Source: Gilliamella sp. Lep-s35 (GTDB taxonomy: Bacteria; Pseudomonadota; Gammaproteobacteria; Enterobacterales; Orbaceae). Taken from it: a DNA stretch of 64,000 nt. The stretch lies in the NCBI RefSeq assembly GCF_009795845.1, contig NZ_WTEX01000006.1, forward strand, positions 43,363-107,362, in the 5' to 3' direction. Each line of letters starts with the position of its first letter. Positions within the stretch are counted from its first letter, which is position 1. The notes under the pieces were generated by a model that did no database searches, was not told the DNA's origin, and was given only the letters and a program-made list of their open reading frames with translations. Of the stretch, positions 1-64,000 are shown piece after piece. The position numbers and the translations under genes were made by a program.

Positions 1-99
1 AATTTCAGCTTGGTTTCCTTTTCCTAGTTTATCGCCAAGGTCAGTTGCTAATTCTAATCCTCCTGCGCCACCACCAATAATAACTATTTTTTTTATCAT
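1..99 (-). CDS. ndh: NADH dehydrogenase type II, N-terminal part (runs off window)
   Basis: This is the first 33 codons of a minus-strand gene cut by the window edge. The peptide opens [18 protein letters not shown], a beta strand followed by the GxGxxG dinucleotide-binding turn, and continues with a TDLGDKLG stretch very like the start of enteric Ndh. Ndh is a peripheral membrane flavoprotein that passes electrons from NADH to quinone without pumping protons. An AGGA ribosome-binding site lies 7 nt before the ATG. Other FAD/NAD oxidoreductases share the first motif, so the assignment rests mainly on the residues after it. Confidence 0.75.
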
Positions 100-436
100 A
101 TTTAATCCTTTTTTAATACTTTATATTTTAAACTATTAAATATCTTACTAAATACATAGATTTTTATCTATTTTTTTTGACTGATATCATTTATATATAA
201 AACCTATTAAAGTGATGGTTTACAATTGTTAAAAAGTATCTATAGTAATCTATAATATAAAAATAAAAATTATTTGCTATGATTATGATAGTGAAGATAC
301 ACATTAATATGTATTGATTTAAAATGATTTTTTGTTTTATTTAACGCTTATAAAGCACTTTTTGTATAATGCGAAAATAAAAGTGGTCATATGTTTATAA
401 AATATAGTATATGATCATTTTAATTTTTTATGCCTT
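100..436. promoter_or_regulatory. Intergenic region with candidate promoter and operator-like inverted repeat
   Basis: This 337-bp AT-rich gap separates ndh from the divergent HlyD/ABC-2 operon. A perfect TATAAT at 365-370 with a weak TTAACG 18 nt upstream (341-346) is a candidate promoter for the exporter genes. Just downstream, 380-392 can pair with 409-421 (13 bp, two G-T pairs, 16-nt loop). This could be an operator for a dyad-binding repressor or a hairpin in the leader RNA. No ORF or RNA gene was recognised here. Confidence 0.35.
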
Positions 437-1441
437 ATGTCTTTACCATCACTCTATACACGAAATTTTATGAATAAAAAATTTTTTATTATCATTACGT
501 TAATCGTTATTTTGATATCAATGACGATTTTAATTCGCTCACACAATAGCCCGCTTATATTACAAGGCGAAGTTGATGCGCCGAATATTAATGTTGTGTC
601 TAAAGCAAAAGGCCGAGTGCAAGTCATTCATGTTAATCGTGGGGATGATGTTAAACCTAACGATATTTTAATTACACTCGATAGTCCAGAGCTATTAGCT
701 CAGGTTAAAGCGGCCGAAGCCGTTTGTGAACAAGCAAAAGCTCAAGTTGAGCTTTCTAAACATGGCACACGTGAAGAAAGCATTCGCTACTATGAAGCAT
801 TACTTCAACAAGCTAAAGTGGCTTATGATAATGCATCTAAAGAATATGATCGTAACAAAGCCATTTCGGCTAAAGGATTTGTGTCGCAATCAATATTAGA
901 TAATGCACTAAAAAACCGTGATGCGGCTTTTCAACAAGTACAATCAGCGCAAGCAAGTTTAGATCAAGCTAAAAATGGCGATCGTGTCGAACAACGACAA
1001 ATTTATGATGCGCAATTAAAACAAGCAGAAGAACAACTTAAACAATTACAAATTCAATATGACGATTTACAAGTAAAAGCTCCCGTTGGTGGCGAAGTCG
1101 GCTCAGTACCTGCCGAAGTGGGTGAGTTATTTAACGCCAATAGTCCTTTATTAACTATTATTCAACTTCCTCAAGCTTACTTTATATTTAATCTTCGTGA
1201 AAATATTATGCCCAATATTCATAAAGGCGATCATGTTAAGCTTGATGTTCCTGCTCTTGGTAGTAAAGAAATTGAGGCCGAGGTTCGTTATATTGCTCCA
1301 ATGGGAGATTATGCAACAAAACGTGCAACACGAGCGACTGGAGATTTTGATTTAAAAACCTTTGAAGTTCGACTTTATCCAATTAAACCTATTGAGGGTT
1401 TACGTGCAGGTATGAGTGCATTATGGAAATTAGACAACTAA
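437..1441 (+). CDS. HlyD-family membrane fusion (periplasmic adaptor) protein
   Basis: This 334-aa protein has one N-terminal membrane helix (about residues 15-33). It continues with a biotinyl-lipoyl-like half (VQVIHVNRGDDVKPND), a long alpha-helical hairpin rich in Gln, Ala and Lys (about 85-205), the second lipoyl half (about 210-235) and a C-terminal beta domain. That is the order of HlyD/EmrA-type adaptors, which bridge an inner-membrane exporter to an outer-membrane channel. The two following genes encode ABC-2 permeases, as in the YbhGFSR and YhiI-RbbA-YhhJ systems. An internal ATG at 470 (MNKKFF) would give a cleaner signal-anchor start; neither start has a clear ribosome-binding site. 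The 3' end overlaps the next gene by 19 nt. Confidence 0.85.
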   Translation: MSLPSLYTRNFMNKKFFIIITLIVILISMTILIRSHNSPLILQGEVDAPNINVVSKAKGRVQVIHVNRGDDVKPNDILITLDSPELLAQVKAAEAVCEQAKAQVELSKHGTREESIRYYEALLQQAKVAYDNASKEYDRNKAISAKGFVSQSILDNALKNRDAAFQQVQSAQASLDQAKNGDRVEQRQIYDAQLKQAEEQLKQLQIQYDDLQVKAPVGGEVGSVPAEVGELFNANSPLLTIIQLPQAYFIFNLRENIMPNIHKGDHVKLDVPALGSKEIEAEVRYIAPMGDYATKRATRATGDFDLKTFEVRLYPIKPIEGLRAGMSALWKLDN

Positions 1442-2562
1442 TTTGGGATTTTTGGTGTCGTTTTAAACAAGCGTTTAATGCAGAAATACTTGTTATATTT
1501 AAGCGATTTACGTTTCACTGGTTAATGTGGATTTTACCTCTTATTATTTTTGTATTAATCAGCAGTATTTTTTATCGTGGTGTTTTATTCGATCTTCCTG
1601 TTGGTTATATTGATAATGATAAAAGTGGTTTATCACGCGAAATAATGCGTGATCTTAATGCTGGTGCACATGCTAATCTTATCAATTACGGCAATGAGCT
1701 TTCTTTGGCGGAAAGTGATTTACAAAAAGCAAAAATTTATGCCATTTTGTATATTCCTCCTAATTTTGAATCAGATGTATTAGCTGGTCATCAACCAACA
1801 CCAATGCTGTATTATAATGCGTTATATTACAGTGCAGGATTGTATTCCATTATGGATTATTCGGGTTTAATTGCATCATTAAATACCCAATATCGAACCA
1901 CATTGGCAACCAGTATTGGCATGCCGGTACCTCCACTTGCGAAAGTCAATTTTAATTATGATGGGTTATTTAATGCAAGCGGTAACTCAATGTACTTTCA
2001 ACAATTTTCAGCTGTAGTTCATTTGTTACAATTATTTGTGGTAACAACCACAATACATATTTTATCGCAACTACCTAAAAGGACACGGCCTAATTACCCA
2101 TTTGTCCTTGGTAAGTTAGCGCCCTATACCATTTGGTATACAATGTTACTTATTTTTGAAATTGCGATGTTAGTTTTGTTTTCTGATGCACGTGTATCAG
2201 GCTCGCCATTTGCCATGATCACTGTTGTCTTTTTCTATGTCATTGCAGCGCAAAGTATTGGTATTTTGCTCTATTCTTTTACCAAAACAGCAATTGATGC
2301 TTATACTTATATAGGTATTTTAGTTGGACTTGCATTAACTTATTCTGGCATTGTTGTACCAGAGCTTTCCATGCCTTGGATTGCGAGATTTATTTCATCA
2401 CTTGAGCCTTTAACTTATGCGCTTAATAAGTTGTTTGATCTATTTTTACGTCATTCTAGCTATCTTTCTGTGTTAAAAACCTGTGGTATTTTGATGATCT
2501 ACCCAATAATTATTACAGTCTTAGTAAGAAAACGCCTAGTAAGACGGTTACATTCACAGTAG
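1423..2562 (+). CDS. ABC-2 type transporter permease (first of a pair)
   Basis: This 379-aa protein has an N-terminal membrane helix (about residues 33-55), a periplasmic domain of about 130 residues beginning LPVGYIDNDKSGLSR, and five or six C-terminal membrane helices from about residue 190. This topology is typical of ABC2_membrane_3 / YhhJ-YbhR type permeases. The VGYIDND motif is shared in form with the next protein (VAIVDQD), so the two are paralogous halves of one channel. The gene overlaps the HlyD-type gene by 19 nt, which suggests translational coupling. Substrate is unknown. No ATP-binding subunit is encoded beside it. Confidence 0.85.
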   Translation: MEIRQLIWDFWCRFKQAFNAEILVIFKRFTFHWLMWILPLIIFVLISSIFYRGVLFDLPVGYIDNDKSGLSREIMRDLNAGAHANLINYGNELSLAESDLQKAKIYAILYIPPNFESDVLAGHQPTPMLYYNALYYSAGLYSIMDYSGLIASLNTQYRTTLATSIGMPVPPLAKVNFNYDGLFNASGNSMYFQQFSAVVHLLQLFVVTTTIHILSQLPKRTRPNYPFVLGKLAPYTIWYTMLLIFEIAMLVLFSDARVSGSPFAMITVVFFYVIAAQSIGILLYSFTKTAIDAYTYIGILVGLALTYSGIVVPELSMPWIARFISSLEPLTYALNKLFDLFLRHSSYLSVLKTCGILMIYPIIITVLVRKRLVRRLHSQ

Positions 2563-2575
2563 GAGGAATACTAGG

Positions 2576-3727
2576 ATGATTAAAATATTTTGGTCTTCAT
2601 TCGTAAAAATATTTTTATTTATGTTAGTAAGACCTATGTGGTTATTATTGCTATTATCTGTTTCATTGATGAGCTTAGTTTATAGTAATGGCACTATCAC
2701 CAGTTTGCCTGTTGCTATTGTTGATCAAGATCATACAGCGGCAAGCCGAAGTTTAATTCGTTCTTTAAATACTAGCTCTAAAATTGAAACAGTTATATAT
2801 GATAGTTCACTACAGGCTTATGATGATATTAATAATCATAAAATTTTTGCAGTATTTACTATTCCAAATGATTTTGAAAAACGGTTATTAAGTGGTCAAG
2901 AAGTCACTATACCTGCTTATGGAGATGCCTCAAGCCGTTTAGCTAATGGTTTAATACAAGTTGATATAAAAGGGATCTATCAGCAGATATTGATTGAATA
3001 TAATACTAAAATAATGCGTAATAATGGATTTTCAGATAAACAGATCAATATCATCTTGTCACCAATCAAAGGGCAAACAGAACCACTTTATAATGCAGGC
3101 ATCAGTTTTGCTGCTATTACGTTTCCAGGCTTATTAGTTATGTTATTGCAACACTCTTTCCTAATTGCGGCAACTCGCACCAATATTACATTAAGCTCAC
3201 TACCTCAAGGCAAACCACCTAAAATAGTTATACTGGGTAGCTTAAGTGGGTTAATTCCTATCTGGTTATTTTTATCTATTGTGCTATTTGGCTTGTGGCC
3301 TTGGATTCTTGGCTATCGACAGCTTGCTAATATTCCCGAAATTTTAATTATGACATTTCCCTTATTACTTGGTGTGTTAGGACTCAGTAAATTACTGACA
3401 GAATGCTTACGAAAAACCGAAATGATTTATCTAACACTGGCATTTTTGACAACTCCAGTCTTTTATTTATCAGGCACAATTTGGCCACTCGATGCAATGC
3501 CATTTTGGGTGCAAGTTGTTTCCAAAATGTTACCATCAACTTGGGCAACAAATATGATTGCAGGCGTAAATCAAATGGGACTAGGTCTAAAAGAAAATTT
3601 ATTTAATGTGTTTATGATTTTATTACTTGGGATTATATATGGTTCGCTAGGTATTTTTATTGCTGCATTGCGAGATGGGCGAATAAGAAAATTGTTTAAA
3701 AACTACAGCATGCAAACAGAAAAATAA
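2576..3727 (+). CDS. ABC-2 type transporter permease (second of a pair)
   Basis: This 383-aa protein has the same plan as its upstream neighbour: one N-terminal helix, an extracytoplasmic domain opening with LPVAIVDQDHTAASR, then about five membrane helices from residue 180. It includes the FLTTPVFYLSGTIWPLDAMP segment characteristic of YbhR/YhhJ-like ABC-2 permeases (the quoted stretch spans about residues 292-311). A strong AGGAGG lies shortly upstream of the ATG, 13 nt after the first permease ends, so the three genes form one operon. It probably dimerises with the first permease and would need an ATPase encoded elsewhere. Confidence 0.85.
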   Translation: MIKIFWSSFVKIFLFMLVRPMWLLLLLSVSLMSLVYSNGTITSLPVAIVDQDHTAASRSLIRSLNTSSKIETVIYDSSLQAYDDINNHKIFAVFTIPNDFEKRLLSGQEVTIPAYGDASSRLANGLIQVDIKGIYQQILIEYNTKIMRNNGFSDKQINIILSPIKGQTEPLYNAGISFAAITFPGLLVMLLQHSFLIAATRTNITLSSLPQGKPPKIVILGSLSGLIPIWLFLSIVLFGLWPWILGYRQLANIPEILIMTFPLLLGVLGLSKLLTECLRKTEMIYLTLAFLTTPVFYLSGTIWPLDAMPFWVQVVSKMLPSTWATNMIAGVNQMGLGLKENLFNVFMILLLGIIYGSLGIFIAALRDGRIRKLFKNYSMQTEK

Positions 3728-3829
3728 AATAATAACAAGTTTATTATTAGCTGTTAAAATGTAACAATCATATTGATGCTTATTATGTAATTATTATTTT
3801 CCTAGTTATAAATGATATATTAAACGCAC

Positions 3830-4726
3830 ATGAAATTTTATCCATGGATTATTAGTTTTCGACCTAAAACTTTAGCGCTTTCTTTTTCTTCTATTTTATT
3901 GGGTAATGCATTGGCTTATTGGCAACAATCTTTTGATGTACTTATCTTGTTACTTTCACTCATTACTGCCAGCTTATTACAGATATTATCCAATTTAGCC
4001 AATGATTATGGTGATGCAATTAAAGGGAGTGATAGGCAAAATGTGCTTGCTCATACTCGAGGAGTTCAATTAGGGCTTATCACTCTAGAACAGTTAAAAA
4101 TGGCCTTATGTATTAATATTTTTTTATGTATTATATCAGGTTTGAGTTTGATCATTTTTGCCTGCCATAACACTTATCAATTTTTAATTTTTATATTACT
4201 AGGGTCACTATCTATTATTGCTGCAATTACTTATACAATAGGTAAAAAACCTTATGGCTATATTGGATTAGGTGATTTATCTGTATTAATATTTTTTGGT
4301 TTAGTCGGTGTAATAGGTAGTTATTTTTTACAAGTAAAGTCATTATCTGTATCAATTATATTACCTGCGATTAGTAATGGGTTGCTGGCTGTTGCTGTTT
4401 TAAATATTAACAATCTTCGTGATATTGATAGCGATCGAGCAAATCATAAAAGAACATTAGTTGTATTAATGGGTAAAACGTTAGGTAAATATTATCATCT
4501 ATTGTTATTACTAAGTTCATTTATTTTATTTAGTCTATTTGCTTATTACAATTTACACACAATTTATAGTGGATTATTTCTTTTAATCTTACCGTTATAT
4601 GTCAAACATATTGATGCTTTATTTAAATTTAATAGTATAAAAACGGCTGTGCCTTTATTAATACAGATGGTTAAGCTTGCTTTATTGACTAATTTACTTT
4701 ATTGTTTGGGTATTATTTTGAGCTAG
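3830..4726 (+). CDS. menA: 1,4-dihydroxy-2-naphthoate polyprenyltransferase
   Basis: This 298-aa UbiA-superfamily membrane enzyme attaches the polyprenyl tail to DHNA in menaquinone synthesis. The first Asp-rich motif is NLANDYGDAIKGSD (about residues 55-68) and the second is NINNLRDIDSDR (about 189-200). Both bind the Mg-pyrophosphate of the prenyl donor. SFRPKTLALSFSSILLGNAL near the start and ITYTIGKKPYGYIGLGDLSV in the middle match E. coli-type MenA closely, and length is normal. About eight membrane helices are apparent. It lies directly upstream of rraA, the same order as in E. coli. Confidence 0.95.
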   Translation: MKFYPWIISFRPKTLALSFSSILLGNALAYWQQSFDVLILLLSLITASLLQILSNLANDYGDAIKGSDRQNVLAHTRGVQLGLITLEQLKMALCINIFLCIISGLSLIIFACHNTYQFLIFILLGSLSIIAAITYTIGKKPYGYIGLGDLSVLIFFGLVGVIGSYFLQVKSLSVSIILPAISNGLLAVAVLNINNLRDIDSDRANHKRTLVVLMGKTLGKYYHLLLLLSSFILFSLFAYYNLHTIYSGLFLLILPLYVKHIDALFKFNSIKTAVPLLIQMVKLALLTNLLYCLGIILS

Positions 4727-4812
4727 TTCACGTTTATTTAAATTTAATATCATTTTATTTAATGTTAGCGTTATACTAAATATCATTAAACATGACAGCA
4801 AAAGGAGATTTG

Positions 4813-5307
4813 ATGATGGAGTTTGATACTTCAATTCTTTGCGATTATTACCCAGAAGATATTAACGTAGTTGAACCGATATTCAGTAACTTTGGTGGTG
4901 TTGCATCATTTTCTGGTCAAGCTGTAACAGTTAAATGTTTTGAGGATAACGGCTTACTATACGAAATTTTACAATCTAATGGTGCAGGTAAAATCCTTGT
5001 CATTGATGGTGGTGGTTCTGTTCGCCGTGCATTAATTGATGCAGAGCTAGTAGATATTGCTGTTCAAAATCAATGGGAAGGAATCATTGTTTATGGTGCT
5101 GTTCGCCAAGTTGATTATCTAGCCGAAGCCGACATTGGTATTCAAGCTCTAGCTGCTATTCCAGTAGGAGCCGAAGATCAAGGTGTTGGCGAAATCGATA
5201 TTCGTGTTAATTTTGGTGGTGTGACTTTCTTTTCTGGTGATTTTGTTTATGCCGATAACACAGGTATCATCCTATCTGAAATTGCGCTTGAAATTGAAGA
5301 TAAGTAA
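4813..5307 (+). CDS. rraA: Regulator of ribonuclease E activity A
   Basis: RraA binds RNase E and inhibits it, changing global mRNA decay. The protein (about 164 aa) keeps the family core [35 protein letters not shown] and [12 protein letters not shown], nearly identical in order and spacing to the E. coli protein. The reading frame extends to an ATG at 4792, but the ribosome-binding site AAGGAGA (4802-4808) lies after that codon, so the start is the ATG at 4813 or the adjacent one at 4816. It follows menA by under 100 bp and is closed by a hairpin terminator. Confidence 0.95.
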
Positions 5308-5328
5308 AAATAGTATCAGCACTCGATT

Positions 5329-5352
5329 CGCCGATACCTATCGGCGGGTTTT
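5329..5352 (+). terminator. Rho-independent terminator after rraA
   Basis: The perfect stem CGCCGATA / TATCGGCG (5329-5346, 2-nt centre) is followed by GGTTTT. It lies 21 bp after the rraA stop codon and separates it from the convergent dprA. Confidence 0.8.
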
Positions 5353-5403
5353 ATACTTAAACATCTACTTATCTGAAAATTTTTAACAAAAATCTTTTTA
5401 ATT

Positions 5404-6510
5404 TTAAATTACTCGATTACGAATATAACCGCCTGTTACTGTTTTAATTAATCCTTCTAGTTCCATATCTAATAATTTGGTAGTCACTTCTGAAATTGAC
5501 ATATTTACTTGCTGAGCAATAATATCAACAGGAATCGGTTGATGGTGAATAATAGAAAAAATTTCAGGATACAAAATAGAATTGCACTGTTTTTCTTTAG
5601 GCTGATTATGAGAGTTATTTACTGCTGATAAATAACTATAATAATGCTCTAAAATATCAGTAGGCTTCGAAACTAAATAAGCACCTTGTTTAATCAAATA
5701 ATGTGTTCCACTACAGTTTTCATTGTTAATATCACCTGGCAAGGCAAATACATCGCGGTTTTGTTCAAGAGCATAACGTGCAGTAATTAATGAACCACTT
5801 TTTTCTGACGCTTCAACCACGAAAGTTCCTAAACTTAGCCCGCTAATAATTCGGTTCCGACGAGGAAAATAAACCGATCTGGCTTTTTCAAATGGCAAAA
5901 ATTCCGATACAATCGCCCCATCTTGCGACAAAATATCATTAGCTAAGTTTAGATTTGATCTTGGTGCAATTTTTGCTAAACCGCTGCCTAAAACTGCGAT
6001 GGTATAACCCGATACATCAAGTGCACCACGATGGCAAATAGCATCTAATCCCAATGCCAAACCACTAGTTATTGTTAAGCCATTAATAGCTAATTCACTA
6101 GCAAAATATCGTCCCCACAGTGCTCCATATTCACTAAATTCACGACTTCCAACCATAGCTAATTGAGGCGAATGTAATAACTGCCGATTACCTAAAACAA
6201 ACAATAATAAAGGTGGAGAGCAAATTTGTTTAAGTAATAATGGATAGTCGCTATCACTATAAGCAATAAGGTGTTTTGGTGGGTTAGGCGAATCTAGCCA
6301 TTCAAGTATTGGTTCAAAATGAAGATATGAAGTTTCATAAAATAACGCTAATTGAGCATCAGACAATTTCAACTTATCTAATACATAAGAGACGTTTTGA
6401 ATACTATTAGGTAAGTTGTTTGTAAAGATCTGCCCAATTTTTACAAAAATGGCTCGTTTCCCATAACTAAGCATTGAAATTCGTAATAAAAACTCATATT
6501 TACTCATCAT
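5404..6510 (-). CDS. dprA: DNA processing protein DprA/Smf
   Basis: DprA binds incoming single-stranded DNA during natural transformation and loads RecA. In this 368-aa protein the Rossmann-like core covers about residues 110-285, with AMVGSREFSEYG, TSGLALGLDAICHRGAL, FPRRNRIISGLS and EASEKSGSLITARYAL, all standard DprA landmarks. A small C-terminal winged-helix region (about 305-365) follows, and the N-terminal 100 residues are a helical domain. A GGAAAG ribosome-binding site precedes the double ATG. It is divergent from def, the usual gammaproteobacterial arrangement. Presence of dprA alone does not show competence. Confidence 0.93.
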   Translation of the reverse strand: MMSKYEFLLRISMLSYGKRAIFVKIGQIFTNNLPNSIQNVSYVLDKLKLSDAQLALFYETSYLHFEPILEWLDSPNPPKHLIAYSDSDYPLLLKQICSPPLLLFVLGNRQLLHSPQLAMVGSREFSEYGALWGRYFASELAINGLTITSGLALGLDAICHRGALDVSGYTIAVLGSGLAKIAPRSNLNLANDILSQDGAIVSEFLPFEKARSVYFPRRNRIISGLSLGTFVVEASEKSGSLITARYALEQNRDVFALPGDINNENCSGTHYLIKQGAYLVSKPTDILEHYYSYLSAVNNSHNQPKEKQCNSILYPEIFSIIHHQPIPVDIIAQQVNMSISEVTTKLLDMELEGLIKTVTGGYIRNRVI

Positions 6511-6666
6511 AATCTTTCCGCACTCGTTTTAAATGATTTAGATATCTTGAATTGATAAGATAAATACTACCAATAGCCAACAAGGGCTATTCATCAGTAT
6601 GATAAATGTTTACAATGAGCAATAGTTTGAATAAACCCGAAATTTGAGGAGTAGATCGAATAATTT

Positions 6667-7179
6667 ATGGCTATTTTACCGGTATTACGTTTTCCTGATG
6701 AGCGACTTCGCAAAGTTGCTAAACCAGTTACTAAGTTCACCCCTGAGCTACAAACGATCATTGATAATATGATTGAAACCATGTACGACGAAAACGGTAT
6801 TGGGCTTGCTGCAACCCAAGTTGATGTACATGAACAAATTATTGTTATTGATGTATCAGAAGATAAAAGCCAAGTTTATGTGATCATCAATCCTGAAGTG
6901 ATAAGCCAAGAAGGTGAAACGGGTATTGAGGAAGGGTGCTTATCGGTTCCTGATTGTCGTGGATTTGTGCCAAGAGCAGAAAAAATCAAAATTAAAGCCC
7001 TAGATCGCCATGGCAATCCTTACGAAATTGATGCCGATGAGTTACTTGCTATCTGTATCCAACACGAAATGGATCACTTAAAAGGTAAACTCTTTGTTGA
7101 TTACCTTTCACCATTAAAACGTCAACGAATTGAACAAAAAATGAAGAAACTTGCTCGTGAGGAGCAACGGAATCAATAA
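6667..7179 (+). CDS. def: Peptide deformylase
   Basis: This 170-aa metalloenzyme removes the formyl group from the N-terminal Met of new proteins. All three active-site motifs are present: [10 protein letters not shown] (about residues 44-53), EEGCLSVPD (about 89-97, metal-ligand Cys) and [12 protein letters not shown] (about 133-144, HExxH with two metal-ligand His). Length is standard for type 1 deformylases. fmt, which often follows def, is not the next gene here; a terminator and the convergent grpE follow instead. Confidence 0.97.
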
Positions 7180-7181
7180 AA

Positions 7182-7208
7182 TTAACCGCCACAGTGATTG
7201 GCGGTTAA
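7182..7208. terminator. Bidirectional hairpin between def and grpE
   Basis: The perfect 10-bp stem TTAACCGCCA / TGGCGGTTAA with a 7-nt loop sits between the two convergent genes, immediately after the def stop. The U tract is weak on both sides, but position and stem strength fit a shared terminator. Confidence 0.7.
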
Positions 7209-7223
7209 CCTATCTAAAGATAA

Positions 7224-7817
7224 CTATTTAGCAACAATTACCATCGCAGGGCGAATTAACCGGCCATTTAAGGTATAGCCTTTTTGGATGGTATTTACTA
7301 TTTGACCTGATTGATGTTCTGGTGATTCCACCATACTAATGGCTTGATGCACATCCGGATTTAGTTGTGAATCTTCAGTATTAATCACTTCAATACCAAA
7401 TTTTTTGACAGTATCTAGGAATGATTTTAATGTCAGTTCTAACCCTTCAACAGTAGCTTTATGCTCAGGGTTGGTTTTATCTGTAGATTCTAAAGCTCTC
7501 TCTAAATTATCAATAACGGGGAGTAATTCATTAGAGAATTTTTCTAGTGCAAATTTACGAGCTTTATCAACATCTTGTTCAACACGTTTACGAACATTAT
7601 CAATTTCAGCTCGCGCACGAATCATGGCTTCGCTTTCATTTTTTTTAGCCAACTGTAATGCTTGTTCTAGCTCTGCAATGCGTGTATCTTTTGCGTTTAA
7701 TTGCTCTTCTAGACTTGGTTGCGCTGGGGTTTCTTGCTCGATAGTTTCTTCTGTTGGTGTATCAATATTAGTTTCGTTAGTTTCATTTTCTGACATATTT
7801 TTATCTTGCTCTGTCAT
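7224..7817 (-). CDS. grpE: Nucleotide exchange factor GrpE
   Basis: GrpE is the nucleotide exchange factor of DnaK. About 197 aa: an acidic, disordered N-terminus rich in Glu and Thr, a long coiled coil (about residues 40-100, with EIDNVRKRVEQDVDKARKFA), and the C-terminal beta-wing with VEVI-like core and HQAISMVES. The frame opens at an ATG at 7829, but a GGAG ribosome-binding site lies between it and the ATG at 7817, so the shorter start MTEQDKN is preferred. It is divergent from nadK, as in E. coli. A heat-shock promoter would be expected upstream, but none was confidently read. Confidence 0.95.
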   Translation of the reverse strand: MTEQDKNMSENETNETNIDTPTEETIEQETPAQPSLEEQLNAKDTRIAELEQALQLAKKNESEAMIRARAEIDNVRKRVEQDVDKARKFALEKFSNELLPVIDNLERALESTDKTNPEHKATVEGLELTLKSFLDTVKKFGIEVINTEDSQLNPDVHQAISMVESPEHQSGQIVNTIQKGYTLNGRLIRPAMVIVAK

Positions 7818-7972
7818 AAGGTACTCCAAATAATGTAGTCGAAAACTCAGTGAATAACGGTTATTATGGGGATAAATTTTATTATTACAAGCTTATTGGC
7901 ATGTTGATATGCATTTTTTTGAACTAAAACTAAAAAATACATAGATTTATATAAAAATTACAAGGATATTTT

Positions 7973-8851
7973 ATGGATACACCTTTTAAATGCATTGGTC
8001 TCATTGGGCTTCCTCGTAAATTAGAGGCAATCGAAACTCATCAAGTGCTTTATGATTGGCTTGTTAGTCTTGGTATTCATGTGCTAGTTGAAGATCGCTT
8101 AGCGGATCATATTCAATTTCCAGTTAGCCATTACGCCTCGTTAGAAGCAATTGGTGAACAGGCTGACCTAGCCATTGTTGTGGGTGGTGATGGAAATATG
8201 CTACGTTCAGCTAGGTACTTGTCACACTATAAAATCAAAGTGATTGGTGTTAATCGAGGTAATCTCGGTTTCTTAACGGATATCTCGCATGAACAAGTGA
8301 TTGAACAATTAAGTCCAGTTATTGCGGGTGAATATGATGATGATCCTCGATTTTTACTTGAAGTTTCTATTTATGATAATGGTAAATTAATTAATTCAGG
8401 GTTTGCTGTTAACGAAATTGTCGTAACGCCAAATACTGTTGCTCATATGATTGATTACGATGTCTATATTAATGAACGCAATGCATTTTCACAACGTGCT
8501 GATGGCTTAATTATTGCAACACCAACAGGCTCTACTGCTTACTCGTTATCAGCAGGAGGTCCTATTTTAGCGCCACATTTAGATGCTTTAATTATTACCC
8601 CAATGTTTCCTCACTCGCTAGCGGTTAGACCATTAGTGATTAAAAGTGATAACCCTATACGTCTAAAATTTCCAACAACAGCACTGGATCTCAATATTGC
8701 TTGTGATAGTCAGATTATTTTACCTGTCAAACCAACACAAGATGTGATTATTCGCCGATCTTTATATGAATTTAATTTAATTCATACCAAAGATTATGAT
8801 TATTTTAATAATCTTTCGACTAAGTTAGGATGGTCGCAAAAGATGTTTTAA
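7973..8851 (+). CDS. nadK: NAD kinase
   Basis: NAD kinase phosphorylates NAD to NADP in the cytoplasm. This 292-aa protein has the family motifs VVGGDGNML (catalytic GGDG, about residues 70-78), NRGNLGFLTD (about 98-107) and ATPTGSTAYSLSAGGPI (about 183-199, NAD-binding). Its length equals that of enteric NadK. An AAGGA ribosome-binding site stands before the ATG. It is divergent from grpE and convergent with pgpA. Confidence 0.96.
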   Translation: MDTPFKCIGLIGLPRKLEAIETHQVLYDWLVSLGIHVLVEDRLADHIQFPVSHYASLEAIGEQADLAIVVGGDGNMLRSARYLSHYKIKVIGVNRGNLGFLTDISHEQVIEQLSPVIAGEYDDDPRFLLEVSIYDNGKLINSGFAVNEIVVTPNTVAHMIDYDVYINERNAFSQRADGLIIATPTGSTAYSLSAGGPILAPHLDALIITPMFPHSLAVRPLVIKSDNPIRLKFPTTALDLNIACDSQIILPVKPTQDVIIRRSLYEFNLIHTKDYDYFNNLSTKLGWSQKMF

Positions 8852-8906
8852 TCTATTTTTGTAAAAAACTTTCAGGAAAGTATGCGTTTTAGTATAAGAT
8901 TACATC

Positions 8907-9404
8907 TTAAATAACCAATGTCATGATATAAACGGTGAATGATGAAAAGATAGCGGCAATCACATCATCCACCATAATACCAAAACCGCCAGGTATGCGT
9001 TTATCAAACCAACGAATTGGCCACGGTTTTGCCATATCAAAAATCCTAAATGCTATAAAGGCTATCGCAATCCACATAACAGAAAGTTGTGGAATAAAAA
9101 ATAGGGTGATCCACATGCCAACAAATTCATCCCATACTATATGCCCTGAATCGTGAGTATGGGTATCATCCGATGTTTTTTGGCAAATAAAACAACCAAA
9201 AATAAAAGTCACTAAAATAAATACCCAGTATAAAGCTGGTTGTAAACCATAAAATAATAGCCAAAGTGGAATCGCCATTAACGATCCCATTGTTCCTGGC
9301 ATAATTGGAGACAAACCACTACCTAGTCCTACAGCTAAAAAATGAATGGGATTGGTTAACTTGAGGAATTTTTTAAAATCTTTATTTCGTTCTTGTTTTG
9401 TCAT
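8907..9404 (-). CDS. pgpA: Phosphatidylglycerophosphatase A
   Basis: PgpA removes phosphate from phosphatidylglycerophosphate to make phosphatidylglycerol at the inner membrane. This 165-aa protein shows the family's GSGLSPIMPGTMGSL near residue 28-42, the HDSGHIVWDEFVGMWI segment with the conserved Asp-Glu, and KPWPIRWFDKRIPGGFGIM with the following VDDVIA. Three or four membrane helices are apparent. In enterics pgpA follows thiL, which is not present here. A terminator lies between it and argF. Confidence 0.93.
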   Translation of the reverse strand: MTKQERNKDFKKFLKLTNPIHFLAVGLGSGLSPIMPGTMGSLMAIPLWLLFYGLQPALYWVFILVTFIFGCFICQKTSDDTHTHDSGHIVWDEFVGMWITLFFIPQLSVMWIAIAFIAFRIFDMAKPWPIRWFDKRIPGGFGIMVDDVIAAIFSSFTVYIMTLVI

Positions 9405-9428
9405 AATCCAATATTCTTTTAAATAAAA

Positions 9429-9451
9429 TTTGCCGACATTAAGCCGGCAAA
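9429..9451 (-). terminator. Terminator of argF
   Basis: The stem TTTGCCG / CGGCAAA (9429-9435 with 9445-9451) lies about 50 bp beyond the argF stop. Read on the minus strand it ends in a T-rich run (TTTTATTT), so it terminates argF before pgpA. Confidence 0.7.
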
Positions 9452-9503
9452 AAGAAAGTGCCTAATTTTTTAGCTAAGCATTTAAGTATTGATTATGTCA
9501 ATA

Positions 9504-10514
9504 TTATTCATCTTTGGTTAATGTTGCAACCATTACCGCTTTAATGGTATGCAGTCTGTTTTCTGCTTCATCAAAAACAATACTATGTTCAGATTCAAAC
9601 ACATCATTAGTCACTTCAAGTCCATTGGTTAAACCATATTGAGCTGCCATTTGTTTACCGACGGTAGTGTTCATATCATGAAAAGCTGGTAAACAGTGCA
9701 TGAATTTGACATTTGGATTATTGGTAAGTTTAATAACATTTTCATTCACTTGATAAGGTGTTAATAATTTAACACGCTCATCCCAAACTTCCTTAGGTTC
9801 ACCCATTGATACCCATACATCAGTATATAAAAAGTCGACGTCTTTAACTCCTTTGGCAACATCTTCTGTTAAAATAATTTTTGCACCCGTATTTTTTGCA
9901 ATATCTTGGCACTTTTGTACAAGTTCGGCTTCGGGATGACAGGCCTTTGGTGCAACTAAACGAATTTCCATTCCCATTAAAGCCGCACCTTCCATTAACG
10001 AATTTCCCATGTTATTACGGGCATCACCTAAATAGGCAAATTTAATACTACTTAATGGGCGATTGCCTATATGCTCTTTCATCGTCATAAAATCGGCTAA
10101 TATTTGGGTTGGATGTGCTTCGGTCGTTAAGCCATTCCATACTGGTACACCAGCATATTGAGCTAATGTTTCAACGATCTCTTGACCATAACCACGGTAC
10201 TCAATACCGTCATACATTCGCCCAAGTACTCGAGCTGTATCTGCAATTGATTCTTTATGCCCAATTTGACTACCACTTGGCCCTAAATAAGTGACATTTG
10301 CACCTTGATCAAATGCACCAACCTCAAATGCACAACGCGTACGGGTGGAGTCTTTCTCAAAAATTAACGCGATATTTTTACCAATCAAATGTTGTTGTTC
10401 TTGCCCTTGTCGTTTAGCTTGTTTTAATTCAATAGCAAGATTAATTAATTGATTAATTTCGGTAGGGGTAAAATCAAGTAACCGTAAAAAATGGCGCTGA
10501 TAAAAACCGTGCAT
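9504..10514 (-). CDS. argF: Ornithine carbamoyltransferase
   Basis: This enzyme makes citrulline from ornithine and carbamoyl phosphate in arginine synthesis. The 336-aa protein has the carbamoyl-phosphate motif [17 protein letters not shown] (about residues 56-72), [12 protein letters not shown] (about 134-145), the ornithine-binding region with SMGEP, and HCLPAFHD (about 272-279) with the catalytic Cys. Length is typical. An AGGAG ribosome-binding site lies 7 nt before the ATG. It faces carAB, which supplies its carbamoyl phosphate, and an ArgR operator covers its promoter. Confidence 0.96.
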
Positions 10515-10548
10515 GATAAGCTCCTAAATGGCGATAAATATTTGTACG

Positions 10549-10577
10549 ATTCTATTTGAATAATTATGCAAATTCAA
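10549..10577 (-). promoter_or_regulatory. argF promoter with embedded ArgR box
   Basis: On the minus strand, TTGAAT (10572-10577) and TAGAAT (10549-10554) are spaced by exactly 17 bp. The 18-bp segment 10555-10572 matches the ARG box consensus TNTGAATWWWWATTCANW-type palindrome at 17 of 18 positions and fills the spacer, so bound ArgR would block RNA polymerase. A weaker box-like stretch (15 of 18) lies at 10592-10609. Confidence 0.75.
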
Positions 10578-10727
10578 GCTAAACATAATAATACGAATAA
10601 TATTTTATTTGTTTTTGTCGTTAAGTCTCAAAAATGAGACATTATTATCTATTTATTTTTTATAATATTGCTTTTTTTGTTTAAAAATTTGTAATAAAAT
10701 GATTAAATATTGTCTGCTAAAAATGAA

Positions 10728-10770
10728 TTGAATTGTATTTTTATTCATTTATATTGATTTTTTATTCAAA
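10728..10770 (+). promoter_or_regulatory. carAB promoter with tandem ArgR boxes
   Basis: Two ARG boxes, 10732-10749 and 10753-10770, each match 17 of 18 consensus positions and are separated by 3 bp. This is the canonical spacing for an ArgR hexamer. A candidate promoter TTGAAT (10728-10733), 16-bp spacer, TATATT (10750-10755) lies under them, like the arginine-controlled P2 promoter of enteric carAB. carA starts at 10785, about 15 bp after the second box. Confidence 0.8.
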
Positions 10771-10784
10771 AGGCCTTTTAAATC

Positions 10785-11945
10785 ATGCAAACTTATGCCC
10801 TCTTTATGTTACAAGATGGTTCACAATTTGTTGGTAAGTCAATTGGTGCTGACGGACAAGCTGTTGGTGAAGTAGTGTTTAATACATCAATGACTGGTTA
10901 CCAAGAAATTCTTACTGATCCTTCTTATTGCGAACAATTAGTGACATTAACTTATCCACATATTGGTAATGTTGGCACGAACAATGAAGATGCCGAGTCA
11001 AAGCAAGTTTATGCAAAAGGGCTGATCATTCGTGATTTACCATTATTAGCTAGTAATTATAGAAATGAACTCGATCTTTCTAGCTATTTAAAAAAACATA
11101 ATGTTATTGCCATTGCAGATATTGATACGCGGCGCTTAACCCGTATTTTGCGTGAAAAAGGTGCACAGCATGGCGTCATCATAACAGCAACGGACAAAAC
11201 GAGCTTACTTGAAAAAGCCGAAATAGCTAAACAGCAGGCAATCGATTTTAAAGGATTAAGCGGGCTTGATTTAGCCAAAGAAGTGACTTGTTTGACAAGT
11301 TATATTTGGTCACAAGGCATATGGACAAGGCAACAGAAACAGCCTGCTCCAAAACCAGAAAGCCAATTACCATATCATGTTGTTGCTTATGATTTTGGTG
11401 TAAAACACAATATTTTACGAATGCTAGTTGAACGTGGTTGTCGATTAACTGTCGTGCCGGCAAAAACAACGGCAGACGAAGTACTTGCATTAAATCCTGA
11501 CGGTATCTTCTTGTCTAATGGACCCGGTGATCCCGCTCCATGCACTTATGCCATTGATGCTATTAAGCAATTTTTAAACACAGATATTCCTATTTTTGGC
11601 ATTTGTTTAGGTCATCAACTTCTTGCGCTTGCTTGTGGTGCTAGAACTATCAAAATGAAGTTTGGTCATCATGGTGGTAATCATCCTGTTAAAGATCTAG
11701 AAAATAATAAGGTAATGATCACTGCACAAAATCACGGTTTCGCTGTAGATGAGGCAAGCTTACCAGCTCATTTACGAGCGACGCACAAATCACTGTTCGA
11801 TGGTTCATTACAAGGCATTCATCACAATCAAAAACCAGCTTTTAGTTTTCAAGGTCATCCTGAAGCCAGTCCTGGGCCTCATGATGCCGCACCTCTTTTT
11901 GACCACTTTATTGAGTTAATTAAAATTTATAAGCAGGAGCAATAA
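10785..11945 (+). CDS. carA: Carbamoyl-phosphate synthase small (glutamine amidotransferase) subunit
   Basis: CarA hydrolyses glutamine and channels ammonia to CarB. The 386-aa protein has the N-terminal CPSase small-chain domain ([19 protein letters not shown], about residues 27-45). A class I amidotransferase domain follows, with the nucleophile in [14 protein letters not shown] (Cys near residue 274) and the His/Glu pair in [13 protein letters not shown] (about 359-371). carB starts 2 bp after its stop codon, so the two are one transcriptional unit controlled by ArgR boxes upstream. Confidence 0.97.
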
Positions 11946-11947
11946 TT

Positions 11948-14900
11948 ATGGCTAAGCGAACAGACATAAAAAGTATACTAATTATTGGCGCTGGCCCAAT
12001 TGTTATTGGTCAAGCATGTGAATTTGATTATTCTGGTGCACAAGCTTGTAAAGCGCTGCGTGAAGAAGGTTATCGTGTTATTTTAGTTAACTCTAATCCA
12101 GCCACTATCATGACAGATCCTGAAATGGCTGATGCCACTTATATTGAACCCATTCATTGGACAAGCGTTCGTAAGATTATTGAACAAGAAAGGCCAGACG
12201 CCATTTTACCAACCATGGGCGGTCAAACAGCGTTAAACTGTGCATTAGAGCTTGAAAAACAAGGTGTATTGAAAGAATTTAATGTTGAAATGATTGGTGC
12301 AACAGCCGATGCTATCGATAAAGCCGAAGATCGAAAACGCTTTGATGAGGCGATGAAAAAAATTGGTCTTGATACCGCTCGCTCAGGGATTGCTCATTCG
12401 CTTAAAGAAGCTTACGCCGTTCTTGATCAAGTCGGTTTTCCTTGCATTATTCGTCCATCATTTACCATGGGGGGCACTGGTGGCGGTATTGCTTATAATA
12501 CCGAAGAGTTTGACGAAATTTGTACTCGAGGACTTGATCTTTCGCCAACCAATGAACTACTTATTGATGAATCATTAATTGGTTGGAAAGAATATGAAAT
12601 GGAAGTAGTTCGAGACAAAAATGATAACTGCATTATTGTTTGTTCAATTGAAAACTTTGATCCAATGGGTATTCATACAGGTGATTCAATTACGGTGGCT
12701 CCGGCACAAACCTTGACTGATAAAGAATACCAAATCATGCGTAACGCTTCGATCGCGGTACTGCGTGAAATTGGTGTTGAAACTGGTGGCTCCAATGTAC
12801 AATTTTCGGTTGATCCAAAGACAGGACGATTAATTGTTATTGAGATGAATCCACGGGTGTCGCGATCATCTGCCTTAGCTTCGAAAGCAACGGGCTTTCC
12901 TATCGCGAAAATCGCCGCTAAACTGGCTGTCGGTTATACGCTTGATGAATTATCTAATGATATAACAGGCGGAAAAACCCCTGCTTCATTTGAACCGTCA
13001 ATTGATTATGTTGTCACCAAAATTCCACGCTTTAATTTTGAAAAATTTGCTGGTTGTAACGATCGTTTAACCACACAAATGAAATCAGTTGGTGAAGTGA
13101 TGGCCATTGGGCGCACCTTCCAAGAATCAATACAAAAAGCGTTGCGAGGGCTTGAAGTTGGCGCTTCAGGATTTGATCCTAAAATTGATAATCATACTGA
13201 TGAAAAAAATATCACCAAAATTCGTTATGAGCTCCAAGAAGCGGGCGCTGATCGGATTTGGTATATTGCTGATGCTTTTAGAGCAGGATTCAACTTAGAA
13301 GATATCTTTTTACTAACCAATATTGATCGTTGGTTTTTAGTACAAATTGAAGAGTTGGTTAACCTTGAAAACAAGCTAAAGGAACAATCACTTGCACAGC
13401 TTGATCAAGAAACATTGTGGCAATTAAAACGTAAAGGTTTTTCAGATTTACGCATCGCCAAATTGCTTAATACCACAGAACAAGCTGTTCGCGATTTACG
13501 TCATCAATATCAAATTCACCCTGTTTATAAACGTGTTGATACCTGTGCGGCTGAATTTGCAACAGATACCGCTTATCTTTATTCAACCTATGAGCAAGAG
13601 TGTGAAGCTAATCCTCAATTTAGCCGTAAAAAAATTATGATCCTTGGTGGTGGTCCTAATCGGATCGGACAAGGTATTGAGTTTGATTATTGCTGTGTAC
13701 ATGCGGCATTGGCACTGCGTGAGGATGGTTATGAGACCATTATGGTTAACTGTAATCCCGAAACGGTTTCAACCGATTACGATACTTCTGACCGCCTCTA
13801 TTTTGAGCCAGTTACGCTTGAAGATGTGCTTGAAATTGCACATGTTGAAAAACCAGATGGTGTTATTGTGCAATACGGTGGGCAAACACCGCTAAAACTT
13901 GCTCGTGCGCTTGAAGCAGCAGGGCTACCAATTATTGGTACCTCACCTGATGCTATAGATAAAGCTGAAGATCGTAAACGCTTTCAAGAAGTCGTCGATA
14001 AACTGAAATTAAAACAACCTGTCAACGCCACAGTGACCGATATTAATGAGGCTGTCATTGAAGCAGAAAAAATAGGTTATCCATTAGTGGTTAGACCTTC
14101 TTATGTATTAGGAGGTCGCGCAATGGAAATTGTCTATAATGAACAAGATTTAAGGCGTTATTTTAAAACAGCGGTAAGCGAATCAAATAATGCACCAGTC
14201 TTACTTGATCACTTTTTAGATGATGCAATTGAAGTTGATATTGATGTAATTGCTGATGGTGAGCAAATCCTGATTGGTGGCATTATGGAACATATTGAAC
14301 AAGCAGGCATTCACTCTGGTGATTCTGCTTGCTCACTGCCAACCCACACCTTAACTGCAGATATTTTAGACAAACTACGACAACAAGCCAAACAATTAGC
14401 ACTTGAACTCAATGTAAAAGGTTTAATGAATGGGCAATTTGCGGTGAAAGATAATCAAATTTATTTGATCGAAATCAATCCTCGTGCAGCTCGCACTGTA
14501 CCTTTTGTCTCAAAAGCAACAGGTTTACCATTGGCGAAAATAGCGGCTCGCGTGATGACGGGGCAATCACTTGCCAAGCAAAATGTGACTAAAGAGGTGA
14601 TTCCTCCTTATTATTCGGTAAAAGAAGTGGTATTACCGTTTAATAAATTCAGTGGTGTCGACCCAATATTAGGTCCTGAAATGCGCTCAACTGGTGAAGT
14701 AATGGGAATCGGTAAAACCTTTGCTGAAGCCTTTGCTAAAGCCCAGCTGGGTAGTTTATCCAATATGAAAAAATCAGGGAAAGCATTATTATCGGTTCGC
14801 GATCAGGATAAAACAAGGCTGTTAGAGATAGCTAAACGGTTAATTACTCATGGGTTTAGTATTGATGCAACTATTGGCACGGCAAAGGTATTACAACAAG

Positions 14901-15163
14901 CAAATATACCATGCCAAGTCGTAAAAAAAGAAAACGAAGGGCGACCAAATATCCATGACCATATAAAAAATGGCGAATATAGCTATATTCTTAATACCAC
15001 CTCTGGGCGAGCAGCTATTGAAGCCTCAAAAGTATTACGTCGAAGTGCCATTCAATATAAGGTACATTACGATACCACGATGAATGCTGCCTATGCTACA
15101 ACTGCAGCGCTAGATTACGATCCAGCACAAACTGTAACGCCATTACAGCAACTTTATTGCTAA
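11948..15163 (+). CDS. carB: Carbamoyl-phosphate synthase large subunit
   Basis: This 1071-aa enzyme makes carbamoyl phosphate from bicarbonate, ammonia and two ATP. It contains the expected internal duplication: two ATP-grasp halves with [19 protein letters not shown] (about residues 12-30) and [19 protein letters not shown] (about 565-583). The carboxyphosphate site contains [16 protein letters not shown] and the carbamate site contains [16 protein letters not shown]. The last 140 residues form the MGS-like allosteric domain. Full length and no disruption. It feeds both arginine (argF next door) and pyrimidine synthesis. Confidence 0.97.
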
Positions 15164-15173
15164 TCACAAAGAT

Positions 15174-15196
15174 AAAGACGAGAATTGCTCGTCTTT
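15174..15196 (+). terminator. Hairpin after carB
   Basis: The perfect 9-bp stem AAAGACGAG / CTCGTCTTT with a 5-nt loop starts 10 bp after the carB stop. It is followed by AAAAA rather than a long U run, so termination strength is uncertain. It separates carAB from the CRISPR-Cas locus. Confidence 0.6.
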
Positions 15197-15333
15197 AAAA
15201 ATTCCATCCACAATATAATAATTTAGAAATCACGCAATTGTTCTTAATAAACAATAAAATGCTCGTTTTTGATACAGAATAATGTTAATTTATTTTCTAT
15301 ATTTCAATCAATTTAATTAGTTATTATCATGAT

Positions 15334-18300
15334 ATGATTCATTCTTCTGATTCAAAAAACATTCAATTAATTACAACCATAGCGGCACTACTTCATGATT
15401 TAGGTAAAGCAACGATTGGTTTTCAATCTAAATTACGAGCAGAAATGGTGGTGGCGGCTGATCCTTACCGACATGAATGGATTTCGTTACAATTATTTTT
15501 ATTAATGATTCAAGACTGCACCACGAACGAAGCCTTATTTGATCGATTAGCGCATTTTGATCAATATCAACAACAGAATCCTAATTGGCACAAGCAGCTT
15601 ACCAAAGTCGACAAAAATGATCTCACGCAGTTACCGTTATTGGCACAATGGATTGCGTGGCTCATTGTGTCGCATCATAGAATGCCGTTTTTAACGACTT
15701 CATTAGGTGGTAATAAAAAAAAGAAACAAGAAAAAGATTCATATCTCTCAGGCTTAAAAATAACTACCTTTTATAAAATATTGAATGCAGTTGATGGGTG
15801 GGTTAAAAATAGTCATAGTCAACACACTTCACCCAATGATTTTTGGCAGCTTAAAAGCGATATTACCTTAAGCCAGCTTTGGCTGAAAAAACTAAGCCGT
15901 TATGCAACCAAAGCCCTAAATCATGTTCCCTTAATGCAATTGTCTAATATTGACGCGTTTTTATTGCATATTTCACGTTTAAGCTTAATGGTGGCTGATC
16001 ATAACTACTCAAGTTTATCTTTATCAAATGACGAAGCAAAAAGAAATAGGGAAATACTGATTGCTAACACAAATTACCAAAAAGAAGCCAAACAGTGTTT
16101 GGATGATCATTTGGTCGGTGTAGCTAATTTTTCAGCCCGTTTTGCTCGTTTATTACCTAAAATAACCACGGAATTACCCGCAATTAATCAACATAAACCC
16201 TTTACCAAACGAACAACTATAAAACGATTCCAATGGCAAAATCATGCTTTTGATTTAGCAAAAAGTTATCAAAATGTCTCCGATGAATGTGGCTTTTTTG
16301 GTGTGAATATGGCATCGACTGGCTGTGGTAAAACCTTAGCCAATGGGCGGATTATGTATGCGCTTTCAAATCCAAAACGGGGCGTGCGTTTTACCATTGC
16401 ATTGGGATTACGTGTTTTAACGTTGCAAACAGGTAAAGCATTAAGAGAAAGATTACACTTAAGTGATGAACATCTGGCGATTTTAGTGGGTGGGCGTGCA
16501 ACAAAAACCTTGTTTGAACTGAGTAAGGAAGACATTGAACAAAACGATTCTCAAAAAAAATCAGAAAACCAAGGTAGTGAATCTATCGAATCGTTACTTG
16601 ATGAATATATTGATGTAGCTGAAAGTGGTATTGCTGATTGTGAATTAGGTACTATTATCGAAGACAGTAAAGCACGGCAATTACTTTATGCGCCTATTGT
16701 GACATGCACAATTGACCATATTATTCAAGCTAGCGAATGTAGCCGAGGCGGTAAATATATTGCACCAACGTTAAGATTGTTAACCTCAGATTTGATTTTA
16801 GATGAGCCAGATGATTTTGATCAACACGACTTGCCTGCACTAGCGCGTTTAGTCCATTTAGCTGGATTGTTTGGGAGCAAAGTACTGCTGTCATCGGCGA
16901 CCTTAACGCCAGATTTAATTGCCGGATTATTTGATGCTTACCAAGCAGGGCGAAAAATTTGGAATCAAAATAACCAATATGCCGATAATGCCATTGTATG
17001 TGGTTGGTTTGATGAATATGAACAGTCGATATCACAAATTGCTGATACCAAAACGTTTAGCGATCACCATCAACAATTTGTAGCAATGCGCATTCATCAA
17101 TTAGCACAAAGTGCAATCCGTCGTCAAGGGTATATTTTAGATCTACTAAATTACCAAGAAAATAAAACAGAAAACCAAAAAATTAATTATGGTGTGCTAG
17201 CTAAACAACTATTAGATCAAGCTTATCAATTTCACCAAGATCATCATCAAATTGATAAAAAATCACAAAAAAAGGTAAGTATCGGTTTAATGCGTTTTGC
17301 CCATACAGAAGATGTTATTTCACTTACCGAACAAATTTACGAACAAAAGAAGTTACCTAGTGATACTGCTTTTCATATCGTGGTTTATCATGCTCGACAA
17401 CTGCTGTTATTGCGTAGCCAATTAGAAGAAAAACTTGATAGAATTTTAAATCGCAGTGATGAACAGGCACTATTTAACCAACCTGAAATTTGTCAAGCTA
17501 TAAAAGGTAGCAAGAAAGAAAATCATATCTTTATTGTGATTGGCACACCAGTCACCGAAGTCGGTCGTGATCATGATTATGATTGGGCGATTGTCGAACC
17601 ATCATCCATGCGATCTATTATCCAGTTAGTAGGGCGAGTATGGCGTCACCGACCACAAAAAATCGCGCAGAAAGCCAATGTAGCCATATTAGGATCGAAT
17701 TTAAAAGCAATTGAATCTAATTATCGTACGGATCAAGCCTGTTTTACTAAACCAGGGTTTGAAGAAGAGCAATTATTTTTGCTGAAAACCCATAAAACCC
17801 ATGAACTAATTCCTGAGCATCAGTTAGTAAATATTGATGCAGTTCCACGTATTAAGTCTTGCCCAGAAGATGGGCTAACGCTAGCCGAATTAGAACATAA
17901 GGTCATGGCAGATCTGTTTGCGATTAATGCCCGTAAAAGTAATTATGTGACCAGCTATTGGCAACAAGGCTTAGCTCATCACCATTGTGTGCATTTACAG
18001 GCGATTTCACCATTTAGAGGAAATGATGAGACACAAGATGAATATATTTGCCAACTCGACGACGATGGCGATTATCAATTTAGTTATGCAGATATAGCAT
18101 GGCAAACACCAGATGAACGCTGCGAAGATACCCAAAATAGTATAATTGAATATAAAAACTGGTTATTTGATAATCCTAACATTCAACCTTGGCTAATTAA
18201 TAGTGTCGAGCAAGCCATAGCAAGAATAACCGAATATTTCCCAAATAAAACGCCATATCGCTTAGCGAATGAATTTTGTAGCGTAAGCTTATATCGTAAT

Positions 18301-18351
18301 AGCAGTTGGTATTTTCATCCTTATTTAGGATTTTATGAAAAGAAAGGATAA
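15334..18351 (+). CDS. cas3: Type I-F Cas3 nuclease-helicase lacking the fused Cas2 domain
   Basis: Cas3 is recruited to the R-loop formed by the Csy complex and nicks and unwinds target DNA. The 1005-aa protein begins directly with the HD nuclease region (LLHDLGKA, His-Asp at about 21-22). It continues with Walker A ASTGCGKT (about 327-334), the DExD-type LDEPDD (about 489-494), SSATL motif III and QLVGRVWRHR motif VI, so nuclease and helicase parts look intact. In type I-F, Cas3 normally carries a Cas2 domain of about 95-110 residues before the HD domain. Here it is absent: an in-frame stop lies 48 bp upstream, no alternative start exists, and only 170 bp separate the gene from carB. No cas1 is present. 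The start codon has no clear ribosome-binding site. Confidence 0.93.
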   Translation: MIHSSDSKNIQLITTIAALLHDLGKATIGFQSKLRAEMVVAADPYRHEWISLQLFLLMIQDCTTNEALFDRLAHFDQYQQQNPNWHKQLTKVDKNDLTQLPLLAQWIAWLIVSHHRMPFLTTSLGGNKKKKQEKDSYLSGLKITTFYKILNAVDGWVKNSHSQHTSPNDFWQLKSDITLSQLWLKKLSRYATKALNHVPLMQLSNIDAFLLHISRLSLMVADHNYSSLSLSNDEAKRNREILIANTNYQKEAKQCLDDHLVGVANFSARFARLLPKITTELPAINQHKPFTKRTTIKRFQWQNHAFDLAKSYQNVSDECGFFGVNMASTGCGKTLANGRIMYALSNPKRGVRFTIALGLRVLTLQTGKALRERLHLSDEHLAILVGGRATKTLFELSKEDIEQNDSQKKSENQGSESIESLLDEYIDVAESGIADCELGTIIEDSKARQLLYAPIVTCTIDHIIQASECSRGGKYIAPTLRLLTSDLILDEPDDFDQHDLPALARLVHLAGLFGSKVLLSSATLTPDLIAGLFDAYQAGRKIWNQNNQYADNAIVCGWFDEYEQSISQIADTKTFSDHHQQFVAMRIHQLAQSAIRRQGYILDLLNYQENKTENQKINYGVLAKQLLDQAYQFHQDHHQIDKKSQKKVSIGLMRFAHTEDVISLTEQIYEQKKLPSDTAFHIVVYHARQLLLLRSQLEEKLDRILNRSDEQALFNQPEICQAIKGSKKENHIFIVIGTPVTEVGRDHDYDWAIVEPSSMRSIIQLVGRVWRHRPQKIAQKANVAILGSNLKAIESNYRTDQACFTKPGFEEEQLFLLKTHKTHELIPEHQLVNIDAVPRIKSCPEDGLTLAELEHKVMADLFAINARKSNYVTSYWQQGLAHHHCVHLQAISPFRGNDETQDEYICQLDDDGDYQFSYADIAWQTPDERCEDTQNSIIEYKNWLFDNPNIQPWLINSVEQAIARITEYFPNKTPYRLANEFCSVSLYRNSSWYFHPYLGFYEKKG

Positions 18352-18394
18352 AAGAATATTGTTTTTATACTGAAACACATAGTTACCTGAAACT

Positions 18395-18460
18395 TTTTGA
18401 CAAAATATCGTCAGGTGCATAATGGTTGCTAGTAAAAGTGAAGTAATTCTTTTATACTGA
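18395..18460 (+). promoter_or_regulatory. Candidate promoter region of the mini-CRISPR RNA
   Basis: A perfect -35 TTGACA (18397-18402) is followed after 15 bp by CATAAT (18418-18423). Further down, TATACT (18453-18458) sits 5 bp before the first pseudo-repeat with no good -35. Either could start a transcript through the mini-CRISPR. The block also contains TTTTGACA and GGTTGCT, both repeated in pseudo-repeat 1, and an inverted repeat ACCTGA / TCAGGT (18385-18390, 18411-18416). This is inference from motifs only. Confidence 0.35.
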
Positions 18461-18462
18461 GT

Positions 18463-18548
18463 TTTGACAGCCGAATAGGTTGCTGAGAAATGTTAAGTAT
18501 TTACTTTTCTTTGAAGTGAATTTTACCGCTGAATAAGCGGTCTATAAA
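18463..18548 (+). ncRNA. Putative crRNA-like regulatory RNA (CreR/CreA-type mini-CRISPR) between cas3 and csy1
   Basis: Two degenerate I-F repeats flank a 30-nt pseudo-spacer. Pseudo-repeat 1 (18463-18490) matches the array repeat at 18 of 28 positions and the general I-F repeat at 21 of 28. Pseudo-repeat 2 (18521-18548) matches the array repeat at 17 of 28. Both form the Csy4-type hairpin around the same GAATA loop (CAGCC/GGTTG and ACCGCT/AGCGGT), with compensatory changes at several pairs, and both end in an A-rich handle (CTGAGAAA, CTATAAA). The pseudo-spacer begins TGTTAAGT and matches the DNA upstream of csy1 beside a CC PAM. Known CreA and CreR RNAs of type I systems have this architecture and position. 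The function here (autorepression of the csy operon or control of an RNA toxin) is inferred. Confidence 0.7.
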
Positions 18549-18622
18549 AGTGTTAATCTCGGACAGTGTAAATTAGCTAGTTTTATTTATCGTATTGATT
18601 TTTTAAATTATTTTTTTTGTGT

Positions 18623-18669
18623 TTGATGTATCTCACCTGTTAAGTTTTAACTGTTTCTTTGTTTCTTTC
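18623..18669 (+). promoter_or_regulatory. Predicted target site of the mini-CRISPR RNA over a csy promoter
   Basis: A CC dinucleotide (18636-18637) precedes a protospacer starting at 18638 whose first 8 bases equal the pseudo-spacer seed. Identity then continues with two mismatches and a one-base gap to 18661 (21 identities in 24 columns). A weak promoter TTGATG (18623-18628), 17 bp, TTTAAC (18646-18651) overlaps the site, so Csy complex bound here would block it. The incomplete match would be expected to allow binding without Cas3 cleavage. Confidence 0.6.
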
Positions 18670-18711
18670 TTTTTTATGTTTTATTTTTAGATTATTTTTT
18701 GTGTTATTTGC

Positions 18712-18772
18712 TTGATTTTTAGCAAAGATTATTTTATTCTAATTATATTAAAATTTAAAATAAATAAGGAGG
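18712..18772 (+). promoter_or_regulatory. Candidate proximal csy1 promoter and ribosome-binding site
   Basis: TTGATT (18712-18717) and TATTCT (18735-18740) are spaced by 17 bp, a second candidate start for the csy operon. It is followed by a strong AAGGAGGG (about 18767-18774) just before the csy1 ATG. If this promoter is the real one, Cascade bound at 18638 would lie upstream of it rather than on it. Confidence 0.4.
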
Positions 18773-18776
18773 GTCA

Positions 18777-20156
18777 ATGAATAACATATCTTGGCAAGAT
18801 ATAAGAAAGGTAATTTTAGATTTTCTGCAACAACGGCTTGCCAATAATAGTAATTATAAAAGTGAAACCGCTAAGTTAGAAAAAGCAAAAGAGTTAGGCG
18901 ATCAGGTTGCAGTGAATGAAGCTCAGCAAAAGTTAGCTGAACTCGCTAAACGATTTGATTTTGAAACGTGGATGGAAGATGCCGCTATTCGTCGTATTTC
19001 ATGGCTTCTTATTGCTACCCATATAGCTAAAGGAGTGCACCCGAGCTCGAAGGCTTGTAACGCAAATTACAATACACAGATAAAGCCTAATAACCTGAAT
19101 AATTTAGTATCATCTGCTACAGTGAACACTTTGCCTTTTGATGCCAGTGGCGCTGCGGCTTTAGACATATTTGGGTTTTTAAACCAAGTTGTTAAAAATG
19201 ATATAACAATTTTACAGCTTATTATTAATAATCACCCTGCTGTTCAAGAAGCTTTATCTGATGATAAAAATAAGTCTGCTCTTTATTTGGAAAATTTTAA
19301 GCAGTTACTTAAAGATAATTGGAGTGATGCGCAGGCTTCGGAACTTAATAAGCAATTTTTCTGGCCGAATAGTGAAGAAACTTATTTGTCACAGCATGAA
19401 AATAATTATCGCTTACTGATTCCACTACATCCTAGTGCTTTGTGCCATTTGGTTTATCAAAAGGTACAAACCCGATTTTCGGAAGAAAATAAAAATGCAC
19501 GAGAATTGCGTAGAAAAAAAGATGTTGAGCATCAGCCCTATATTTCTTTTCATGATCTTGCTGTTGTCAAACTAGGTGGCAGTAATGCTCAAAATGCAAG
19601 CCAACTTATTGGTAGTCAAATGGGACGTAATTTTTTGTTACCTTCCATGCCACCTAAATTTCAAGAATCTCAATTTCCATCGATTTCCAAACACCAAAAA
19701 ACAATTTTCAATAATACACTGCAATATTTTTGCCGATTTGGTTTTAAATTACTGTTTGATATGGTTAAGGCGCCCAAAAATATTGTAGAAGAAAGAGATG
19801 ATCGTAAAGATGCATTTGCGGTGATTTTATCATTACTACTTAAGTTTGCTCGTCATATTCAAACTACTCAACCAGCCGGTTGGAGCCGTGATTATTCACT
19901 CAATTTTAATGAAAAACTTTGGCTTGATCCACAGCGAGCACAATTAGAGAATGAAGAGGATTTTAAAAAACAGTATGAACAAGGTGATTGGCAACAAAGT
20001 CTAGAAAAGCTTTTTGCAACTTGGGTTCAAACTATTTTAAAAGAGAAATTCAAAAATATTAAACAGCAATTTGCCGATCCGGAATTTAGTGAATGGCGCC
20101 GTGAATTTAGATCTGCGGTGAAAGCAAGTCAACGTAAACGGGAGGGAATCTTTTAA
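18777..20156 (+). CDS. csy1: Type I-F Csy1 (Cas8f), large subunit
   Basis: Cas8f forms the tail of the Csy surveillance complex with Csy2, contacts the crRNA 5' handle and reads the CC PAM. The 459-aa length is near the family norm. Recognisable family stretches are FETWMEDAAIRRISWLLIATHIAKGVHPSSKA (about residues 62-93), LIPLHPSALCHLVYQ (about 221-235) and QLIGSQMGRNFLLPSMPP (about 280-297). The N-terminal 60 residues are helical and Lys/Glu-rich. Its stop codon overlaps the csy2 start by one base. Upstream lies a 421-bp regulatory gap with the mini-CRISPR. Confidence 0.92.
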   Translation: MNNISWQDIRKVILDFLQQRLANNSNYKSETAKLEKAKELGDQVAVNEAQQKLAELAKRFDFETWMEDAAIRRISWLLIATHIAKGVHPSSKACNANYNTQIKPNNLNNLVSSATVNTLPFDASGAAALDIFGFLNQVVKNDITILQLIINNHPAVQEALSDDKNKSALYLENFKQLLKDNWSDAQASELNKQFFWPNSEETYLSQHENNYRLLIPLHPSALCHLVYQKVQTRFSEENKNARELRRKKDVEHQPYISFHDLAVVKLGGSNAQNASQLIGSQMGRNFLLPSMPPKFQESQFPSISKHQKTIFNNTLQYFCRFGFKLLFDMVKAPKNIVEERDDRKDAFAVILSLLLKFARHIQTTQPAGWSRDYSLNFNEKLWLDPQRAQLENEEDFKKQYEQGDWQQSLEKLFATWVQTILKEKFKNIKQQFADPEFSEWRREFRSAVKASQRKREGIF

Positions 20157-21079
20157 TGGCATTACCAGATTATTATTTATTTTTTGATCATGTCAAAATT
20201 CATAATGCTAATGCAATTTCTAGCCCATTAACGTATGGATTTCCTGCTATTTCGGGATTTTTAGGCGCTATTCATGCTTTAAGTCGTAAAATTGAATCAG
20301 AAAATCCTATTTATTTAGATGGTGTGTTAATCGCATGTCATGAATGTGATGTACAAGTTTATCGGCCAAACAACTATGCGGATTATACGTTTCGATTAAC
20401 TCGCAATCCGTTGGCCAAAAACGGTAGTACTCGTTCAATTATTGAAGAAGGTCGAGTACATCTTGATGTATCATTATTAATTGAAGTAAGAATAGAAGAT
20501 TTAGAAACATTATATGACGCCGAGCAACAGAAAGCCTTTATCCAACAGATGAAACAAAAACTTTACCAACAACGTATAGCTGGTGGTCATGTAGTATCTA
20601 TAGGGGATGTCAAGTTAATTTCTTCTGATGAATCAGATGCTGATTTAGCTAATTTGCTATTACCCGCATTTATTTTAGTTGAAGCACCACAAGATTTACA
20701 AGATATCACTACTGAATTACAGCAACAAGATCCTAATGCTACAGCGCTTGATGCCTTGATTGAAACAGCGATATTGCATCATCATCCACAAGAAAAAGAT
20801 CACTGGCAAACCACATCGGTTAAACAAGGTCGTGGTTGGCTTGTTCCTTTGCATTTGGGTTATCAAGCTATTTCACCGTTATTTTCAGCGGGTAAGGTTG
20901 AACATGCGCGCAGTAATGAGCATGCCACGCAATTTGTGGAGTGTATTTATGGGCTTGGTAAATGGGTCTTTCCTTTACGCTTGAAAGAGAGTTTATCACA
21001 GGCTTTTTGGCGTTATAAATGCAGTGAATTGCAATCTAATGATGCAGAAATTTATATTATCAATCAAGAAACTAATTAA
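20156..21079 (+). CDS. csy2: Type I-F Csy2 (Cas5f)
   Basis: Csy2 caps the crRNA 5' handle and pairs with Csy1 at the tail of the Csy complex. The 307-aa protein opens with YLFFDHVKIHNANAISSPLT and YGFPAISGFLGAIHALSRKI, the typical Cas5f start, and ends in the usual mixed beta C-terminus containing GRGWLVPLHLGYQAISP. Length is normal. It overlaps csy1 by 1 nt and csy3 follows after 35 bp, so the genes form one operon. Confidence 0.93.
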   Translation: MALPDYYLFFDHVKIHNANAISSPLTYGFPAISGFLGAIHALSRKIESENPIYLDGVLIACHECDVQVYRPNNYADYTFRLTRNPLAKNGSTRSIIEEGRVHLDVSLLIEVRIEDLETLYDAEQQKAFIQQMKQKLYQQRIAGGHVVSIGDVKLISSDESDADLANLLLPAFILVEAPQDLQDITTELQQQDPNATALDALIETAILHHHPQEKDHWQTTSVKQGRGWLVPLHLGYQAISPLFSAGKVEHARSNEHATQFVECIYGLGKWVFPLRLKESLSQAFWRYKCSELQSNDAEIYIINQETN

Positions 21080-21114
21080 GTAAATTTAGAAAATTATAGA
21101 CTAAGGAATACATT

Positions 21115-22125
21115 ATGAGTAAAGATAAAATGACAACCGCAAGTGTACTTGCTTTTGAACGTAGTTTTGATATTTCAGATGCAATTTTTGCACAGCAAAG
21201 TAATACAGATACCAATAAATTATCTCCTGTTGTAGTTACTGAAAAATCAGTCCGAGGCACTATTTCAAATCGTCTTAAAAATGCAGTGGCAAACGATCCA
21301 ACCAAATTAGATGCTGAAATACAAAAACCAAATTTACAAACAGTAGATGTCGCTTCGTTAGATGCCGATAAAGATACTTTGATCGTTACATGGAGCTGTA
21401 AAGTGTTGCCATTTTTAGGTAAACCATCAGTGTGTAATGAGCTTGAATATCAAAAAGAATTAGAAAAAACAACGCAGGGTTATATTCAAACGCAAGGAAT
21501 GACAGCACTAGCTAAGCGTTATGCTATTAATATCTTAAATGGTCGTTGGTTATGGCGTAACCGTATGGCTGCAGAGCAAATTAGCCTTTCGATTACTCGA
21601 AAAGATGATAAAAAGCCAATGATTGAAGTCAATGATGTTAAACAATATCAACTAAACTCATTTGATTATGATGATAAATCGGTGAATGATCTTGCCAAAC
21701 TGATTGAAGCAGGATTATGTGGTAAAGAGTTTGTGATTTTTAACGTTGAAGCCAAACTGAAGATGGGCTTAGGTCAAGAAGTCTACCCGTCACAAGAATT
21801 AATTCTAGATACTGGCAAAACTAAAAGTAAAGTATTGTATGAGAAGAACAAACAAGCGGCCATGCATTCACAAAAAATCAGTAATGCAATTCGAACTATC
21901 GACACTTGGTATGACGATAATGTCCAATTTCCAATAGCGATAGAACCATATGGTTCGGTCACCTCAATGGGACATGCCTTCCGACAACCAAAACAGAAAT
22001 TAGACTTTTATACCCTATTTGATAATTGGGTATTAAAAGGTGAAAAACCATTGCTTGAGCAACAACATTATGTGATTGCGGTATTAATTCGTGGTGGTGT
22101 TTTTGGTGCTAGTGGCAAGGAGTAA
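21115..22125 (+). CDS. csy3: Type I-F Csy3 (Cas7f), backbone subunit
   Basis: Six copies of Csy3 coat the crRNA spacer and form the Csy filament. The 336-aa protein shows the family N-terminus (SVLAFERSFDISDAIF), NILNGRWLWRNRMAAEQI in the middle and SVTSMGHAFRQPKQKLDFYT near residue 280. Length and order are standard. A ribosome-binding site (AAGGAA) precedes the ATG. csy4 follows after only 5 bp. Confidence 0.95.
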   Translation: MSKDKMTTASVLAFERSFDISDAIFAQQSNTDTNKLSPVVVTEKSVRGTISNRLKNAVANDPTKLDAEIQKPNLQTVDVASLDADKDTLIVTWSCKVLPFLGKPSVCNELEYQKELEKTTQGYIQTQGMTALAKRYAINILNGRWLWRNRMAAEQISLSITRKDDKKPMIEVNDVKQYQLNSFDYDDKSVNDLAKLIEAGLCGKEFVIFNVEAKLKMGLGQEVYPSQELILDTGKTKSKVLYEKNKQAAMHSQKISNAIRTIDTWYDDNVQFPIAIEPYGSVTSMGHAFRQPKQKLDFYTLFDNWVLKGEKPLLEQQHYVIAVLIRGGVFGASGKE

Positions 22126-22130
22126 ATAAT

Positions 22131-22700
22131 ATGCACTCACACTATTTAGAGCTGCGAGCTATTTCGCAAATTGAGATAACCGAGGTGGACGTGATGAATC
22201 AAGTCATGCAGTCACTGCACCAAATCTTGGTTAATCAACAAGGAAATATCGCAATTAGTTTTCCTTGTTACAATGTGCACCGAACATTAGGCGGAGTGAT
22301 TCGCCTATTTGGTACCGAGCAGGAATTGCAAAAATTTAAAGCAGATATACAGCAAAAATCATCGATTAGTGATTATGCTTTATTGATGCCTATCACTGTA
22401 GTACCGACGACGATAAAAGGCTATTTACGTTTTAGCCGTGTCAATCCTAAAGGTCAGAGTGCGTTAAGGCGTGCCGAAAAAAGATTAACAGCACAAGGTA
22501 AATGGACACCTGAAGTGAAAAATAAAATGATTGAAAAGTGGGGAAGTGTTCATTTGCAATACCCACATCTTCATTTGAATAGTAAAAGTACAGGGCAAAA
22601 ATTTATTTTGTGGATAAAGCAAGAAAAATGCCTAGAGCCAGTGCAAGGCACATTTAATAGCTATGGATTAAGCCAAACAGCCACTGTTCCTGATTTTTAA
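22131..22700 (+). CDS. csy4: Type I-F Csy4 (Cas6f), crRNA-processing endoribonuclease
   Basis: Csy4 cuts the pre-crRNA at the base of the repeat hairpin and stays bound to the 3' stem. The 189-aa protein begins HYLELRAISQIEITEVDVMN and carries His30 in SLHQIL, which lines up with the catalytic His29 of the Pseudomonas enzyme. An RFSRVNPKG-type arginine-rich region (about residues 102-110) follows, with KRLTAQGKW after it, and these lie where the RNA-contacting helix is expected. The array repeats it must cut have lost one conserved stem pair (see findings). Confidence 0.93.
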   Translation: MHSHYLELRAISQIEITEVDVMNQVMQSLHQILVNQQGNIAISFPCYNVHRTLGGVIRLFGTEQELQKFKADIQQKSSISDYALLMPITVVPTTIKGYLRFSRVNPKGQSALRRAEKRLTAQGKWTPEVKNKMIEKWGSVHLQYPHLHLNSKSTGQKFILWIKQEKCLEPVQGTFNSYGLSQTATVPDF

Positions 22701-22837
22701 ATTTCTAACCCTTTTTTTGGGGATGATTTTAACATATTGATTATTATTGATATTAAAATAGACTCAAAAAAAGGGTAGAAATTGGGTAAAGTGCAGTATG
22801 CTCTTTTACAATAAGGCTCTATTGAGATAAAATTCTA
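22701..22837 (+). promoter_or_regulatory. CRISPR leader
   Basis: This 137-bp AT-rich segment lies between csy4 and the first repeat, on the side expected for a leader because the far end of the array is degenerate. It holds a long near-perfect inverted repeat: 22700-22719 pairs with 22765-22783 (AATTTCTA and seven T between C and G runs), one base unpaired. A candidate -10 TACAAT lies at 22807-22812, 26 bp before repeat 1. Confidence 0.6.
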
Positions 22838-23805
22838 CTTCAATGCCGTGTAGGCAGTTTAGAAACATGATTTGGGGCAATGAACCCTTTGTCAACGCTT
22901 CAATGCCGTGTAGGCAGTTTAGAAAAATTGAGACCTGACTCCGATGCTCCAATTTGACTTCAATACCGTGTAGGCAGTTTAGAAAATGTCATTACCGAAA
23001 TTACGTAAGTATTCGATCTTCAATGCCGTGTAGGCAGTTTAGAAAATTTTACCGCCATTAAATATTATTGAAAGGGTCTTCAATGCCGTGTAGGCAGTTT
23101 AGAAAAATGTATCCATCGATACCGCCACTTTGATTTACTTCAATGCCGTGTAGGCAGTTTAGAAAATGGGAGTCTCACCCTCGTCGAATGTTACGACCTT
23201 CAATGCCGTGTAGGCAGTTTAGAAATGAATGTCAAGGTGTTTATAAAAATTTTATTTCTTCAATGCCGTGTAGGCAGTTTAGAAATGTTGATGCTTGAGT
23301 TAGCAAAACTTCAAATCCTTCAATGCCGTGTAGGCAGTTTAGAAAGATTTGTGATTGTTACATGCTGAACATTGCTTCTTCAATGCCGTGTAGGCAGTTT
23401 AGAAAACGTTGGCAACCGTATGCACAAAGTTATATTGCTTCAATGCCGTGTAGGCAGTTTAGAAAATCGCGCACCGTTGTACATTCTTGCTTCAGAGCTT
23501 CAATGCTGTGTAGGCAGTTTAGAAAGTGCTGTGAGTTGATGCTAGGTAATTGTGATACTTCAATGCCGTGTAGGCAGTTTAGAAATGCAGAGTGTTTTGC
23601 AACCCATTCATTTGTATCTTCAATGCCGTGTAGGCAGTTTAGAAATACCCAATGACGATAACACCAAGCTCGTGTAACTTCAATGCCGTGTAGGCAGTTT
23701 AGAAATGTTGATAGGGCACCATAACCAACACCGCCTACTTCAATGCCGTGTAGGCAGTTTAGAAATTGTTCAGATTTAAATAGCATCATTGTTGTAACTT
23801 CAATA
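22838..23805 (+). CRISPR. Type I-F CRISPR array, 16 repeats and 16 spacers
   Basis: Sixteen 28-bp repeats (core TGCCGTGTAGGCA, ending TTTAGAAA) occur every 60 bp from 22838 to 23738, each separated by 32-bp spacers. Repeat 3 (22958) carries ACC for GCC and repeat 12 (23498) CTG for CCG. The 16th spacer (23766-23797) is followed only by a truncated repeat (CTTCAAT, 23798-23804). The repeat sense and the decayed end put the leader at the csy4 side. All spacers differ. None matched another part of the window by eye. Two apparent ORFs across the array are repeat artefacts. Confidence 0.98.
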
Positions 23806-24189
23806 ATCATTAAGTCCCACAATATAACCCTTTCAATGTGGTTTAACCGTATTATAAAAGTGAATAAATCGCTTAAACTTTTGTTTTCTTTTTTTGAATA
23901 TTTGTTGATTATGCTAGATTTCAATTAAAGTCTGTATCGCTTTTTTTGGCTTTTTTAATCTTGAAACGGTATAGAATCCTGAATATTTTTTACAAAAATA
24001 TAACCTAAAAAGTAAACAGTTCAACTTTAGCTAAATCAGTGATGGTTAGCTTTGTTTATGATATCAGCGCCATATCTCTTGTATGTGATATGGCGTTAGT
24101 TTGCTTTTTTATGGATATTTATTATCGTAGTGTCTTAAATTACTGTAAAAAAGAAATAATTACTACACATTATTAGTATAATAAGATCA
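23806..24189. other. Non-coding gap between array and flhA
   Basis: These 384 AT-rich bases carry no convincing gene. A very degenerate repeat-like stretch at 23831-23858 matches the array repeat at 18 of 28 positions but is out of the 60-bp register. A hairpin lies near 24068-24100. Confidence 0.5.
24069..24112 (+). terminator. Terminator-like hairpin downstream of the CRISPR array
   Basis: CGCCATATC pairs perfectly with GATATGGCG about 10 nt later, and the plus strand then runs into TTTGCTTTTTT. On the plus strand this would end array transcription before the convergent flhA. On the minus strand it lies just beyond the flhA stop but has no U run. Confidence 0.65.
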
Positions 24190-26274
24190 CTATTCAGCCC
24201 CAATTTGCGTACTCACTTTTATCTCTCTGTTATCGGTAATTTCTAAATTCGATAGCACCGCTAATTGAGGAAAATTAGGTCTTAAAAATTGTGAAAGCAT
24301 TGGCCTTAATGTATGGTTTACTAATAATACAGGTGGTGCACCAATAGCTTCTTGTTGATTAAGCGCTATTTGTAGTTGCTCAATAATATGTTCAGCAAGC
24401 CCTGGTTCAAAATTGCTGGTATTTTGCAGTGCTTGTAATAATAAACGTTCTAAGTTGATATTTAACCCTATTACATTGATTGGGTCTGTACCTGGGAACC
24501 ATTGTTGTGTAATTACTCTACCTAATGCTATTCTTACTATACTAAGTAATTGATAAACATCATTTTGAATTGGTGCATGTTCACAGATTGTTTCAATGAT
24601 GGTTCGCATATCACGAATTGAAACCTTTTCTGCGATCAAGTTTTGCAGTATTTTATGGAAAGTGGTTAATGTTACAACATTAGGAATAAAATCTTCTACT
24701 AATTTGGGAATCTCTTGTTTTATTCTGTCTAATAGCTCTTGGGTTTCTAATCGACCTAATAAATCGCTAGCAAACTGTTGTAGTAAATGATTAAAATGAG
24801 TAGCGATCATGGTGCTTGTATCTACGACGGTATACCCTAATATTTGCGCATTTTCTTTATTGCTTTCATCTATCCAAACCGCAGGTAATCCAAAAGCTGG
24901 CTCAGTTGTTGGAGTGCCTTCAATGGTTTCTGCTACATTACCGGGGTTAATAGCTAACCATTTATTATTAACAATTTCACCTTTACCAATTTCTCCCCCT
25001 TTTATGAAGATTTTATATTGATAAGGTGCTAATGAAAGATTGTCTCTTATATGCACTTGTGGTGGTAAAAAGCCAAGTGTTTGAGCAAATTTTTTCCGTA
25101 AACTGCGGATCCTTCCAAGCAACTCGCCATTTTGAGTTTGATCTACCATTGGGATTAGTCCGTATCCTACCTCCATAGCTAAGATATCTTCAATATTAAC
25201 ATCTGACCAAGTTGCTTCAATGTTGGCTGGCATGGTTGCCTGTACTTCTTTAGTTTTATTTGTGATTTGTGGTTCAGTTTTTTTCTGTTTTATTAGCCAC
25301 CAAGCGATAATAGATAAAAAAGCAGTAAATAATAAAAATACAAGATTCGGCATTCCTGGAATTAGTCCTAATAAGCCAATCACCACTGCAGTTAAAATAA
25401 GGACTTGTGGATTATTAAATAGCTGCTTGAGCATCTGTTCGCTGACATTTTCTTGCGATGTGACTCGTGTAACAATAACACCAGCGGCAGTTGAGATAAT
25501 CAGTGAAGGAATTTGTGCAACTAAACCATCACCAATGGTGAGTAAAACATAAGTCTTGCTAGCATCTGAAAATGGCATACCGTGTTGAACCATACCAACT
25601 AGTAAGCCTCCGATAATGGTAATTGCCATTATTAGTAATCCAGCAATGGCATCACCGCGTACAAATTTACTTGCTCCATCCATTGAACCATAAAAATCAG
25701 CCTCTTGTGTAACTTCGGCACGGCGTGCTTTGGCTTCATCTTCTCCAATTAGACCTGCGTTAAGATCAGCATCAATTGCCATTTGTTTACCTGGCATACC
25801 GTCTAATGCAAAGCGTGCGCCAACTTCGGCGATTCTTCCTGCTCCTTTAGTAATAACCATAAAGTTAATAATGACTAAAATAATAAACACCACAATACCG
25901 ATAGCAAAGTTACCCCCTACTAAAAAGTGGCCAAAGGCTTCAATAACGCGCCCAGCGGCGTCACTACCTGTATGTCCTTTTAATAACACAACTCGCGTTG
26001 AAGCGACATTTAATGATAGCCGTAATAAAGTTGCAAAAAGTAAGATAGTTGGAAATGCAGCAAAATCAAGCACACGTTTAGTAAACAATGCGACTATCAA
26101 GATAACAATTGATAACGTAATATTAAATGTAAAAAACAGGTCCAAAATAAATGCAGGCAGGGGTAATACCATCATCGAAAGAATCAATAAAATTAGCAAA
26201 GGACCAGCTAAGATTTGATAACGACCATTTTTTGTATTATTTGATAATAAATTAAGTAGTTTAGATTTAATCAT
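24190..26274 (-). CDS. flhA: Flagellar export gate protein FlhA
   Basis: FlhA forms the nonameric export gate of the flagellar type III apparatus. The 694-aa protein has about eight membrane helices in the first 320 residues, the FHIPEP-family signature region (RFALDGMPGKQMAIDADLNAG, about residues 147-167, here split by eye into RFALDGMPGKQ and MAIDADLNAG), and the large cytoplasmic C-terminal domain that docks chaperone-substrate complexes. Full length. flhB lies 17 bp upstream in the same direction. Confidence 0.97.
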   Translation of the reverse strand: MIKSKLLNLLSNNTKNGRYQILAGPLLILLILSMMVLPLPAFILDLFFTFNITLSIVILIVALFTKRVLDFAAFPTILLFATLLRLSLNVASTRVVLLKGHTGSDAAGRVIEAFGHFLVGGNFAIGIVVFIILVIINFMVITKGAGRIAEVGARFALDGMPGKQMAIDADLNAGLIGEDEAKARRAEVTQEADFYGSMDGASKFVRGDAIAGLLIMAITIIGGLLVGMVQHGMPFSDASKTYVLLTIGDGLVAQIPSLIISTAAGVIVTRVTSQENVSEQMLKQLFNNPQVLILTAVVIGLLGLIPGMPNLVFLLFTAFLSIIAWWLIKQKKTEPQITNKTKEVQATMPANIEATWSDVNIEDILAMEVGYGLIPMVDQTQNGELLGRIRSLRKKFAQTLGFLPPQVHIRDNLSLAPYQYKIFIKGGEIGKGEIVNNKWLAINPGNVAETIEGTPTTEPAFGLPAVWIDESNKENAQILGYTVVDTSTMIATHFNHLLQQFASDLLGRLETQELLDRIKQEIPKLVEDFIPNVVTLTTFHKILQNLIAEKVSIRDMRTIIETICEHAPIQNDVYQLLSIVRIALGRVITQQWFPGTDPINVIGLNINLERLLLQALQNTSNFEPGLAEHIIEQLQIALNQQEAIGAPPVLLVNHTLRPMLSQFLRPNFPQLAVLSNLEITDNREIKVSTQIGAE

Positions 26275-26291
26275 AAGACTAGTTATTACCT

Positions 26292-27419
26292 TTATTTATT
26301 TACGGATAGTGATTCAGGTATGGGTAAATTATTTGGCGCTATTGGTTTATCGCCACCATATTTATGCCACTGTTTTAATTGATATACCCAAGCTAAAATT
26401 TGCGCAACAGCCGCATATAATTCAATTGGAATAGTTTCGCTTATTTCACCATGACGATACAAAGCCCGCGCAAGTGGAGGAGCTTCTAATTGCGGAATAT
26501 TATGTTCACTGGCAATTTCTTTAATACGTAGCGCAATTTTATCTGTGCCTTTGGCCAATAATTTTGGTGCCATCATTGTTTTTTCATCGTATTGCAGAGC
26601 AACCGCATAATGGGTTGGGTTGGTAACAATGACATTTGCTTTCGGCACATCTTTCATCATACGGCGTCTTGCCATTGCTTGTTGCATTTGACGAATTCGC
26701 CCTTTGATTTGCGGATTACCTTCTTGTTCTTTAAATTCATCTTTAATCTCTTGTTTTGACATTTTTAATTTTTTCAAATTACTCCAAATTTGATAAAAGA
26801 TATCAAAACCGACCATTGGTACTAAAGCGATAACACTAAGAATCCCACAAAGAATAACTAATTGTGTTGATTTGGCTAATGCATTATTTAAATACATATT
26901 AGGTAATGAGAGCATGTCATAAAAATGATGCATTAAAAACAGTGTTGAAGTTATAGTAATTAGTATTACTTTAAGCACACTCTTTAACAATTCAGAAAGA
27001 ACTCTAGTGCTAAATAACCTGCCAAATCCTGATATTGGATTGAGTTTTTTAAAATTAGGTTTAATTGATTGTAGACTAAATAGTAATCCGCCAACACAAA
27101 GTGGTGCAAATATAGCAATAATAACTAACCCCAAAAAAATTGGTAAAACTGCCCAAAAACCATGGATTAATAAGTTAACTAAATTAAAGACCATTAATCT
27201 GTCATCAGTTTTATACGAAACCTTGATTGCAGTTTTTATCATTGTGATTAATTGGTTAACTAAATGTGATCCCATTACTGCAAATAAAAAGATACCTATT
27301 AACAATATTAACAGAGAAGTTAATTCTCGAGATCTTGGGATCTGTCCCTTTTCTTTAGCCTTTTTAATTTTGCTATCGGTAGGTTGTTCACTTTTATCTA
27401 GATCACTATCGTCAGCCAT
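26292..27419 (-). CDS. flhB: Flagellar export switch protein FlhB
   Basis: FlhB switches the export apparatus from rod/hook to filament substrates. The 375-aa protein has the acidic-basic N-terminus typical of the family (DKSEQPTDSKIKKAKEKGQI), four membrane helices, and a cytoplasmic domain with the autocleavage motif NPTH at about residue 267 in VIVTNPTHYAVALQY. It is the first gene of a flhBA operon, and the 150 bp upstream separate it from flgN. Confidence 0.97.
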   Translation of the reverse strand: MADDSDLDKSEQPTDSKIKKAKEKGQIPRSRELTSLLILLIGIFLFAVMGSHLVNQLITMIKTAIKVSYKTDDRLMVFNLVNLLIHGFWAVLPIFLGLVIIAIFAPLCVGGLLFSLQSIKPNFKKLNPISGFGRLFSTRVLSELLKSVLKVILITITSTLFLMHHFYDMLSLPNMYLNNALAKSTQLVILCGILSVIALVPMVGFDIFYQIWSNLKKLKMSKQEIKDEFKEQEGNPQIKGRIRQMQQAMARRRMMKDVPKANVIVTNPTHYAVALQYDEKTMMAPKLLAKGTDKIALRIKEIASEHNIPQLEAPPLARALYRHGEISETIPIELYAAVAQILAWVYQLKQWHKYGGDKPIAPNNLPIPESLSVNK

Positions 27420-27571
27420 GATGAAATTAAATAAAACTTTATAGTTTGATTAAAATTTACAATGCTAACAGTATGAACTAATTACTCACAAGTTATTGGC
27501 TTAATAAGAGGGTATTTTTGTGGGTATTTATCGAGTTTGCTAACAATAACATCAACAAATATCAATTCTCC

Positions 27572-28006
27572 TTAAACTTTAGCTCGTTTTGATGAGATAA
27601 CATCTGTTTGTTGATAGCCATGATTAGTATAAACTGCTGGGCTATTCATATTTTTAAGATAATTGATCGATTGTTGGGTTATGTTCATACGATTTTGAAT
27701 GATTATCCCGTTATCACGATTTATCTTTGACAATAATACCGTTGTGTTAGTAATTGATAGCCAATGTTCTGCAATTGTTGGGCTTTCTTCATAAGGTGGT
27801 TGAATATTAAATTGTTTACTTAATTTTATACGCTTTTCATCTAGTAACTTTAACTCAATCAGGAGTTGACTTTTTTTATTAATAATTTCATTTAATTGAT
27901 TGGTTAAGCTATTTTCAATTAATAACTTTTGCTCGGTTTGCAAAATTCCTGAAAGTGTTTGTAGCATTTCTGTTATTTTATTTAGGGTATTATTGAGTTC
28001 TATCAT
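27572..28006 (-). CDS. flgN: FlgN-like chaperone for FlgK and FlgL
   Basis: This 144-aa, almost entirely helical protein begins with amphipathic heptads (LNKITEMLQTLSGILQTEQKLL). It has the EKR-like middle helix and a C-terminal tail rich in Asn and Ser, matching FlgN in size. FlgN binds the hook-filament junction proteins FlgK and FlgL before export. Identification rests mostly on its place behind flgM and flgA, as in enterics, because FlgN sequences are poorly conserved. Confidence 0.8.
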   Translation of the reverse strand: MIELNNTLNKITEMLQTLSGILQTEQKLLIENSLTNQLNEIINKKSQLLIELKLLDEKRIKLSKQFNIQPPYEESPTIAEHWLSITNTTVLLSKINRDNGIIIQNRMNITQQSINYLKNMNSPAVYTNHGYQQTDVISSKRAKV

Positions 28007-28032
28007 TTTGTATTCCTATAATTGTCTTATCT

Positions 28033-28326
28033 TCAAACACGTTGTAGTAATTGTTTAATTAATTTATCTGCAATTTTATGTGTATCAATAGCCAAGGTGC
28101 CGTTGGTAATGGCTTGTTTTATTTTTTCAATTTTTTCGATATCAATATCTTGGTCGGTTGAGTGTAAAAGATCCATTGAATGTTGAGTTATGCTTACTTT
28201 AGTACTCACATTCGCACTGTTTTTTGCTTGTACAGATACTGTTTCACTTTTATGTTGCTCATTGACAACACCACGCTTAAGTAGTCCTGATATGGTTGTA
28301 ACGGATTTTGTTGCATCTATACTCAT
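28033..28326 (-). CDS. flgM: Anti-sigma-28 factor FlgM
   Basis: FlgM holds FliA inactive until it is exported through the finished hook-basal body. The 97-aa protein has a disordered Ser/Thr/Val-rich N-terminal half and a C-terminal helical part (IEKIEKIKQAITNGTLAIDT and ADKLIKQLL), the pattern IxxIKxAIxxGxYxIDxxKIAxxLL of the family. A sigma-28-like promoter lies directly upstream, giving the negative feedback known for flgMN. flgN follows after 26 bp. Confidence 0.9.
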   Translation of the reverse strand: MSIDATKSVTTISGLLKRGVVNEQHKSETVSVQAKNSANVSTKVSITQHSMDLLHSTDQDIDIEKIEKIKQAITNGTLAIDTHKIADKLIKQLLQRV

Positions 28327-28374
28327 AAAATACCTTTAATCAAATTGACGATTTAAGTGATTTGTTTAGTTTTA

Positions 28375-28401
28375 TTATCGGCAATAATAAAAAAATCATT
28401 A
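28375..28401 (-). promoter_or_regulatory. Sigma-28 (FliA) promoter of flgMN
   Basis: On the minus strand the perfect -10 element GCCGATAA (28375-28382) has a TAAT at 28398-28401, 15 bp upstream, where consensus is TAAA. It lies about 50 bp before the flgM start. Confidence 0.7.
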
Positions 28402-28404
28402 ATA

Positions 28405-29088
28405 TTATTTGTTGAAAATAATTACTCCTTGGTGAGTAAGTGTTCCTTCAACAACCTTATTAGAATTTAGCTTAACTCTAATTTTATCATTTAACGCAGC
28501 ATTACTTAGGCTTTTACCACTTGTTGACACTTCATAACCCTCACCATAAATTATTACTTTAATTGTTTGACCTGCTTTTACTAGCCAGCTATTTTGAAGC
28601 ATTGTTGTTTTTATTGGTTCGTCCTGATTGATATTACGCAAAGCGATACGATTAAGCACATCAACTTCATTTAAAATAACCGAAGAAGGTAATTTATCTA
28701 GCCGACCTGATTGTATGCGAATATGATCTTTATCTATTACCGCTCCTGCATTTATTGTTTTTTTAGCAACAATATAGTTACCCACTGCAGCAACATGAAT
28801 TTGGATAAATTTTTTCTTATTATCACATTGCGCACTAATAGTTATGTTACCCAACAATTTTTTTTTATCTAATAATGAAAGTATTGGTGTATTGCAATCC
28901 AATTTAGGTTTAGCGGTAAGATAAGTAATTACAATCTCATCAGGTTTATAGCTAAATTGTTGCGATAGTAAATTATTAATCTGTTTATCAAGTGAATTAG
29001 CAAAAACTGTATTCGAACTAAATAGCATAAAAATAGCGAACATTAATTTTGTAATTTTAATCATATTTACTTGTTTTGAATTATTCAT
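28405..29088 (-). CDS. flgA: P-ring assembly chaperone FlgA
   Basis: FlgA is a periplasmic chaperone for FlgI in P-ring assembly. The 227-aa protein has a Sec signal peptide whose hydrophobic core is LMFAIFMLFSSNTVFA, then a SAF-like domain (KKTINAGAVIDKDHI, IALRNINQDEPIKTTML) and a C-terminal beta domain with VKAGQTIKVIIYGEGYEVS and GKSLSNAALNDKIRVKLNS. An internal ATG at 29064 would shorten the signal peptide to a more usual size. It is divergent from flgB, as in E. coli. Confidence 0.9.
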   Translation of the reverse strand: MNNSKQVNMIKITKLMFAIFMLFSSNTVFANSLDKQINNLLSQQFSYKPDEIVITYLTAKPKLDCNTPILSLLDKKKLLGNITISAQCDNKKKFIQIHVAAVGNYIVAKKTINAGAVIDKDHIRIQSGRLDKLPSSVILNEVDVLNRIALRNINQDEPIKTTMLQNSWLVKAGQTIKVIIYGEGYEVSTSGKSLSNAALNDKIRVKLNSNKVVEGTLTHQGVIIFNK

Positions 29089-29216
29089 AAACTGATTTTA
29101 CTTTATCATTGCATTAAATGAATCTTGAAATAAGGGCAATTTTTATCGTTATTTCTTCAATGACTTTTTTTTGATTGGCTTAAAATTCTCACTATCAAAA
29201 AAAGTGAGACAATTTT

Positions 29217-29627
29217 ATGTTTGATAAATTAGATACATTTGTTAATTTTCATCAGCAAGCATTAAATATAAGAGAAAAACGGCAAAATATATTATCTGCA
29301 AATATTGCCAATAGTGATACTCCTAACTATCAAGCTAGAGATATTGATTTTAACGCTGAACTCATTAAGGCGCTTAACAACCAGAGCAATATTAATCATT
29401 TCAACCTAAATACAACCGCATGTAATCATATCCAAGGCGCGGTATCACCTAAGCCTAATCAAAATGTGCTTTATCGAATTCCTTATCAGGCATCAGCCGA
29501 TGGTAATACTGTCGAAATGGATCAAGAGCGCACTGCTTTTATTGATAATAGTATTCACTACCAAAGCAATTTAACGTTTTTAAGTGAACAGTTTAAAAAT
29601 GTTATGTCAGTATTACAAAAAGGATAA
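29217..29627 (+). CDS. flgB: Flagellar proximal rod protein FlgB
   Basis: FlgB is a proximal rod subunit exported through the type III apparatus. The 136-aa protein begins with the rod/hook-family N-terminal helix ([20 protein letters not shown], about residues 20-39) and keeps [21 protein letters not shown] in the second half, diagnostic of FlgB (key part [10 protein letters not shown]). It is first gene of the flgBCDEFGHIJ run. The 128-bp gap to flgA should hold the divergent class II promoters. Confidence 0.95.
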
Positions 29628-29629
29628 TA

Positions 29630-30040
29630 ATGATGAGCTTTTCTATTTTTGCAATATCTGGGTCAGCATTAATGGCGCAAACCCAACGAATGAATGTTAG
29701 CGCTAGTAATTTAGCCAATGCTGATAGTGTAACAAGTACATCAGGTAAGGCTTATCGCGCCAAGCAAGTTGTTTTTCAAGTAGATAACCAAGGTTTCCCT
29801 AGTAATAGTATTGCAGGGGTTAAAGTGTCGCAGGTTATTGAAGACCCAACACCAATGAATTTAGTTTATGAACCTAATCACCCTTTAGCCGACTCAAAAG
29901 GCTATATTCAAAAACCAAATGTCGATGCGGTTGCCGAAATGGTTAATACCATTTCAGCATCACGAAGTTATCAAGCAAATATTGAAGTCATTAATACAGC
30001 AAAAACGTTAATGCTAAAAACATTGACATTAGGACAATAA
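29630..30040 (+). CDS. flgC: Flagellar proximal rod protein FlgC
   Basis: This 136-aa rod subunit carries the family signature at both ends: [13 protein letters not shown] (about residues 20-32) and the C-terminal [20 protein letters not shown] region (about 104-123). The central YRAKQVVFQ and [24 protein letters not shown] stretch (here [14 protein letters not shown]) are typical of FlgC. It begins 2 bp after flgB, so translation is probably coupled. Confidence 0.96.
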
Positions 30041-30053
30041 CAAGGAGTGACTG

Positions 30054-30791
30054 GTGGGCGTATCAAATGTACTGGTTTCAGAATCTTCAGGTGTAAAAAA
30101 TCTTCAAGCAAAACAAAAAAATACGTCAGATGGTAACTCTAGTAAAGAGTTGCAGGATAATTTTTTAACGTTATTAATTGCACAAATGAAAAACCAAGAT
30201 CCAACAAACCCAATGGATAATAGTCAGTTAACCTCGCAACTTGCTCAAATTAATACGTTAGCAGGAATCGAAAGGCTTAACACCTCATTAGGCATCGTTT
30301 CGGGGCAGATTGACGATAGTTTATCGGTTAATGCCAGCAATATGATTGGTAAAGGGGTTATGGTCCCAGGTAATAAAATTTTAGTGGCAACCTCGGATCC
30401 TAATGGCATCAATACATTTGATGATACAAAGCCAGATAAAGAAACTATCACAACGCCTTTTGGTTTTGAATTGATGCGTGATGCAGATTCAGTGGTTATA
30501 ACCATTCAAGATGAAAAAGGCAATGTGGTTCGTGAAGTCGATTTAGGCGCTATTCCTGCTGGGGTCAGCTCTTTTACTTGGGATGGCATTTTAAATGATG
30601 GAACAATTGCGCCTGATGGGAGTTATACCTTTTCGGTCAATGCCACTAATGATGGGCAAAAAGTATTCTCTACACCATTATCTTATTCAGTTGTGTATGG
30701 CGTGATTAACAGCAAGGTTAACAATAAAGTATTACTTGATTTAGGTATTCTTGGTTCTATTAGTATTGACGAAGTTCGTCAAATTCTTTAA
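30054..30791 (+). CDS. flgD: Hook-capping protein FlgD
   Basis: FlgD is the scaffold cap that lets hook subunits assemble. The 245-aa protein has the conserved N-terminal export region (LQDNFLTLLIAQMKNQDPTN followed by PMDNSQLTSQLAQI, about residues 34-67). The C-terminal FLG-like Ig domain holds WDGILNDGTIAPDGSYTF. The start is a GTG, supported by an AAGGAG ribosome-binding site 6 nt upstream. Confidence 0.95.
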   Translation: MGVSNVLVSESSGVKNLQAKQKNTSDGNSSKELQDNFLTLLIAQMKNQDPTNPMDNSQLTSQLAQINTLAGIERLNTSLGIVSGQIDDSLSVNASNMIGKGVMVPGNKILVATSDPNGINTFDDTKPDKETITTPFGFELMRDADSVVITIQDEKGNVVREVDLGAIPAGVSSFTWDGILNDGTIAPDGSYTFSVNATNDGQKVFSTPLSYSVVYGVINSKVNNKVLLDLGILGSISIDEVRQIL

Positions 30792-30806
30792 AGGAGATGA
30801 AGTTCT

Positions 30807-32018
30807 ATGGGATTTTCTCAAGCAGTAAGTGGCATGAATGCTGCATCAAAACAGTTAGATGTTATTGGTAATAACATCGCTAACTCAGCAACAGTCGGTT
30901 TTAAAAGCGCAAGTATCTCGTTTGCTGATATTTATGCCGGTTCAAAAGTTGGAATGGGCGTAAAAGTCGCTAGTGTGATGCAAAATTTCAATGATGGCAC
31001 AGCAACAACGACCAATAACAGCTTAGATGTTGCGATTTCAGGAAATGGCTTTTTTCGCTTAGTCGATAGTAATGGTCAAATTTACTATACCCGTAATGGG
31101 CAATTTCAATTGGATGCCGAACGAAATATTGTGTCTACTGATGGCTTACAACTGACGGGGTATCTTGCAACAGGAACGCCACCAAAAGTGCAGCAAGGCG
31201 CAGCACCAGGACCATTAAAAATTTCGCAAGAAATGTTAAATGCATCGGCTACAACAAAAGCTTCTTTGCAAACCAATTTAAATTCAAATAGCAAAGTGCC
31301 AACAAAACAACCTGTTAACGCACTTGATGCTGATACGTTCAATTACTCTACAACCATTACCACTTACGACTCTTTGGGGAATCAACGTAATGTTCAGCTT
31401 TTTTATGTAAAAACGGCAGATAACCAATGGGATGTTCATTACCTTGATAGTAGTGATCCTAATGCAACTTTACAAAGAATTGGGCAAATGGAATTTGATT
31501 CTTCTGGTAAATTAATCAGCGATCCTGAAATGACTATTAATATTAATGGGTTAAATGGTTCAGCGGATAACACCTTTACTCTATCATTAGCAAATAGTTC
31601 TCAACAAAATATGGGCAAAGAAGTCGGCAGCATAAAAACGCCAATAGTTGATGGCTATGCGCCGGGTGATTTAGTTGGCTATAGTATTAATGATGATGGT
31701 TCGATTTATGGTGTTTATTCAAATCAGCAAACAATGTTATTAGGTCAAATTGCTATGGCTGATTTTGCTAATGTTAACGGCTTAGAATCAGCAGGTAACA
31801 ATAATTGGCGATCAACAATTAACTCTGGTACTGAAGTTTTAGGTGCGGCAGGTTCTGGCACATTTGGCTCACTAACCAGTGGTGCGGTTGAATCATCAAA
31901 TGTTGATATGAGCCAAGAATTAGTGAATATGATTGTTGCTCAGCGTAATTACCAATCTAATTCGCAAACTATTAAAACGCAGGATCAGATCCTAAATACG
32001 TTAGTTAATTTACGTTAA
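30807..32018 (+). CDS. flgE: Flagellar hook protein FlgE
   Basis: FlgE polymerises into the hook. The 403-aa length matches enteric hook proteins. The N-terminus has GMNAASKQLDVIGNNIANSA (about residues 9-28) and the C-terminus SQELVNMIVAQRNYQSNSQT (about 369-388), the two helices that pack in the hook core. Between them are the beta-rich D1/D2 domains, with YYTRNGQF. AAGGAG lies before the ATG. Confidence 0.97.
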   Translation: MGFSQAVSGMNAASKQLDVIGNNIANSATVGFKSASISFADIYAGSKVGMGVKVASVMQNFNDGTATTTNNSLDVAISGNGFFRLVDSNGQIYYTRNGQFQLDAERNIVSTDGLQLTGYLATGTPPKVQQGAAPGPLKISQEMLNASATTKASLQTNLNSNSKVPTKQPVNALDADTFNYSTTITTYDSLGNQRNVQLFYVKTADNQWDVHYLDSSDPNATLQRIGQMEFDSSGKLISDPEMTININGLNGSADNTFTLSLANSSQQNMGKEVGSIKTPIVDGYAPGDLVGYSINDDGSIYGVYSNQQTMLLGQIAMADFANVNGLESAGNNNWRSTINSGTEVLGAAGSGTFGSLTSGAVESSNVDMSQELVNMIVAQRNYQSNSQTIKTQDQILNTLVNLR

Positions 32019-32032
32019 TTAAAAGGTTATTT

Positions 32033-32791
32033 ATGGATCGTGTAATTTATACAGCAATGTCGGCAGCAAGTCAGACGCTTAATCAACAGGCAATCACTAG
32101 CCATAACCTAGCCAATGTCTCTACAACTGGGTTTCGAGCTCAGTTAACAGCAATGAAAGCAGTACCTATTGTTGGCAGTCAAACGAAGCAGACACGAACC
32201 ATGGTTACAGCAACAACGCCAATGTTTGATTCAGCAATGGGTGAATTTAATTACACAGGTAGAAATTTAGATGTTGCTTTAGCTCAAGATCATTGGTTAG
32301 CCATACAACTTCCTGATGGTAGTGAAGCTTATACGCGTAATGGCGCTATTCAAATTGACCAAAACGGCACACTAAATGTTCAAGGATACCCTTTAGTTGG
32401 TGATAATGGCGTTTTAACTGTGCCACAACAATCGCAAGTAAGTATAAGCAGTGATGGAACGCTTTCAGCATTGGGTGCAGGCAATAAGCCAACCACTATT
32501 GCCCAAGCAGGTAAAATCAAAAAAGTGCATCTTGAACGTCATGAAATTGTTCGTGGTGATAATGGCTTTTTTCAACTAACCGACGAAGCACGCAACCAAC
32601 GAGGTGCTGTATTGCAAGATAATCCTCAAGCGAAACTCATGTCAGGCGTATTAGAAGGCAGTAATGTCAATCCTGTTTCGACAATGGTTGATTTGATAAG
32701 TCATTCTCGACAGTTTGAAATGCAGATGAAAGAAATCATGACGGCTGATGAAAATGCACAAAAAGCGAATCAAATTTTATCGCTAACTTAA
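32033..32791 (+). CDS. flgF: Proximal rod protein FlgF
   Basis: This 252-aa rod protein has LNQQAITSHNLANVSTTGFR (about residues 17-36) near its start and the conserved C-terminal rod helix with FEMQMKEIMTADENAQKANQ. It is shorter than FlgE and FlgG-like in fold, with the GSEAYTRNGAIQI strand. It lies between flgE and flgG as in all enteric flg operons. Confidence 0.95.
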   Translation: MDRVIYTAMSAASQTLNQQAITSHNLANVSTTGFRAQLTAMKAVPIVGSQTKQTRTMVTATTPMFDSAMGEFNYTGRNLDVALAQDHWLAIQLPDGSEAYTRNGAIQIDQNGTLNVQGYPLVGDNGVLTVPQQSQVSISSDGTLSALGAGNKPTTIAQAGKIKKVHLERHEIVRGDNGFFQLTDEARNQRGAVLQDNPQAKLMSGVLEGSNVNPVSTMVDLISHSRQFEMQMKEIMTADENAQKANQILSLT

Positions 32792-32820
32792 ATTTATTAA
32801 TGTATTAAGGTAGGAAGAAA

Positions 32821-33603
32821 ATGATTAAATCATTATGGATTGCAAAAACTGGCTTAACGGCACAGCAAATGAATATGGATATTATCTCTAATAATTTGGC
32901 CAATGTTAGTACCAGTGGTTTTAAAAGACAAAGAGCCGTATTTGAAGATTTATTATATCAAACCGTTCGTCAACCTGGCGCACAATCTTCAGAGCAAACA
33001 ACTTTACCATCTGGTTTGCAAATTGGTACTGGCGTTCGCCCTGTTGCAACAGAGCGTTTACATAGCCAAGGAAATTTAGAAGCCACTGATAATAGTAGTG
33101 ATATTGCGATTAATGGTCAGGGATTCTTTCAGGTTTTATTACCTGATGGAACACAAGCTTATACTCGTAATGGTTCGTTTCAAGTTAACCAAAATGGTCA
33201 ATTAGTTACGGCTGCAGGCTATGAAATTCAGCCCACCATTACAATTCCATCTAATGCAACAAAAATGACGGTTGCCCGTGACGGCGTAGTAAATGTGACG
33301 TTAGCTAATCAATCAACACAAGTGCAAGTTGGGCAATTAACGTTACATACATTCATGAATGATACTGGGCTTGAAAGCATTGGTGAAAACCTGTATTTAG
33401 AAACCGAAAGCTCAGGAACATCGACCGAAAATACCCCAGGATTAAATGGTGCTGGATTGCTATATCAAGGCTACACTGAAACCTCTAATGTCAACGTTGC
33501 TGAGGAGCTAGTTAATATGATTCAAGTCCAACGGGCTTATGAAATTAATAGTAAAGCCATTTCGGCATCTGATCAAATGTTACAGCGTTTAAATCAGTTA
33601 TAA
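32821..33603 (+). CDS. flgG: Distal rod protein FlgG
   Basis: FlgG builds the distal rod that passes through the P and L rings. The 260-aa size matches the highly conserved family. Motifs: [40 protein letters not shown] (about residues 24-43), [20 protein letters not shown] and the C-terminal [28 protein letters not shown] element precedes the ATG. Confidence 0.97.
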
Positions 33604-33614
33604 ACATTAGCCAT

Positions 33615-34304
33615 ATGATAAACAAAATGAGATATTTTTATATTTTAATTGCTTTCTTTTTGTTTAGCTGTGCACAGTTGCCTAAAAAAGCATTAGTTGA
33701 AGGCGAAACTAGCATAGTGCCACAAATGCCCGAAATTGTGAACACCAGTGGATCGATTTATCAAGCTGCTCAACCTAGCAGCTTTGGTTATCAGCCGATG
33801 TTTGAAGATCGTCGCCCTCGTCATGTAGGAGATGTGTTAACTATTGTTCTGCAAGAAAACGTTAGCGCCAGTAAAAGTTCATCTATTAATGCGGGGCGTA
33901 ATGGCTCGGTAAATTTAGGGGTAAAAAAAATCCCCACTTTTTTAGATGGATTAGTTGGTCGAGGCAAAGCCGAAACTGATCTTTCTGGAAGCAATGACTT
34001 TAAAGGTTCAGGTGGCGCAAACGCTAAAAATACATTTAGCGGCACTATCACGGTTACCGTTCAAGATGTCATGATTAATGGTAATTTAAAAGTAATTGGT
34101 GAAAAACAGATTGCGATTAATCAAGGTACCGAATTTATCCGTTTTTCGGGGGTGGTTAACCCAAGAACCATAAGCGGTAATAACACCGTTATATCAACAC
34201 AAGTTGCCGATGCTCGCATTGAATATGTTGGCAATGGCTATATTGACGAAGCACAAACAATGGGCTGGTTACAGCGTCTATTTTTAAATCTTTCACCATT
34301 TTAA
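33615..34304 (+). CDS. flgH: L-ring lipoprotein FlgH
   Basis: FlgH forms the outer-membrane L ring. The 229-aa protein starts with a lipoprotein signal peptide whose lipobox is LFSC (Cys near residue 19). It then has [20 protein letters not shown] (about 66-85), the conserved ring-forming core, and [20 protein letters not shown] (about 180-199) with the [20 protein letters not shown] end. Near normal length. Confidence 0.96.
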
Positions 34305-34315
34305 CGAGTCTGATT

Positions 34316-35425
34316 ATGATAAAAAAACTGCGTTCCTTTTTTAGTGTTATCTTTATGATGATATTGGTCATACCGAATGGACATGCTGAACGTATACGTG
34401 ATCTAGTCACTATTGAAGGTGTAAGAGAAAACGCATTAGTTGGCTATGGCATTGTTGTGGGTCTTGATGGAACTGGCGATCAAACATCACAAACCCCCTT
34501 CACCATTCAAAGCATCACCAACATGTTATCTCAACTGGGTATTACCGTGCCATCAGGAAGCAATATGCAACTGAAAAATGTTGCTGCGGTAATGGTGACA
34601 GCTAAATTACCCTCTTATTCACGAGTTGGACAAAAAATTGATGTCGTCGTATCTTCACTAGGTAATGCTAAAAGCTTACGAGGTGGCACATTAATTATGA
34701 CGCCATTAAAAGGCGCTGATAATCAAGTCTATGCCATTGCTCAAGGTAATCTTTTTGTTGGTGGAATGGGCGCAAGCAATAAAGGAAGCAGCGTGAGTAT
34801 TAACCAAATGGCGGGCGCTTCAATTCCTAATGGCGCAACAATTGAACGCGAGCTTGCAATCAACTTAAATGAACAAAACGTTATTCATTTACACCTTAAC
34901 GAATTTGATTTTACCCGAGCGTTAAAAATTTCGGACGCAATTAACAGACTACAAAAAAATATCGCTGTCGCCTTAGATGGCATAACAATCGCTTTGCAAA
35001 TGCCAAAAGAAAATACTGCAAGAGTTAAGCTGTTATCACAAATACAAAATCTTGAAATAGCCACAACACCTATTTCGGCAAAAGTGGTAATCAATACTCG
35101 CACTGGCGTTGTTGTGATGAACCAAAAGGTTAGGTTAGACAATTGTGCTGTGGCGCATGGTAATTTGTCGGTGGTTATTAATCGTAAACTTAATGTTAGC
35201 CAACCCAATACGCCGCTTGCTGGTGGTGCGACGGTTGTCACTCCTGAAAATCAAATCAGTGTAGAACAAGAAGGGGGCGCACTGCATAACCTAGCCTCAG
35301 GTGCAGATTTAAATCATGTAATTAATTCGCTCAATGTGCTCGGCGCTAATCCGACCGAATTAATGTCGATACTTGAAGCACTAAAAACAGCAGGTTGCTT
35401 ACATGCAGCTTTAGAAACAATTTAA
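34316..35425 (+). CDS. flgI: P-ring protein FlgI
   Basis: FlgI forms the periplasmic P ring and depends on FlgA for assembly. The 369-aa protein has a Sec signal peptide ending about residue 24 (NGHA before ERIRDLV). The very conserved mature N-terminus follows with [20 protein letters not shown] (about 42-61), then NMLSQLGI and [20 protein letters not shown]. The C-terminus has [20 protein letters not shown]. Full length. Confidence 0.97.
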
Positions 35426-35490
35426 CTTATTTGTCATTACATGGTTTGTGAGTAATATAAATTAAGCATGATAAAAAAAGAAAATACATT

Positions 35491-36513
35491 ATGAATAATA
35501 AAATAAGTCAATCTTTAAATCATTTTGCTTATGATTTTTCTGGGCTTAATCAATTAAAACGCAATGTTGCAAATGGCTCGGCAGGAAGCATTAGGCAAGT
35601 CGCCGAGCAGTTTGAAACGTTATTTATCAATATGATGATGCAGTCAATGCGCAAAGCAGTGCCAGAAAGTGGTTTATTTAATCATTCCGCTACACAACTG
35701 TTTACTTCAATGTTTGATCAGCAAATTGCACAGCAAGCAGCGGGCAAAGGATTTGGACTGGCCGATATCATTACTAAACAATTAAGTCATCATGCATCGC
35801 CATCAACAAAGATAAATTTACAATCAAATACCAATAATACCTCGCAAAATCTTAGTTTAGCGCAGTCTTTATTTAGTGATATATCAGCTAATATATCGCC
35901 TCAGGCATTAGGGCAAATGCTTTATCGCCAGCATAAGACAAATCTGGCAACTAACTCAACCAATGAATTATCGTTAAAAACACCAATAAAAGATGGAAAA
36001 GACGAACATATTGTTAAATTTGTAACCGAATGGCTTGAACCTGCCAAGCAGGCTGCAAAACATTCAGGCATTCCTTACGAAATTATCATTGCACAAGCAG
36101 CATTAGAAACAGGCTGGGGACAAAAGCAAATAAAGACAGAAAATAATCAATCAAGTCACAATTATTTTGGAATTAAAGCGACTCGATCGTGGCAGGGAGG
36201 CTCAACGCAATTAACTACTCAAGAATTTATCAATAATAAGATGATAAAAATCAAAGACCAATTTAGAGTCTACAATAGTAAACAACATGCACTTACCGAT
36301 TATATTAATTTATTAACAAATAATCCTCGTTATCGTGCTGTAGTTAATGCGCTAGACGCCAGAACGGCAGCTAAAGCATTACAAGAGGCCAATTATGCCA
36401 CCGATCCAAATTACAGTGATAAACTCATTCAAATCATTGGACGTATTGAACAAATAGCCCAAAATAATCCACCAACAAAAGTGTCGGGGTTTAGGCAAAT
36501 TGCGTTTAATTGA
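35491..36513 (+). CDS. flgJ: Rod-cap protein with peptidoglycan hydrolase domain, FlgJ
   Basis: FlgJ caps the growing rod and opens the cell wall for it. The 340-aa protein has the N-terminal rod-cap domain (about residues 25-100, EQFETLFINMMMQSMRKAVP) and a C-terminal glucosaminidase domain from about 180, with AQAALETGWGQKQI holding the catalytic Glu and YFGIKATRSWQGG. The intervening linker is Ser/Asn/Gln-rich and somewhat long. It ends the flgB-J run. Confidence 0.95.
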   Translation: MNNKISQSLNHFAYDFSGLNQLKRNVANGSAGSIRQVAEQFETLFINMMMQSMRKAVPESGLFNHSATQLFTSMFDQQIAQQAAGKGFGLADIITKQLSHHASPSTKINLQSNTNNTSQNLSLAQSLFSDISANISPQALGQMLYRQHKTNLATNSTNELSLKTPIKDGKDEHIVKFVTEWLEPAKQAAKHSGIPYEIIIAQAALETGWGQKQIKTENNQSSHNYFGIKATRSWQGGSTQLTTQEFINNKMIKIKDQFRVYNSKQHALTDYINLLTNNPRYRAVVNALDARTAAKALQEANYATDPNYSDKLIQIIGRIEQIAQNNPPTKVSGFRQIAFN

Positions 36514-36702
36514 TGGTAGGAATACTGGATTTAAATACAATACATAATATGCCGTTTATGTAAACGACGAGTGATTAAACCACACTAAAAAATCAGTCAG
36601 AAATGCATTGATTTTATTTAAGTTTTTATTTTTATGTTAATTATATAATTACATTGATTGCTTATCTAGCATGATATAGCATTACTTATTGAGCATTTCT
36701 GC

Positions 36703-36726
36703 AAAAAAGGAGGCGTTAAGCCTCCT
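36703..36726 (-). terminator. Terminator of flgKL
   Basis: GGAGGC (36709-36714) pairs with GCCTCC (36720-36725) around a 5-nt loop. On the minus strand it is followed by TTTTTT (complement of 36703-36708), 60 bp after the flgL stop. The rest of the 272-bp gap to flgJ shows no gene. Confidence 0.85.
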
Positions 36727-36785
36727 ATAGGGGATGAATTATTTTAGGGGGGTAAAATCACGTTGTACAAATCAGCATGCAATGT

Positions 36786-37742
36786 TTATTTCATTTGAAA
36801 CAGTGACATACTTTGCATTGTCATAAAGGTGTATTGTGCTGCTTGTAAATTTGCTTGTAGTATGGCGTATTCTGAAATGGCATCATACCAATCTACATCT
36901 TCAAATTGACTAATTTGTGTTTGGAATTCAATATCTAATGTTTTGCCTAGTGTGATGAGTCTGTTTACTTCAGATAATACCGAGCCACCTTCTGCTCTAA
37001 GCGTTGAAATATTGCTAAATGAATTGTCGACACCATTGCGAGCTTTTGATAACCCTTCTCTAAATGCCTCAACACTTTTTTCATCATCATAATTTAAGTC
37101 TGCTTTTAATGCATCGAGTGCATAATCGATACTGGCAAAAATATTGCTTTCAGCTGGTGAGCCATCGGCATTTTTGACATTGGCATCTGTCATAAATACT
37201 TCAATACCTGTAAAACTTGCCGAAACCTCTCTTGAATCATCAATTAAAACATTAATAGAGGTACTTCCGCCAATATAGGTGATTTCGCCTGATTCATTTT
37301 TTATAAAAGGAGGCGTATCATTTTTTTTGCCAGCAAAAATATAGTTACCGTTTGTGTCTTTTGAGTTAGCTAACGAAAATAGTTGATCTTTTAAACCTTG
37401 TAATTTATTGGCAATATCTAGCCTATTTTCTTCATTTAATGTTTCATTAGCGGCATAAACTAAGGTTTCTTGAATTGATTGAATAACGGTATTGATTTCC
37501 GACAAAAGTGTATCTTGGCGACTTAGTGTTTTTTCAGTACTTTCGCGCGTAGCTTGAAATTGTTCATTTTGAGCTTGCGCTTGTTTTAATATTAATGACT
37601 GTGCAGCCCCCATAGGATCATCTGAAGGCGTTAAAATTTTTTTTCCTGTTGCTAGATGTAAACCGGATTTTTGCCATTTGCTGTTAGTATTTAAAATACT
37701 TTGTGTATTTTTTTGATAAAGTGAGTTTGTACTAAGGCGCAT
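36786..37742 (-). CDS. flgL: Hook-filament junction protein FlgL
   Basis: FlgL is the second hook-filament adaptor, on which flagellin polymerises. The 318-aa protein has a flagellin-like N-terminus (SGLHLATGKKILTPSDDPMG, about residues 26-45, and AAQSLILKQAQAQNEQ) and a C-terminal helix ending LQAAQYTFMTMQSMSLFQ. Length matches enteric FlgL. flgKL here run opposite to flgB-J, unlike the E. coli order. Confidence 0.95.
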   Translation of the reverse strand: MRLSTNSLYQKNTQSILNTNSKWQKSGLHLATGKKILTPSDDPMGAAQSLILKQAQAQNEQFQATRESTEKTLSRQDTLLSEINTVIQSIQETLVYAANETLNEENRLDIANKLQGLKDQLFSLANSKDTNGNYIFAGKKNDTPPFIKNESGEITYIGGSTSINVLIDDSREVSASFTGIEVFMTDANVKNADGSPAESNIFASIDYALDALKADLNYDDEKSVEAFREGLSKARNGVDNSFSNISTLRAEGGSVLSEVNRLITLGKTLDIEFQTQISQFEDVDWYDAISEYAILQANLQAAQYTFMTMQSMSLFQMK

Positions 37743-37756
37743 TTTTTATCCTTTTA

Positions 37757-39400
37757 TCATTTAGTTAAACTTAAAATGGTATCAAATAGGGTCGTTGCCG
37801 TATCAATCACTTTTGCATTCGCTTGGTAGTACTGCATATAAACTTGCATTGAGATATACTCTTCTTCAAGATTAACCCCAGATATTGATTGATTTTGTTC
37901 ATAAATTTGTTGAGTTATATTTTGTGTTGATTGAGATGAAACTTTAGCTGTTTGAGTTTCGCTACCAATGTAACTTACTAAGGTTGTATAAGCACTTTTT
38001 AACGTTGTTGTACCATTGACAAGTTTTTCATTTTGGATTTCTAATAATTTAGCAACATTACGATTATCGCCTGCGCCATTTTCTTCGTCATCAAAACCTG
38101 TTGCTAGTTTATTGACATCTTTAACCAACAGTTCTAATGACGAAGCAATATCTGCCACGGGTTTAATCATAAAAGCGTCACCACTTACAGCGTTACCGCT
38201 TATTTCAATAGACAGACCATCAAAGAGCAATTTATCCCCTTCCATTTTTGGGGTTATTTGTTGGTGATCCGATAATCTTGTAACAACCCAATCTTTGCCA
38301 TTAAATTCTATTTTGTAATCAGATGCTTTTACATCTGTAACCGATGTAAACTCGATTTTAGCCGTGGCATTACCTTGATTTTTAGTATTGGTGATACAAC
38401 TAGGGTGGTTGTAATTAAATAACTTTTCGCCTTGATTACCATTAATATCGATACCCGACATATGCACTTGGTTAAAGCGTTCAGCTAAATTGAGGGCAAT
38501 TAAACCTAGTTGATTGCGTGCATCGGTTAAAGGACCTTCACGAAAGGTTAACAGACCATTTAATGAGCCTGATGTGATGTTCTGACTCGTTAATTCTTGT
38601 GTTGCGCCTGAATGGTGCGTATAAATAATTGTATTTAACGAGGGATCATCTGCAGAAGGTTGAACTGATAATAAATTTATAGAAGAACCTTGAACTAAAT
38701 TTAGACCATTGGCTAAGGATAAGTTATATTGTCCATTTTGCTCAGTAACGGTAATACCAATGATTTCACTCAGTTCGTTAACAAGTTGATCACGCTGATC
38801 AAGTAATGCGTTGGGTTCAAGCCCGTTACCCACTGACTGTAATTGTGAAATTTTTTGATTGAGATCAGCAATTTGCTGAGTATAGGTGTTGATTTTATCT
38901 ACATTACTGCTTAATTCAGTATTAATATTGGCAATTTGATTTTTTAAGTTTTTTTCTGTTTTATTAAATTGGTTAGTTAACGATGCCAGATCACTTATCA
39001 CTGTTTGTTTTGTTGATGCATCGCCTGCATTTGAAGCTAGCTTATTTAAACTTGCAAAAAGGTTGTTAAGTTGTGATGAAATACTATTGTCATTTTCTGC
39101 CAATAGGTTATCGACTTTTGATAATTCATTATAATAGGCTTTGATTGAGCCGCTTTGCGATTGTGATTGGCGCAGTTGTCCGACTACAAAGCTGTTAAAG
39201 GCACGGTTCACCGATGAAACCGAAACACCATTACCCACAAAACCAAAACTATGTTGAGTTCCATTTGCTTGACGTAAAATTTGCTGTTGACGATTGTAAC
39301 CTGTTGTATGGGCATTACTAATATTATTGCTTATTACATTAAGCATATTTTGTGCAGCATTTAATCCACTAATACCAGTATTCATCAATGAATTTGTCAT
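37757..39400 (-). CDS. flgK: Hook-filament junction protein FlgK
   Basis: FlgK (HAP1) is the first adaptor between hook and filament. The 547-aa protein has the conserved start SLMNTGISGLNAAQNMLNVI, then SNNISNAHTTGYNRQQQ (about residues 25-41), a coiled-coil region around 100-200, beta domains in the middle and a C-terminal helix with GVNLEEEYISMQVYMQYYQA (about 503-522). A sigma-28 promoter lies upstream; flgL follows after 14 bp. Confidence 0.96.
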   Translation of the reverse strand: MTNSLMNTGISGLNAAQNMLNVISNNISNAHTTGYNRQQQILRQANGTQHSFGFVGNGVSVSSVNRAFNSFVVGQLRQSQSQSGSIKAYYNELSKVDNLLAENDNSISSQLNNLFASLNKLASNAGDASTKQTVISDLASLTNQFNKTEKNLKNQIANINTELSSNVDKINTYTQQIADLNQKISQLQSVGNGLEPNALLDQRDQLVNELSEIIGITVTEQNGQYNLSLANGLNLVQGSSINLLSVQPSADDPSLNTIIYTHHSGATQELTSQNITSGSLNGLLTFREGPLTDARNQLGLIALNLAERFNQVHMSGIDINGNQGEKLFNYNHPSCITNTKNQGNATAKIEFTSVTDVKASDYKIEFNGKDWVVTRLSDHQQITPKMEGDKLLFDGLSIEISGNAVSGDAFMIKPVADIASSLELLVKDVNKLATGFDDEENGAGDNRNVAKLLEIQNEKLVNGTTTLKSAYTTLVSYIGSETQTAKVSSQSTQNITQQIYEQNQSISGVNLEEEYISMQVYMQYYQANAKVIDTATTLFDTILSLTK

Positions 39401-39463
39401 AAAAACTCCTAAATTTATGGTTTCAGTTAATAATATTATTATTAAACGAACGGGTTACTTTTT

Positions 39464-39490
39464 ATATCGGCATAAGTTACCAAAACTTTA
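39464..39490 (-). promoter_or_regulatory. Sigma-28 (FliA) promoter of flgKL
   Basis: On the minus strand TAAA (39487-39490), exactly 15 bp, then GCCGATAT (39464-39471). It lies about 65 bp before flgK and gives the late expression expected for hook-associated proteins. Confidence 0.8.
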
Positions 39491-39530
39491 ATTATTTTTT
39501 AGATAATGCCATGGATGGTTTATCTTTTGA

Positions 39531-40418
39531 TTATTGCTCGCTAATGGATTGGGTTTGTTTTAAAAAATCAATACCTGTCATGTTGTTTTCGGACTCAATA
39601 TATTCTTGCGTGGCTTTATTTAAAATTAAGATGCTAATACGACGGTTGGCATCTTTACTATAGTTTGGATTGTTTAAACTTACTGTATCGGCTAAGGCAA
39701 TAATACGAGTAATTTTGCTTGAATCTAAACCGCCAGCAATAAGCTCTCTTCTTGATGAATTGGCTCTATCGGCTGATAATTCCCAGTTGCTATATCCTCG
39801 ATCGCCTGTTGAATATTGCCGTTCATCAGTATGACCTGACAAGGTAATTTTATTGGGTAATGAATTGATAATCGGCGCTAAAGTTCGCAGAATTTCTTGC
39901 ATATTAGGATCAATTGTCGCACTACCTACATCAAACATCGGTTTATCGTCAGAAGCTAGAATCTGAATTCGTAATCCCATTTCAGTTAATTCAATAATAA
40001 GATTCGGTGCTAATTTTTTTAATTTTTCATCAAGATCGAAAATATCATAAATTTTTCGCGCCGCTTCAATCATCTGTATTTTTTCAAGTTGTTTTTTTTC
40101 AAATTCATTTTGTGATAGAGCATCATTTTTTTCTTCACCAAGCTGTTTACTCACATCATCACCACCGCCAGGAATGGGGCTTTCACTGTCGCTAATGTTT
40201 TTTCCACCATTGTAGCCAAGAATTAATGGCGTTCTAAAGTATTCTGCAATACCTTTCAACTCTTGTGGTGTTGATGTCGAAATTAACCACATGACTAAAA
40301 ACAGTGCCATCATTGCGGTCATAAAATCAGCATAGGCAATTTTCCATGAGCCACCATGATGCCCACCACCATGTCCCGATTTTTTTTTAACAATTATTCT
40401 TATTGATTGATCTTTCAT
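39531..40418 (-). CDS. motB: Flagellar stator protein MotB
   Basis: MotB anchors the stator to peptidoglycan. The 295-aa protein has a basic N-terminus with a His/Gly-rich stretch, then one membrane helix. This holds the proton-carrying Asp in WKIAYADFMTAMMALFLVMW (about residues 26-45, Asp near 32). The C-terminal OmpA-like domain has LSGHTDERQY (about 195-204) and NWELSADRANSSRREL. It shares one base with motA. Confidence 0.96.
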   Translation of the reverse strand: MKDQSIRIIVKKKSGHGGGHHGGSWKIAYADFMTAMMALFLVMWLISTSTPQELKGIAEYFRTPLILGYNGGKNISDSESPIPGGGDDVSKQLGEEKNDALSQNEFEKKQLEKIQMIEAARKIYDIFDLDEKLKKLAPNLIIELTEMGLRIQILASDDKPMFDVGSATIDPNMQEILRTLAPIINSLPNKITLSGHTDERQYSTGDRGYSNWELSADRANSSRRELIAGGLDSSKITRIIALADTVSLNNPNYSKDANRRISILILNKATQEYIESENNMTGIDFLKQTQSISEQ

Positions 40419-41299
40419 TACTCGTTATTTTTATTGATATTTTTATCTTTAATTTCTTGAATATATTTTTCTAATTCAAAAAATGACGGTCTTTCATGAG
40501 AAAAGATTGTTTTTCGCCCAAATTCGATACAAATTTGTGGTGAATAATCATGCATGCTGGCAATTAGTATAGTTTTTGTACATTCTAATATTTTGACTAC
40601 GTCGGCATTTCTTTGTTTCAATAAAGCTGCTAATGGAGAAACAAATCCATAAGCAAGTAATATTCCTAAAAAAGTACCAACCATCGCATGTGCAATAAGT
40701 TCACCAAGCTCGCTCGCTGGCCTATCGGCTTGTGCAAGTGTATTAATAACGCCCATAACCGCTGCAACAATTCCGAACGCTGGTAAGCCATCACCAATTC
40801 CCGAAATAGCATCTACCGGTTTTTCAAGTTCGTGGACAAATGTTTCAATTTCTTCGCTCATTAGTGTTTCAATTTCAAATACATCCATATTGCCACTGAT
40901 CATAAGTCGTAAATAATCGGTGATAAAATCGCATATTCTAGGGTTAGATAAAATAAGTGGGTATTGTTTAAACAATTCACTTTCGTGTGGATTATCAATA
41001 TCCGCCTCAATAGATAACCCCCCGTTTTGGCGAATTTTAGTTAAAATGGTGTACATAAAATTGATCAGCGTTAGATACAGGTTTTTATTATATTTAGATG
41101 TTTTAAATAATAACCCTAACGCTTTGAGTGTTGCTTTTATTGTTTTTTGTTCATTACTGACAATAAAACCACCAATTGCAGCACCGCCAATAATTAACAA
41201 TTCAAGTGGTTGAAATAGCACAGCTAAATGGCCACCACTTAGCACATAACCAAGTAGTGCTGAGGCGATAACAACAATATATCCTATAATTATTAGCAT
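40418..41299 (-). CDS. motA: Flagellar stator protein MotA
   Basis: MotA forms the pentameric proton channel with MotB. The 293-aa protein has four membrane helices, EPLELLIIGGAAIGGFIVSN-type N-terminal pair (here QPLELLIIGGAAIGGFIV), a cytoplasmic loop of about 100 residues with conserved charged residues, and DGLPAFGIVAAVMGVINTLA (about 174-193) with the following GELIAHAMVGTFLGILLAYG. It lies 68 bp behind flhC in the same direction, and no sigma-28 site was found in that gap, so it may read through from flhDC. Confidence 0.95.
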   Translation of the reverse strand: MLIIIGYIVVIASALLGYVLSGGHLAVLFQPLELLIIGGAAIGGFIVSNEQKTIKATLKALGLLFKTSKYNKNLYLTLINFMYTILTKIRQNGGLSIEADIDNPHESELFKQYPLILSNPRICDFITDYLRLMISGNMDVFEIETLMSEEIETFVHELEKPVDAISGIGDGLPAFGIVAAVMGVINTLAQADRPASELGELIAHAMVGTFLGILLAYGFVSPLAALLKQRNADVVKILECTKTILIASMHDYSPQICIEFGRKTIFSHERPSFFELEKYIQEIKDKNINKNNE

Positions 41300-41367
41300 T
41301 GGCTTTCTTTTTTCTCCATGGAGTAATAGTTTAATAGTTAAATTGTGGAAGTATCTCTAATATTTGT

Positions 41368-41973
41368 TTAAGCCGTTATCTGTTTTGTAACAGATGGATT
41401 TAAATTACTTAACGTTGATAACAATTTTAGACACCTTTCGTTATTCTCTTGTGGCGTTTTATTATTCTTATCCGCTCTTGACGGTGGTTGACATAAACTA
41501 CAAGTGAACGTATTGTGTGGATGGTAAGCGTGCGTAATAAAAAGTCCTCCACAGTCTGTGCAACATGATTGTTGCATGATATTTTTTTCTACAAATTTAA
41601 CTAAAATCCAAGCTCTGGTTAATCCTAAAACAGGTTCATCTTTGTGTGAAAATTGACACTGTTCTAAATAAAGTTGATAGGCTTTTAAGATCGTTTGAAT
41701 GCCTGACTTTAGACCATTTTTAACTAAAAAAGCGTAAGCATTATAAAAAATACTGGCGTGGATATTTGGTTCCCATGTCATAAACCACGAGGTTGAAAAA
41801 GGTAATAAACCTTTAGGTGGAGGACAACCTTGAATTTCTTTATAAAGCTTGATAAGTTTATTTCGGCTTAAATTAGTTTCACTTTCCAACATTTGAATCC
41901 TACCACCAAGGGAAATTAATTTGATGGCAAGCTCGGTTTCCTGATATTTTTGAATAATACTTGTACCTGTCAT
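41368..41973 (-). CDS. flhC: Flagellar master regulator subunit FlhC
   Basis: FlhC pairs with FlhD to form the FlhD4C2 activator of class II flagellar promoters. The 201-aa protein begins with the helical DNA-binding part ([20 protein letters not shown] and [18 protein letters not shown]). The C-terminal four-Cys zinc site has CCTDCGG (about residues 140-146) and FTCSLCQPP. Length is close to enteric FlhC. It starts 13 bp after flhD. Confidence 0.95.
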
Positions 41974-41986
41974 TTCGGTTCCTTAG

Positions 41987-42328
41987 TTACTTATTGAGTG
42001 AGTCTAATAACAAACTTGATAAAAGAATTCCTGTATGCATCTGTTTTATATCTCGAATACGGGATTCTTCTGTCAGTTTTTTCATCATTTCTGCGTTTTC
42101 AAATCGTAACTGAAATATTAATTGATTGGTTTCCGATAAAACCAACATTTGAGAGGTACTTAAACTGCTAAGTATATCTGCCGTTTTTTCATCAATTCCT
42201 AATCGATACATTGCCATTACTTTATCTTTTTCAATCATTTTTTGACTTAATAGTAGTGTTGACAGATTCAAATGATGTATACATTTAAGAATATCGTCAT
42301 CTAATAAATTTCCCAATTTAGCCACCAA
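41987..42328 (-). CDS. flhD: Flagellar master regulator subunit FlhD
   Basis: FlhD is the partner of FlhC at the top of the flagellar cascade. The protein of up to 113 aa aligns well with the enteric family: LNLSTLLLSQKMIEKDKVMA, MYRLGIDEKTADILSSL, LVLSETNQLIFQLRFEN and QMHTGILLSSLLL. There is no ATG at the N-terminus; in-frame start candidates are TTG 42328, GTG 42325 and TTG 42316, the last with GGTGG about 6 nt upstream. A weak start codon could limit regulator synthesis. Confidence 0.92.
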   Translation of the reverse strand: MVAKLGNLLDDDILKCIHHLNLSTLLLSQKMIEKDKVMAMYRLGIDEKTADILSSLSTSQMLVLSETNQLIFQLRFENAEMMKKLTEESRIRDIKQMHTGILLSSLLLDSLNK

Positions 42329-42496
42329 TTTATATTTATTTATTCGAGTAAAAAAACGAATAATTAGTAAAATTAAAACGAAATATTTTTTTTATGTGCG
42401 TAAAGTTACATTTTTAAATGCAAAAGGTCAATAAAAAAATAATTTCAATTTATTTTCGATTAATTACGCTTTATTTAATTTGTTTTTTTATTTTTA

Positions 42497-43213
42497 CTAA
42501 AAACTGACTTTACTTTGTATTCTTTTTATTGCTTGACTATGTAATTGGCTTACTCTTGATTCGCTAATATTCAAGGTCTTACCAATCTCTTTTAAATTGA
42601 GATCTTCTTGGTAATAAAGTGATAGAACAAGCTTTTCTTTCTGGGGCAAGTTTTCAATTTGTTCAATTACGGTATTACGAATTTCTTCATCTATTATGGC
42701 TAAAAAAGGATTATTATCTTCTTCATATTTAATAACTGCATCAATGTTATCACCTAGCTTTTTATGGATTTCATCGTATGAGCATATTTGGCTGCAATTT
42801 GAATCTAATAAAATCTTACGGTATTCACTAATTGATAATTTTAAATATTGAGCAACTTGATAATCGTTAGGTGCTGTACCTAGTGATTTTTCTAACTCAT
42901 TAATGGCAGTTGTAACATCTTTAATCTGTTTTCGAGTTTTCCTTGGCAACCAATCACGGTTGCGTAGTTCATCTAGCATTGCGCCTTTAATTCTTGGTAT
43001 AGCGAAAGTCGCAAAGGTATTACCTTGCGATTTGTCATAACGCTTTATTGTGTCTAATAAACCGATATAGCCAACTTGTAATAAATCATCAAGTTCAACC
43101 GTTGTAGGTAAACGAACAGCTAATTTTAAAGCTTCATTACGAACCAAATGAATATACTGTTTCCAATCGATTTGGTTTATTACACCATGCGAGTTATATA
43201 AGCTATTATCCAT
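42497..43213 (-). CDS. fliA: Flagellar sigma factor FliA (sigma-28)
   Basis: FliA directs RNA polymerase to late flagellar promoters. The 238-aa protein has region 2 (LDDLLQVGYIGLLDTIKRYD, about residues 41-60, then GNTFATFAIPRIKGAMLDEL), region 3 and region 4 (LPQKEKLVLSLYYQEDLNLK followed by ISESRVSQLHSQAIKRI). Length matches enteric FliA. It is divergent-free and lies between fliC and flhD on the same strand. Its targets in this window are the four sigma-28 sites listed. Confidence 0.96.
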   Translation of the reverse strand: MDNSLYNSHGVINQIDWKQYIHLVRNEALKLAVRLPTTVELDDLLQVGYIGLLDTIKRYDKSQGNTFATFAIPRIKGAMLDELRNRDWLPRKTRKQIKDVTTAINELEKSLGTAPNDYQVAQYLKLSISEYRKILLDSNCSQICSYDEIHKKLGDNIDAVIKYEEDNNPFLAIIDEEIRNTVIEQIENLPQKEKLVLSLYYQEDLNLKEIGKTLNISESRVSQLHSQAIKRIQSKVSF

Positions 43214-43312
43214 TTTTGAACCAATGTTGAAAAAGTGCTTAACAGTATTATGACGATTGTTGATAAATTTAATGGCAGAATAAAGGGGGTAAAAAATAGC
43301 TAATTATAAATA

Positions 43313-43351
43313 TTAGTCATAACGGTATTATAAAAACACCGCCATGACTAA
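43313..43351 (-). terminator. Hairpin after fliC
   Basis: TTAGTCAT (43313-43320) pairs with ATGACTAA (43344-43351), and CGGT/ACCG extends the inner stem with a small internal loop. It lies about 40 bp beyond the fliC stop. No long U run, so only moderately convincing as a terminator. Confidence 0.5.
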
Positions 43352-43389
43352 ATGATAAAGTTAGAATGACTAAAAATAAATAAACAGAA

Positions 43390-44202
43390 TTACTGTAATA
43401 AAGACAATACAGATTGTGGTACTTGGTTAGCTTGTGCTAATACTGATGTACCTGCTTGTTGTAAAATTTGACCTCGAGTCATGTTTGATACTTCAGTTGC
43501 ATAATCTGCATCTTCAATTCGGCTACGTGCAGAACTTAAGTTATTTACAGTATTGTTGATGTTTGTTACTGTTGATTCGAAACGGTTTTGTACCGCACCA
43601 AGCTGCCCGCGTAATGCATCAATTTTTGATAATGCTGCATCAATGGTTTTTAATGGATCTGCTGTTGGTGTATCAGATACGTTAAAATCTTTTAAACCAA
43701 GCTCTGAACTATCAATTTTTTTCAAATTGATTTCAATGGTTTCGCCGTCATTTGCACCTACTTGGATTTTTAGTGTTTTATCTTCAGATAATACTTTAGA
43801 ACCATTGAAATCAGTTTGTTGAGAAACACGATCGATCTCATCTAAACGTTGGTCAATTTCGTTCTGAATTGATACTAGATCGCTTTCAGAGTTGGTACCA
43901 TTTGCCGCTTGAACGGTTAATTCCCGAATACGTTGTACATTATTATTGATTTCATTTAATGCACCTTCAGTAGTTTGTGCAAGTGAAATACCATCATTTG
44001 CATTACGAGCAGCTTGAGTTAACCCTTTGATATTTGATGAGAAACGGTTAGCAATAGCTTGGCCTGCCGCATCATCTTTTGCGCTATTAATGCGCATACC
44101 AGAAGAAAGACGCTCAATTGCTGTACCAAGAACACTTTGAGAGTTGTTAAGATTATTTCTTGCCATTAAAGACATTGTATTAGTATTAATTACTTGTGCC
44201 AT
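43390..44202 (-). CDS. fliC: Flagellin FliC, short form
   Basis: FliC is the filament subunit. At 270 aa it is far shorter than E. coli flagellin (about 500). The D0/D1 ends are well kept: MAQVINTNTMSLMARNNLNN, then LSSGMRINSAKDDAAGQAIA (about residues 32-51), ANDGISLAQTTEGALNEINN, LTVQAANGTNSESDL, and the C-terminal ARSRIEDADYATEVSNMTRG and ending SVLSLLQ. The variable outer D2/D3 region is reduced to roughly 40 residues. A sigma-28 promoter lies about 80 bp upstream. Confidence 0.97.
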   Translation of the reverse strand: MAQVINTNTMSLMARNNLNNSQSVLGTAIERLSSGMRINSAKDDAAGQAIANRFSSNIKGLTQAARNANDGISLAQTTEGALNEINNNVQRIRELTVQAANGTNSESDLVSIQNEIDQRLDEIDRVSQQTDFNGSKVLSEDKTLKIQVGANDGETIEINLKKIDSSELGLKDFNVSDTPTADPLKTIDAALSKIDALRGQLGAVQNRFESTVTNINNTVNNLSSARSRIEDADYATEVSNMTRGQILQQAGTSVLAQANQVPQSVLSLLQ

Positions 44203-44280
44203 TTTTTATCTCCATTAATATAAATAATAAAATCAACGATATATTGAGGTTTTATTCAATATTTTTTGCTGATACATAAC

Positions 44281-44307
44281 TTATCGGTAATAAAATAAGG
44301 AACTTTA
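44281..44307 (-). promoter_or_regulatory. Sigma-28 (FliA) promoter of fliC
   Basis: On the minus strand TAAA (44304-44307), exactly 15 bp, then ACCGATAA (44281-44288; 7 of 8 to consensus). It lies in the 336-bp divergent gap between fliC and fliD, which otherwise is AT-rich and without an ORF. Confidence 0.8.
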
Positions 44308-44474
44308 ATTTTTTTAATATTTATATTTTTTCAAATAGGTAAATTATTGTTAATATCTTTAATATTAACAAACAAATCATAATGTTATATTTTTGCAAAT
44401 AAATTTTTAATGATTATTTTTTGTTCATAAAAAGAAATAACTTTTTCTCTATTAAATAAATATTAAGTTGATGC

Positions 44475-44501
44475 TAAATTTTTAGGAAAACTAGCCGATA
44501 T
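44475..44501 (+). promoter_or_regulatory. Sigma-28 (FliA) promoter of fliDST
   Basis: TAAA (44475-44478), exactly 15 bp, then GCCGATAT (44494-44501). It lies 37 bp before the fliD start, back to back with the fliC promoter. Confidence 0.82.
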
Positions 44502-44538
44502 GATAAATATTGAATAATTGTTATAGGCAGATTAAATC

Positions 44539-45972
44539 ATGGCAATGAGTGCATTAGGGATTGGTTCTGGAATCGATCTGGGTGAAATTTTAAATCAATT
44601 AGAAGCAGCAGAAAAAACACGGCTAGCCCCAATCACTACGCAACAAAAGGCGATTAATGCCAAAATTAGCGGTTTTGGTAAATTAAAGAGTGCATTAACT
44701 ACATTTAATACGGCAACGGCAAAATTGCAAAAAAAAGAATTGTTTCAAAGTCGAACTGCAACGGGTAATAATGATTATTTTTCAGTAAAAGTAAATAGTA
44801 AAGCGGCATTAGGTAATTATGCAGTTACTGTTGATCAATTAGCGACTTCTCATGGTGTTGCAACATCAGCTATCAATGATAAAGCAACTCAATTAGGCAA
44901 TGGTAATGAGACTCGAACAATTACTATTGAACAAGCAAATGGCGATAAGCTTAATATAACGCTATCTAAAGATGAAACCTCATTAGAAGCAATCGCCAAC
45001 GCCATTAATAATGCTCAATTTGTTGATGAAAATGGAAAAACAAGCTCGTCAACAATGAATGCTGCGGTTGTTCGCTCTGGAGATGGCAGTTATCAATTAT
45101 CTATTACTTCGAAAGAAACAGGTGAATCACAAAGCATTACTGCTATTTCATCTGATGATGAAAAACTAAATGAAGTTATTGGGTTTGATATTAATCAGCC
45201 AAACAATAGCCATATGACTGAAGTTTCAAAAGCGCAAGATGCTAAATTTTCGTTTAATGGTATTGCGATAACAAGTGGCTCTAATACTGTCAAAGACGTG
45301 GTTGCGGGTGTTGATATTACATTAAAAGCGACCACAACAACAAGCCAAAATTTGGCAATAACCGCAGACGATGAAAAAGCCGAAGAGGCAATTAAAGAGT
45401 GGGTAGAGGCATTTAATCAGTTACAGTCCACAATATCAACATTAACCCAGTTTACTGCTGATGAAAAAAATTCTAAGGAATTAAATAACAGTAATGGTCC
45501 GCTTGTTGGAGATGCAACATTACGCAATATAGATCAAAGCATTCGTTCGATATTTTCTAAAGGACAATCTGGCGAGTTTTCGGTATTAGCCCAAATTGGT
45601 ATTAATATGGATAAGAGTGGTACGTTAACCATTAACGAAAATGAGCTAAAAAAAGCCCTAAGTGAAAATAGTGATGCTGTAGCAACACTGTTTACAGGTG
45701 ATGGTAAAACCACAGGGATTGCTAATGAAGTTTTTGCCAAAGTCAGTGGCTTTATTGATAGTGATGGTATGATTGATTCAGCAACTAACGGTTTGAATGC
45801 AACATTAAAGTCATTAGATAAACGTCATGATCAAGTAAGTAATTCGATTGAGCAAACAATTGATCGTTATCGAACTCAATTTACTAAATTAGATGTTTTA
45901 ATTAACTCGTTAGATAGTATGAGTAACTATTTAACAACGCAATTTGATATGATGGCAAACTTAAAAAAATAG
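44539..45972 (+). CDS. fliD: Filament cap protein FliD
   Basis: FliD forms the pentameric cap that inserts flagellin at the filament tip. The 477-aa protein opens with ALGIGSGIDLGEILNQLEAA (about residues 4-23), a typical FliD N-terminus. It has FliD_C features: LKATTTTSQNLAITADDEKA, IGINMDKSGTLTINENEL, and the coiled-coil end QTIDRYRTQFTKLDVLINSL with MSNYLTTQFDMM. First gene of fliDST behind a sigma-28 promoter. Confidence 0.96.
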   Translation: MAMSALGIGSGIDLGEILNQLEAAEKTRLAPITTQQKAINAKISGFGKLKSALTTFNTATAKLQKKELFQSRTATGNNDYFSVKVNSKAALGNYAVTVDQLATSHGVATSAINDKATQLGNGNETRTITIEQANGDKLNITLSKDETSLEAIANAINNAQFVDENGKTSSSTMNAAVVRSGDGSYQLSITSKETGESQSITAISSDDEKLNEVIGFDINQPNNSHMTEVSKAQDAKFSFNGIAITSGSNTVKDVVAGVDITLKATTTTSQNLAITADDEKAEEAIKEWVEAFNQLQSTISTLTQFTADEKNSKELNNSNGPLVGDATLRNIDQSIRSIFSKGQSGEFSVLAQIGINMDKSGTLTINENELKKALSENSDAVATLFTGDGKTTGIANEVFAKVSGFIDSDGMIDSATNGLNATLKSLDKRHDQVSNSIEQTIDRYRTQFTKLDVLINSLDSMSNYLTTQFDMMANLKK

Positions 45973-45981
45973 AGGAAAATA

Positions 45982-46362
45982 ATGTATAAATTAGGTTCAA
46001 AGGCCTATGAACAAGTCAATTTAGAAACGCGTGTTAGTCAAGCCTCTCCCCATCAATTAATTGTTTTATTATTTGATGGCGCGCTTAACGCAATTAAATT
46101 AGCGAGTTTATATATTCAAAAAGGCAATATTGCAGGTAAAGGCGCTGCAATTTCTAAAGCGATTAATATTGTTGATAACGGTCTTAAAAGCTGTTTAGAT
46201 TTAGAAAAAGGTGGTGAAATCGCTGAAAATTTAGATCGTTTATATCAGTATATTAGCCAACAGTTAGTTCTAGCCAATTTACATAATGATAAAGAAAAAT
46301 TACAAACCTGTTTCGATTTATTAAACAATATTGCCGAATCTTGGCGTGAAATTGCAAAATAA
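45982..46362 (+). CDS. fliS: Flagellin chaperone FliS
   Basis: FliS binds the flagellin C-terminus and prevents premature polymerisation. The 126-aa helical protein has YEQVNLETRVSQASPHQLIV (about residues 9-28), LLFDGALNAIKLA and the KGAAISKAINIVDNGLKSCL helix; size and order are standard. It begins 9 bp after fliD with AGAGGA upstream. Confidence 0.95.
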   Translation: MYKLGSKAYEQVNLETRVSQASPHQLIVLLFDGALNAIKLASLYIQKGNIAGKGAAISKAINIVDNGLKSCLDLEKGGEIAENLDRLYQYISQQLVLANLHNDKEKLQTCFDLLNNIAESWREIAK

Positions 46363-46368
46363 AAAAGG

Positions 46369-46722
46369 ATGATTATGCAAGGAAATAACTTATTAGAACA
46401 ATACGAACAATTTAATTATGTTGTTGAACAAATGTTGATTAGTGCACAGGATGAAAATTGGGATTTATTGTTAAGTTGGCAAGCTAAATATCTTCAATTA
46501 TCAAAAGATATTATGTTGATTGATGATTTTGCAGAAATTGAAAATATACCCTTGCAACATCAGGATATTGTTCGAATGTATATTAAAAATATTCTTAGCT
46601 ATCAGCAGCAGTTAACCCAATTAATGATTACTCGTCATTCTCAGCTTAGAGAGTTGATTGGTAAGCATGCCGATTATCAAACCAAAATCGGTAGCTATCA
46701 AAAAATTGCCTATTTAATGTAA
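46369..46722 (+). CDS. fliT: FliD chaperone / FlhDC antagonist FliT
   Basis: FliT is the export chaperone of FliD and in enterics also binds FlhC and dampens FlhDC. The 117-aa helical protein (LLEQYEQFNYVVEQMLISAQ, then DENWDLLLSWQAKYLQLSKD) fits in size and position after fliS, although FliT sequences diverge. A second ATG (46375, MQGNN) is possible. Its last 25 codons have a diverged partner at 49090-49167 (see findings). Confidence 0.85.
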   Translation: MIMQGNNLLEQYEQFNYVVEQMLISAQDENWDLLLSWQAKYLQLSKDIMLIDDFAEIENIPLQHQDIVRMYIKNILSYQQQLTQLMITRHSQLRELIGKHADYQTKIGSYQKIAYLM

Positions 46723-46734
46723 GTTTGTGGATGC

Positions 46735-46772
46735 TTTGCTTGAATCTTATTTATAAATAAGATTCAAGCAAA
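46735..46772 (+). terminator. 38-bp perfect palindrome after fliT
   Basis: Nineteen bases (TTTGCTTGAATCTTATTTA) are followed at once by their exact reverse complement, 12 bp after the fliT stop. It would fold into a long hairpin or cruciform. It probably ends fliDST transcription, though no U run follows. It is absent at the equivalent place in the second fliT 3' copy at 49167/49168. Confidence 0.6.
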
Positions 46773-46818
46773 ATTGCCATTAAATAACTTTAACCAATAT
46801 TTCGATTTAAAATAATTA
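46773..46818 (+). repeat. 46-bp direct repeat, copy 1
   Basis: This is identical over 46 bp to 49168-49213. In copy 2 the second part codes for the C-terminal end of the minus-strand gene 49185-50306, so copy 1 holds a truncated 3' remnant of that gene (LNRNIG and stop). The remaining sequence to 46899 is not recognised except for a possible IS3 orfA tail. Confidence 0.9.
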
Positions 46819-46899
46819 AGTTGTAGAAATTCCTCGCATTGTTTACAGTCATTTGAGAAACCGGTGAATTACATATGCTCATTTTTTAATATGTTATCA

Positions 46900-47781
46900 G
46901 GGCGTGTTGATCTTTCGTGATTATTTTTTAGACGGCATGATATGAGTTATAATAATTCTGCAAAAAACAACCATAACTCGATTCATCATGCCAAGAACAA
47001 TGCTAACAGATAAACGGTGGGAAAAGCTACTACAAATAATGAAAAATACCGGCCGAGTTTATAATAAATCCGAGCATCGGATGACGTTTGAAGGGAGCCT
47101 TTTCCGAATGAGAACCGGTATTCCTTGGCGAGATTTGCCAAAAGAGTTTGGTGAATGGAGCACTGTCTATAGACGATTTAATTTGTGGTCTAAAAAAGGA
47201 ATATTAGTTGATATTTTCAAACATTTATCACAACTAGCGGATTTTGAATGGGGGTTCCTAGATGGCTCGATTATCAGGGCTCATCAACATAGTACAGGCG
47301 CTGCAACGGAGCATTGTGAGCAAATAGGTCATAGCTGTGGTGGTAATTCAACTAAAATTCATCTTGCGGTTGATAGTGGTGGTTTGCCTATTTGTTTTGA
47401 GCTTTCTGAAGGACAACGACATGAGATCACTTATGCAAAAAACCTAGTTGAAAGGCTCGATGAAGTCAATATCGTGATAGCCGATAAAGGTTATGACAGC
47501 GAGCCTTTTCGGTGCTTTGTTCGTCAAAAAGGCGGACGAACGGTGATTGCTAAACGTAATTATGGTAAGGATATAGATAAAAGCAGTATGGATAGGTGCC
47601 TTTATCGCTATCGTCATTTAGTCGAGAATGCCTTTGCTAGAATCAAGCAATATCGTTCAATACCAACTCGATACGATAAGTTAGAAAGGAATTATGCCAG
47701 TATGGTATCACTGGCATTTATGTTAATGTGGCTGCCAATGTATTGTTGAGTAATTTATGTACAGCAAAGTTCAACAGCCCC
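46900..47781 (+). mobile_element. IS5-family insertion sequence, about 882 bp
   Basis: The element carries one transposase gene and imperfect terminal inverted repeats: 46900-46919 against the reverse complement of 47762-47781 (15 of 20 identical, shared core TGTTGA and CTTT). The right end with its GGGGCTGTTGAACTTTGCTG form is typical of the IS427/IS1031-like part of the IS5 family. It is inserted in a decayed IS3-family orfA. No clear target-site duplication is seen (right flank TAG, left flank TCA). Confidence 0.85.
46988..47749 (+). CDS. IS5-family transposase
   Basis: This 253-aa DDE transposase has an N-terminal DUF4096-like part (TFEGSLFRMRTGIPWRDLPK with the EFGEWSTVYRRFNLWSKKG helix, about residues 30-70). 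The catalytic acids are Asp in FLDGSIIRAH (about 91-100), Asp in VIADKGYDS (about 160-168) and Glu in VENAFARIKQYRSIPTRYDK (about 209-228). It is one uninterrupted frame, so it may be active; many relatives need a frameshift. The ATG directly follows an AT-rich stretch with no strong ribosome-binding site. Confidence 0.93.
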   Translation: MPRTMLTDKRWEKLLQIMKNTGRVYNKSEHRMTFEGSLFRMRTGIPWRDLPKEFGEWSTVYRRFNLWSKKGILVDIFKHLSQLADFEWGFLDGSIIRAHQHSTGAATEHCEQIGHSCGGNSTKIHLAVDSGGLPICFELSEGQRHEITYAKNLVERLDEVNIVIADKGYDSEPFRCFVRQKGGRTVIAKRNYGKDIDKSSMDRCLYRYRHLVENAFARIKQYRSIPTRYDKLERNYASMVSLAFMLMWLPMYC

Positions 47782-48010
47782 TAGCCATTTTCAGTTCTTT
47801 AATTTCTTTTTCTAACGCAATAATCATCTATTGCTAAGCCGTTAGCTCTCGACGGTTAGTTTTATTTGCGACTCGTTGCCTAATCCATTTATCGAGGGTT
47901 TATTTTCTTATTATTAAGTGGTTGGTAAGTTCACTTATAGAAAGGTGAGCATGAGATAACACATAATCGACTGATTGTCATTTGAATTCAACACTAAATT
48001 TTCTGATCAT
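47782..48010 (-). pseudogene. IS3-family transposase OrfA remnant
   Basis: Read on the minus strand from an ATG at 48010 the frame gives MIRKFSVEFK, stop, QSVDYVLSHAHLSISELTNH, then stop, TLDKWIRQR, NRRELTA and, after two more stops, MIIALEKEIKELKMA. These are the helix-turn-helix and leucine-zipper parts of IS3-family OrfA in the right order and one frame, broken by four in-frame stop codons. A GGAG ribosome-binding site is still present. The IS5-family element interrupts its 3' end, and a few further codons (DNILKNE-like) may persist left of 46899. OrfB is gone. Confidence 0.85.
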
Positions 48011-48159
48011 GATATTTTTCTCCTATAATTTTGTTTATATCATAGAGGCGACTTTTGTCCACTTTTTGGGTTAGGATCATTTCATGTCAAAAAAATATTG
48101 TAAATTGATAAAATAGGTGTAGTATTGTTGTACTTGACAACTAGTTCAATGGTACCTTT

Positions 48160-49038
48160 GTGAAAGGTAATTATTCAGTTGTAGCTATATTAATTGGTGT
48201 ATTTGGTTTTTCTTTGAAATCAATTTTTATAAAACTAGCCTACTTTGATGGGATAACTTCAATTTCATTAATGTTTTTCAGAATGATCTTTTCAATTCCA
48301 TTTTTCTTTGTAGCATTTTTATTATTTAAAGATAATTTAATAAAAACGAGCATTCAAATTAAGCTCAAGATTTTTCTATGTGGCTTTTTATATTATATAT
48401 CAAGCTATAGTGATATAACCGGTTTGGTTTATACATCAGTTAATATAGAAAGAATTATTCTTTTCACCATACCTATATTCGTTCTTTTTATATCTGTTAT
48501 TTTCATGAAAAATAAATTTAGTAAAAAAGTTTATATCCTATCTTTTTTTTCTTGGATTGGTGTTTCAATTGCATTCGTCAGTAATCAAGTTTTAATTGAT
48601 AAAAATGTTCATTACATTGGTCCATTATTAATAGTTTTAAGCGCTATTACCTATGCTACGTATCTTATAATAAGTGGTGAAGTGATGAAAAAGATAGGAT
48701 TTATTATCTTCAATTCACAGGTCATGATTGTAGCTTGTTTGCTTTCTCTAATTCCAATGATATTTGAAGTATCAGGAACAATAAATAACCTACCATCAAT
48801 CAATAATTTTAAATACCCATTTTTATTAGCCATTGTTTCTACTGTCATACCATCGTTTTTCATGATGTATGGTGTTAAACACAGCGGTGCAGCAACTACT
48901 GCCATCATAAATAATATTGGCCCCTTTATTACAATGATTTGCGGTTATTTTTTCTTAAAAGAGTCAATTGGATTATTTGATGTAATCGGTATGTGTATTG
49001 TTATATTTTGCGTTATTTCCATTAATAAAATCAAATAA
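48160..49038 (+). CDS. EamA/DMT-superfamily transporter
   Basis: This 292-aa protein has ten evenly spaced membrane helices in two repeats of five (EamA plan), starting with VVAILIGVFGFSLKSIFIKL and ending ESIGLFDVIGMCIVIFCVIS. Small-molecule or amino-acid exporters of the RhaT/EamA type look like this; the substrate cannot be read. The start is a GTG with only a weak ribosome-binding site. Base composition is even more AT-rich than its neighbours, and it sits between IS debris and a duplicated fliT end, which suggests acquisition. TTGACA at 48135-48140 could be its -35 element. Confidence 0.8.
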   Translation: MKGNYSVVAILIGVFGFSLKSIFIKLAYFDGITSISLMFFRMIFSIPFFFVAFLLFKDNLIKTSIQIKLKIFLCGFLYYISSYSDITGLVYTSVNIERIILFTIPIFVLFISVIFMKNKFSKKVYILSFFSWIGVSIAFVSNQVLIDKNVHYIGPLLIVLSAITYATYLIISGEVMKKIGFIIFNSQVMIVACLLSLIPMIFEVSGTINNLPSINNFKYPFLLAIVSTVIPSFFMMYGVKHSGAATTAIINNIGPFITMICGYFFLKESIGLFDVIGMCIVIFCVISINKIK

Positions 49039-49089
49039 AAGTAAGGAGATGAATGTAATGAAAGGCATTATTATTTCTTCATCTGAACG

Positions 49090-49167
49090 CTTAGAGATTT
49101 AATAGGTAAACATGTTGATAATCAGAACAAAGTAGGAAATTACCAAAAAATTGCAAGCCTAATGTAA
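49090..49167 (+). pseudogene. Second, diverged 3' end of fliT
   Basis: These 25 codons plus stop read LRDLIGKHVDNQNKVGNYQK and IASLM, against LRELIGKHADYQTKIGSYQK and IAYLM at the end of intact fliT (18 of 25 identical). An in-frame TGA lies two codons before, so it is only a fragment. It is followed directly by copy 2 of the 46-bp repeat, without the 12 bp and 38-bp palindrome found after intact fliT. Confidence 0.85.
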
Positions 49168-49213
49168 ATTGCCATTAAATAACTTTAACCAATATTTCGA
49201 TTTAAAATAATTA
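49168..49213 (+). repeat. 46-bp direct repeat, copy 2
   Basis: Identical to 46773-46818. It runs from the fliT-fragment stop into the C-terminal codons of the convergent gene 49185-50306. The two copies bracket the IS elements and the EamA gene, a 2.4-kb insertion or duplication. Confidence 0.9.
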
Positions 49214-50306
49214 ATTCTTTGTTATTTGCATGTCTTTCTTCTTCTTTTCCATAAAAAACAACAGCATAATTATCGTCTTTAATTTTGACTATATCACTGA
49301 TAATTAATTTTTTTGTAGATAATTTAAAAACTTCTTTTGTGAGTAAATTTATATAGCAACCTATGCTTTCCTGAAAAAAAACTTCGGCTATTTTATTATT
49401 TTGAATTGTAATCCATCCATTGCCCAATTCATATGTGAATCGGATAACAAACGTTTCTGCAGCAATTTTTACCGGTTCCCAAATAGAATAAATTTGCCTT
49501 TCTATATCAAACAATAGATTTTGTTCTATTTTTTCTTCAGGTGAAACACTAATTAAATAAAATTTACCTTTTTCATCAATACCTAAAATATTTGATGTAT
49601 AAATAAAACTTAAATTCAATACGCAGATTAGAGAGAAACGTTTTCCTATGTTTATATTTCTTGACTGTAACTCCCTCCCCATTTCATCAATTTGACGATG
49701 TAACCAAACATTGTCAACATAAGCAATTAGATGGATTTGATTATTCAAAGAATCAATAAATAATGTGTTATCTTTGGGAAACGGAATTTTATTTATATAG
49801 GTTTTTTTAATATCATCATTTTTAAATTCAACAGCAATCAATTTATCTGGTTTTGTATCTGAAAAAATATCAACATTATGGAAAATAGAAAAATTATGAC
49901 ATATTCCCATAAAATTACCCACAATAGGTCTCTTGGGTTTTGGATAGGTAAGATTCTCTCTATCAAATAATGGTAATATAATATCTAAGTCTTTATCTGG
50001 ATGATACACGGTAATAGATACATAATCCTTACCTGTTGGGCTTACAAAGAACAGAGGTAGGATTCCATCTAACTCATGATAATAATGAATACTTTTTTTA
50101 TCCAGATCTATAACGATATATATGACATTATAACTCATTCCGTTTTTATGATAAAAATTAGCAGAAATAACAAGCTTTTCCTGACAATATATTGCTTCTT
50201 TTATATCAAATTCGTCAAGCGTAGTAAGAACAGTAAGTAGCCCTAATGTTGGGAAATCGATATGTTGTTCATTCAAGGACATATTAGCTTTTTTTAATGT
50301 TATCAC
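49185..50306 (-). CDS. Hypothetical protein, function unknown
   Basis: This 373-aa protein is not recognised. It has no signal peptide or membrane helix. It is rich in beta-forming stretches, with many Ile, Asp, Asn and Phe and repeated short strands of the type LIAVEFKNDD, LFIDSLNNQIHLIAYVDN and KFYLISVSPEEKI, which suggests a repeated beta-sheet fold such as a propeller (inference only). It lies convergent to the fliT fragment and upstream of fliE within the accessory island. The 3' end of a second copy remains at 46773-46818. Confidence 0.6.
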   Translation of the reverse strand: MITLKKANMSLNEQHIDFPTLGLLTVLTTLDEFDIKEAIYCQEKLVISANFYHKNGMSYNVIYIVIDLDKKSIHYYHELDGILPLFFVSPTGKDYVSITVYHPDKDLDIILPLFDRENLTYPKPKRPIVGNFMGICHNFSIFHNVDIFSDTKPDKLIAVEFKNDDIKKTYINKIPFPKDNTLFIDSLNNQIHLIAYVDNVWLHRQIDEMGRELQSRNINIGKRFSLICVLNLSFIYTSNILGIDEKGKFYLISVSPEEKIEQNLLFDIERQIYSIWEPVKIAAETFVIRFTYELGNGWITIQNNKIAEVFFQESIGCYINLLTKEVFKLSTKKLIISDIVKIKDDNYAVVFYGKEEERHANNKELIILNRNIG

Positions 50307-50584
50307 TTTAAATCCTTCATGTATTGTTTATTATTTATTGAATAATGGCAGTATGTTGTTATTTTTTTAAAAGTAAAGCAAAAATCGTGAGGTCTTTTGA
50401 CCAATCAGTTGATAAAGAAAATAACATATTTAGTAATACAACAAGCATCAAAAACATGAGCGGAGCTTGTTGTAAATTTGAAACGAGCGATAAGTTGATT
50501 ATCGTATTTAGATTAGAATTAACAGTTATCTGTAGAAAGAAAATATAAAAACTAAGGGATGAGTATTATATTCGCTGTTATTAA
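50307..50584. other. Gap between hypothetical gene and fliE
   Basis: These 278 AT-rich bases hold no supported gene. A 67-codon frame at 50345-50548 has no homology-like features, no ribosome-binding site and an unusual composition, and is not called. Confidence 0.4.
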
Positions 50585-50896
50585 TTAAATATTCATATTC
50601 ATAATTTCTTGATAAGCAGCAACCAGCTTATTGCGCACTTGAATGCCAAACTGCAATGATACTGATGATTTTTGCATGCTAACCATTACCTCGTTCAGCG
50701 AAATATTAGTATCCCCCATCTCAAAAGCTTTAGCTTGTTGATTTGCTCGTATTTGCAGTTGGCTGATTTTATCTAAAGCTGTTTTTAGCTCGGAACCAAA
50801 GCTTTTTTTGTCAGCAACGTGTTCTTTTGCAGTAATATAGACTGATTCATTTAAATTTGTCAGCTCAATTGAATTTAACATGTTGATTGTATTCAT
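50585..50896 (-). CDS. fliE: Flagellar MS-ring-rod junction protein FliE
   Basis: FliE joins the MS ring to the rod. The 103-aa protein is mostly helical and has the conserved C-terminal half: SLNEVMVSMQKSSVSLQFGI (about residues 65-84) and QVRNKLVAAYQEIMNM. The position divergent from fliF matches E. coli. The 175-bp gap between them should hold both class II promoters. Confidence 0.95.
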   Translation of the reverse strand: MNTINMLNSIELTNLNESVYITAKEHVADKKSFGSELKTALDKISQLQIRANQQAKAFEMGDTNISLNEVMVSMQKSSVSLQFGIQVRNKLVAAYQEIMNMNI

Positions 50897-51071
50897 CTTG
50901 ATAGTTATTTGTTTCGTTTATTTTGCCAATTGTCGTTAAATTTATCATAAAAACAAAAAATCAAAGGTTTTAAGTAAGGGAAAAACTGTGCGCTTTTCTT
51001 GCCATTGAAATTTTTAAATACATGGATAATAAACTACAGAGTCAATCTAAATAGTTTAGAGTCAGGATGCT

Positions 51072-52790
51072 ATGGCTAGCGAAACAGTCAATAATAAAGG
51101 CGAATCAATTTTCAATAAGTTGCCTTTTGCCGATCAATTAAAACAAAACAAAAAAATGGCATTGTTAATTGCAGGTGTAATTACAATGGCTATTGTTAGT
51201 TTTATCTATTTATGGGCTAAAGATGAGTCTTATAGTGTTTTATTTAGTAATTTAAATGATAAAGATGGTGGCGAAATAATTAGTCAACTTGATAAGATGA
51301 ATATTCCTTATCAATTTTCTGCCTCGGGTTCGACAATCTTAATTCCACAAGATAAGGTTTATGATACCCGTTTACGTATAGCGCAACAAGGATTACCTAA
51401 AGGTGGTTCTGTTGGTTTTGAATTGCTCGACAAAGAAAGCTTTGGTATGAGTCAATTTAATGAGCAAATCAATTACCAACGCGCACTAGAAGGTGAATTA
51501 TCCAGAACAATATCGATTATCAGTAGCATAGATGATGCTAGAGTGCATTTAGCAATGCCCAAACCGTCGTTATTTGTGCGTGAGCGAAAATCGCCATCCG
51601 CTTCTGTCGCATTGACTTTACTACCAGGACGAAGTTTATCACAAGGTCAAATCGATGCCATTATTCACTTAATTTCAAGTAGTGTGCCTGAATTACAGGC
51701 TGATAAAGTGACTATCATCGATCAACATGGTCATTTATTAACGGGTGAAGGTTATCGAAACAGAAATACGAATGTTGCTCAACTTGAGTTTAGTGAGCGG
51801 ATTGAAGAAAGTATTCGCCAACGAGTGGAAAAGATTATTATACCTATTTTAGGTAAAAATAATGTTAAAGTACAAGTCAATGCAGATGTAGATTTTAGCC
51901 GCCAAGAATCAACATCAGAAACTTATGATCCTAATAGCGATATCGCGAATCAAACTATCCGCAGTAAGCAACAAATAGCAAACCAACAATCAGCAAATAG
52001 TAATGGTATAGGTGGCGTGCCCGGTGCTTTGTCTAACCAACCACTGCCAACTTCTAGTGCGCCGATTGATGCAGATGAAACAAAAAACGCATCGACTGAA
52101 AAAACAGATAAAGCGCAATCTTACAATCTACAATCAAATAATACTGTCAACTTTGAAGTAAATCGACAAGTTATACATAGTCAAACACCGGAAGGGCGAA
52201 TTAAACGCTTATCTGTTGCCGTTTTAGTTAATTATAAATTTGTCAAAACCGAACCAAGTGACAGCAAATCGGAATCAGATGACAGTCAGGAGCCAGTTAG
52301 TACTGAGCAATGGGTGAAATTAGATAATGATGAACTTAAAAATATTGAATTGTTAGCCCGTCAAGCGATGGGGTTTTCGGATTTACGTGGTGATTCACTC
52401 ACTGTAGCTAACTTAAAATTCACCGATCAACAAGTCGATGAAGATAACAGCCTAGCATTTTGGAAAACCAATGAATTTTATCAAACGGTTAAAAATATTG
52501 GTAAGTATCTGATTTACATTTTAATCATTTGGTTAATCTGGCGAAAAGTATTGCGTTCACTATGGATAAAAGTACAACGACAATACCTAATTTTGGGTGA
52601 TAAAACCACTGACGCATCAGCCGTTGTTGAGGAAAAATTAGATTATAAAGCGCACAGTAAACAGCAGCAAAAAATATTTGAAGATAACATGCAACAACAG
52701 CAATACATCCGCAAAGTTGTTGAAAAAGATCCTCGTGTTATGGCATTGATAATTCGTAGCTGGATCAGTAAGGAGGATACAGAACAGTGA
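51072..52790 (+). CDS. fliF: Flagellar MS-ring protein FliF
   Basis: FliF builds the MS ring in the inner membrane. The 572-aa protein has a first membrane helix (about residues 28-47), the YscJ-like ring-building motifs (YSVLFSNLNDKDGGEIISQL, then IPYQFSASGSTILIPQDKVY). Further on are LARLRIAQQGLPKGGSVGFE-type sequence (here RIAQQGLPKGGSVGFELLD), a low-complexity loop about 300-360, a second membrane helix near 470 and the C-terminal FliG-binding tail. Its stop codon overlaps fliG by 4 bases. Confidence 0.96.
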   Translation: MASETVNNKGESIFNKLPFADQLKQNKKMALLIAGVITMAIVSFIYLWAKDESYSVLFSNLNDKDGGEIISQLDKMNIPYQFSASGSTILIPQDKVYDTRLRIAQQGLPKGGSVGFELLDKESFGMSQFNEQINYQRALEGELSRTISIISSIDDARVHLAMPKPSLFVRERKSPSASVALTLLPGRSLSQGQIDAIIHLISSSVPELQADKVTIIDQHGHLLTGEGYRNRNTNVAQLEFSERIEESIRQRVEKIIIPILGKNNVKVQVNADVDFSRQESTSETYDPNSDIANQTIRSKQQIANQQSANSNGIGGVPGALSNQPLPTSSAPIDADETKNASTEKTDKAQSYNLQSNNTVNFEVNRQVIHSQTPEGRIKRLSVAVLVNYKFVKTEPSDSKSESDDSQEPVSTEQWVKLDNDELKNIELLARQAMGFSDLRGDSLTVANLKFTDQQVDEDNSLAFWKTNEFYQTVKNIGKYLIYILIIWLIWRKVLRSLWIKVQRQYLILGDKTTDASAVVEEKLDYKAHSKQQQKIFEDNMQQQQYIRKVVEKDPRVMALIIRSWISKEDTEQ

Positions 52791-53785
52791 ATTTAAGTGA
52801 ATCTCAAAAAGCGGCTACTGTATTAATGGTATTAGGTGAAGAGCTAGCGGCAAAAGTGATGCAGTATTTAAGTTCGAAAGAAGTACAGCAAATTAGTAGT
52901 GCAATGATGTCATTGCCTCAGCTTTCCCAAGAACAGTTGAAAAGTATACTTAATGAGTGCCAAGGAACACTTGATGATTGTGCTGTTTTAAATACAGACA
53001 CTGATGGATACTTGCGTACAATACTTGAAAAATCCATTGGTAGTGAAAAAACTGAACGTTTACTTGACGATTTATTAAATACCGATCGAAAAGAAGAAAC
53101 CGATGGCCTTGAAATGCTGAACTTTGTTGATGCTGCACGAGCAGTTGATCTTGTTAAAAAAGAGCATCCACAAATTATTGCGACAATATTAGTACATTTA
53201 AATCGTGATTTAGCAGCTGAAATTTTAAATCTGTTTGATGATGAGTTACGTAATGACGTTATGTTGCGAATAGCCACATTTGGTGGTGTTGAGCCATCAG
53301 CACTTAAAGTGTTATCAGCATCGTTATCAACGTTATTACATGGTCAAAATATTAAACTGAATAATATGGGCGGAATCCGTACAGCGGCTGAAATTATTAA
53401 CTTAATGAAATCGCAGCAAGAAGAGCAAGTTATCAACTCATTACGTGATTATGATGGTGAGCTTGCACAGAAAATTATTGATGAAATGTTCTTATTTGAA
53501 AATCTTGTTGAAGTGGATGATAGAAGTATTCAACGTTTACTCAAAGAGGTCGACAATGAAGTACTCATCATAGCCTTAAAAGGTGCGTCAATAGCATTGC
53601 GTGACAAACTATTAAGCAACATGTCACAACGTGCCGCGTCAATTTTACGTGAAGATCTTGAAAACAGACCGCCTGTACGCTTATCACAAGTTGAAACCGA
53701 ACAGAAGAAAATTTTGGTTATTGCGCGTCGATTAGCTGAAAGTGGCGAAATGATCTTAACTAGTGGTGATGATGAATACGTATAA
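52787..53785 (+). CDS. fliG: Flagellar motor switch protein FliG
   Basis: FliG is the rotor protein on which the stators act. The 332-aa protein has the N-terminal FliF-binding domain (AATVLMVLGEELAAKVMQYL), the middle domain with the EHPQIIATILVHLNRDLAAE segment (about residues 124-143) and the C-terminal torque domain with charged residues around 280-300 (IALRDKLLSNMSQRAASILR). Start overlaps fliF by 4 nt (GTG). Length is standard. Confidence 0.97.
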   Translation: MNLSESQKAATVLMVLGEELAAKVMQYLSSKEVQQISSAMMSLPQLSQEQLKSILNECQGTLDDCAVLNTDTDGYLRTILEKSIGSEKTERLLDDLLNTDRKEETDGLEMLNFVDAARAVDLVKKEHPQIIATILVHLNRDLAAEILNLFDDELRNDVMLRIATFGGVEPSALKVLSASLSTLLHGQNIKLNNMGGIRTAAEIINLMKSQQEEQVINSLRDYDGELAQKIIDEMFLFENLVEVDDRSIQRLLKEVDNEVLIIALKGASIALRDKLLSNMSQRAASILREDLENRPPVRLSQVETEQKKILVIARRLAESGEMILTSGDDEYV

Positions 53786-54548
53786 TCAATCGGATAAATT
53801 AGACTGGCAACCACTAGACTTTCGGGACTTAGCTACCTGCTCGCTATCGAATGTAATTGAAAATAGAGAGCTAGAACAAACCGAAATTAATGTGTTACAG
53901 CCTGATCTTGAGGTTGAACCAGAGCCAGAATCAGAACTTAATACCGAAAGTTCAGATTCCATGGTTATTCAACAAACATTGGAACAATTAAAGCGGGAAG
54001 TGGAAACACAAGCCTATCAAGAGGGATTTAATTTAGGCCGAGAGACAGGTTTTGACGAAGGAAAAAAAGCAGGTTATGAACAAGGATTTCTTCTTGGACA
54101 ACAAGAAGGACGAGAGCAGATTCAGCAGCAACTGAATGATGAAAAGCAAAAAACAGTTCATGCTATAACTAATTTAGCGCATAATTTTCAGCAATCAATT
54201 AACGATATTGATGAATTAATTGTACCTAAGTTGTTTGATTTAGCGTTAATTGCTGCTGAAAAAACAGTGGGTAGTCTTACTAAAATCAAACAAAAACAAC
54301 TCATGCACACGATAAAAATATTGGTTGAGCAGTGTTCAATTTTGTCAGAACCTATGTCATTACACCTTAATCCTACTGATTGGCAATGGTTAAAGCCCAT
54401 GCTTAATGAAGAAAACTTACAATATCAGTGGCAACTCATTGCAGACCCTAACATTGAAATAGGGGGCTGTAAAATTTTTACTGACAGCAACGAAATTGAT
54501 GCCAGTGTCAACAATCATTGGCAAATCATGTCTGACTGTTTGCAATAG
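53769..54548 (+). CDS. fliH: Flagellar export ATPase regulator FliH
   Basis: FliH holds the FliI ATPase and links it to the C ring. The protein (about 259 aa) has an acidic N-terminal third ([15 protein letters not shown]), the GxxxG-repeat helix ([20 protein letters not shown] then [13 protein letters not shown], about residues 85-120) that is diagnostic of FliH, and the C-terminal V-ATPase E-like domain. The frame opens at GTG 53763, but the tandem ATGs at 53769 and 53772 are likelier. It overlaps the fliG end by 17 bp. Confidence 0.93.
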
Positions 54549-54549
54549 G

Positions 54550-55935
54550 ATGATCATTAACGTGAAATATTCATCTTTATGGTCAGATAAAATTACCCAA
54601 GCGACACAGCGACTGGAATCTTTATCTTTAATTCGTCAATATGGGCGCTTGGTTAAAGCATCGGGACTAGTCCTTGAAGCGGTTGGATTAAAATTACCTT
54701 TAGGATCTAACTGCCTAGTTGAGCGACAAACAGAAGGACGGATTGAGCCTGTTGAGTGCGAAGTAGTTGGCTTTAAAGATCAAACACTTTATTTAATGCC
54801 CTTTGAATCAACGGATGGCATTTTATTAGGTGCACGAGTTTATACTAAACAATATGATCTAACACACTTTAGCCATAAAGTATTGCCTGTCGGTATGGGG
54901 TTATTAGGTAGAGTGGTGGATGCCATGGGTAAGCCGTTAGATGGCAAACCCTTACCTGAACATATTGAGCATGCAGGGTTAGCAAGTAAATCACTTAATC
55001 CATTACAACGAACGCCAATCCATCAAGTATTAGACGTTGGCGTAAGAGCCATAAATGCGTTACTGACCGTAGGACAAGGGCAACGAATGGGATTATTTGC
55101 AGGTTCAGGTGTGGGTAAAAGTGTTTTGCTTGGCATGATGGCACGTTACACTCAAGCCGATATCATTGTTGTTGGTTTGATTGGTGAACGTGGACGAGAA
55201 GTAAAAGATTTTATCGAAAACATATTGGGTGAAGAAGGGTTAGCACGAGCGGTTGTGGTTGCTGCCCCCGCTGATGTTTCACCCTTATTGCGCTTACAAG
55301 GTGCGGCCTATGCCACTAAAATTGCTGAAAGTTTTCGTGATCAAGGGTTTAACGTTTTATTGATTATGGACTCATTAACACGTTATGCCATGGCACAACG
55401 TGAAATTGCCTTAGCAATTGGCGAGCCCCCTGCGACTAAAGGATATCCACCTTCAGTATTTGCAAAATTACCAGCACTAGTTGAAAGAGCTGGTAATGAC
55501 GAAAGCGGTAAAGGTGCAATTACTGCCTTTTATACGGTATTAACTGAAGGTGATGATCAACAAGATCCAATTGCTGATTCTGCTAGAGCAATTTTAGATG
55601 GGCATATTGTATTATCAAGGGCACTTGCTGAATCAGGACACTATCCAGCTATTGATATTGAAGCTTCAATTAGTCGGGTTATGACCGATCTTACGGCACC
55701 TGAAGACGAAAAAAAATCACGATTATTTAAAAAACTATTTTCAAGTTTTCAACGAAACCGTGATTTAATCAATGTTGGTGCTTATGTAGCAGGTACTGAT
55801 CCCTTATTAGACAAAGCAATAACGCTATATCCCACAATGCAAAAATTTTTACAACAAGGTATTTATGAACACTGTAGTTATCAAGATGCCTATCAACAAT
55901 TGGCGGACATTGTGGCACCGCAATTAACTGGTTAG
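54550..55935 (+). CDS. fliI: Flagellum-specific ATP synthase FliI
   Basis: FliI is the ATPase of the flagellar type III export apparatus. The protein of about 461 aa has Walker [17 protein letters not shown], Walker [21 protein letters not shown], and the [20 protein letters not shown] region that marks FliI/YscN ATPases. The open frame extends upstream to 54496 inside fliH, but the ATG at 54550 directly after the fliH stop gives the usual enteric length. GTG 54562 is an alternative. Confidence 0.96.
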
Positions 55936-55947
55936 GAGTAGTGTGCT

Positions 55948-56409
55948 GTGAATAAACATTCATCAAAAATAGCCTTTACTACATTAAAAAAACTGGCACA
56001 AAAGTCGGTCGACGATAATTTAATGAAGCTAAAAAAAGCAAATGAAAATCAACAAAATGCACAATCACAACTTAATGTTTTAACGGATTATTATGTTGAA
56101 TATCAACAAAAATTAAATAATGCCTTATCTGAGGGGATAAAAGGCAATGAGTTAAACAACTTTACATTATTTATTGCGTCCATTGAGCAAGGAATTGAGC
56201 AACAAAAAAAATTGTTGTTATCGTTAGATATCAAACAAAAGCAAATTATAAAAAACCTTAATCTATCACAAAAAAATGTAAACACTTATACCACATTACT
56301 AAGCAAACAGCATAACCAATATTTACGACAGCAAAATCGGTTACAACAAAAACTGACAGATGAATTTGCGCAATTACAATTAGCAAGGAGAATATTAAAT
56401 GAATATTAA
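55948..56409 (+). CDS. fliJ: Flagellar export chaperone FliJ
   Basis: FliJ is the coiled-coil stalk of the export ATPase. The 153-aa protein is almost wholly coiled coil (LKKLAQKSVDDNLMKLKKAN, NENQQNAQSQLNVLTDYYVE) with the family length and the conserved end DEFAQLQLARRI. It starts with GTG behind AGGAG. Its end overlaps the fliK start by 11 bases. Sequence conservation in this family is low; the fliI-fliJ-fliK order supports the call. Confidence 0.9.
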   Translation: MNKHSSKIAFTTLKKLAQKSVDDNLMKLKKANENQQNAQSQLNVLTDYYVEYQQKLNNALSEGIKGNELNNFTLFIASIEQGIEQQKKLLLSLDIKQKQIIKNLNLSQKNVNTYTTLLSKQHNQYLRQQNRLQQKLTDEFAQLQLARRILNEY

Positions 56410-57577
56410 TCTGATTAATGATTTAAACCTTACCGCTTCTCGTCAATCAGAACTTGTTGAAACCGATGGTATGGCTAACGATAATGATCATTTTCAGCAA
56501 TTATTGCAATTTAGTGAAAACCAAACAGAGCAAAATAAGCAACTACTTAATACCAAACTAAATGGCGAGGATGAAGCACATGAAGATAATGACAACGATG
56601 TCAACATGCCTTTTATCGCCATGTATGCTTTTAATAGCGCACCACAACAGCAAATCCATTGTGCTTTGCTTGATGTAACACAACATAGTGATATTAAGAT
56701 TGATCAAAGTTCATTAATGACGGCTAACGTTAATACTGATTTATTAGGGGATTTATCGACTGATACCGCAACAAATGAGCAGGCAACGAAGTTGCTTTCT
56801 TCTATTTATGGTAGTGAAAACTTAATTAATAAGACAAACTCACAAATCGATGTCATGTCATTAGCGGATGATAAAAAAGAGGTAAAGTTAGGACATACTC
56901 GTAAGCAAGTTACAAACATTAAAGGTGAGGTTAACGTTAATATAAATCAAACAAAAAACAAGCAAAACGCGAATGATTTTGTTCAAAAAATAGACAATTT
57001 CCAAGCTCAACTTATAACTAACAATCATAATCAAGATACGACTGGATATCACAACAAAGAACTTTTGTTAACACCTAATACAAATGGGCAGAATTCGTTA
57101 TTATCGCCAGTAAATGCTACGGTAAAGCCAGCGACAATAAACCTAGCAACGCAAGTTAACAGTAAACAATGGCAAACTTCATTAACTGAGCAAATTGTGA
57201 TGTTTAATCGTCAAAATCTTAAAACTGCCGAAATTAAACTACAGCCTCAAGAATTAGGATCTTTGCACATTAAACTTGAAATAAATGACGATAAAATGAG
57301 CCTGCATATGATGGCAGCACATCATGTTGTTAAAGGCATGTTAGAATCAGCATTACCTTTTTTAAAAACATCACTAGAACATCAAGGTATTACACTTGAA
57401 CAAGCCAATATTGGTGACTTTTCAATGATGAACGATTCACAGCAATCAGCCATGCATCAGTCTAAAAAAAATAGCCGATCACAAAGAGAAATATCACTTG
57501 ATACGACCGATGATAATATTGAGCCAATACTTTTTGAAAATCACTCACTAAGTACAAGAATCAGTATTCTTGCTTAA
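56399..57577 (+). CDS. fliK: Hook-length control protein FliK
   Basis: FliK measures hook length and triggers the FlhB specificity switch. The 392-aa protein has a long disordered N-terminal part rich in Asn, Gln, Asp and Lys. The conserved C-terminal Flg_hook domain follows (about residues 255-345), with TAEIKLQPQELGSLHIKLEI and the LPFLKTSLEHQGITLEQANI segment. AAGGAGA lies within fliJ 8 nt before the ATG. Confidence 0.94.
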   Translation: MNINLINDLNLTASRQSELVETDGMANDNDHFQQLLQFSENQTEQNKQLLNTKLNGEDEAHEDNDNDVNMPFIAMYAFNSAPQQQIHCALLDVTQHSDIKIDQSSLMTANVNTDLLGDLSTDTATNEQATKLLSSIYGSENLINKTNSQIDVMSLADDKKEVKLGHTRKQVTNIKGEVNVNINQTKNKQNANDFVQKIDNFQAQLITNNHNQDTTGYHNKELLLTPNTNGQNSLLSPVNATVKPATINLATQVNSKQWQTSLTEQIVMFNRQNLKTAEIKLQPQELGSLHIKLEINDDKMSLHMMAAHHVVKGMLESALPFLKTSLEHQGITLEQANIGDFSMMNDSQQSAMHQSKKNSRSQREISLDTTDDNIEPILFENHSLSTRISILA

Positions 57578-57633
57578 AAATTAAACGCATTATGTATTAG
57601 ACAACTCACAAGCTAAATAGAGTAAAGCGCTTA

Positions 57634-57658
57634 AATAGGTAATGTTTTATTGCCTATT
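57634..57658 (+). terminator. Hairpin between fliK and fliL
   Basis: AATAGGTAAT pairs with ATTGCCTATT (one G-U pair) around GTTTT, 57 bp after fliK. With the 180-bp gap it suggests that fliL-R may form a separate transcript. TATTAT at 57735-57740 could be its -10 element. Confidence 0.5.
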
Positions 57659-57756
57659 CTTCAAATCAATTTTAAAAATATGATTTATTATTCTTGTCGC
57701 TATAGACACTAGATGAATTGTAGATCCTTTAATATATTATAGAGACAAGAATAAAT

Positions 57757-58227
57757 ATGCCGACAACCAAAAAGAAATTAAGTATTTTAAATTTAGTTCT
57801 TATTCTTATTACACTGTTAGCAGTAGGCGCTGCTGCTTATTTGTGGTTTCAAAAAGATTCACACAGCAGCACAATTAAAGAGCCAGAAGAGCCAGAAGTC
57901 ACATCGCCTGTATTTTTAACATTAAAGCCATTTACTATTTCAGTGCCTGTTTCGGAAGAACATATCGATATCAATAAAATGCTTTATTTCGGTATTGTTT
58001 TAAGAGTGGCGAATGAAAACCAAAAAACAGTGTTATTGGATTATTTACCGGAAGTAAGAAGCGATGTACTGCTTTTAACTTCAAAACAATATGTTAATAA
58101 TCTAAAACAAGAAAAAGGAAAAACCGATTTACAAGAGCAGATAAAAACTGCCTTATCTCGACAATATGATGCAAAACATTTTGTTAAGATTGATGAAGTG
58201 CTATTTACTGATTTTATTATACGGTGA
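57757..58227 (+). CDS. fliL: Flagellar basal-body protein FliL
   Basis: FliL surrounds or supports the stators in the periplasm. The 156-aa protein has one N-terminal membrane helix (LVLILITLLAVGAAAYLWF, about residues 13-31), an acidic linker, and the periplasmic domain with YFGIVLRVANENQKTVLLDY and VRSDVLLLTSKQ. It ends in VLFTDFIIR, the typical FliL C-terminus. First gene of fliLMNOPQR. Confidence 0.94.
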   Translation: MPTTKKKLSILNLVLILITLLAVGAAAYLWFQKDSHSSTIKEPEEPEVTSPVFLTLKPFTISVPVSEEHIDINKMLYFGIVLRVANENQKTVLLDYLPEVRSDVLLLTSKQYVNNLKQEKGKTDLQEQIKTALSRQYDAKHFVKIDEVLFTDFIIR

Positions 58228-58232
58228 TTAAC

Positions 58233-59294
58233 ATGTCTGATAAGCATGAATCAACAACAAGTCTTGATGAGCATAACAACGAAGAGCAAACCTTAGATTG
58301 TTCATTAACAACAGAAGAAAATTCTGAAAACAATACAAAGGTTGATGCTTCATTTAATTTACCCGCATTGAATAAAGCTCCCGATGTTAGACCTTATGAT
58401 CTATCTGTCAAACATCGCTTTATTCCTGAACGCTTAACAGCGTTAGAAATCATTAATGAGCGTTTTGCGCGACAATTTCGAATTGGTTTATTTAACCGAT
58501 TGCGTCGTAATACCGATGTGATTGCCTCGCCTATAGAGCCACTTACATTCAAAGAGTTTTCTGAAATTTCGCCAGCAACTTATTTAAACCTAGTTCATCT
58601 TAACCCTTTAAGAGGTGCAAGCCTATTTTCATTTTCGCCCGAATTAGTTTTTATTATTGTTGATTCCTTATTTGGTGGCGATGGCCATTCGACTAAAATT
58701 GAAACAGAAGGTCGAGAATTCACCCACACAGAACAGCAAATTATTAAAAAAATTTTAGAGTTGGCCTTAGTGATTTATCAAAACTCATGGGCGGATGTTT
58801 ACTCGATTGAAACCGAATATATTCGTTCTGAAATACAAAGTAAATTCACCAATATCACCAATTCGCCTGATGATATTGTATTAATAAGCAACTTTAAAGT
58901 TGAAGTCGGTCATAGCAAAGCAACTTTTTGTGTTTGCATTCCTTATTCGATGGTTGAACCTATTAAAGAGCTACTTATTAAACCACCGATTGAACAACAA
59001 ACTTACCAAGATGATAACGTTTGGATGAGTTCGTTAACTAGCGGAATCAAACAATCTGCGGTCGAATTAGTCGCTAATTTTGCAACTATCAATACATCTG
59101 TAGCCAAATTATTAGCCTTAAAGACTGATGATGTTTTAATGATCGAAAAACCTACAAACCTTGATGTCACCGTAGGGGGGGTGCCTATTTTAACGGGACA
59201 TTATGGCAAAATGAATAAACAATATGCAATTCAAGTTGAACAGGTCATTAATCCTGTATTAGAGCAATTGAATGAAGGAGTTTTTAATGACTGA
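58233..59294 (+). CDS. fliM: Flagellar motor switch protein FliM
   Basis: FliM is the middle rotor C-ring protein and in enterics the CheY-P receptor. The protein (353 aa) has an N-terminal acidic tail, then PYDLSVKHRFIPERLTALEI (about residues 53-72). It continues with the CheC-like middle domain with LFGGDGHSTKIETEGREFTH, and the C-terminal SpoA domain with DVTVGGVPILTGHYGKMNKQ. The frame opens with GTG 58224, but the ATG at 58233 behind GGTGA is preferred. The N-terminus lacks an obvious CheY-binding LSQxEIDALL motif. Confidence 0.94.
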   Translation: MSDKHESTTSLDEHNNEEQTLDCSLTTEENSENNTKVDASFNLPALNKAPDVRPYDLSVKHRFIPERLTALEIINERFARQFRIGLFNRLRRNTDVIASPIEPLTFKEFSEISPATYLNLVHLNPLRGASLFSFSPELVFIIVDSLFGGDGHSTKIETEGREFTHTEQQIIKKILELALVIYQNSWADVYSIETEYIRSEIQSKFTNITNSPDDIVLISNFKVEVGHSKATFCVCIPYSMVEPIKELLIKPPIEQQTYQDDNVWMSSLTSGIKQSAVELVANFATINTSVAKLLALKTDDVLMIEKPTNLDVTVGGVPILTGHYGKMNKQYAIQVEQVINPVLEQLNEGVFND

Positions 59295-59667
59295 TATCAA
59301 ACAAAATAGTGGTGACAAACAACCATCTAATATAAATAGTGACGAAATCATCACTCAAGAGGCTATTTTTGAAACACTATCGCCACAGCAAACAGAAGAT
59401 AAAAAAAATGATATCAATTTGATCCTTGATATTCCTGTAAATTTAAGCGTTGAATTAGGTAGAACCAAAATGGCTATTAAAGATCTCTTAAATCTAACCC
59501 AAGGATCGGTCATAGCCTTAGATGGTCAGATAGGTGAGCCATTAGATATATTAATTAACGGCTACTTAATTGCGCAAGGTGAAATTGTTGTTGTGGGCGA
59601 TAACTACGGTGTACGCATTACCGACATTATTACCCCTGCAGAACGAGTAAGAAGATTGAGTCGCTAA
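59287..59667 (+). CDS. fliN: Flagellar motor switch protein FliN
   Basis: FliN forms the lower rim of the C ring. The protein (126 aa) has a variable N-terminal 45 residues. Its SpoA domain contains VNLSVELGRTKMAIKDLLNL (about residues 59-78), TQGSVIALDGQIGEPLDILI and NGYLIAQGEIVVVGDNYGVR, nearly invariant in the family. AAGGAG (59275-59280) 6 nt before the ATG at 59287 fixes the start rather than the in-frame ATG 59272. It overlaps fliM by 8 nt. Confidence 0.96.
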   Translation: MTDIKQNSGDKQPSNINSDEIITQEAIFETLSPQQTEDKKNDINLILDIPVNLSVELGRTKMAIKDLLNLTQGSVIALDGQIGEPLDILINGYLIAQGEIVVVGDNYGVRITDIITPAERVRRLSR

Positions 59668-60098
59668 TGATAAGTAAACAATCCCATTTAGAACAACCAA
59701 CCGTTGACACAGCTAACACTTTATTGGCGCCATCTTCTGAATTAAATATCTATACCGAAGTGGTATCATCAATGGGGCTAATGCTAATTGTGGTCATTGG
59801 TTTTATTTTATTATGTGGATGGCTAGCTAAACGAATGGGCTGGAAAAAAAAGACTCACCAATGGTTAGATATCAAAGCGACCTACAACATTACTCCAAAA
59901 GAACGCATTATTATGGTTCATGTTGATAACCAATTATTAGTGGTTGGAGTTACGTCACAACAAATGACACTACTTCACACTATTGATGAACAACGCACTC
60001 AAACGCTACTTAAACAAAATGTGACAGGTAAAAACTCGGCTCAAAGTAATGCATTTCAACAAATATTACAAGCTGCGTTGAAAACCAAAAAGGAGTAA
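59667..60098 (+). CDS. fliO: Flagellar biosynthesis protein FliO
   Basis: FliO helps assemble FliP in the export gate. The 143-aa protein has one membrane helix (LMLIVVIGFILLCGWLAKRM, about residues 33-52) and a cytoplasmic domain with KATYNITPKERIIMVHVDNQ and LLVVGVTSQQMTLLH, standard for FliO. It shares one base with fliN, and fliP follows after 6 bp. Confidence 0.93.
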   Translation: MISKQSHLEQPTVDTANTLLAPSSELNIYTEVVSSMGLMLIVVIGFILLCGWLAKRMGWKKKTHQWLDIKATYNITPKERIIMVHVDNQLLVVGVTSQQMTLLHTIDEQRTQTLLKQNVTGKNSAQSNAFQQILQAALKTKKE

Positions 60099-60104
60099 CA
60101 GCAA

Positions 60105-60842
60105 GTGCGATCAAATTTAACTCTTTTGCTAAGCTTATTGTTATTTAGTCTACCAAGTTATGCGGAAACATCAGCACTATCTGCTATAGCTCAACCACTC
60201 AGTAGTGGGCAAGGTTGGGCATTACCTGTTGAAACATTAGTATTTTTAAGCCTACTCACTTTTATCCCTATCATATTACTATTGATGACCAGCTTTACAC
60301 GCATCATTATTGTACTAGGGTTATTACGCAATGCGCTTGGCACACAATCGGCACCACCCAATCAACTTATTTTGGGAATTGCACTTTTTATGACTTTTTT
60401 TATTATGTCACCAGTAGTTGATAAAATTTATGAAGAGGCTTATGTACCTTATTCGCAAAATCAAATCACTATGCAAGAAGGCTTAACTAAAGCAGCCAAA
60501 CCATTACAACAATTTATGTTAGCCCAAACTCGAGAAAACGACCTAGCACTATTTGTCAACATGTCTCACACCAATAACATTCAAACCCGTGACGATATTC
60601 CATTAAGAGTGCTTGTTCCTGCTTTTGTGGTAAGTGAATTAAAAACGGCATTTCAAATTGGCTTTACTGTTTTTATTCCTTTCTTAGTGATTGACCTTGT
60701 AGTTGCTAGCACACTTATGGCATTAGGTATGATGATGGTACCACCGGCAACTGTGTCTCTACCGTTTAAATTAATGTTATTTGTCTTGGCTGATGGATGG
60801 CATCTATTGCTAGGATCGTTAGCGCAAAGCTTTTTTAGTTGA
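60105..60842 (+). CDS. fliP: Flagellar export gate protein FliP
   Basis: FliP is the main subunit of the FliPQR export channel. The 245-aa protein has a cleavable signal peptide (about residues 1-20), then [20 protein letters not shown] and [20 protein letters not shown] (about 62-81). A periplasmic loop and the signature [20 protein letters not shown] with [19 protein letters not shown] follow. GTG start behind AAGGAG. Confidence 0.97.
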
Positions 60843-60850
60843 GTCTCACC

Positions 60851-61120
60851 ATGTCACCAGAATATATAAGCACCTTAGCAATACAAGCAGTAAAAGTTGC
60901 TGCATCACTTGCAGGGCCAATATTGCTCGCTGCTTTAATTACAGGGCTTATTATTAGCTTATTGCAAGCAGCAACACAAATTAACGAAATGACATTATCG
61001 TTTATACCTAAAATTATTGCCGTCGTTGTAGTATTAACCTTATGGGGACCAACCATGTTATCAATCATGATTGACTATTTACAAACAGTCATTACTGACA
61101 TACCTAATTTAACGCATTAA
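60851..61120 (+). CDS. fliQ: Flagellar export gate protein FliQ
   Basis: This 89-aa export-gate subunit has two membrane helices and the invariant LLQAATQINEMTLSFIPKII (about residues 37-56). The frame extends upstream to 60839, but the ATG at 60851 gives exactly the enteric FliQ length (89). It begins 8 bp after the fliP stop. Confidence 0.96.
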   Translation: MSPEYISTLAIQAVKVAASLAGPILLAALITGLIISLLQAATQINEMTLSFIPKIIAVVVVLTLWGPTMLSIMIDYLQTVITDIPNLTH

Positions 61121-61125
61121 ATATA

Positions 61126-61920
61126 ATGGATTTTGATAGTAATACTTTATTTAATATTGATTTCTTTTCTTTTGTGCAAAATAGTTTTTTCCCTTTTGTG
61201 CGTATATTAGCGTTAATTACGACTGCGCCTATTTTTGGTGAAAAAGAGATCCCAAACCGTGTTAAAATAAGCCTAGCTTTACTTATTACCATTTTACTAC
61301 CGCTACCAAATCTTGAGAACAGTATCAAAATATACTCTTTGATGGGAGTTATGATCACAGCTCAACAAGTCATGATTGGCGTACTAATTGGCTTTACTAT
61401 GCAATTGGCATTTATGGTCATGAGGTTTGCTGGTGAATTGATTGGTATGCAAATGGGGCTAGGAATGGCAACTTTTTTTGACCCAATCGGTGGGCCATCG
61501 ACATCGGTATTATCACGCCTAATAAACCTTATTTCGTTATTAACGTTTTTGAATCTTGATGGACATTTATGGCTACTATATGGCATATCAAACAGTTTTG
61601 ACATTATTCCTATTGGACTAATTCCATTACAGGAAAATGGTTATTTGGTACTGATCGAAATTAGCAAATTACTATTTATTAACGGTATTATGCTAGCGCT
61701 TCCCTTAATGACCTTACTGCTAATTGTCAATATATCACTAGGGTTACTTAACCGAATGACACCACAATTATCAATATTTGTTGTCGGCTACCCTGCAACG
61801 CTATTATTAGGATTATGTATGCTCACTTACCTAATGACAACATTACCAACATTTGTAGAATTTGTTTTTGAACAAATGTTTGAAAGAATTTCGAACGTAT
61901 TGTGGTATTTAAGGTGGTGA
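61126..61920 (+). CDS. fliR: Flagellar export gate protein FliR
   Basis: FliR completes the FliPQR channel. The 264-aa protein has about six membrane helices, with PIFGEKEIPNRVKISLALLI (about residues 33-52), GFTMQLAFMVMRFAGELIGM and QMGLGMATFFDPIGGPSTSV (about 109-128), the family hallmark. Length is typical. It ends the fli cluster; no hairpin with a U run follows within the next 100 bp. Confidence 0.96.
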   Translation: MDFDSNTLFNIDFFSFVQNSFFPFVRILALITTAPIFGEKEIPNRVKISLALLITILLPLPNLENSIKIYSLMGVMITAQQVMIGVLIGFTMQLAFMVMRFAGELIGMQMGLGMATFFDPIGGPSTSVLSRLINLISLLTFLNLDGHLWLLYGISNSFDIIPIGLIPLQENGYLVLIEISKLLFINGIMLALPLMTLLLIVNISLGLLNRMTPQLSIFVVGYPATLLLGLCMLTYLMTTLPTFVEFVFEQMFERISNVLWYLRW

Positions 61921-62023
61921 TGCTTATAACGTATTGAATTAAAAAAACAAAATAAAAACTTAAATAAAATCAATACCTTTCCTGACCTATTTTTTAGTAA
62001 TAAATCGCATTAAGTCATTATGT

Positions 62024-62066
62024 TAAAAAAACTGTGTCAATACTGATAGGCCAGCATTGACACAGT
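62024..62066 (-). terminator. Terminator of yjdM
   Basis: ACTGTGTCAA (62031-62040) pairs perfectly with TTGACACAGT (62057-62066), with an extra CTG/CAG inner pair set. On the minus strand it is followed by TTTTTTT, 17 bp after the yjdM stop. Confidence 0.9.
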
Positions 62067-62082
62067 ATTTAGCTTGTTTCTA

Positions 62083-62418
62083 TTAAGCCTTTTTAACAAA
62101 GCAGGCTTTTAGCATAATCTTCATACCATCAACTTTACAATCGATTTCGTGATCGCCTTCGACTAAACGAATGCCTTTCGCTTTAGCGCCTTTTTTAAGT
62201 ACCGTTGACGATCCTTTTAATTTAAGATCTTTAATCAAAATAATATCATCACCATCGGCAAGTAAGTTACCATTACTATCTTTGACTTGTAATCCATCGT
62301 CAGAAGCCGCAACTTCGTTTGGATCCCATTCATGCGCACATTCAGGACAAACATAAAAAGTACCATCGTGATAGGTGTGTTCAGACTGGCAAACAGGGCA
62401 ATTAGGTATAGATTCCAT
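62083..62418 (-). CDS. yjdM: Zinc-ribbon protein YjdM (PhnA family)
   Basis: This 111-aa protein has an N-terminal Cys4 zinc ribbon ([18 protein letters not shown], about residues 8-30) and a C-terminal SH3-like domain with [20 protein letters not shown] and [18 protein letters not shown]. It matches the enteric YjdM/PhnA protein over its full length. Despite the old name, a direct role in phosphonate use is not established, and its true function is unclear. Confidence 0.94.
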
Positions 62419-62598
62419 GGGTTATAATTTTTCCAAATTAAATAAAATGGCGCTTACTATAGCAAAAAACGTTGTTAAGTCATAGCATTCGGTACTAAGT
62501 TTATATTAGGTATTTTTATACATCGTTACTATCTGAATAGTTATTATTTAAAATAACTAAAAATAACTCATAAAAATTATTTATTTTATTAGTATTTT

Positions 62599-62629
62599 AG
62601 ATGGTTGTTTTTATAAAAAACAACCATCT
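62599..62629 (-). terminator. Perfect hairpin after the aldo/keto reductase gene
   Basis: AGATGGTTGTTTTT (62599-62612) pairs with AAAAACAACCATCT (62616-62629) around a 3-nt loop, 14 bp with no mismatch. It lies 15 bp beyond the reductase stop on the minus strand. Confidence 0.75.
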
Positions 62630-62643
62630 TTCTTCTTTATTAA

Positions 62644-63606
62644 TCAAATCGCCCCAACAATACGATGCGGTATATACGGCTCTTGTAAATAAGCAATATC
62701 ATCTTCCGATAACGAAACCTTAATAGCTCCAACTGCATCATCAAGATATTTAGTTTTAGTCGCTCCAATAATTGGTGCTGTCACCCCTTTAGCAAATTGC
62801 CACGCTAGTGCTATTTGTGTCATTGTCACACCGTATTTTTCAGAAAGCTGATGAACTCTTTGTACAATATTGGCATCCATTTTTTGCGTACTATCATATT
62901 TGGCAATAGCGGTCTGATCAGTTTTACTGCGTAGCGTATTGGTTTGCCACTCTAAACGAGCAAGTCTGCCTGCGGCTAAAGGGCTATAGGGTGTTAAAGA
63001 GACATTAAATTGTTGGCAGATAGGAATAAGCTCACGTTCGTCTTCACGATATAGTAAATTGTAGTGATTTTGCATCGAAACAAAAGGTGTCCAGCCATTT
63101 TGTTTGGCGACAAGTTGCATGTTATGAAATTGGTACCCATACATAGCCGATGCTCCTAACGCACGGATTTTTCCTGCTTTGACTAGGTTGTGTAGTGCTT
63201 GCATTGTTTCTTCAATTGGTGTTGTGTAGTCAAAGCGGTGGATAATGTATAAATCGACATAGTCAGTGCCAAGTCGTTTAAGCGACCCATCGATTTCCCT
63301 TTCAATTGCGGTTTTTGATAGGTGTCCTTCGTTAAAATAGACTTTTGTTGCTAAGACGACTTTGTCACGGGCGATATTTTTTTTGATGGCTCGACCTAAA
63401 TATTCTTCGCTAGTTCCTGCTGAATAAGTATTTGCGGTATCAATAAAATTAATGCCTAAATCGAGTGCATGTTTAATGATGGCTTCGCTTTCATCAGCAT
63501 TAAGGGTCCATGCGTGCATTTTGCTAGCTGGATCACCAAAACTCATACAGCCTAAACAAAAACGAGATACTTGAATATCAGAATTACCAAGTTGTACATA
63601 TTCCAT
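62644..63606 (-). CDS. Aldo/keto reductase
   Basis: This 320-aa NADPH-dependent oxidoreductase of the AKR superfamily is an 8-fold barrel. The catalytic tetrad is visible: Asp and Tyr in INFIDTANTYSAGTSEE (about residues 53-69), Lys in VLATKVYF (about 86-93) and His in LYIIHRFD (about 119-126). The cofactor end is PIIGATKTKYLDDAVGAIKV. It belongs to the group annotated as general aldo/keto reductases; substrate cannot be read. The sequence SRFCLGCMSFGDPASKMHAW is typical of that group. Confidence 0.92.
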   Translation of the reverse strand: MEYVQLGNSDIQVSRFCLGCMSFGDPASKMHAWTLNADESEAIIKHALDLGINFIDTANTYSAGTSEEYLGRAIKKNIARDKVVLATKVYFNEGHLSKTAIEREIDGSLKRLGTDYVDLYIIHRFDYTTPIEETMQALHNLVKAGKIRALGASAMYGYQFHNMQLVAKQNGWTPFVSMQNHYNLLYREDERELIPICQQFNVSLTPYSPLAAGRLARLEWQTNTLRSKTDQTAIAKYDSTQKMDANIVQRVHQLSEKYGVTMTQIALAWQFAKGVTAPIIGATKTKYLDDAVGAIKVSLSEDDIAYLQEPYIPHRIVGAI

Positions 63607-63865
63607 AAAACCCTCTCTTTTTTAAAAATTAGTTGAGTAAATGCAATACTTTCATTGTAATACACACTATTTATAGCACTATTTTAATTGTTGTATTATT
63701 TAAGATAAATGCGGTATTGCTTTATAGTATCATGAATTAAATTCACGAATAATAAACTTATGCCTAGTTTTAGGGATAAAAGGAAAATATTAAATGATGA
63801 TTATGTCGATAATGGTTATGGGGGAAGTGGATTTTATGTGGCAAATATGTTTTGGGTTATAAAAT
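63607..63865. other. Gap between aldo/keto reductase and tuf
   Basis: Nothing firm is seen here. A 35-codon plus-strand frame (63760-63867) reaches into the tuf terminator, lacks a ribosome-binding site, and is not called as a gene. The upstream part should carry the reductase promoter. Confidence 0.4.
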
Positions 63866-63893
63866 AAAAAAGGTGCACAAAAGCACCTTTTTT
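63866..63893 (-). terminator. Terminator of tuf
   Basis: AAAAAAGGTGC (63866-63876) pairs with GCACCTTTTTT (63883-63893) around ACAAAA. On the minus strand the stem ends in a run of T, 15 bp past the tuf stop. Confidence 0.92.
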
Positions 63894-63908
63894 ATTGTAG
63901 CAAGTCGA

Positions 63909-64000
63909 TTACTTGATAACTTTAGCAACCACACCAGCACCAACAGTACGACCACCTTCACGAATCGCAAAACGTAAACCTTCTGCCATCGCGATTGGGT
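63909..64000 (-). CDS. tuf: Elongation factor Tu, C-terminal end (runs off window)
   Basis: The last 30 codons read PIAMAEGLRFAIREGGRTVG then AGVVAKVIK and stop on the minus strand. This is the nearly invariant C-terminus of EF-Tu, which carries aminoacyl-tRNA to the ribosome. The rest of the gene lies beyond the window. Whether it is tufA or tufB cannot be told from this piece. Confidence 0.97.
   Translation of the reverse strand, partial: PIAMAEGLRFAIREGGRTVGAGVVAKVIK

Follow-up and report, generated by a model that had tools for sequence, protein, structure and literature searches.

A mini-CRISPR in the cas3-csy1 gap of Gilliamella whose guide matches the csy1-4 upstream region: a likely CreR-type autorepressor

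What is a CRISPR-like unit doing between cas3 and the effector operon of a type I-F locus that has a regular array of its own? The question is raised by a 64,000-nucleotide stretch of DNA from Gilliamella sp. Lep-s35 (the whole stretch is hereafter called the window), in which the order of the locus is cas3 (15334-18351), csy1-4 (18777-22700) and the array (from 22838). The gap between cas3 and csy1 is 425 bp long and houses two degenerate repeats, a 30-nt pseudo-spacer, and a target for that pseudo-spacer. The features of the locus are as follows; class A denotes the window and the related loci L002, L003, and L004.

15334..18351, plus strand: cas3f (TIGR02562, profile positions 108 to 1110 matched; Cas2 domain absent)
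18453..18458, plus strand: TATACT, likely the -10 box of a putative mini-CRISPR promoter, 4 nt 5' of repeat 1
18463..18490, plus strand: degenerate I-F repeat 1, TTTGACAGCCGAATAGGTTG followed by CTGAGAAA; 5-bp stem, 5-nt loop, and 8-nt handle CTGAGAAA
18491..18520, plus strand: pseudo-spacer (guide), 30 nt; 15/20 ungapped identities and 8/8 seed identities to the target
18521..18548, plus strand: degenerate I-F repeat 2, TTTTACCGCTGAATAAGCGG followed by TCTATAAA
18623-18651, plus strand: alternative candidate csy1 promoter TTGATG-17-TTTAAC; weak, overlaps the target
18636..18637, plus strand: CC protospacer-adjacent motif (PAM), invariant in the four class A loci
18638..18669, plus strand: predicted guide target; seed 18638-18645, pairing constrained as far as about position 17 (18654)
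18712..18740, plus strand: candidate csy1 promoter TTGATT-17-TATTCT, from sequence inspection; weak consensus
18777..20156, plus strand: csy1 (cas8f; TIGR02564, 338.9 bits, above cut-off), first gene of the operon predicted to be repressed
20156..22700, plus strand: csy2, csy3, and csy4 (cas6f) (TIGR02565, TIGR02566, and TIGR02563, above cut-off), remainder of the effector complex
22838..23765, plus strand: cognate I-F CRISPR array, 16 repeats at 60-nt spacing

The system has lost its adaptation module (Cas1 and the Cas2 domain) and kept its effector genes and array. No match to Cas1 was found across the window's own genome; Cas1 of some type was present in 30 of the 35 genus genomes searched, a set that includes this one. 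For comparison, L002 carries a cas1 ORF and a cas2-3 ORF of 1107 aa. At 15164-15460 of the window, the first codons of the cas3 frame resemble the start of the L002 cas1, and the Cas3 HD domain follows with no Cas2 part.

The coordinates and letters of the mini-CRISPR (18463-18669) given in a preliminary description of the window were found to be correct on re-check. The element is not a canonical CRISPR array: its repeats are not near-identical to the array repeat, with 18/28 identities for repeat 1 and 17/28 for repeat 2. An identity of at least 17/28 was reached at seven plus-strand sites outside the array, both mini-CRISPR repeats included; repeat identity by itself is unexceptional and would not convince. 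The combination of a 5-bp stem, a 5-nt loop, and an 8-nt handle, the last judged by a consensus that we assumed, occurred outside the array at six plus-strand and two minus-strand sites. Only those at 18463 and 18521 pair up at a spacing of 54-64 nt outside the array in the 64-kb window, and 30 dinucleotide shuffles of the 64 kb yielded no such pair on the plus strand, under criteria (stem, loop, handle, and spacing) chosen after the element was known. The Rfam model CRISPR-DR4 fell on repeat 2 exactly (18521-18548) with 21.6 bits (E 0.054), below its gathering score of 35. Predicted folding energies were -6.4 kcal/mol for repeat 1 (z -2.4) and -9.2 kcal/mol for repeat 2 (z -3.6).

The first eight bases of the pseudo-spacer had been said to recur at 18638 beside CC, and this was borne out (8/8 seed). 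A further claim, that 21 of 24 alignment columns beyond the seed are identical, stood as arithmetic, but the count takes in the seed and requires a 1-nt gap, and the PAM-distal pairing is unconvincing. Without gaps, the measure that a type I effector would use, guide and target agreed at 15 of 20 positions. The target starts 147 nt from the start of the pseudo-spacer. CC followed by the full seed has a single site on the two strands of the window, and the 16-letter target pattern CCTGTTANGTNTTNAC has one site in the 2.47-Mb genome, the predicted target. The guide-target score was equalled by one of 500 spacer shuffles, a modest result (p 0.002). The PAM-distal part of the guide (18499-18521) can fold on itself into a 9-bp stem.

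The element was then placed among its relatives. Csy1 searches returned 14 named loci, and 29 of the 99 whole genomes searched had a match; after removal of duplicates and exclusion of six distant loci (L038-L043), 23 loci were examined. A mini-CRISPR of the same architecture was present in 19 (the window, L002-L004, L006-L013, L015, L021, L030-L032, L035, and L044) and was not seen in L005, L034, or L036; L014 stops at a contig edge. Because L005 has csy1 without a mini-CRISPR, the element is dispensable. The sequence TATANT lay 2-4 nt 5' of repeat 1 in all 19 loci (in L031, counted before its first unit), and the stem of repeat 1 had two pairs altered on both sides in L009 and L012 relative to the four class A loci. 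Outside class A (15/19 loci), repeat 2 forms a hairpin with five or more T among the 8 bases after it and may therefore double as a terminator; in the four class A loci just 3-4 T follow the hairpin. On a poorly resolved Csy1 tree of 22 proteins (6 of 19 inner branches starred), class A needs two changes, the long branch of L008 falling inside it.

The adopted target adjoins CC in 17 of the 19 loci and CT in two. When CC was required, 18 of the 19 had a downstream site of at least 7/8 seed matches; when no PAM was required, the best site adjoined CC in 16, CT in two, and neither in one (L044, where the non-CC site outscored the adopted CC site by one point). In L007 the better match adjoins CT rather than CC, and in L031 the match beside CT was 17/20 with a seed of 8/8; shuffle p values were 0.016 for the CC site of L007 and 0.83 for that of L031. 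According to the accessible text of PMC7296934, an I-F1 effector accepts C or CT as PAM.

The seed-target match, on which the preliminary description hung, was not lost in relatives that keep the locus; it was kept, and guide and target had changed together. Seeds were diverse across loci (TGTTAAGT, TTTTAAGT, TATTAAAT, CATGAAAT, ACATTACG, ATATTACG, and others), and each target tracked its own guide. Among 14 representatives, which are related loci and hence not 14 independent events, the self-match sum was 331 as compared to a maximum of 303 in 20,000 permutations (PAM not required), and self was the sole or tied best in 13 of 14 rows of the guide-target matrix. Within class A, guide positions 2 (G/T) and 13 (A/T) vary, with the target varying in step, and position 12 is mismatched in all four loci. 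Since only 4 of the 23 loci share the window's arrangement, its own co-changes rest on few events.

Mismatches between guide and target were not evenly spread. In 18 pairs, positions 1-5 and 7-8 were free of them, but position 6 had seven and position 12 had 14. With near copies dropped (15 pairs, positions 1-18), 26 of the 45 mismatches lay at positions 6, 12, and 18, such that 26 of 45 cells were mismatched there versus 19 of 225 elsewhere. This share of 0.58 exceeded that of shuffled guides (mean 0.18, maximum 0.28 in 300 rounds), which were subject to the same picking rule as the real ones, without the PAM. Clean seeds are partly selected for, because targets were picked by seed and identity; the 6-nt mismatch period is not a product of that picking. 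When a type I effector pairs its guide with a target, every sixth base is skipped. The period is as expected for such an effector and therefore supports an effector-bound guide over an antisense RNA. The positions kept paired were 1-5, 7-8, and mostly 9-11 and 13, while 6, 12, and 18 drifted; the seed of haloarchaeal CreA, as given in the accessible text of PMC8501985, comprises positions 1-5 and 7-11, with the same gap at 6. The guide-target pairs of one family thus offer an evolutionary readout, independent of experiments, of which positions stay paired and which drift at sites of predicted I-F effector binding without cleavage.

The match and the relatives together support what had been proposed for the window, a crRNA-like element with degenerate repeats aimed upstream of csy1 beside a type I-F PAM. 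The element shows two of the features by which CreR is recognized: a crRNA-like unit close to cas genes with one or two degenerate repeats, and a guide partly complementary, beside a PAM, to the region upstream of the cognate cas operon. The mini-CRISPR is likely a CreR-type autorepressor of csy1-4. The predicted course of events is as follows: the mini-CRISPR RNA would start next to repeat 1, from the TATACT box, and Csy4 would cut it after each stem. Csy1-4 would then load the guide RNA, sit at 18636-18669, and lower csy1-4 transcription, the Csy complex thus binding in front of its own operon without cutting. No cutting is expected: the constraint on pairing ends at about position 17, and Cas2/3 is triggered by an I-F1 effector only once the R-loop is full-length (PMC7296934, accessible text). 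crRNAs from the array would compete for the complex; once the complex is taken up by crRNAs or by an anti-CRISPR protein, repression would ease and csy1-4 would rise. The scheme follows the logic described for CreR in PMC12737573 (accessible text).

This reading is weakest at the csy1 promoter. In the 18712-18740 candidate, TTGAT and TATTCT are kept at one spacing throughout class A, where it is the best-conserved candidate. It starts 43 nt past the end of the protospacer, a distance that would speak for a road-block or an upstream effect rather than direct occlusion. A promoter scan of 18300-18800 gave no plus-strand match and three minus-strand matches, close to the shuffled mean of 2.8.

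CreR, cas-regulating RNAs, were reportedly the subject of Liu et al. 2023. In the accessible texts of PMC12737573, PMC12948488, and PMC13131331, CreR shares with our element a mini-CRISPR near cas genes and a guide partly complementary to a site upstream of the cas operon, and in neither is a toxin gene seen, in ours by a search for mini-ORFs with a Shine-Dalgarno sequence. Our element differs in belonging to subtype I-F and in that 14 relatives have a MerR-like gene between target and csy1. The types listed for CreR are I-B, I-E, and V-A in PMC13131331 (accessible text) and 'Type I and Type V-A' in that of PMC12737573; the latter wording does not clearly exclude I-F from the known range, and a CreR in I-F may not be clearly outside what is already known. 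An autorepressor here would extend RNA-guided cas autorepression to type I-F. No description of the element in Gilliamella was found in the literature searched, which covered few subscription papers. With haloarchaeal CreA (PMC8501985, accessible text) the element has in common two degenerate repeats, the seed pattern, and a second repeat that degenerates where a terminator evolved; that system differs in being I-B and in having an RNA toxin as its target.

The closest alternative is that the guide acts as a CreA antitoxin within a CreTA module, repressing a small toxin RNA between target and csy1 and so making CRISPR addictive. An I-F CreTA of Acinetobacter (PMC10097628, accessible text) resembles the window in having a cas3-csy1 gap of about 400 bp (425 bp in the window), two degenerate hairpin repeats, a short guide, a CC-flanked target, and a mismatch at position 6, and the same study reports 19 further modules from cas3-csy1 gaps; Gilliamella is not named in the main text of that paper, as far as it is accessible. 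The Acinetobacter creT, however, has a conserved, divergent 33-bp mini-ORF with a Shine-Dalgarno sequence, whereas no such mini-ORF was seen on either strand of 18549-18776, between repeat 2 and csy1. A toxin RNA at this spot, the other possibility that the preliminary description had raised, was thus not upheld by a search outside which an ORF-less RNA would fall. What follows the target in all four class A loci, moreover, is a U-rich stretch together with the csy1 leader. We regard a CreTA module as improbable. An apparent Shine-Dalgarno sequence at the edge of the scanned region was a slicing artefact.

A small gene lies between target and csy1 in L006-L013, L015, L021, L030-L032, and L044, and its lineage-restricted product models as a MerR/RacA-like winged helix, not an RNA toxin. 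Its repression by a crRNA-like RNA, predicted for these relatives, would parallel CrePA (PMC12737573, accessible text), in which such an RNA represses a protein-coding gene. CreP is typically a KilA-N-domain toxin according to the same text, the Gilliamella protein being modelled as a winged helix instead. The element does not seem to belong with CrePA: no ORF of at least 30 aa overlaps 18549-18776 in the window, which has no small gene, and the small proteins of the four relatives scanned had no KilA-N match in Pfam. In 12 of the 14 small-gene relatives, a promoter match (TTGA..-N16-18-TANNNT) has its start inside the 32-nt protospacer, 15-31 nt in, and its -35 box would thus be covered by the complex at least partly. 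A terminator-like hairpin lies between the small gene and csy1 in these relatives.

These relatives suggest a two-layer circuit and lead us to a broader proposal, which we put forward tentatively and hold to be possible rather than probable: that in Gilliamella and Frischella the I-F effector serves as the repressor in a lineage-wide, fast-evolving circuit, in which the guide re-matches a drifting target promoter under 5+1 pairing. The ancestral route would have run via the MerR-like transcription factor gene, with a terminator before csy1, and the window's lineage would have dispensed with the gene and put csy1-4 directly under the guide, which would make an I-F CreR. If true, CRISPR would here control a transcription factor by which the effector level is itself set.

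The same loss could instead have left a relic, a guide that once controlled the MerR-like gene and no longer regulates anything in the lineage of the window. The 14 mini-CRISPR relatives that keep the small gene are compatible with this, as is L035, which lacks it and yet retains guide, target, and promoter-like sequence. Among the gene-less window, L002, L003, and L004, however, guide and target co-differ at two positions, a pattern not predicted by neutral decay, and we judge a relic very unlikely. A chance similarity, or a functionless leftover self-targeting spacer, could draw on the A/T-rich gap, the mere 17-18/28 repeat identities, and a window shuffle p of only 0.002, but is scarcely credible against presence in 19 of 23 loci, a mismatch period of 6 nt, and co-change beyond all 20,000 permutations, which already speak against it at the family level.

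Several smaller features of the small-gene relatives were also noted. For L006 and L010, 517 nt separate the adopted target from the small gene downstream of it; the gap there is about 1150 bp and the module looks duplicated, there being another repeat-like unit and a further promoter that has a target-like site. Palindromes such as ATGTAAT-N4-ATTACAT occur just downstream of the small gene's promoter in L031, L032, L044, L006, and L010 and were not seen in some other lineages; they are possible operators of the small protein. In L007, L010, L013, L031, L032, and L044, the 5' leader of the small gene contains a hairpin (AACCCCAAATG...ATTTGGGGTT) before the ribosome site, the stems of which seem to vary in step.
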